From: a virus
Strand: one strand, 5' to 3'
Length of the DNA: 21,244 nucleotides
IMG/VR virus record: IMGVR_UViG_3300034406_000038
Coordinates: 1 to 21,244 of that record
Part shown: positions 1 to 21,244 of the stretch, one piece after another
How the letters are laid out: every line of letters begins with the position of its first letter
Numbering within the stretch: position 1 is the first letter of the stretch
Position numbers and translations under genes: made by a program
The notes under the pieces: generated by a model
Told to the model about the DNA's origin: nothing
Database searches by the model: none
What the model saw: only the letters and a program-made list of their open reading frames with translations

Positions 1-130
1 GATAGAGAGTCCATCCCCACTCACGCGATGAGAGGAGGTCCTCCACGAGAGCGCGGATCGCGTCCCGATCGGAAACCTCCTCCGGGAGCGCCGCCGTGGT
101 GAGTGGCGGAGCATCATCCACCTCACCGAT
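1..130 (-). repeat. Left copy of a 130-bp direct repeat (right copy is 336-465)
   Basis: This copy is cut by the left edge of the window. It encodes the main part of the left-most gene in the same reading frame as the right copy, with Asp in place of Glu at one codon (GEVDD against GEVED). Near identity at the DNA level shows that the duplication is recent or kept alike by recombination. Confidence 0.95.
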
Positions 131-172
131 GGCCTTCGCCGCGATGTCGGCGAGTAGTTCAGCCTTCGTCAT
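1..172 (-). CDS. Small protein sharing the o-spanin C-terminal module (partial)
   Basis: The start at 172 has GGAGGGGGG five bases upstream. The first 15 residues (MTKAELLADIAAKAI) are unique to this gene and resemble small cytoplasmic phage proteins. From residue 16 on (GEVDDAPPLTTAALPEEVSD, then RDAIRALVEDLLSSREWGWT) it is nearly identical to the end of the o-spanin. The gene runs off the left edge after 57 codons, so its end is not seen. It has no signal peptide, which suggests the shared module works in the cytoplasm here, while in the o-spanin it would sit in the periplasm. Function is unknown. Confidence 0.6.
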   Translation of the reverse strand, partial: MTKAELLADIAAKAIGEVDDAPPLTTAALPEEVSDRDAIRALVEDLLSSREWGWTLY

Positions 173-284
173 GTCGGCCCCCCTCCGAAGCTATCGCGAT
201 CGCGGATTTACAGATCGCGTGTTCCACCTTTTTCCGAAACGCCGAGTCCGCCGCTCCGATGTTCCACTGTTCAAGGTATCCCAT
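159..284 (-). CDS. 41-residue small protein
   Basis: The ATG at 284 lies inside the last codons of the o-spanin gene in another frame, with GGAGG six bases upstream. The product is MGYLEQWNIGAADSAFRKK followed by VEHAICKSAIAIASEGGRH and DEG. The helix pattern 'FRKKVehAIckSAiaIasE' resembles the start of a family of small phage proteins whose members are usually longer, so this copy may be shortened. Its end overlaps the start of the left-most gene by 14 bases. The good ribosome site and the fit between its two neighbours support expression. Confidence 0.5.
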   Translation of the reverse strand: MGYLEQWNIGAADSAFRKKVEHAICKSAIAIASEGGRHDEG

Positions 285-702
285 CCGTTTCCTCCCTGAG
301 GCGTTCGAGCGCCTCTCTCGTGTTCATGAGTTTGTGATAGAGAGTCCATCCCCACTCACGCGATGAGAGGAGGTCCTCCACGAGAGCGCGGATCGCGTCC
401 CGATCGGAAACCTCCTCCGGGAGCGCCGCCGTGGTGAGTGGCGGAGCATCCTCCACCTCACCGATCTCCAGGGGGACCGGCTGAGGGATCGGTTTCTCGA
501 TCACGCGCTCGGGACAATTCATCTCCGCCGCTCGCCGGTTGAGGTCCTCACACGTGGACGAACAACCGATTCCGAGGAGGAGAGCGAAAACACACCACAG
601 GAGGCGCGTCCTGGACGCCTCTCTCCATCCGTGACGGGGGGGAGGAGGGTAGGACCTCCGGACCCTCCGCGCCGTCTGAGGGGATTCTGAGGCGTTTCTC
701 AT
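271..702 (-). CDS. Outer-membrane lipoprotein spanin (Rz1-like), mosaic gene
   Basis: The protein has 143 residues and starts in an ATGA overlap with the i-spanin gene. A hydrophobic stretch WCVFALLLGIGCSS (residues 36-49) ends in a lipobox-like site with Cys47 as the expected lipidated residue. A Pro-rich segment (VIEKPIPQPVPLEIGEV) follows, as in o-spanins. Residues 1-35 are an unusual Arg- and Pro-rich leader, long for a lipoprotein signal, encoded by repeat copy A. The C-terminal part (DAPPLTTAALPEEVSDRDAI, then REWGWTLYHKLM) is encoded by a segment nearly identical to the gene at the left edge. Only the middle looks like a normal o-spanin. The leader may be partly removed or unused; an alternative start inside the gene is not visible. 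Confidence 0.72.
   Translation of the reverse strand: MRNASESPQTARRVRRSYPPPPRHGWREASRTRLLWCVFALLLGIGCSSTCEDLNRRAAEMNCPERVIEKPIPQPVPLEIGEVEDAPPLTTAALPEEVSDRDAIRALVEDLLSSREWGWTLYHKLMNTREALERLREETDGIP
336..465 (-). repeat. Right copy of a 130-bp direct repeat (left copy is 1-130)
   Basis: It is 129 of 130 bases identical to 1-130 by direct reading; the only difference is 451 (C) against 116 (A). The copies are 335 bases apart. This one encodes part of the o-spanin C-terminus (GEVEDAPPLTTAALPEEVSD and on to WGWTL). The identity stops abruptly after 465 on the right; on the left the repeat may continue past the window edge, so the full length is unknown. Confidence 0.95.
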
Positions 703-704
703 GG
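598..704 (-). repeat. Copy A of a ~107-bp direct repeat (copy B is 13020-13125)
   Basis: This copy forms the first ~35 codons of the o-spanin gene. It is the same length as copy B apart from one extra base and differs from it at two adjacent positions, both in the loop of a stem (GGAGGGT at 644-650 with ACCCTCC at 662-668, plus strand). An imperfect stem (GAGGC..GTC with GACGCCTC around 601-620) lies in its other half. In this copy the reading frame MRNASESPQTARRVRRSYPP continues open into the lipoprotein; in copy B one base is lost and the frame closes. Confidence 0.92.
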
Positions 705-1127
705 ATCACCTTCCTCCTCGATCGCGGCAAGGTCACGGATAACCGCGATCGCCTCTCCGAGCGCCTTCGGACATTCCTCCGAACGGATCACCCTGGAGAC
801 CTCCCGGATCCGGTCACGATAGCGGATCACCACCTCCGGCGGTTTCGAGTTCGCCTCATCGAGGTCGGACTGAACCTCCTCCAGGAGGCGAGCGTTCTCA
901 TCGAGGGTCCGCCGAACATCCGTGAGGATCTCGTTCCGGATCCGGATCCTCTCCTCGAATCCCTGAGCCTGTTCGAGGAGAGCGTCCTCCATGTGTGCCG
1001 TCCCGAGTTGATATCCAATCCACGCCGCGATTCCGAGAGGGACCGCGAACAGGACGAACGCCGCTCCGACTCTGAACACCGATTTCCACGGGATCAGTTT
1101 CTCAATCCCTAGAATCGCTCCCCACAT
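699..1127 (-). CDS. Inner-membrane spanin (Rz-like)
   Basis: This 142-residue protein spans the periplasm from the inner membrane in the last step of lysis. The start at 1127 has AGAGGGGGA close upstream. A longer in-frame start at 1241 adds an Arg/Ser-rich extension without its own site and is rejected. One membrane segment lies at residues 17-41 (VFRVGAAFVLFAVPLGIAAW). A long periplasmic coiled coil follows (ALLEQAQGFEERIRIRNEIL, then RLLEEVQSDLDEANSKPPEV), and then the phrase VVIRYRDRIREVSRVIRSEE, typical of i-spanins. This layout and the overlapping lipoprotein gene downstream (ATGA) identify a two-component spanin system and imply a Gram-negative host. Confidence 0.82.
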   Translation of the reverse strand: MWGAILGIEKLIPWKSVFRVGAAFVLFAVPLGIAAWIGYQLGTAHMEDALLEQAQGFEERIRIRNEILTDVRRTLDENARLLEEVQSDLDEANSKPPEVVIRYRDRIREVSRVIRSEECPKALGEAIAVIRDLAAIEEEGDP

Positions 1128-1359
1128 GATTCCCCCTCTCCCGCCGTCTCCGGCGGCGTTCCACCGTGATCCCATCGAGCGCGAGTTCCGCCGAGTGACG
1201 AATGACGCTTCCCGGTCTCGATCGGGAGAGGCGGTGGACATTCCAGTCCAGGAGGTTCATGAGCGCCTCATCGCTGAGGACGCGGACGAACTCTGAGAAA
1301 AACCACCGCCGCCGATCGTCCGGATCAGGGTGTCTCTCGTGATAATGCGATCCCTTCAA
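1102..1359 (-). CDS. Small basic protein of unknown function
   Basis: The proposed start is the TTG at 1359, which overlaps the endolysin stop (TTGA), a junction type used elsewhere in this window; a GTG at 1368 is the alternative. The protein has 85 residues: MKGSHYHERHPDPDDRRRWF, then a helix FSEFVRVLSDEALMNLLDW, and a basic C-terminus that ends GNHVGSDSRD. The 3' end overlaps the i-spanin start by 26 bases, so the i-spanin ribosome site lies inside it. It fills what would be a 230-base gap between the endolysin and i-spanin genes and has codon use like its neighbours, so I keep it. No family is recognised. Confidence 0.45.
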   Translation of the reverse strand: MKGSHYHERHPDPDDRRRWFFSEFVRVLSDEALMNLLDWNVHRLSRSRPGSVIRHSAELALDGITVERRRRRRERGNHVGSDSRD

Positions 1360-1802
1360 TACGTCCACGCCGCCGGTCGCGGTTTGACAATATCGAGGTC
1401 CTCGTGGAGGAACGAGTTCGCCACACCGAGACCGCCCATGTGAGCGAGTTCGGTCCGGTGGATGTTGCGAGCCTCCTCCAGGGTGAGGAGTCCCCTCTCC
1501 ACGAACCGAGCGAGAACATGAGTGAGGATCAACTGAATCCGGTCCACGCCTCCCGAGACCGCGAGGTCCACCGCCGCCGATCGCGTGTGAGCGGAGTCAT
1601 CCACGCCGCCCACGGCGGGGGACGCGTTGTAGGCGGGACACCGAGCGCCCGACCGGATGGACATCACACGGTTCACGATCCTCCGCTGAGTTTCGAGGTG
1701 AGTGAGGAGGACCTCGGGGATGTCCCCCGGATGAGTCCCGAACCCACACCCGCACCGACACGCGAACTCCCACGCTGAGAAATGTTCTGTGAGGTCTCCC
1801 AT
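1356..1802 (-). CDS. Peptidase M15 family endolysin
   Basis: This 148-residue protein probably cleaves peptide bonds in peptidoglycan stems to release progeny. The family opening MGDLTEHFSAWEFACRCGCG is clear, followed by SIRSGARCPAYNASPAVGG, the usual conserved SG.RcpayN block of PF08291. Zinc ligands are visible: His72 and Asp79 in SAHTRSAAVD, and His133 in FLHED near the end. The Gly normally found after the first His motif is Ser here (position 75), which may be tolerated. There is no signal peptide, so export would need a holin. The gene lies one base after the membrane protein gene, fitting a lysis cassette. Confidence 0.85.
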   Translation of the reverse strand: MGDLTEHFSAWEFACRCGCGFGTHPGDIPEVLLTHLETQRRIVNRVMSIRSGARCPAYNASPAVGGVDDSAHTRSAAVDLAVSGGVDRIQLILTHVLARFVERGLLTLEEARNIHRTELAHMGGLGVANSFLHEDLDIVKPRPAAWTY

Positions 1803-1803
1803 A

Positions 1804-2226
1804 TCATCCGCCGTCTCGATCGGTCCGGATCTCGCGAATCAATTGTTCTTGTTGACGGATCAACTGATCGGTCGATCCCTTGAGTTCCGAGATCGCTTTT
1901 CCGTTCGACTGGATCTCCTCCGCGAGAGGTCCGAGTTTCTCCTCCATGTCCTCGGTGACCTCCCGAGCGCGTTCATGAGCGAAAGATTCCATCGTCCGAT
2001 AGATGACGCCGTTCGGCGGTTTGCAATGTTTGTCGATCCGCGAGTCCACCGCCGCGAACGCGCCGAATTTCGTGGTCGCCCACAGGATCCCGATCACAAT
2101 CGGAAACAGGAGAGCGACCCATTTCCACAGGGTGACGGGTTTGATGGTGGCGGTGATCATCTGTTCCTGTTCGCCGTTCCCGTTTGAGAGTTTCACGTGT
2201 TGGATCCCCTCGTGCCGATTGTTCAT
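1804..2226 (-). CDS. Membrane-anchored coiled-coil protein in the lysis region
   Basis: The protein has 140 residues, starting MNNRHEGIQHVKLSNGNG with GGAG seven bases upstream and one base after the previous stop. A hydrophobic segment lies at about residues 33-57 (LWKWVALLFPIVIGILWATT). The rest is charged and helical, a likely coiled coil (REVTEDMEEKLGPLAEEIQS, then LIRQQEQLIREIRTDRDGG). One membrane segment with a long cytoplasmic or periplasmic coiled coil beside the endolysin gene could be a holin, an antiholin or a membrane tether. It is not a spanin pair member, since those genes follow later. Function is not established from sequence. Confidence 0.55.
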   Translation of the reverse strand: MNNRHEGIQHVKLSNGNGEQEQMITATIKPVTLWKWVALLFPIVIGILWATTKFGAFAAVDSRIDKHCKPPNGVIYRTMESFAHERAREVTEDMEEKLGPLAEEIQSNGKAISELKGSTDQLIRQQEQLIREIRTDRDGG

Positions 2227-2227
2227 C

Positions 2228-2719
2228 TCAGAACTCCGTTCCTATCCCGAGATTGACCGGGAGGAATTCGGACCGGATCACCGTCCCGACCGGAACGAGG
2301 ATCTCGATCACCACCGTTATCCGTTCACCCTCGGTGAACGCGCCGAGTTCCACACCGCTATCCCATGAGTCCCCGACAGACTCGAATCCACCGCCGTCAA
2401 TCGAGACTCTCATCCATCCGGTCCGGTCGGTCCAGAGGCGCGGCGCGGTGAGCGCCACCTCCGCCGCGATCTCCACAGTCTCGGAATACGGTTCCCCGAC
2501 GCGGATCCAGTCGAACGGAATTCTCCGGAGGAAGTGTCTCCCTCCCGGAGCTATCATCCGGATCCCGCGCCGGAACGCCGGAGCATCCGGAACCGTCAAC
2601 CACGCGGAGAGCGCCGCCGCCGCCGAGATCGAACACGAGAGAGGAACCTGAACGCCGCTCAGGTTCCCGGAGAGCGCGGAGTGAGCGGTGATGTGAGCGG
2701 TGAGGTTAACGTCCGCCAC
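2228..2719 (-). CDS. Small beta protein sharing an N-terminal repeat with the LamG tail protein
   Basis: The protein has 163 residues. The GTG at 2719 is preferred over a GTG two codons upstream, because GGAGGG lies five bases before it and it gives MADVNLTAHI, matching the MADVELSCSI start of the 591-residue tail protein. Two units of about 20 residues follow: VNLTAHITAHSALSGNLSG and VPLSCSISAAAALSAWLTV. Residues 45-163 are strand-rich with no enzyme motif (RMIAPGGRHFLRRIPFDW, then VELGAFTEGERITVVIEIL). The shared start suggests docking to the same partner or structure in the virion; that is inference. Confidence 0.6.
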   Translation of the reverse strand: MADVNLTAHITAHSALSGNLSGVQVPLSCSISAAAALSAWLTVPDAPAFRRGIRMIAPGGRHFLRRIPFDWIRVGEPYSETVEIAAEVALTAPRLWTDRTGWMRVSIDGGGFESVGDSWDSGVELGAFTEGERITVVIEILVPVGTVIRSEFLPVNLGIGTEF

Positions 2720-3032
2720 TCTCACCCTCCGGCCTCGGGTCCTCGGGTTCCTCCGGGAGCGGGACCGGGATCCCGCGTCCCTCGATCTCCTCGCGGAATT
2801 GTCTCATCGCGAGACGTTGACGCTCCACGGATCGCCTCTGAGATTCTTTCACCATGTCCGCGTTTTTCACGAGAGCGCCCGTGAGACCATCGATCGTCTT
2901 CGCGAGATGCGCGAACGCGGTCAGTCCGTGATCCAGTTTTTCGAGCGCCGAGTTCGTTCGCTCGGACTGTTCGGCGGTTGCCGTCGCGAGCTTGATCATC
3001 TCGGCGGCGAGTTCCTCAGTCTTATCGCTCAT
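2706..3032 (-). CDS. Small coiled-coil protein, function unknown
   Basis: The protein has 108 residues, starting MSDKTEELAAEMIKLATATA after an AGAGGGGG site. Residues 5-85 are predicted to be one long helix with heptad-like hydrophobics (AEQSERTNSALEKLDHGLTA, then AFAHLAKTIDGLTGALVKNA). The C-terminus is Pro/Glu/Arg-rich and disordered (PVPLPEEPEDPRPEGESGGR). There is no signal or membrane segment. It could be a chaperone, a trimerisation rod or a partner of the neighbouring coiled-coil membrane protein; nothing in the sequence decides this. The end overlaps the start of the next gene by 14 bases. Confidence 0.6.
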   Translation of the reverse strand: MSDKTEELAAEMIKLATATAEQSERTNSALEKLDHGLTAFAHLAKTIDGLTGALVKNADMVKESQRRSVERQRLAMRQFREEIEGRGIPVPLPEEPEDPRPEGESGGR

Positions 3033-3044
3033 GAATCCCCCTCT

Positions 3045-4244
3045 CTACACTCCCGGCGGGAGTAGATACCACGGGACCTCCTGACAGAAACTCACATCCA
3101 CGGTCGGATAGATGGAACTCAAATCGTGTTTGTTCCGGATGTGACGGCGGGAGGTGTTTCCCGTGGCGGTGTCCACCTCCTCGATCGTGAGAACGATCTC
3201 ATCCCTCCGAGGCGCGGCGCGCTCGATCCACATTTGAACAAGTTCAATGTGATGGAAAATCATCGCCTCCGAGAGGGACCACCACTGAGCATCAAAAATC
3301 TGATCCGTGAGATCCGCCGCCGCTTGTGACTGTTCGAACTGATAGTTCGTCGCGGGATCACACCCGGAGTTTTTGATGAGATTGTGACGGAGCGGATAGA
3401 CCGGCGGTCGGTCATACCACACTTGCGTAAACGTCTGTCTCACAAAAAACATCTCCAGAAACGAGACATAGAGAAACTGCGCCCACACGATCACAAAGTA
3501 TTTCCATCGTCTCGGACGGAAATGGAGGCGATAGGTTCCGCGAGGATTCAGATAGAGGAGTTCCTCGCCGCCGTCCCCCGGTTCGAACGCGAGGATGTTT
3601 CCATCATCGTCCGTCACGAAATAGCGGTTCAGTCCCTCCCTCAGATCGAACGGATCGAACAGGGAGTTATCGGGGAGTTCGAGCGCGATGGATCCCCTCA
3701 CGTCCGGAATGATCATCGCGACCGGATCCATGAGACGCGTCCCGCCGATCTCGTTCAGTGTCGGGAGGCGCGTCCACTCGAACGGGTCCACCGCGATATC
3801 CTGGATCTCCTGATAGTTCAGTTCGCGGACAATCCGACCGGCGGACCGGTCTAGCTCGGGATCTTCCGGCGCGGTGTCGATCGTCATATCCCCCTCGATG
3901 AGCGGCGGAAAATCCTCCTGGATCCGATCGACGTGATAGGCGTTCAGGAGGAACCCGTCCGCACCGGTCCACTCATAGCGGTCCGTGAGATCGATCCACA
4001 TGTGAGAGGGGAGTCCGGCGGTCCACTTCCGGACCTCGCGATCATCGGTGTCCATCATCATCGCGTTCTGTTCGGCGGTGTTCCGGCGCGCTCCATAGTC
4101 GAACACGCTCTCCTCGAAAATCCGCCCGTTCACCCACCACACGCGGTCCAGTCCAGGGTAGGGACCTCCGCCCACCAAACCCGTCACCTCTCCCGGTTGG
4201 AGCGAGAACTCGGTCCCGCCGTCAAACAGTTGAGCGTATATCAA
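3045..4244 (-). CDS. 399-residue protein of unknown function, probably tail associated
   Basis: The start is TTG in a TTGA overlap with the membrane protein gene (MIYAQLFDGGTEFSLQPGEV). There is no signal peptide. The protein is acidic in the middle (EDPELDRSAGRIVRELNYQE) and strikingly aromatic in residues 235-285 (RWKYFVIVWAQFLYVSFLEM then FFVRQTFTQVWYDRPPVYPL). That stretch is probably a buried helix pair and not a membrane anchor, since charged residues surround it. A helix QWWSLSEAMIFHHIELVQMW comes later. Two cysteines lie in the C-terminal third. Nothing here matches a family I know. Its position between tail-tip genes and lysis genes suggests a late virion protein, such as a fibre or tip accessory protein. 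Confidence 0.55.
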   Translation of the reverse strand: MIYAQLFDGGTEFSLQPGEVTGLVGGGPYPGLDRVWWVNGRIFEESVFDYGARRNTAEQNAMMMDTDDREVRKWTAGLPSHMWIDLTDRYEWTGADGFLLNAYHVDRIQEDFPPLIEGDMTIDTAPEDPELDRSAGRIVRELNYQEIQDIAVDPFEWTRLPTLNEIGGTRLMDPVAMIIPDVRGSIALELPDNSLFDPFDLREGLNRYFVTDDDGNILAFEPGDGGEELLYLNPRGTYRLHFRPRRWKYFVIVWAQFLYVSFLEMFFVRQTFTQVWYDRPPVYPLRHNLIKNSGCDPATNYQFEQSQAAADLTDQIFDAQWWSLSEAMIFHHIELVQMWIERAAPRRDEIVLTIEEVDTATGNTSRRHIRNKHDLSSIYPTVDVSFCQEVPWYLLPPGV

Positions 4245-4465
4245 CCGTCACCGTCCCGCCTCGATCCGATGGACGCCGCCGCTCCCTCCATCCCGATCGA
4301 GACCGTGACGAACCCGCCGGTCCACTTCACGAGATCCACCCACTGAACACCCGTGAGCTTGTCACGTTCGAGATAGACACACGCGGCGATGAGAATGAGG
4401 AGACCGAACAGGATTTTCCGTCCTCCCACGCTCCACAGAAACGCTCTGAATCCGCCGTTTTTCAT
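4241..4465 (-). CDS. Small membrane protein, candidate holin
   Basis: The protein has 74 residues with a strong GAGGAGG site before the ATG. A first membrane segment lies at about residues 17-32 (KILFGLLILIAACVYL). A short polar part (ERDKLTGVQWVDLVKW) comes next, then a second, weaker segment (TGGFVTVSIGMEGAAASI), and a charged tail (GSRRDGDG). Two segments with a short loop fit class II holins in size and layout, but holins share little sequence, so this is inference. It follows the hub gene by ten bases and overlaps the next start (TTGA). It is about 2.4 kb upstream of the endolysin gene rather than beside it. Confidence 0.5.
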   Translation of the reverse strand: MKNGGFRAFLWSVGGRKILFGLLILIAACVYLERDKLTGVQWVDLVKWTGGFVTVSIGMEGAAASIGSRRDGDG

Positions 4466-4475
4466 GCTCGCCTCC

Positions 4476-6152
4476 TCAGGGTTCGATGAGTTCCAATTCG
4501 GTCGCCTCGAACTCGGTGAGTCCCTCCGCGCTCGCTCGGAACCGCTTCGTGAACCCGTCGAGAATCCACGGATCGGACTCGGTCTCCTGTTCGAGGATCA
4601 GTTCATTCCCCACGGTTTTCCATTGGACGGTGGGAAGGGTGACTTTCTGTCCGCGCTCGATCCCCGTGAGGGGAGCGTTCACCACCACACGCGCTCTCAT
4701 CTTTGGTTCCCGCGTCTTGACGAATTGACGGTTCGCGATCTCCTCCGCAACCTCCTGTGCCGTCCCGTCCTCATATCCCACGGCGGGGATATCGAACGCA
4801 ACGGTTTCCCCGTAGACATCCCCCGGACCGTCCGGGTCCTCCGGCGCGAGGACATCCACCTCGATCACGCCGTCATCATCCCGCCCGGTCCGGACCTTGA
4901 TTCTCGATTCTCGGGTCGGACCGCCGAACGTGATCGCCGCCGGTTCCGCCGGAGCGGACTCATCCGCGCCGATGATCGCGGTGGCGGTGTATTCGTAACT
5001 CGCGCCGTTCAGGAGATCCTCATCGGTCACGGTCGCATGACCCTCCTCCTCACCGCCTCCCGCGTTGTCCACCGTGGCGATCACCGTCCATCCGTCATCC
5101 GTGGGTTCCGAGGTGTCCCCCGGTTCCTCCTCGCCGATCGAGATCGGCGGCGGGAGAGGAGATCGCGGTGTTCCCGAGAGGTCCGTGATCACAGGGGAGA
5201 GGACGATCACACGCGGCGGACTCCGAGGCGGTTCATCGAGCCATCGATCATAGGGATCCGGCGAGGATCCCCGCGAGGGTTCATCCGTGATCCGCCTGAA
5301 TATCCGATACCGCTCCGGCGGGAGGAACTGATAGGACATCTCCGCGCCGCCGCCGCGAACCTCGATCCGGACCGTGGCATCGGAGACGGTCGCCTCGATC
5401 GTGGGAGGGTGGATCTCGACCGGAAGACGATATCTGAAATCATCTTTCCGTTTGACGATCGGACCCTCCTCCTCCGCCGGACCCGGTCGGAGGCGGTTGT
5501 GGATGGTTCGATAGGTGATGAATTTATCGATCTCCTCGATCGTGATCTCCGTGGTCACAATCATCGGGTCCACCCATTTCGCGATCTGAGGTGTCCCCGG
5601 TTGTTCCACGATGGACGCCTCATCGATCGCCTCTCTCCAGGAGCGCGCCGAGTCCACGATGAGACGCGCCGGACCGATGGGATACTGATCCCGCGCCTCC
5701 AGTTTTTCACCGGTCGCGGGATTGATCGTCTGTCGTTCTTGATGAGTGTTATAGATCGCATATCCCGAGAGGATCCTGAGCGAGGAGAGTTCGCCTTTCC
5801 CCGGTTGGAGCGAGGTGAACGGGAGGAACTCCGCCTTCTCCGTCTCCAGGAGGATCAGGTTCCGCCCGGTGTTCACCTCGGGGAGATAGGCGCGACCGTG
5901 GACGGTTTTCGAATATGAGACCGGCGCGGATCCGGGGAACGCGTATTCCCATTCCTCCGCCACGCGATCGATGATCCGCCCATACCACGAGACCGCCGTC
6001 CGGATTTTCTCGATGAGCGTCTCCTCGCCGGTCCTCGGGTCCACATGGAATCCACACTCCACGATGATCGCGTCCTGAGCCTGTGTATACGCGTATGGTT
6101 GCGGGAGACTCGGGATCCTGTGTTGTGTGTATTTCGTGGGATTCAGACTCAC
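4476..6152 (-). CDS. Baseplate hub-like protein, C-terminal half with inserted FN3-like region
   Basis: The protein has 558 residues and starts at GTG in a GTGA overlap, with GAGG five bases before (VSLNPTKYTQHRIPSLPQP). A long reading that starts further upstream overlaps the previous gene and is rejected. Residues 1-225 are mixed helix and strand. Residues 250-410 look like a fibronectin III domain (TIEATVSDATVRIEVRGGG, then LLNGASYEYTATAIIGADES) split by a Pro/Asp/Glu/Ser-rich insert at about 290-355. Residues 464-558 resemble the last barrel of hub proteins: AQEVAEEIANRQFVKTREP, then RARVVVNAPLTGIERGQKVT. Together with the previous gene it probably forms the tail hub. The domain calls are by eye. 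Confidence 0.6.
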   Translation of the reverse strand: MSLNPTKYTQHRIPSLPQPYAYTQAQDAIIVECGFHVDPRTGEETLIEKIRTAVSWYGRIIDRVAEEWEYAFPGSAPVSYSKTVHGRAYLPEVNTGRNLILLETEKAEFLPFTSLQPGKGELSSLRILSGYAIYNTHQERQTINPATGEKLEARDQYPIGPARLIVDSARSWREAIDEASIVEQPGTPQIAKWVDPMIVTTEITIEEIDKFITYRTIHNRLRPGPAEEEGPIVKRKDDFRYRLPVEIHPPTIEATVSDATVRIEVRGGGAEMSYQFLPPERYRIFRRITDEPSRGSSPDPYDRWLDEPPRSPPRVIVLSPVITDLSGTPRSPLPPPISIGEEEPGDTSEPTDDGWTVIATVDNAGGGEEEGHATVTDEDLLNGASYEYTATAIIGADESAPAEPAAITFGGPTRESRIKVRTGRDDDGVIEVDVLAPEDPDGPGDVYGETVAFDIPAVGYEDGTAQEVAEEIANRQFVKTREPKMRARVVVNAPLTGIERGQKVTLPTVQWKTVGNELILEQETESDPWILDGFTKRFRASAEGLTEFEATELELIEP

Positions 6153-6943
6153 GAGAACCTCACGATCACGCGCCGGACCCGGCGCGTCTGGATGGGAACC
6201 GCGTCGATCGAGCGGATCGCTTTGGTTCCGATGTTCAGGGTCCTCCCGACCGGATAGCGAGGCGACTCGGGATCGAGCATGAGGAGGGAGTTCCACGATC
6301 GGCGGAACCACATCTCCACCGCCCACGGAGACGCGAGTTCACGGATCGCCTCCCAATACGATTGATCCGGCGGGATCACCACCGAGCGGACATCCGCGTC
6401 CGGGAACCGGAGTTCGACATTGATCCCGGCGGCGTTCGCGAGGCGGCGGATCACGCCGTGGATCGTCCGGCAATGAGACCACACGCGATATCTCCCGACC
6501 GGTCCCGAATAGCGTTCGATCGCCTCTAGGACGCCGCTCTCCCTGAGGATCGTCTGTCCATCCACCTCATCCCATGTCCAACCGCCTCCGGGGATCGCGA
6601 TGATCGTATCGGTCGGACGCCGCCTCTGAGCGATCCACACGCGGTCATAACCCATCACCGTGATCGCGGGGATCTTTCCGCGCTCCACCACCACCGTCCG
6701 CCGCTCCCGGTCCGGGGGGACCGTCCCGCCTCGGATCTCCACCTCCGCTCTCGGATTCTCCGGATCGTTCGAGGAGAATAGATCCCATGACGCGCCGGTC
6801 CGGTAGGACTCCACCGCGTTCCATCCGGCGAACGTCGCGGTGAACTGTTTGTACACCGCGCCGCGAGGCTGACGGATCTCCAGATCGGTGATCCACGGAG
6901 TCACGTCCGATCCGTTCATGTAGACCGTCGAGAATGTCCTCAT
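6149..6943 (-). CDS. Baseplate hub-like protein, N-terminal half (gp27/gpD-like)
   Basis: The protein has 264 residues. It opens MRTFSTVYMNGSDVTPWITD followed by LEIRQPRGAVYKQFTATFAG, as in hub proteins whose first barrel starts with 'xxNGxDVTxxI'. The middle contains an expected hub strand (KIPAITVMGYDRVW). A helical domain follows: HGVIRRLANAAGINVELRF, then VVIPPDQSYWEAIRELASPW and AVEMWFRRSWNSLLMLDP. This is the pattern of the gp27 / late control D family, where 'aGi...w..i..la.......w' precedes the next barrel. It ends soon after, and the next gene appears to supply the rest. The role would be the central hub at the tail tip. Confidence 0.6.
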   Translation of the reverse strand: MRTFSTVYMNGSDVTPWITDLEIRQPRGAVYKQFTATFAGWNAVESYRTGASWDLFSSNDPENPRAEVEIRGGTVPPDRERRTVVVERGKIPAITVMGYDRVWIAQRRRPTDTIIAIPGGGWTWDEVDGQTILRESGVLEAIERYSGPVGRYRVWSHCRTIHGVIRRLANAAGINVELRFPDADVRSVVIPPDQSYWEAIRELASPWAVEMWFRRSWNSLLMLDPESPRYPVGRTLNIGTKAIRSIDAVPIQTRRVRRVIVRFS

Positions 6944-8715
6944 GAGAAAGTGATCCCCGCGTCCGCGAGCGCCTCAAACGTCTCCTCATCGATCACGTGA
7001 ATCTCGATCACGCCGTCCCTCACCACCTCGCGGATGACGCCGGATCCCCGGACCCGGCTGAGGAACTCCGCCGAGACAATCCCCGAGGACCTTCCGCGAT
7101 AGATGAACTCCACCGAGGGAGTCACACTGAACGGAAATTGTCTCCGAATGTATCCCTGGACGATCGCCGAGAACGGGAACAGAGCGCGTTTCTCGCCTTT
7201 CGGAATCACCGAGATCGGGATGTCCTGGAATATCAATTTTCCAGGGAGGACGTTGAACGGGATGATGATCTCCACCGGATGAGCGATGATATACCGCCCA
7301 TCCACGGGAACGTGGAACGGTGAATAGACGAAAAACTCGAACTCCTCGAAATTTCCTCTCCACATGATCGGCGCGATCGGATAACTGAAAACCTGAGACC
7401 CGATGAACGCTCGGAAATTGTTCACAGTGAACTCGAACACGAGACCCGCCGGTTCCACGTCATTCGTCCCGATGAGGTGAAATCCCTGAGACCTCGACGG
7501 ATCCCCGTTCCCCGCGCCGAGCGGAGGGTTCTCGGGGAAATTGAGGTTCTCGAACGTCCATGTTTTCAGAGCGACTCCGTCCCATTTCACAGTAACGGTC
7601 TGAGCGCGGTCCGAATCAAACGCGAACCTCGGAACGAGGGAACATCTCCAATCTTTGAGTTCGGGATGGCGGATGGTATAGGACCCGAACGTCTCCCACC
7701 GTGTGAACGGTTCGATCCTCATGTTCAGATCCGGACGGTCGGGAATGGTCGCGTATTCCTCGCCGTTCACCTCAGCCGTGAGGCGATCGGTGTAGCCTGG
7801 ATCAAGCTGTCCCTCGATCTCGAATTTGTCGAAATAGGCGGTCCCCGCGTGAGACCTCATCCCCGAACCTTTCCACCGATTCGAGCGCGTGTCCGAGATC
7901 CCTTGTGACTGGATCGAGGTGGACCACGAGGACGGTTCGTCCTCCCGGTTCCCGGTCCAGTATTTCGCTTGCGCCCACATGTTCCACTGACCCCAACACC
8001 GGAGTTTGATCCAATACCATGTGCCATTCGACGGTGAGAATGAAACGGTCTGTTCGATGTTTCGGGACCCGTCGTTATACCACAGGAGGCGGAGTCCACC
8101 GGAGTCAATCTCCGCCGCGTAACCTCGGACGCCGGATTGATGTCCCTTACCGTATGAGTCTTGTCTGAACCGGTGGAAAATCCCCGCTATTGCGCCGGTA
8201 TACCACCGGACCCTACAGACCACATCCACGAATCCGGTATGGAGCGCCGAGCGCCACGGAGCGGAGGTGATCGCGGTAGCTCTCCCCTGAGCGCGGAGGA
8301 CTTTGTCCGCGCCGTCCTGATAGTGATCCCAATTGTCCGCGCCCGAATTCCAGTTTGCGTGTGAGTAACCGTTTGTTGGCGTACAGAGTTCGATCCAGTC
8401 CGGGAGGGATGCTCCCTCGAAATCCTCCTGAAATGATTCAGCCTGTGTGGAGAGGAAATTGAACGCGATCTCCTCTCCCGGAGCGATATCGGTTTCCCCG
8501 GTGAGAGGGTTCACGATCTGGACGGTTTGCGCGAGGACGGAGGCGAGCGCCGATTGAGCGGCGATCGAACAGGAGAGCGCTTTCGTGACATCGATCCCAC
8601 CGTCCACCGTGGACTCCGCCTCGATGGTGGTGGAAAACGGGACATGAACGCCGCTCACACTCGCGGAGAGCGAGGTGGTCCCGGCGATCGAACAGGAGAG
8701 TTCAACGTCCGCCAT
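6940..8715 (-). CDS. Tail protein with N-terminal repeats and a LamG-like domain, candidate receptor binder
   Basis: The protein has 591 residues. Residues 4-63 hold three units of about 20 residues: VELSCSIAGTTSLSASVSG, VPFSTTIEAESTVDGGIDV and KALSCSIAAQSALASVLAQ. Residues 94-302 look like a concanavalin/LamG-type jelly roll: FQEDFEGASLPDWIEL, ALHTGFVDVVCRVRWY, WYWIKLRCWGQWNMWAQAKY and the closing strand AYFDKFEIEG. The rest is strand-rich, with recurring 'PFxVxP' segments (IPFNVLP, FPFSAIV, FPFSVTP). A sugar-binding domain in a tail protein suggests contact with host surface glycans; this is inference. The start lies four bases after the previous stop with no clear ribosome site, so it is probably coupled. 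Its stop overlaps the next start (ATGA). Confidence 0.65.
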   Translation of the reverse strand: MADVELSCSIAGTTSLSASVSGVHVPFSTTIEAESTVDGGIDVTKALSCSIAAQSALASVLAQTVQIVNPLTGETDIAPGEEIAFNFLSTQAESFQEDFEGASLPDWIELCTPTNGYSHANWNSGADNWDHYQDGADKVLRAQGRATAITSAPWRSALHTGFVDVVCRVRWYTGAIAGIFHRFRQDSYGKGHQSGVRGYAAEIDSGGLRLLWYNDGSRNIEQTVSFSPSNGTWYWIKLRCWGQWNMWAQAKYWTGNREDEPSSWSTSIQSQGISDTRSNRWKGSGMRSHAGTAYFDKFEIEGQLDPGYTDRLTAEVNGEEYATIPDRPDLNMRIEPFTRWETFGSYTIRHPELKDWRCSLVPRFAFDSDRAQTVTVKWDGVALKTWTFENLNFPENPPLGAGNGDPSRSQGFHLIGTNDVEPAGLVFEFTVNNFRAFIGSQVFSYPIAPIMWRGNFEEFEFFVYSPFHVPVDGRYIIAHPVEIIIPFNVLPGKLIFQDIPISVIPKGEKRALFPFSAIVQGYIRRQFPFSVTPSVEFIYRGRSSGIVSAEFLSRVRGSGVIREVVRDGVIEIHVIDEETFEALADAGITFS

Positions 8716-8719
8716 CGGA

Positions 8720-10546
8720 TCACGTGATCACGTTCATCCTGAACTGTTTGAGTTCCTCATCGGTGACGCCGGAGGCAATTACCCGCATGTGATACACCGC
8801 CTCCCCCGATCCCTTTTGAGCAACAAACGCGCCGGAGGGATAGTCATTCACGAGGTCGGTATCACACAGGAGATATCCGGAATAGACGGTGTCGAGATCG
8901 ATCTCCTCGGAGATATCCGGGTTCCCCGCCGCCTGAATGAAAACGGTTTGTCCGCCGGAAAACCCGTATTGATCCGCGTCCTCGATGAGGATCCGATTCG
9001 GGTTCGCCTCGCTCGCTCCGCTATCCTCGGTCGTTTGCGCCCACGCCGCCGCACCGAGGGATCGGATCGGAAGAGTGGTCCCGAGGATGTCCCCCGCTGA
9101 GTAGACATTCGAGGTCACCGAGAGACCGGTGATCGTGACGGAGGTCGCGGTTTTCGACTGGATTGTCCCTTTGTCGATCGTGGACGCGTTCGCCACATAG
9201 ACTTCATTTCCGTCCGCCCATCCCGCCGCCGAGGTATTGATCCGCTTGACGTTGAATGTTTTGGTTGCGGCGTCCACCGTCGCTCCGGCGGAGAGAATGG
9301 TCCTCTGAGCGGTGATTGGTCTCCAATCTCCGTCCGGCGATCCGCCGGAGTCCCCGCACATCTCCACCATATCGTTCGAGTCACCCGGCCACGTGTTGAG
9401 CGTGGTGTTCCCGCGTGTGTAGAACACAAACAGATCGCCTGCCTGTGGAGTCCCGCTCCACGCGGCGGAGGGAATCCGGACCGATCCGTCCGGTGAACTC
9501 CAGTTCGATGAGGTGTCCGACTCCCAATCGCCGTCAGCGTCATATTGAGGATGCAAACTTTCGAGGTTATCGAGATACATCTCCGCCTTTACTTCATAGT
9601 CCGTGGCGTTGGCGAATTTGATTTCCCACCGTTGAGAGACACACTCCTCGAACACCTCGATATAGTCCAGGTCCCCGGAACCGCCGTTCCCGGCGTCCCC
9701 CGCCGGTTCCGTCCATTCCGGATAGTCATCCCATACCTCGATATGAACGATCGGCTGTCGCGAATAGTTTTTGAGAAACAGTTTGTGAGAGGTCCCCGTC
9801 TCGCCTTTCTGGAGAGCGCCGAGATTGATCGGTTCGTTATCGGTGTTGAGGAGGCGCGTGAGATCGATCGAACCGTCCGACGCTTTCGCCGGATACATTT
9901 CCACGGGGAAAATGTACCGGATATCGAGGACCGGTTTCTCACCGTTCCTGGAGGATCCCAACCACAGAGTCGCAGAGGAGGTGACTTGAAACACCTCCAT
10001 CCAGAGATCATCAGTCGCGAGGAGTTGAGCGGTGAAATAGTCCGTGATATCGAGAGGCGGAAAGAGATCCCCCTTATAGAGACCTCCCTGATCGAAAGTC
10101 TCCTGAGCGATCGGTTGCGAGGAGATGTCCTCTCCATACTGAGCGAAATATCCGTTCCCAAACCACCGCGCCACACTCGCATCTTTCCACTGAGCGCGAG
10201 AGTCCGAGAGATCCGGATAGGGTTTGAGATATTTGTGGCACCGAACATCGAACACTCCCGATCCCGGACCGGTGGTTCCGAACCTCCAATACCACAGAGC
10301 GGAGAGGACGATCGCCCGGAATCCCATCACCGAGCGGAACCAACTCATGTCATAGCTGAGCGGGAGAACGTCCACATTTTGGCCTGGGTTATAGTTGATT
10401 TTACAATCGTTGCTCCGATAGTCGGGAGTCGGATCGGAATTGTCTTGAGATCCCCACCGTGTGATCGATCGCCCACCGTATTGAGTCCAATCGAATCCCG
10501 CCCACCACTGTGAATATTCGAAATCGGCATATATTCGGCGAGCCAT
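8720..10546 (-). CDS. Large tail protein, probable tip or fibre component
   Basis: The protein has 608 residues, starting MARRIYADFEYSQWWAGFDW with GGGGAG nine bases upstream. The N-terminal 240 residues are aromatic-rich and may form a distinct domain (YDMSWFRSVMGFRAIVLSAL, then ITDYFTAQLLATDDLWMEVF). Residues 240-600 are strand-rich with many Gly, Asp, Ser and Thr. They include two likely small beta domains, around KTATSVTITGLSVTSNVYSA and EAVYHMRVIASGVTDEEL. No glycosidase or peptidase motif is seen. Size and position among tail-tip genes suggest a fibre, adhesin or tip scaffold. I do not recognise the family. The last codons contain a 12-nt palindrome, GATCACGTGATC (8718-8729), probably by chance. 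Confidence 0.6.
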   Translation of the reverse strand: MARRIYADFEYSQWWAGFDWTQYGGRSITRWGSQDNSDPTPDYRSNDCKINYNPGQNVDVLPLSYDMSWFRSVMGFRAIVLSALWYWRFGTTGPGSGVFDVRCHKYLKPYPDLSDSRAQWKDASVARWFGNGYFAQYGEDISSQPIAQETFDQGGLYKGDLFPPLDITDYFTAQLLATDDLWMEVFQVTSSATLWLGSSRNGEKPVLDIRYIFPVEMYPAKASDGSIDLTRLLNTDNEPINLGALQKGETGTSHKLFLKNYSRQPIVHIEVWDDYPEWTEPAGDAGNGGSGDLDYIEVFEECVSQRWEIKFANATDYEVKAEMYLDNLESLHPQYDADGDWESDTSSNWSSPDGSVRIPSAAWSGTPQAGDLFVFYTRGNTTLNTWPGDSNDMVEMCGDSGGSPDGDWRPITAQRTILSAGATVDAATKTFNVKRINTSAAGWADGNEVYVANASTIDKGTIQSKTATSVTITGLSVTSNVYSAGDILGTTLPIRSLGAAAWAQTTEDSGASEANPNRILIEDADQYGFSGGQTVFIQAAGNPDISEEIDLDTVYSGYLLCDTDLVNDYPSGAFVAQKGSGEAVYHMRVIASGVTDEELKQFRMNVIT

Positions 10547-10558
10547 TGTTCACTCCCC

Positions 10559-11578
10559 TCAGATCGACAGACCGCGAGCGCGGAGGTTCCCCATGCGACA
10601 TGGGTCCTCCGGTTGAGCGGCGCTCGGGACCGGAATTCGGATCCAGAAAAACTCATGATCGGCGGCGTCGATATCACCGAGAACGAGATCATCGGTGGAA
10701 TACGTTCCGGGGGATCCCGTCACGTCCGGCGCTAGCTCGGTCCATGTGTAGCTATCGCGGACCTCCAAGGTGATCGATGAGGAGGTGGGATCGGAGGTGG
10801 TGTTCGGGAGGATAATCCCCATTCCGGGGAGTTCGTCGGAAATGTATTCCGTAACTCCATCCTCATAGACGGTCTCCCCGTCCATCTGAGCATCCTCAAC
10901 ACATTTCACCGCGTCCACGAGAACATCACATGTGTATTTCCCGGTCGCGCCGTCAAGTTTGAAATCCGCGAACGTGATCACGACGGACCCTTTCGCGGCG
11001 AGCTTGTGTTTCGTGGGATCGGAGTGAGGGAGGATCGCCTCGATAAACTCCTCCGCGCCGGTCCCGTCGAACCACCATCCGGGGAGGGAGTAGATCGTCA
11101 CCGCCTCCGCCGTCTCGGACCCGACGTTCCGACATGCGACGCGACGTTCCGAGGAGGTGAGTCCCGCTTGAATCACCTCAAACTCTAGGATCTCGGTCGG
11201 GAGTTTGGTTCCGTCATCGAGATAGTTTCCGATCGTGACCCGAGCGGTCCATCCGGTGTCCACGCTCGAATCGACCACGATCCCGAGACCGGGGATGATA
11301 TCGAAATTCTCGGTGGAATCATCCGCCGTAACACCCAGACCGGTCCGGTCCCCCCACGGATTCCGGGAGGTCGCTCCGGTCCCCTCGCCGGTAACGTCCA
11401 CGGTGACGCCTCCGGACTTCGTGAACTCCAGGAGATAGGTCCCCGCGACCGCTTGACCATTCCCCCGCCACGCGATCGAGACAATCGGTGTGTTGGTCGT
11501 GTTCTCGAACCGAACGTCCAGGTCCCCCACGGGATCCGTCGCCTCATCCGCATAACGGAGCATGAGTTCGGCGCTCAT
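10559..11578 (-). CDS. Tail-tip beta protein, second of two tandem paralogues
   Basis: The protein has 339 residues, starting MSAELMLRYADEATDPVG after AGAGGGGA and in an ATGA overlap. Blocks shared with the previous gene include NGQAVAGTYLLEF, GGVTVDVT, GLGVTADD, PGLGIVVDSSV, LPGWWFDGTGAEEF, KLAAKGSVVITF, SDPTSSSITLEV, DSYTWTELA and the ending MGNLRARGLSI. The mid-region shows a run of strand-turn-strand elements and no catalytic motif. Four cysteines are present in this copy and one or two in its paralogue. The pair probably arose by tandem duplication and diverged, perhaps to give different subunits of one tip structure. A longer in-frame start at 11650 is unlikely. Confidence 0.65.
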   Translation of the reverse strand: MSAELMLRYADEATDPVGDLDVRFENTTNTPIVSIAWRGNGQAVAGTYLLEFTKSGGVTVDVTGEGTGATSRNPWGDRTGLGVTADDSTENFDIIPGLGIVVDSSVDTGWTARVTIGNYLDDGTKLPTEILEFEVIQAGLTSSERRVACRNVGSETAEAVTIYSLPGWWFDGTGAEEFIEAILPHSDPTKHKLAAKGSVVITFADFKLDGATGKYTCDVLVDAVKCVEDAQMDGETVYEDGVTEYISDELPGMGIILPNTTSDPTSSSITLEVRDSYTWTELAPDVTGSPGTYSTDDLVLGDIDAADHEFFWIRIPVPSAAQPEDPCRMGNLRARGLSI

Positions 11579-12606
11579 ATCGATTCCCCTCTCACCCTCA
11601 GATTCCGGAGGCGGAGATTTCCGAGCGACGCGGAATCCGGCGGACTCCACCGACTCCAGAACGGGACCTCCCCCGATGAGGTGATGATTCCTGTTCCCTC
11701 GCCGCTCTCGGTGAGGGTGATTCCGTCCGTGGTCCAGGTTTCTCCAGGAGCGCCGCCGCCGTCCTGAGCTAGCTCATTCCACTCGAAAGAATCACCGTCC
11801 ACGATGAGCGTATGAGTCTCCGAGGTGGGATCCGAGGACTGATTTTGAAACACGATCGAGAGACCTCGGAGGCGATCGTTCCCGTCCACGTATCCGTTCC
11901 CCGCTCCATACTGATAGCGCGTGGTTCCGTCGAAAATCGCGGAGGCGATCGCGAGACCGCCGTTCACGTAGACATCCGCCGTTTTCGACGGTCCATCCCA
12001 ATTCTGATAGGTGATGGTGTACGTTCCCGAGTTCGCGAGTTTCTCCCTGGAGGGTGAGGTGTGATTGTCGATCTGCAAGATGAACGTCCGCGCTCCGGCG
12101 GGAGTGAAATAGAAACCGGGGAGAGCGATCGCCACACACTCCGCTCCATCCCTGGACCCGATGTTCACCGCCGCTATCTCGATCTCACTCGGGTCCTCCA
12201 CGCCGCTCTCCACGATCCCCGAGTTCAACATTCGAGTAACGGACCCGCCGCCGTCCATGTATGCACCGAGCGAGACCCGAGATTGATTCCCGTCCGCGAC
12301 GGTGGAGGCGACCACGATTCCCACTCCGAGGATGATTCCATAGTTCACGGTGACATCATCGGCGGTCACACTCAGGCCGGTCGCGTGGTTCGGATTTTTC
12401 GATCCGTCCTGAGCGACCACGTCCACCGTCACTCCGCCGTTCACGTTGAACGTGAGGGTGTAGGATCCGCCGATCCCTTGACCGTTGTCCAAGTGAGTCG
12501 CGGAGGCGATCGGCGATCCGGTGAGGTTCTCGAAACGGAACGAGAGGTTCCCAATCGCCGAACCGGACGCGGCGGGATATCGGAGTTCGATGTCAGCGGA
12601 ACTCAT
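11575..12606 (-). CDS. Tail-tip beta protein, first of two tandem paralogues
   Basis: The protein has 343 residues, starting MSSADIELRYPAASG at an ATGA overlap with the previous gene. It is rich in strands and Gly/Asp/Ser turns, as in tail fibre or tail-tip Ig-like proteins. Aligned by eye with the next gene, it shares NGQGIGGSYTLTF, GGVTVDVV, GLSVTADD, LGVGIVV, LPGFYF, SDPTSETHTL, DSFEWNELA and the C-terminal ending LGNLRLRNLRVRGESI. No enzyme motif is visible. It may form part of the tip complex or bind the host surface; that is inference from position and composition. A start 12 codons further upstream is possible but would overlap the neighbour more deeply. Confidence 0.65.
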   Translation of the reverse strand: MSSADIELRYPAASGSAIGNLSFRFENLTGSPIASATHLDNGQGIGGSYTLTFNVNGGVTVDVVAQDGSKNPNHATGLSVTADDVTVNYGIILGVGIVVASTVADGNQSRVSLGAYMDGGGSVTRMLNSGIVESGVEDPSEIEIAAVNIGSRDGAECVAIALPGFYFTPAGARTFILQIDNHTSPSREKLANSGTYTITYQNWDGPSKTADVYVNGGLAIASAIFDGTTRYQYGAGNGYVDGNDRLRGLSIVFQNQSSDPTSETHTLIVDGDSFEWNELAQDGGGAPGETWTTDGITLTESGEGTGIITSSGEVPFWSRWSPPDSASLGNLRLRNLRVRGESI

Positions 12607-13010
12607 GTCAACCTCAGGAGACGCGCCTCGAAACTCCACCACCGGATCCCGGACGGCGCGCCGTTTGTGTAATGCCCGATCACAGGATCGAGCGTGAAAT
12701 CGGAGGTGAACAGGACCTCATATTCCGTCGCGTCTCCGGCGGTCGGTTTGAGTGTTGCGGGACCCGTTCCGTTCAGGAGATCCCGGACGGTGGAGGCGAT
12801 CGCCTCCGTGAGGACCTCGGACCGGATCCGGATCTCCCGTTCGTCCGTGTCCTGGAGATACTCCACGCCGATCGAGGACCCGGTGATCGACCGCGTGTCC
12901 GCTCGCTCGGGTCCCTGATCCTGAAATCGGTTCATGATCCGGACGTTTTTCGCGAACACCGCTTTCACCGCCCCGCGCTCGATTCCAACCTCATCCAGGG
13001 TGAAACTCAA
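12603..13010 (-). CDS. Small tail-tip region protein, function unknown
   Basis: The protein has 135 residues. No ATG is available at the 5' end; the likely start is TTG at 13010, with GGAGGT about five bases upstream and a TTGA overlap with the short leader ORF. The N-terminus is MSFTLDEVGIERGAVKAVFA. A helix REIRIRSEVLTEAIASTVRD and a strand-rich C-terminus (ATEYEVLFTSDFTLD, then GIRWWSFEARLLRLT) follow. There is no signal peptide or membrane segment. Its place straight after the tape measure suggests a distal tail or tail-tip component, like the small genes after lambda H, but I see no family match. The stop overlaps the next start (ATGA). Confidence 0.6.
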   Translation of the reverse strand: MSFTLDEVGIERGAVKAVFAKNVRIMNRFQDQGPERADTRSITGSSIGVEYLQDTDEREIRIRSEVLTEAIASTVRDLLNGTGPATLKPTAGDATEYEVLFTSDFTLDPVIGHYTNGAPSGIRWWSFEARLLRLT

Positions 13011-13123
13011 ATTGACCTCCAGGAGGCGCGTCCTGGACGCCTCTCTCCATCCGTGACGGGGGGGAGGAGGGTAAAACCTCCGGACCCTCCGCGCCGTCTG
13101 AGGGGATTCTGAGCGTTTCTCAT
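13007..13123 (-). CDS. Possible 38-residue coupled leader ORF inside repeat copy B
   Basis: It opens with ATG in an ATGA overlap with the tape measure stop and ends in TGA overlapping the TTG start of the next gene (TTGA). The peptide begins MRNAQNPLRRRGGSGG and ends GRASWRSI; it is basic and resembles nothing I know. Because it fits exactly between two coupled junctions, ribosomes could read through it to reach the next gene. It could equally be a decayed remnant: the homologous frame in copy A is a longer coding sequence, and the one-base loss in this copy breaks that frame. Confidence 0.35.
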   Translation of the reverse strand: MRNAQNPLRRRGGSGGFTLLPPVTDGERRPGRASWRSI

Positions 13124-13125
13124 GG
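13020..13125 (-). repeat. Copy B of a ~107-bp direct repeat (copy A is 598-704)
   Basis: This segment lies between the tape measure gene and the next tail gene. It matches 598-704 over its whole length except for two adjacent substitutions (13073-13074, AA here against GG in copy A, plus strand) and one missing base near the start of the minus-strand reading (AACGCTCAG here, AACGCCTCAG in copy A). Both copies begin at an ATGA overlap with the stop of the preceding gene. A stem GGAGGGT / ACCCTCC with an 11-nt loop (13066-13072 with 13084-13090) is intact in both, and both substitutions fall in the loop. A second imperfect stem lies in the part near 13028-13040. Confidence 0.9.
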
Positions 13126-15360
13126 GTAGGTGTATCCCCCGGTATCCGGAACGAGACCCGCCTCCTCCATCTGTCTCCGGAGTTCCTCCATGTCCAGGAC
13201 CGGAATCACTTTCACTTTCGCCGGAGTCGCCTCGATCGTCATCATCGCTTCCTGAGTTTTCACGAGGAACTCATCCGCCGCCGCTCCGAATCCGCCTTTC
13301 AAACGTCCTGTGGTGTGATCGATCGCGTTTCCCATCCGCTCAACGATGATCACGCCGGTTTTCTCCGCCTCCGCTCCGATTCCCTTCACCGCCTCCGCTG
13401 TTTCTTTCGCGGCGGTGGTGGTGTCCTGAACCGGTTTGAGGAGTTCTTTCGCGGCGGTGATCAACCGGTCCGCCTCCGCTTTGTTTTGTTGAATCGATGA
13501 CCCGAGTCCGGAATAGGCTTTGTCCACGAGACCGAGCGCCGTCTCCGCCGCTTTCCGCGTGGCCGGATCGAGGAACGTGAGAGCGGTGATCACCTCTAGC
13601 CAATCACCGAGTTTCCCGATGATGGACTGAATCGAGGCAATCACGTCAGCCGACATCCTCCGGAACGCCGCCGCCGAGAGCAGACCGAACGCCTTGATGT
13701 ATTTCCCCGCTCCCTCCTGGATGTCCTGAGCGATCTGGACCACCGTCTCCCGGAACCCGGTCCAGTCCCCCGCCATGAGTTGAATCGCACCCTTGACGAT
13801 TCCGAGGATCACATCCATCGCGGTCCCGATGAAGATTTTCGCTCCCTCCCACGCGACTTTGATGAACGCGAGGATCCGAGGTCCCGCGACCTCCCACAGA
13901 CGAACGAGTTTCGCAACCTCGCGACTCACGATTTCGCGGACGTAAGGCCACACCTCCTCAGCCGTGGTCCTCACCTTGCGCCACTGTTCGATCACAAACG
14001 TGGAAACCTCCTCGAACGCCGGACGGAGGAAATCGATCGCGGCGCGGAGCGCCTTTTCGATCAGGTTCCAATTCCCGATGATGAGCGCCGCTCCCGCCGC
14101 GATCCCCGCCGCCCACGCTGCGACGGACCCGGTGATCGCGGTGACCGCCGCGACGATTCCTCCGGCGAGGAGGAGGATCGGTCCGAGCGCCGCCGCGAAC
14201 GCGAGGATCGCGATCACGGATCGCTGAACCTGTTCGGGGAGGTTCGCGAATAGATTCACCATCCCGGTGAGCGCCGTTGCAAACTCGGACACGAGAGGGA
14301 CCACGATCGGGATGAGCGCCTCGCCGAGTTCGATCGCCGCGACGGAGAGCGCCGCCATCATCCGCCCGAACTCCCGTGCCGCTCCCTCGGTGTCATCGAA
14401 CGCCTTTTTCAGGGATTGTCCGAACTCATCCGAGAGCGCCTTGAATATCGCGACCGCGCTTTCACCGTTGTCACGTGTGAGGAGGAGGATCGCGTTGAAC
14501 GCCTCCACGGACTCGAACGCCTTTTTCAGAGCCTCCGTGTTGTCCCCCGCTTTGGTCCGGAGTTCCACGAGAGCCGCGAGGAGTCCGCGCTCCTGGAGGG
14601 TTTTGGTGACCTCACCGACCGAGGACCCGATCTCCGCGAGACCATCGTGAACCGCTTTCGTCGGACCGAGGAGTTTTGCAAATATCTGTCTCAGTCCGGT
14701 CACCGCCTCCGCCGCCGTCGCGCCGGTCCGCGTGATCGTGGCGACCGCCGCCGCGAGGTCCGCGAACGGGACCTCCAGTTCGGACGCGATCCCGAGGACG
14801 CCGGAGAGCGCGGATCCATAGGTGTCCGCCGCCGCTTTCCCCTCCCGCGCCGCCGCCGTGAGGATCCCGACCGCCTTTGCAGCGGAGAGATTTCCCTCTC
14901 CATACGCGGTCACGGCGGAGGTCACCACATCCCCGACCTCCGCGACCGACCCGAGACCGGCGGCGCTCGCTTGCGCGGAGGCGGTGAGGATGTCCATTGC
15001 CGCCGCTCCCCGGAATCCGGCGGAGGTGATTTTCTCCAATCCCTGAGCGAGTTCCACGGGGGACTGTCCAACATCCACCGCGAGCGCCTTGAGATCATCG
15101 CTCCATCCCGCTACCACCTCACGCTGAATCCCCACGAGACCCACGATTCGATTGGTCGCCTCCTCGAAATCCGCCGCCATCTTAACCGCCGCCGTCCCGA
15201 CCGCGAGGATCGGAACGGTGAGCGATTGTGATAGCTGTCTCCCGGTCCGCTCCGCTTGCGCGGAGAACCGGCGGAGACGGCGGTTCGTGTTCTGGAGACC
15301 CTTGACGAACTCTTTTGCATGGAGTCCGAGGAGGACATCGAGTCTCGCGATCGTTGCCAT
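13120..15360 (-). CDS. Tape measure protein
   Basis: This 746-residue protein fixes tail length and is injected with the DNA. It starts at an ATG right after the previous stop, with GGTGG upstream. Residues 60-320 form the conserved tape measure core (PF10145 / TIGR01760): DFEEATNRIVGLVGIQREVV, then VGQSPVELAQGLEKITSAGF and YGSALSGVLGIASELEVPFA. Residues 383-430 are strongly hydrophobic (AILAFAAALGPILLLAGGIV and on), as in tape measures that reach the inner membrane. Long helices with Ala, Glu and Lys follow to the C-terminus. At roughly 1.5 angstrom per residue the tail would be about 110 nm long; this is a rule-of-thumb estimate. The stop overlaps the start of the repeat copy at 13020-13125. 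Confidence 0.95.
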   Translation of the reverse strand: MATIARLDVLLGLHAKEFVKGLQNTNRRLRRFSAQAERTGRQLSQSLTVPILAVGTAAVKMAADFEEATNRIVGLVGIQREVVAGWSDDLKALAVDVGQSPVELAQGLEKITSAGFRGAAAMDILTASAQASAAGLGSVAEVGDVVTSAVTAYGEGNLSAAKAVGILTAAAREGKAAADTYGSALSGVLGIASELEVPFADLAAAVATITRTGATAAEAVTGLRQIFAKLLGPTKAVHDGLAEIGSSVGEVTKTLQERGLLAALVELRTKAGDNTEALKKAFESVEAFNAILLLTRDNGESAVAIFKALSDEFGQSLKKAFDDTEGAAREFGRMMAALSVAAIELGEALIPIVVPLVSEFATALTGMVNLFANLPEQVQRSVIAILAFAAALGPILLLAGGIVAAVTAITGSVAAWAAGIAAGAALIIGNWNLIEKALRAAIDFLRPAFEEVSTFVIEQWRKVRTTAEEVWPYVREIVSREVAKLVRLWEVAGPRILAFIKVAWEGAKIFIGTAMDVILGIVKGAIQLMAGDWTGFRETVVQIAQDIQEGAGKYIKAFGLLSAAAFRRMSADVIASIQSIIGKLGDWLEVITALTFLDPATRKAAETALGLVDKAYSGLGSSIQQNKAEADRLITAAKELLKPVQDTTTAAKETAEAVKGIGAEAEKTGVIIVERMGNAIDHTTGRLKGGFGAAADEFLVKTQEAMMTIEATPAKVKVIPVLDMEELRRQMEEAGLVPDTGGYTYP

Positions 15361-16088
15361 TCACCACCTCTGATCTCGCGGTTTTCGGACCGCTCCCATA
15401 GCCTCCAGAAATTCGCGCTCCTGGAGGTCCTCATCCACTGCCGACTCCGTCTCCGTGGTCACCGGACCCTCCCACGTCGGAACGAAATCCTCGACGTGAA
15501 CCGGGTCCTCATCTTTCCCTCGCCACAAATTGACATTCGAGGCGGCGGCGATCGCCATTCGGAGATCCCGCCGCCGGTCCCCGATCGGGGAGATCGCGTC
15601 AAACGCGATCCACTCCGCGAACTCGTGAGCGGAGATCCGCTCCTGAGCCTCGCGGACTGACATTCCTAGTTCGAGCGCGAGCGTGAACCAGAACCGCCGC
15701 GACGGGGACCGGCGGAGTTTCCCGCGAGTTCCTCGAAATCTGCGGTTGACAGACCGGACAGACGGGACGCGACATCGAACACGCGTCCGAGAGCGGCGGC
15801 GGAGAGAGCGCCGAGCGCCTCCACGTCCTCCATCGTGAACAGACGCTCACCCTCATCGCCGATCATCGAGAGCGCGGCGAGTTTCGTTCGAGCGCCGTTC
15901 ATGAATCCCTCTCGCAGTTCCACGTCTCCCTCCGGAGAGGTCACGACGAGATCCGCCTCATAGGTGTCTCGCTCCGCGCCGGTCATCTCCCGGACGATCA
16001 CGGAGCCTCCCCACTCGGGGACCTCCACCGTCTCCCGTCTGAGTTTCGTTCGATCGAGGATCTGTTCCCTTGTGAGTAGCTTGGACAT
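15361..16088 (-). CDS. Tail assembly chaperone fusion (G-T) made by -1 frameshift
   Basis: Ribosomes that slip back one base at GGGAAAC would make about 242 residues: 124 from the chaperone frame and 118 from the -1 frame, ending at 15361. The -1 frame is open from the slip site. It continues LRRSPSRRFWFTLALELGMS, then VREAQERISAHEFAEWIAFD, AISPIGDRRRDLRMAIAAAS and NVNLW, the typical chaperone C-terminal domain (lambda gpT / DUF4035 type). The conserved phrase FWFTLALELG lies upstream of the only ATG of this frame (15663), so a separate gene starting there would lose part of the domain. That supports frameshifting over independent initiation. The stop is next to the tape measure start (TGAATG). 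Confidence 0.85.
15666..16088 (-). CDS. Tail assembly chaperone, lambda gpG-like (zero-frame product)
   Basis: This 140-residue protein is the short product of a chaperone pair that binds the tape measure during tail assembly. It starts at 16088 with MSKLLTREQILDRTKLRRET, after an AGGGGGA site. VEVPEWGGSVIVREMTGAER follows, an opening I know well from phage tail chaperones. An upstream in-frame ATG (16109) overlaps the previous stop but would add seven unconserved residues. The C-terminus is low in complexity (GPRRGGSGSRSRSN), as expected if most of the conserved sequence has moved into the shifted frame. The slippery heptamer at 15717-15723 lies 17 codons before the stop. Confidence 0.9.
   Translation of the reverse strand: MSKLLTREQILDRTKLRRETVEVPEWGGSVIVREMTGAERDTYEADLVVTSPEGDVELREGFMNGARTKLAALSMIGDEGERLFTMEDVEALGALSAAALGRVFDVASRLSGLSTADFEELAGNSAGPRRGGSGSRSRSN
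15717..15723 (-). promoter_or_regulatory. -1 ribosomal slippery heptamer GGGAAAC
   Basis: Read in the chaperone frame, the codons are GCG GGA AAC, so the heptamer G GGA AAC has the X XXY YYZ form and allows both tRNAs to re-pair one base back. Lambda uses the closely related GGGAAAG at the same place in gene G. A Shine-Dalgarno-like GAGGA lies six bases upstream and could stimulate slipping. A five-pair stem (CCGCC at 15715-15711 with GGCGG at 15698-15694) is possible downstream, but it begins only one base after the heptamer, closer than usual. Confidence 0.85.
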
Positions 16089-16105
16089 GAGATTCCCCCT
16101 CTCAT

Positions 16106-16627
16106 TCATGGCGCGGGTCGCAGGGATTCCCTGTGACCCTTTGCCGCTCCACGTTTGGCGGACCGTGTGATCCGTTCCCGGAGATCGTCCGCGAAAACCC
16201 GAGTCGCCTCCCGGTGATTTTCATCGAACGCCGGACGGAGGAACGGAGATTCCGCCGTTCCCGGATGGATCCGTTTCCGCCGCTCCTGACCACCGCCACG
16301 CTTGAACCGCGTGGACTTTTTCTGAAAATGTGGAGAGGTTCCGAACTCCACAAGGTGAGCATAAAACGCCTCCGATGAACCCGCCTCCACAAATCCGAGG
16401 ATCGCGCCTTTCACCTTTCGCGACCGGAACCGGATGGACTTTTTCAGAGCGCCCGTCTGGACCGGAACGAGATCGATAGCTCGATCCCTGATAGGTTTCG
16501 CGGCGCGGCGGAGCGCGGACCTCATCGCTTTCTCACGCTTAATCTCATCCTCCATCTCCCGGAGCATCGAGAGCGTTTGAGCATCATCCACGCGGAACCG
16601 CGTGTCTCGAAGGTGTGTGTCCGCCAC
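16106..16627 (-). CDS. HK97 gp10-like tail protein
   Basis: The protein has 173 residues and a GTG start. It contains the three blocks that define the HK97 gp10 / PF04883 family: VPVQTGALKKSI at residues 54-65, AFYAHLVEFGTSPH at 87-100, and ESPFLRPAFDEN at 126-137. A basic stretch (RFKRGGGQERRKRI) interrupts the family core after residue 106. The role of this family is tail assembly or completion near the head-tail junction. The gene lies after the tail tube gene, whereas it usually lies between the joining protein and DUF3168, which is unusual. Its stop overlaps an ATG of the next gene (ATGA). Confidence 0.82.
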   Translation of the reverse strand: MADTHLRDTRFRVDDAQTLSMLREMEDEIKREKAMRSALRRAAKPIRDRAIDLVPVQTGALKKSIRFRSRKVKGAILGFVEAGSSEAFYAHLVEFGTSPHFQKKSTRFKRGGGQERRKRIHPGTAESPFLRPAFDENHREATRVFADDLRERITRSAKRGAAKGHRESLRPAP

Positions 16628-16631
16628 GGAA

Positions 16632-17042
16632 TCAATCCGTATATTGCGGGAGTCCGGAGATCGCCCACGTGACCGCCATCCGCTCCGCGTCCGTTGTTGC
16701 GAGCGTCATCCGGATAGCCACGGTCGCCTCGAAATCGATCTGAGTTCCGGACTTCGTGAGGAGATAGAAATTCGTGTTCTGTGACTCCCCGTGTTTGTCC
16801 CTGAGCGCGAGGTGCATCGGTTCATCCTTCTGATAGAAAAACTCCGAGGTCACCTCACCGTCACCGAGGAGACCCTGAAGATACTCCCTCGCGAGGGAGT
16901 CATGATCCGTCACATCCATGCGTTCCGGTTGCGGTGGTGTGTAGTCGAAATCGGTCGGTCCGGGGATTTTGGTGAACACCTCCGGAGCGCCGCCGTCACC
17001 CATAAAAATTTGCGCGCCGAGCGCGAACGTTTTGGTTCCCAT
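16632..17042 (-). CDS. Major tail tube protein
   Basis: This protein polymerises into the tail tube. Two ATG codons stand side by side; the second (17042) lies six bases after GGAGG and is preferred, giving 136 residues starting MGTKTFALGAQIFMGDGGAP. The tail tube signature is clear: DFDYTPPQPERMDVTDHDS, then LAREYLQGLLGDGEVTSEFF, the 'EPMHLALRD' strand and TQIDFEATVAIRMTLATTDA. This is the beta-sandwich with the 'DVTdHdS...eyl.Gl.dgGe' pattern seen in TP901-1/SPP1-type tube proteins. Its size fits the single-domain tube class without an extra C-terminal Ig domain. Confidence 0.85.
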   Translation of the reverse strand: MGTKTFALGAQIFMGDGGAPEVFTKIPGPTDFDYTPPQPERMDVTDHDSLAREYLQGLLGDGEVTSEFFYQKDEPMHLALRDKHGESQNTNFYLLTKSGTQIDFEATVAIRMTLATTDAERMAVTWAISGLPQYTD

Positions 17043-17054
17043 CATTCACCTCCC

Positions 17055-17423
17055 TCAGGAAACTCGAACCACGATGATCTGAACTCCATCATCGCTCATG
17101 TCAACGTAGACCATCCCGTCCGTCTGTCTCCAGTGTTGGGTATTGAACATCCCGAACACCGCGATCTCCCCCGCGCCGACGGAATACGCGTCCACCTCTC
17201 CGGAGCGCCCGATATCATCGTCCGCCGTGGTGATGGTGACCGTCTGAGCGCTTACCTCATCATTGCGAACGAGAAGAATATCTTTCCCGCTCGCGGTGAA
17301 TTGCATCCCATCCCCAGAGTCGGAATCGGTCCACACGAGATCCGCCGAGTCCGCGACCACCGTGAGCGGTTGAGACTCGGCGAGTTCCATGATCTGAGCC
17401 GCCGCAACATCCTGTCTTGCCAC
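17055..17423 (-). CDS. Small beta-strand-rich virion-type protein, function unknown
   Basis: The protein has 122 residues and starts at GTG, six bases after GGAGG. After a short helix (MARQDVAAAQIMELAES) it is almost all predicted beta strand: DGMQFTASGKDILLVRNDEV, then TVTITTADDDIGRSGEVDAY and VGAGEIAVFGMFNTQHWRQT. The phrase 'lLvrNd...tVTItt' occurs in small phage structural proteins that lie between neck and tail tube genes. No signal peptide, no membrane segment and no cysteine is present. It is probably part of the virion (neck or tail), but I cannot name the family. One base separates it from the previous stop, so it is likely coupled. Confidence 0.55.
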   Translation of the reverse strand: MARQDVAAAQIMELAESQPLTVVADSADLVWTDSDSGDGMQFTASGKDILLVRNDEVSAQTVTITTADDDIGRSGEVDAYSVGAGEIAVFGMFNTQHWRQTDGMVYVDMSDDGVQIIVVRVS

Positions 17424-17424
17424 C

Positions 17425-17799
17425 TTACACCTCCACGTGACGGATGATGAGATCCGTCGCTATTTGCCACGCTCCCGAGGTGAACGCCTCGCCGAGATCG
17501 AACACTGTGACCACCTCGACCGAGTCCACTGACACTCCATCCGCGAGCGTCCCGGAAAACCCGTTGAGGAGTTTCCGGATCTGTCTCGCGAGCGCGAGCG
17601 CGCCGGAGTGAGAGTCCGCGTGAGCGTTCAGTTGATATCGGGAGGTCACGAGACCCGTAGGACCATCGTGATCTCCGAGTTCGGTTTGACTGATTAGACG
17701 GTAGGTGATCGCGGGACGATCCCATTTCTCAGGGACCACGGTCGGGAACACCTCCGCGATCGGCGCGAGGAACGAAACGAGACCCTCAGGAATGTTCAT
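17425..17799 (-). CDS. Tail completion protein, DUF3168 family
   Basis: This 124-residue protein probably caps the end of the tail tube at the neck. The chosen start at 17799 forms an ATGA overlap with the previous gene and gives the N-terminus MNIPEGLVSFLAPIAEVFPT. Family features are the 'EKWDRPAITYRLIS' strand, the 'VTSRYQLNAHADSHSGALAL' strand-helix with ARQIRKLLNGF, and the C-terminal strand VDSVEVVTVFDLGEAF. These match the ferredoxin-like fold of DUF3168 / gpU-like tail terminators. It follows the joining protein directly, as in many siphophages. An in-frame start 15 codons upstream would overlap the neighbour more deeply and is less likely. Confidence 0.82.
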   Translation of the reverse strand: MNIPEGLVSFLAPIAEVFPTVVPEKWDRPAITYRLISQTELGDHDGPTGLVTSRYQLNAHADSHSGALALARQIRKLLNGFSGTLADGVSVDSVEVVTVFDLGEAFTSGAWQIATDLIIRHVEV

Positions 17800-18143
17800 G
17801 AGGACACCACCGAGGTCCGGTGATCGGGACGGACGGAGCGACACATGAGATCCAGTTCCCGCCGCCGCCCGTCGAGATCGATCACGTGGAGGACCTCATA
17901 GACGGTCGATCCGTGGAGGATCCTCCAGTCCACTCCGATATCACTCCGAAACCGGATCCGGATTCTCGTGGTGATCTCGGACTGTTTTTCCTGAGCCTCG
18001 ATGAACTCCCTTCCTCTGAGTTCCGCGACCTTTGCGGGGATCCTCGCGACCGTGGTCCAGGACGCGACCTCACCGCCGTCCGTGTCCTGAACCGGCGTGT
18101 TTCTCTGGATGTCCACGCGATGACGGAGTTTCCCCGCTCTCAA
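17796..18143 (-). CDS. Head-tail joining protein (PF05521 / SPP1 gp16-like)
   Basis: This 115-residue neck protein probably acts as the stopper below the connector ring. The start is a TTG at 18143 that overlaps the previous stop (TTGA), with GGAG eight bases upstream. The resulting N-terminus, MRAGKLRHRVDIQR, is the family's typical opening. The core follows: GGEVASWTTVARIPAKVAEL, then RGREFIEAQEKQSEITTRIR, a hairpin FRSDIGVDWRILHG, and YEVLHVIDLDGRRRELDLMC. Length matches the family. A much longer reading of the same frame, up to 18515, overlaps the connector gene and has no family resemblance, so it is not used. Confidence 0.9.
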   Translation of the reverse strand: MRAGKLRHRVDIQRNTPVQDTDGGEVASWTTVARIPAKVAELRGREFIEAQEKQSEITTRIRIRFRSDIGVDWRILHGSTVYEVLHVIDLDGRRRELDLMCRSVRPDHRTSVVSS

Positions 18144-18742
18144 AATGTGAACTCCACTCTGAACGGCGCGAGGAGTTGAGTGACCGCCACCGTTCGAACC
18201 GGGTTCGCGTTCGGACCGAGAACCGTCTGTTCGCGGTGTTCGAATAGCTCCGCGAACTCCAGGAGGATCGCGTGACGGAACACCTCGGGGACATGTTCCG
18301 GATTGTCCCCGTACCCCGCGACCGCCGTGATCGTGATCGGAACGAGATTCCCGGACTCCAGGACCGGCCATGACTGACCGGACTTGAGAGCTACCCTCCC
18401 CGGTGTGTGATAGATGTCGATCTGATAGACCGAGGTGGAGAGAGTCTGAGGGTTTCCGTCCGCGTCCACGTAGGCGATCGAGGTGATGTCCTGGAGTGGC
18501 GGTGAGGGGATCCATAGGGTTCCGTCTAAGCGTTTGTCATCGGTCCAGGAGGGTAGAGTCACCTCGATCGTCCGCGTGATCAGAGAGCGTCCTGTATGGA
18601 GTTCCACGCTATCCGTCGCGGCGGCGATGAGGCGATCAATCAGAGCGTCCTCATCGTCCTCGAACATCCGGATCTGAGCTTTCGCCTCATCCAGGGAGAC
18701 CGGGAACTCATCCGGCGGGACGGTGACTCTCGGCGCGTTCAC
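18140..18742 (-). CDS. Head-tail connector, HK97 gp6-like (phiE125 gp8 family)
   Basis: This 200-residue protein probably forms the ring under the portal that joins head to tail. Residues 16-57 carry the family signature: SLDEAKAQIRMFEDDEDALI, then AAATDSVELHTGRSLITRT, where helix 1 has the 'LDEAK' start and helix 3 the 'TGRSLI' end. A beta segment follows (WIPSPPLQDITSIAYVDADG), and then a C-terminal helix (VFRHAILLEFAELFEHRE). This architecture matches the DnaT/gp6-like adaptor family. It starts at GTG, in a GTGA overlap with the previous gene and with AGGA five bases upstream. It directly precedes the head-tail joining gene, the normal order for neck genes. Confidence 0.88.
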   Translation of the reverse strand: MNAPRVTVPPDEFPVSLDEAKAQIRMFEDDEDALIDRLIAAATDSVELHTGRSLITRTIEVTLPSWTDDKRLDGTLWIPSPPLQDITSIAYVDADGNPQTLSTSVYQIDIYHTPGRVALKSGQSWPVLESGNLVPITITAVAGYGDNPEHVPEVFRHAILLEFAELFEHREQTVLGPNANPVRTVAVTQLLAPFRVEFTF

Positions 18743-19005
18743 TTTTTCCTCGCTTTCCCTTTCGGTTTGTCCGCCGTCTCAGCGACGGGAGGTTTATCCG
18801 CCGTCTCCGGAGCCTCCGAGGTTTTCGCCTCGGGTTCCGGTTCGATCGCCGGAGTGGGTTTCGGGACCGCCGGTTTTTCCGGGGGAGCGTTCGGCGGCGG
18901 TGAGGGACCGTCCGCGAATGTCGCGAGTCCGCGTTCCACCATCCGGATCGCTCTGGACTCGGGGACCTCCTGGACCATCCCGAGGACTAGGATTTTCCGA
19001 CTCAT
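18739..19005 (-). CDS. Small phage protein between capsid and connector genes
   Basis: The protein has 88 residues. The ATG at 19005 is preferred to an in-frame ATG 16 codons upstream, because a strong GGAGGTG lies seven bases before it and the longer form would start inside the hairpin. Residues 1-30 (MSRKILVLGMVQEVPESRAI then RMVERGLATF) match a pattern common in small phage proteins after the capsid gene: a short strand, then a helix ending in 'ERGLA'. Residues 34-88 are rich in Pro, Ala, Glu and Lys (PPPNAPPEKPAVPKPTP) and probably disordered, ending in KGKARKK. Function is unknown. The last codon overlaps the GTG start of the connector gene (GTGA). Confidence 0.6.
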   Translation of the reverse strand: MSRKILVLGMVQEVPESRAIRMVERGLATFADGPSPPPNAPPEKPAVPKPTPAIEPEPEAKTSEAPETADKPPVAETADKPKGKARKK

Positions 19006-19023
19006 GTCATTCACCTCCAAACA

Positions 19024-19051
19024 GGGAGAGCGGCGCGAACGCCGCTCTCCC
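19024..19051 (-). terminator. Perfect 12-bp hairpin with TTCG loop: attenuator or mRNA stabiliser
   Basis: Read on the minus strand, GGGAGAGCGGCG, loop TTCG, then CGCCGCTCTCCC form a perfect GC-rich stem. It sits in the only sizeable gap of the window (19006-19077). The bases after it read TGTTTGG, so there is no long T-run. It is therefore a weak candidate for an intrinsic terminator and may instead be an attenuator, an RNase processing site or a 3' stabiliser for the capsid mRNA. It would let the upstream head genes be expressed more strongly than the tail genes. The ribosome binding site of the next gene lies just downstream of the stem. Confidence 0.6.
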
Positions 19052-19077
19052 ATAGAGTCCTAACTCGATCGGTCTCC

Positions 19078-19773
19078 TCAGAGAATCGCGCTCGCTCCAA
19101 CCGCTGAGGCGGGAGTGAACCTCGCCTCATAGAAATCGAGCGAGACCGACACCACGGAGGTCGCCGTGGTGGTGACCTTTGCCGCGACGTGTGAGAAATC
19201 GTTCGCGAGATCGAGGTTCCCCACGTCGATATCCACGTAAGCCTGAGCTTGTGTGGTTGCGAGAGTGATGGTCCCCGCCACCTCCGTTTTCTCCACGGTG
19301 ATCGCGACCTCGCCGTCCGAGTTCAGGGTAGCGACATTGGTTGCCGCCGTCGCTCGAACGTGAGGAACACCATACACCGCGTCATTCACACAGTCCGCGA
19401 GACCATCGTCATCCGCGAACTCTCGGTCCGGGATGGAGGTTGCCACCGCCATCGTGAACGCGATTCCGTTGATCGTCACCACGTCCGTCGCGGCGGCGGA
19501 TCCGAGCGCCACCGTCGCCTCGTGAACGAGGGTGTTTGCGGTGACCTCCGCCTCCGCGTCCGTGATCGCTTTCGCGCCGGTCCCGGCGGCGTCCGTCGCC
19601 TGGAGGAGTTCCACTTTCGTGGTTTTGGTCGCGGCCATTGCGCCACCGATCAACCACGCTCGAACCCGGCGATACCGCTCCATCGAGTGATAGCGCCCGG
19701 TTGCGTTCGTGTTGTCGAGAGCCATAGCCACGAGACCGATCGAGGTCCGAACGTGTTCATGGAGACGTTTCAT
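19078..19773 (-). CDS. Beta-rich virion protein next to capsid gene, possible decoration protein
   Basis: The protein has 231 residues. After a basic N-terminus (MKRLHEHVRTSIGLVAMAL) comes KVELLQATDAAGTGAKAI, then a segment DVVTINGIAFTMAV followed by an Asp-rich turn and ATAATNVATLNSDGEVAITV. It ends with DFSHVAAKVTTTATSVVSVS and EARFTPAS. These are phrases I know from unnamed phage structural proteins that lie just after capsid genes. There is no signal peptide or membrane segment. Its place, right after the capsid gene with its own GGGGAGG site, suggests an abundant virion component such as a capsid decoration or cement protein; that role is inference. A hairpin follows the gene at 19024-19051. 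Confidence 0.6.
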   Translation of the reverse strand: MKRLHEHVRTSIGLVAMALDNTNATGRYHSMERYRRVRAWLIGGAMAATKTTKVELLQATDAAGTGAKAITDAEAEVTANTLVHEATVALGSAAATDVVTINGIAFTMAVATSIPDREFADDDGLADCVNDAVYGVPHVRATAATNVATLNSDGEVAITVEKTEVAGTITLATTQAQAYVDIDVGNLDLANDFSHVAAKVTTTATSVVSVSLDFYEARFTPASAVGASAIL

Positions 19774-19787
19774 TTCGGACCTCCCCT

Positions 19788-21086
19788 CTATTTCAGCAGG
19801 ACAAACGGAGAAACCTGACTCACTCCGTCATCCAGAGTCAACGGGTTGAGCATCCACGCTTGACCATCGGTCAGCAGGAAGATTTTCAACACCGTTTTGT
19901 TCGTGGTGAAATAGACGTGACCCGAGGACGCCACGAACGGACCGCTACCATCCTTGATCAGATAATAGCGATAGTCCATGAGACCGAGGTCACCCTGTGT
20001 CCCGAGCGGATAGGTTTTTCCCGTCCACCGGATCGGGAGACCGAACAGGTTCGCCGGAATCCGGCGCGTCGCGTCCCCACCGATGAAAATGGAATTCCCG
20101 ACCGCGTCCGCGAGCGCAACGATCTGCGGGAGCGTGGTCACGTGAGAGAGCCACTCCGCCGATCCCCATGACTCCGGGAGGAGTTTGGAGATCATGTTCA
20201 CGATATCGGCGAACGCCACCGCTCCCGCTCCGGCGCGAGTTACGGTGAGCGAACACGGGGAATTGAAAATCCCGAGCGGTTTCCCGACACCGTCTCCCTT
20301 GAGATATTGCCGATCCCGCTCCTGAGAAATCCCCATATTCATCATCCGATTGATGATGACACTCGCGGCGGCGGAGTTCCGCAGGAGCTTGTCCGTGACC
20401 ACGGTGGTTCCGGCCACCTCCCGAGGTTCAAGTTTGATTTCCTCGACCTCGAAATCGGTCTCCGGTTTCGCGCCTCCCTCGGCGAGCCACGCGAAACTCA
20501 TCCCGCCGAGCGCGCCGAGATCCCCCTGTTTGAGAGCGGGGAACGTGATCGGCGCGTCCGGAGGTGATCCGGCGGGGATCACCACGGCGCGAGGTCGGAC
20601 AATCTCCGCCTCCGGATCGACCGCGAGGAGTTCCTCACGGAACTGTTCCGGAACGAGGATCCCGAGTTCGCTCCCAACATCCATCGAGAACTCCCGCGCC
20701 TCGGGGAGACGTGGATCCATCCGTCCGCGCTCGGACATCCGGACGGCGCGGATGAATTCCCCGACATCCCGGAACTCTTTGGGTCCGTCCCCGGCGTTCC
20801 CGTCCGTGTTCGATGAGGCGTTTGATGTGTACCGATTCTCCCCGCCTCCAGGGAGTTCGGGAGGACCGCCCGTGGACGCCGCGAGTTCCGCCTCTCGGCG
20901 CTCCGCGTCCTCCAGAGCGTTCAGGGTTTCACCCATCGAACGGAGATCGGTGGTCCGTCTTTCCACGGACTCCCGCTCCTCCGCCGTCATGATCCCGTCA
21001 CGCTCGGCGATCCCGTTGAGGACCTCGTTCAGTTCCGCGTGGAGGGTGTTGATCCTCTCGCGGAGTTCTGCGATTCGAGGGTTCAT
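19788..21086 (-). CDS. Major capsid protein, HK97 gp5 family
   Basis: This 432-residue protein forms the icosahedral shell. Residues 1-70 are a charged helical coiled coil (IAELRERINTLHAELNEVL, then AEERESVERRTTDL), matching the HK97 delta domain that acts as a built-in scaffold. Residues 71-105 are a Gly/Ser/Asn-rich linker where the protease would be expected to cut. The HK97 fold follows, with the family motif ISQERDRQYLKGDGVGKPLG and the downstream GIFN. The acidic conserved segment EVEEIKLEPREVAGTTVVTD resembles the E-loop and P-domain region. The start has a good GGAGG site six bases upstream, overlapping the end of the previous gene. Length and order fit the family. The exact cleavage site cannot be read from the sequence. 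Confidence 0.95.
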   Translation of the reverse strand: MNPRIAELRERINTLHAELNEVLNGIAERDGIMTAEERESVERRTTDLRSMGETLNALEDAERREAELAASTGGPPELPGGGENRYTSNASSNTDGNAGDGPKEFRDVGEFIRAVRMSERGRMDPRLPEAREFSMDVGSELGILVPEQFREELLAVDPEAEIVRPRAVVIPAGSPPDAPITFPALKQGDLGALGGMSFAWLAEGGAKPETDFEVEEIKLEPREVAGTTVVTDKLLRNSAAASVIINRMMNMGISQERDRQYLKGDGVGKPLGIFNSPCSLTVTRAGAGAVAFADIVNMISKLLPESWGSAEWLSHVTTLPQIVALADAVGNSIFIGGDATRRIPANLFGLPIRWTGKTYPLGTQGDLGLMDYRYYLIKDGSGPFVASSGHVYFTTNKTVLKIFLLTDGQAWMLNPLTLDDGVSQVSPFVLLK

Positions 21087-21087
21087 T

Positions 21088-21244
21088 TCAGTCCTCCGAG
21101 ATTCCTAGTTCGATCGCTACCATCGTGAGACCGAGGCGACACCTCAGGAGATCGATCCCCTGATCCATCCCGTCCGCGTCCTCGGTAGGCGAGTCCGGAT
21201 CGCCGCTCCCCTGAGCGCCGGATTCCGACCGGTGTTCATTGATC
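21088..21244 (-). CDS. 3' end of a head gene, probably prohead protease (partial)
   Basis: This is the last 51 or so codons of a gene that starts beyond the right edge; it ends in TGA. The visible tail is acidic and low in complexity (ESGAQGSGDPDSPTEDADG) and then ends in a short helix-like stretch (LLRCRLGLTMVAIELGISED). No catalytic motif lies in the visible part. Position is the only functional clue: in HK97-type phages the gene directly before the major capsid gene is usually the prohead maturation protease, whose C-terminus is often disordered. A portal or scaffold C-terminus is also possible. The ribosome binding site of the capsid gene (GGAGG) lies inside its last codons, so the two genes are probably coupled. 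Confidence 0.4.
   Translation of the reverse strand, partial: INEHRSESGAQGSGDPDSPTEDADGMDQGIDLLRCRLGLTMVAIELGISED

Follow-up and report, generated by a model that had tools for sequence, protein, structure and literature searches.

Mobile elements of small size are known from mycobacteriophages. These elements (MPMEs) are several hundred base pairs long, have inverted ends, and carry coding sequence. The palindrome elements related to IS200/IS605 insert beside a fixed short sequence, and do so without a target duplication. Among named phage repeats that stand at gene starts, the closest to the repeat described here are the Start-Associated Sequences (SAS) of cluster K mycobacteriophages (PMC3203893). 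A genome of these phages has many SAS and ESAS; they precede the start codons of genes, and related phages conserve them (PMC3203893). The literature on phage mini mobile elements or on duplication driven by microhomology yielded nothing usable.

The window considered here comprises 21,244 bases and is the whole of an IMG/VR virus record, which is a linear fragment. Two of its segments, 598-704 (copy A) and 13020-13125 (copy B), are identical in 104 of 107 alignment columns (97.2%; self-BLAST E 2.5e-46). Genes of the region run on the minus strand, and the alignment is read on that strand, 704 to 598 against 13125 to 13020. The copies differ by one adjacent CC/TT double substitution and by a gap of 1 nt, where a base is missing in copy B. 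This is far beyond chance. An earlier note on this DNA had described just such a near-identical pair of 107 bp, with two adjacent substitutions and one indel, and both the alignment and the self-BLAST confirm it. The CC/TT pair (minus strand, 652-653 and 13074-13075) belongs to the changes that are linked with UV damage; one instance, of course, proves nothing.

In a small comparison, dispersed repeats such as this one proved uncommon. No repeat of at least 60 bp and 85% identity with its copies more than 1 kb apart was found in 934 kb from 71 other phage loci. The same scan gave three hits in total, all local, with copies no more than 546 bp apart. The window repeat itself is present twice in the record, without a third copy in the 21,244 bases. 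No further copy was found in the phage and plasmid collections, or in the records of seven relatives. Exact scans with 18-22-mers of IMG/VR, and with 22-mers of GTDB genomes, also found none; such scans could miss diverged copies, and all of these collections may lack near relatives of the record.

The first copy lies among genes that resemble those for spanins:

598-704, minus strand: repeat copy A, placed by alignment over the first 35 codons, with the start codon, of the putative o-spanin gene; non-coding-like in all frames.
271-702, minus strand: putative o-spanin gene of 143 codons (702 to 271), an ORF with a weak Rz-like profile match (E 0.35) that follows an i-spanin-like gene.
699-1241, minus strand: putative i-spanin gene, an ORF with a weak Rz-like profile match (E 0.016) that overlaps the o-spanin start as ATGA.

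The identical stretch of copy A opens where the putative i-spanin stop overlaps the o-spanin start (ATGA, 702-699), and the o-spanin ATG (702) directly follows GGAGGAAGG, an SD. Translated in the o-spanin frame, the repeat reads MRNASESPQTARRVRRSYPPPPRHGWREASRTRLL; a lipobox-like LLWCVFALLLGIGC (LLLGIGC in the gene) begins at its end. The spanin assignment is putative. It is weak by profile, and fits the gene pair, the upstream endolysin, and the lipobox-like motif. Among the traits of an o-spanin, a lipoprotein partner of the outer membrane encoded beside an i-spanin, the gene pair and the motif are present, and the profile matches are weak. The true start of the putative i-spanin may lie near 1124. 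Relatives of the spanin region, which would show the state of site A, were not found in any search, including tblastn against phages. Downstream, a 41-codon ORF (159-284, minus strand) lies between the o-spanin gene and the ORF that runs from 172 to 2, and one frame of 173-270 is coding-like in composition.

Copy A is unlike the gene that contains it. Coding character was scored from codons, with training on the other genes of the record, and for each slice of those genes the gene it came from was withheld from the training. In the o-spanin frame, copy A scores -7.6. The 345 in-frame slices of other genes average 6.4 with a minimum of -5.2, so that none (0/345) is as low as copy A; random DNA of like composition averages -6.9. 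The repeat is non-coding in character in all six frames, and the remainder of the o-spanin ORF is coding-like. Copy A thus looks like non-coding DNA within a gene, either an N-terminal stretch that evolves freely or a recent arrival. It is unlike old coding sequence, and may itself have come by insertion from a third place; it may also be recent.

The second copy lies between two genes for tail proteins:

13020-13125, minus strand: repeat copy B, placed by alignment at the junction of the tape-measure gene with the tail gene that follows it; this junction is tight in the relatives L074 and L075.
13120-15360, minus strand: tape-measure gene, by PHROG and Pfam matches; its C-terminus ends as in L074.
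12603-13010, minus strand: tail gene downstream of copy B, with a TTG start at 13010, the codon at which the L074 and L075 homologues start.
13007-13123, minus strand: a predicted ORF of 38 codons, read by translation from the ATG of copy B (13123 to 13007), whose stop overlaps the tail TTG as TTGA.

The tape-measure stop (TGA, 13122-13120) and the tail TTG are separated by a gap of 109 nt. The TTG is preceded at five bases by GGAGG, and ten bases, GAGGTCAATT, separate it from the repeat. The ATG of copy B stands 113 nt ahead of the TTG, and is out of frame with it. With the length of copy A, this distance would be 114 nt, in frame, and the tail protein would have an N-terminal extension.

The earlier note had both copies beginning exactly at ATGA, each at the 5' end of a gene that has no ATG of its own at that point. 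ATGA is indeed present in both; the identity opens two bases earlier, at CCATGA, and finishes in both copies at CTCCTG. At copy A, the ATG of the repeat (702) is the start codon of the putative o-spanin gene. At copy B it serves no such role, as the tail gene starts just outside the repeat. By frame and by homology, copy B is not the start of the tail gene. The possibility that the tail protein carries the repeat as a fusion was accordingly rejected, as the frame differs and the homologues start downstream of the repeat.

The relatives that allow this comparison came from an alignment of two adjacent paralogues, 11575-12606 and 10559-11569, which retrieved L074 and L075 from IMG/VR. In both relatives the tape measure, the tail gene and the paralogue follow in the order seen in the window. 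The paralogous proteins (10559-11569 and 11575-12606) are 42% identical to each other and have relatives in L074 and L075. The family is present as two genes in tandem in L075, and as one gene plus the start of another in L074. The second paralogue of the window found no match in 50,697 phage records; nor did the large genes at 3045-4244 (399 codons) and 4476-6326 (up to 616 codons), at E 0.01, in the same number of records. Other routes gave less. Scans with single proteins (tail gene, o-spanin, capsid) found no relative, alignments of the capsid and the tape measure found distant relatives only, and tblastn of the o-spanin, i-spanin, tail and other genes against phages gave no match.

At the site of copy B, the relatives are empty. 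The tape measure of L074 ends 3 nt ahead of the tail gene ATG, and in L075 the two genes overlap by 4 nt (ATGA), as GCCATGAGC, against the 109 nt of the window; both relatives are distant. In ten other relatives of the tape measure, the space that follows the gene is about -4 to +24 nt. The tail proteins of L074 and L075 are 27 and 29% identical to that of the window, and start exactly at the codon that corresponds to TTG 13010. On the other side, the tape measure ends as GLVPDTGGYTYP in the window and as GLEPETTGSGL in L074, similar to the end, and the comparison of the two C-termini scores 47 against a best of 29.5 in 500 shuffles. These tight junctions, the starts of the tail homologues, and the end of the tape measure show, by sequence comparison, that copy B is a lineage-specific insertion that leaves both neighbouring proteins essentially whole.

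How might such an insertion have arisen? The preferred reading is that copy B is a recent ectopic micro-duplication of about 100 bp, made by template switching or another form of illegitimate recombination and joined at microhomology. The probability of this is put at about 0.6. Here, about 100 bp would have been copied into a tight junction of tape measure and tail gene, with either the start of the o-spanin gene (its 5' end) or the same unseen source that supplied copy A as the donor. Both donors are putative, given the non-coding character of copy A, and its codon score below all of the gene slices counts against the reading. The two copies that differ at only three positions count for the micro-duplication, as does a further duplication that touches the o-spanin gene (below).

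The left join would likely lie at the CCATG(AG) that ATGA gene junctions have in common, a microhomology of 5-7 bp. The minus strand of the record has only 7 CCATG sites. The possible joins are CCATG or CCATGAG on the left and at most TG on the right, with the ancestral junction known only from distant relatives. Two forms of that junction fit. It may have been CCATGAGTTTCACC, much as in L075, in which case the insert is about 109 bases flanked by TGAG. It may instead have been CCATGGAGGTCAATTTGAG, in which case nothing but the repeat was inserted, with its joins at CCATG and TG, and both the TTGA overlap and the ribosome-binding site are native. The latter explains the well-placed GGAGG more simply. 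The ten bases GAGGTCAATT are native under one of these readings and unexplained under the other.

The insertion would have been tolerated if, as appears, the tape-measure stop, the GGAGG ribosome-binding site and the TTG start stay functional. With one base missing, the frame of the copy B ATG ends at TTGA, and the insert puts no N-terminal extension on the tail protein. The deletion may have followed the insertion and been favoured on this account. The duplication as a whole is real and recent, and probably neutral.

Other histories must, of course, be weighed. Chance recombination might have copied A and B separately from a third, non-coding place, either a part of the phage beyond the record or the host. 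Such a source would account for a repeat that is non-coding in all frames, and the record, as a linear fragment, leaves room for it. It requires, however, two events that share the same left boundary. Further, charged residues and leucines lie within the repeat just ahead of the core of the o-spanin signal peptide, as if native to A. This origin is unlikely, while retaining some weight. The record could also mislead, with one real copy multiplied in assembly, and its end does fall inside another repeat. An artefact would nevertheless have to produce a double substitution and a deletion between the copies, and to do so where the genes flanking copy B on both sides follow the order of the relatives; it is hard to credit.

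The earlier note had offered two further possibilities, a small mobile or recombination element and a shared translation-start cassette. The first holds in part, in that the tight junctions of L074 and L075 show an inserted copy at B. A small non-autonomous element, about 100 bp long, that an enzyme from elsewhere placed at two ATGA junctions in independent events, in the manner of the IS200/IS605-related palindrome elements, would explain the CCATGAG that precedes both copies, the empty site B in relatives, and a copy A that looks non-coding, as though it too had been inserted. The word "mobile" fares less well. There are two copies only and none in the databases searched. No terminal inverted repeats were found at either copy or in the flanks, and no target duplication is common to both sites; TGAG stands on both sides of copy B under one alignment only, and is absent as a flank at A. 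The fold z-scores are only -1.0 to -1.8, and excision of A at CCATGAG would shift the o-spanin out of frame. Such an element is judged unlikely. A narrower form is quite improbable. In this form a non-coding unit, about 100 bp long, would have CCATGA start-stop junctions as its specific site of insertion, would enter operons without breaking genes, and would depend for its movement on machinery of the phage or host that acts in trans. The sequence common to both ATGA junctions is best read as short homology for a copying switch, rather than as the target of an element. As for the cassette, two copies on the same strand, each at a gene junction, fit a regulatory or translation-start sequence kept by selection at two genes. 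But the tail gene starts beyond the repeat and outside its frame, no promoter or terminator was found around copy B, the repeat matches no RNA family, and it is absent from the junctions of L074 and L075. This makes a cassette a very remote prospect. A known RNA or ribozyme was rejected separately, as no Rfam covariance model matched at its gathering score and the other matches were at chance level, and unusual RNA structure was rejected on the fold z-scores.

The record contains a second duplication:

1-130, minus strand: the copy at the end of the record, in the ORF from 172 to 2; 129/130 identical (99.2%) to 336-465.
336-465, minus strand: the copy in the 3' part of the putative o-spanin gene; 129/130 identical to 1-130.

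This duplication, which the earlier note does not describe here, is longer than the first and, as the record ends within it, the extent seen is a minimum. Duplications thus touch both ends of the o-spanin gene, the repeat copy its 5' end and 336-465 its 3' end. That the second duplication hits the same gene makes recurrent ectopic copying plausible in this lineage. Spanin genes are known to change architecture through duplication and deletion (PMC6139136), and for part of an o-spanin gene to be duplicated is therefore not out of character.

If the micro-duplication is correctly read, the window gives a clear snapshot of how a stray duplication can slip into a tightly packed phage operon and destroy none of its genes. 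The stop and the start remain usable, and through a one-base deletion the tail protein does not take up the insert. Were the repeat mobile and aimed at ATGA junctions, it would reveal a new means by which elements persist in compact genomes; for this the evidence is thin.

How, then, does the locus compare with known systems? Diversity-generating retroelements also place two near-identical repeats of about 100 bp, template and variable, in one phage genome. This class was rejected, as the changes are not adenine-directed and no target gene has the copy at its 3' end; the window genes searched gave no reverse transcriptase. The repeat resembles an MPME in being a small insertion that is present in one phage and absent in its relatives, but has neither the inverted ends nor the coding sequence. 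Like SAS and ESAS it is a repeated sequence at phage gene starts; it differs in having two long copies that include and follow the ATG, and in being absent at the L074 and L075 junction. The window repeat differs from ectopic micro-duplications, made by template switching or illegitimate recombination, in that its donor is only putative and copy A is not like old coding sequence. It shares with them the lack of transposon hallmarks, a likely short homology at the left join, and a short, near-identical segment at a distance.

Follow-up and report, generated by a model that had tools for sequence, protein, structure and literature searches.

The slip heptamer of phage lambda, whose tail assembly chaperone proteins gpG and gpGT are among the closest described counterparts of the locus analysed here, is GGGAAAG. 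In the review PMC5009743, gpG and gpGT occur in a ratio of 30:1, G-T frameshifting is described as widely conserved, and GGGAAAC is given as the g-t shift site of the archaeal virus HCTV-1. For two genes belonging to a cluster of phage tail chaperones, a frameshifting rate of 6-7% has been measured (PMC3711429). AAAAAAC and GGGAAAC slip with low efficiency in E. coli, although IS elements very probably make use of them (PMC4066793).

The window, the whole stretch of 21,244 nucleotides of viral DNA that was analysed, most probably encodes a programmed -1 ribosomal frameshift of the lambda G/GT type, in an uncultured long-tailed phage (probability about 0.96, judged from sequence). This reading is preferred because of the domains, the gene order, the frame relation, the retention of the heptamer against synonymous change and the lack of a usable T start in most relatives. 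Like the lambda pair, the locus lies before the tape measure gene, has a two-domain layout and shifts to the -1 frame at an X_XXY_YYZ heptamer; unlike lambda, the heptamer is GGGAAAC rather than GGGAAAG, and the similarity is found at the profile level only. Further counterparts are found in Streptomyces phages. The G parts of phiSASD1 and Dubu are 44-45% identical to that of the window and carry GGGAAAC at the same residues, although their zero-frame stop directly follows the heptamer whereas that of the window is 16 codons away. Yara, PHTowN and Dryad also have GGGAAAC with T in the -1 frame, followed in their case by TCC and a stop 12 codons on, and their records list two separate proteins. 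A joined CDS is annotated in 4 of 22 fetched phage records (KS9, Bcep176, phiSASD1 and Dubu), and most of these records fit the expectation of the initial annotation that a gene caller would report two genes and miss the fusion. The kind of site is thus already known; the site itself is ordinary and its slip sequence strongly conserved.

Overlapping frames and the slip site

G, T, the heptamer and the neighbouring genes are all found on the minus strand. The zero-frame ORF (15666..16088), a G-like tail assembly chaperone, comprises 141 codons including the stop when read from the ATG at 16088 and 148 from an alternative upstream ATG at 16109; the MSKLL position is the start in most aligned relatives. 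The heptamer G_GGA_AAC (15717..15723) is read as GCG GGA AAC, which is the X_XXY_YYZ register. Beyond it the zero frame continues for 16 sense codons of low complexity (SAGPRRGGSGSRSRSN) and ends with TAG (15666..15668) as the 17th codon, formed by the CTA-G of Leu-Gly codons of the -1 frame. The -1 frame opens right after a stop located 126 bases upstream of the heptamer and runs to the TGA at 15363-15361. Past the slip site (15361..15717) it gives 118 residues, beginning LRRSPSRRFWFTLALELGMSVREAQ, which form the T-like C-terminal domain of the frameshift product. The predicted G-T fusion has 242 residues when counted from 16088 and 249 from 16109. These data bear out the initial annotation as to the register of the heptamer, its place 17 codons before the stop, the open -1 frame and a predicted product of about 242 residues across the slip site.

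The minus strand of the window contains GGGAAAC eight times, the plus strand not once. Three of the eight (at 15723, 13333 and 3162) are in slippery register within a called ORF, but the open -1 frame that follows measures 120 codons at 15723 vs 20 and 46 at the other two, so that only 15723 combines register with a long open -1 frame near a zero-frame stop. The heptamers at 13333-13327 and 3162-3156, inside ORFs, are probably chance occurrences. The slip site is set beyond chance by its conservation in relatives and not by the bare heptamer match.

Profile searches place both parts in known families. Hits for the G ORF are phrog_344 (tail assembly chaperone, E 7e-27) and, under the Pfam gathering score, PF06222 Phage_TAC_1 (E 4e-4). 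The initial annotation had proposed a search with the 118 residues of the -1 frame and expected a chaperone C-terminal domain; they match PF06223 Phage_tail_T (E 2.7e-18, gathering score passed, residues 29-106) and phrog_337 (E 3e-25). One profile, phrog_14766, covers both parts: the match to the G ORF at 14-114 is weak (E 0.03), that to the T frame at 124-207 stronger (E 5e-14). A family having G and T in one chain thus seems to exist already in that library. Solved structures compared with G gave no convincing match, and profile A1 offered no segment of sufficient conservation to scan a collection with.

The next gene downstream (13120..15360, minus) encodes the tape measure protein (PF10145, E 5e-22; phrog_991, E 2e-60), and a lambda-like major tail tube protein is encoded upstream (16632..17045, minus; PF16460, E 3e-8). 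In transcript order the genes are capsid, head-tail connector, tail completion, tube, HK97-gp10-like, G, T and tape measure; the two overlapping ORFs thus sit just upstream of the tape measure gene, as a lambda-type G/GT pair requires. The HK97-gp10-like gene stands between the tube gene and G (window 16106-17045), and several of the fetched phages have the tube gene immediately before G. Elsewhere in the tail region, the neighbouring ORFs 10559-11650 and 11575-12642 look like paralogues by eye, as their LRY and FEN stretches close to the start are alike. The closest capsid protein matches are in Caulobacter phages (38-39% identity) and the closest chaperone matches in Streptomyces and Rhodococcus phages; a search of the tail region at the DNA level against phages returned no match.

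Retention of the heptamer among relatives

The frame relation and the junction were compared in sets of relatives. For the first comparison, 22 named phage stretches were fetched. T is in the -1 frame relative to the annotated G in 22/22, and a strict XXXYYYZ in register is present within the overlap in 15 (six of them GGGAAAC) and missing from 7. The first set comprises 104 loci, made up of the named phages, IMG/VR loci, L002 and the window; eight have no G profile hit and one no T, and all 95 loci having both domains place T in the -1 frame. After removal of near-duplicates 84 loci remain, window included; a strict heptamer marks the junction in 76 of them and is absent from it in 8. The commonest are AAAAAAC (31) and GGGAAAC (28, the window and 27 others), with others rarer. 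At upstream positions of the same genes, in-frame XXXYYYZ occurs in only 16 of 9,485 cases. A held-out set was drawn from 237 new loci found in two viral scans and one genome scan; exclusion of 111 as redundant with earlier loci or each other, 4 as too short and 2 without T left 120. T is in the -1 frame in 119 of these, and a strict heptamer lies close to the junction in 105. Keeping of the heptamer across related phages, the comparison proposed at the outset, is thus seen in both sets.

Among the 15 held-out loci without a strict heptamer, L340 has A_AAA_AAC in register just beyond the distance limit used. Many of the loci lacking the heptamer, including most of the 8 in the first set, have NNT TTC at the same place. 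In one subgroup (L015, L018-L020, L077, L082, L272, L318 and others), NNT-TTC or XXXTTTZ replaces the AAA-type heptamer near the same place. The sole exception to the frame relation in the held-out set is L236, in which T is in the +1 frame relative to G around 1525-1548; a fault in the assembly or a genuine +1 shift could explain this.

A further search did not require the heptamer. Towards the end of G, all 204 loci were searched for the residues [ED][ED][LAMVI]x[GK]N, and 106 sites were found. The heptamer is unbroken at 105 of them; at the remaining one, in L072, the sequence is CGGAAAT, with an AAATTTT heptamer one codon on. Loss of the heptamer through synonymous codons in relatives keeping both frames, named in the initial annotation as the outcome that would speak against a frameshift, is therefore not the pattern at these sites. 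GGGAAAC and AAAAAAC interchange among relatives and the third base of the preceding codon follows, G before Gly and A before Lys. Of 800 Gly codons elsewhere in the same G genes, only 72 are GGA. The third base of the preceding codon equals X in 61/61 cases vs 20.2 expected from the same genes, a count that is illustrative only, the sites having been selected on the heptamer.

Proposed mechanism and alternative origins of the T part

Frames, domains, heptamer and conservation are observed; the slipping itself and its role in tail assembly are inferred. For most ribosomes, reading of the chaperone ORF would end at the TAG with release of a short G-like product. In a minority, a backward slip of one base while GGA occupies the P site and AAC the A site would shift the codons to GGG and AAA; these ribosomes would read 118 more codons and complete a G-T fusion of about 242 residues. 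The slip rate would, by analogy, be a few per cent, and the upstream AGGA may help slipping. As in lambda (PMC5009743), the G part would coat the tape measure protein, while the tail tube protein would be recruited by the T part that only the few copies of the fusion carry. Against a frameshift stand the low efficiency of GGGAAAC in E. coli (PMC4066793), the lack of a stem beyond chance in the window, the loci without a heptamer and the +1 relation in L236. A low slip rate is, however, what this gene requires.

The best surviving alternative, though very unlikely, is that T is a separate protein made by termination-reinitiation and that the heptamer is incidental. Only two bases separate the zero-frame TAG from the first ATG that follows in the T frame (TAG GA ATG, TAGGAATG at 15668-15661), and the Phage_tail_T match starts past that ATG, an arrangement that would suit reinitiation. 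However, the conserved FxFxLALxLG stretch of the -1 frame lies upstream of this ATG. It is among the best conserved columns, with A14 and G18 invariant in 21 sequences, and no GTG or TTG is seen by eye between the heptamer and the first -1-frame ATG. The earlier statement that FWFTLALELG precedes the only ATG of the frame holds for its position upstream of the first ATG; 'only' was wrong, the frame having three Met codons. The same situation prevails in most relatives. At 153 AAA-type sites, the FxFxLA motif is present within 30 residues in 141 and absent there in 12. An ATG occurs at or before the motif end in 6 of the 141 loci and a GTG or TTG in 20, so that 135/141 have no -1-frame ATG, and at least 115/141 no ATG, GTG or TTG, at or before the motif. 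In those at least 115 loci, which have no usual start codon, the conserved start of T is therefore readable only via the G frame. Reinitiation also leaves unexplained the retention of the heptamer at 105/106 [GK]N sites.

A fusion produced by transcriptional slippage instead of ribosomal slipping is highly improbable: the runs of six A in some relatives (AAAAAAC, 31/84) can make RNA polymerase slip, but the window and 27 others of the 84 have GGGAAAC at the same place, with no long homopolymer, and the codon register is kept. The idea that the two frames result from an error of sequencing or assembly in what is one continuous gene, conceivable for an IMG/VR-type record from assembly since such records can contain indels, has a similarly negligible probability and is, on the sequences compared, already contradicted by the same -1 relation in all 22 named phage records and in 119/120 held-out loci, 37 of which have a stop immediately after the heptamer.

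Candidate upstream and downstream signals

The proposed ribosomal frameshift may be assisted from upstream. An SD-like GAGGAA (15729..15734, minus) is a possible stimulator; its AGGA (15733-15730) ends six bases before the heptamer. AGGA occurs at exactly this place in 46/62 first-set loci and in 55/88 held-out AAA-type loci (29/45 and 26/43). Where two Glu codons stand side by side, GAG encodes the first in 67/77 cases at the AGGA place vs 45/88 elsewhere in the same genes; with one locus per cluster, the bias is 22/29 vs 19/43 (p = 0.009). AGGA upstream of the heptamer is thus favoured in codon choice. An AGGA 6-17 nt before the second base of the motif is listed as experimentally stimulatory in PMC4066793, and by the measure given there the gap in the window is 7, inside the stimulatory range. 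The initial annotation was correct on the position of a GAGGA six bases upstream, and its suggestion that this could stimulate slipping gains some support from the GAG bias and the spacing.

Downstream of the heptamer, the window shows no comparable signal. Predicted folding of the 77 nt that follow is no more stable than that of dinucleotide shuffles (z 0.33), nor does that of the first 14 codons surpass synonymous shuffles (z -0.36); a stem-loop of the dnaX/IS3 type of stimulated signal shows no excess over shuffles in the window, and Rfam gives no match. The relatives divide by the distance of the zero-frame stop. For a stop 0-1 codons after the heptamer (24 first-set loci), the next 14 codons have z -1.49 vs synonymous reshuffles, and for a stop 0-2 codons after it (45 held-out loci), z -1.91; where the stop is at least 6 codons on, the values are -0.06 (38 first-set loci) and +0.15 (43 held-out loci). 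The difference between stop-adjacent and distant-stop loci in the held-out set has p = 7e-8. It persists when the 153 loci are collapsed to 67 clusters, 7 of them mixed (36 vs 38 cluster means, z -1.30 vs -0.05, p = 8e-5). Against a stem stand some excess in control codons 25-39 of the held-out stop-adjacent loci (z -0.75) and the synonymous shuffles themselves, whose model leaves the overlapping zero frame outside. The best stem has i+j = 51 in 20/69 loci, and stems begin most often six bases past the heptamer (20/69); a search for a common stem register or covariation in the stop-adjacent loci found neither. One fixed-register hairpin (7-12/19-24 after the heptamer, encoding RR-P-E-RR) seems conserved by eye, but its third-base pairs 8-23 and 11-20 are without covariation and it was rejected as a structure shared by the relatives.

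On this folding evidence, stop-adjacent slip sites have a predicted downstream stem-loop that synonymous shuffling does not explain, whereas distant-stop sites, window included, do not. With about even odds, a single chaperone family has two solutions to low-rate slipping: a stem would be selected where the stop is adjacent, and the heptamer with the upstream AGGA would be enough where the stop is at least 6 codons on, as in the window. A literature search of partial coverage found no description of this two-layout pattern, which is not claimed here as unpublished. Recognition of the slip site lets the two ORFs of the window be annotated correctly as G and G-T. A set of slip sites with two layouts, an adjacent stop with a stem-loop and a distant stop without one, could show what sets the low frameshift rate.
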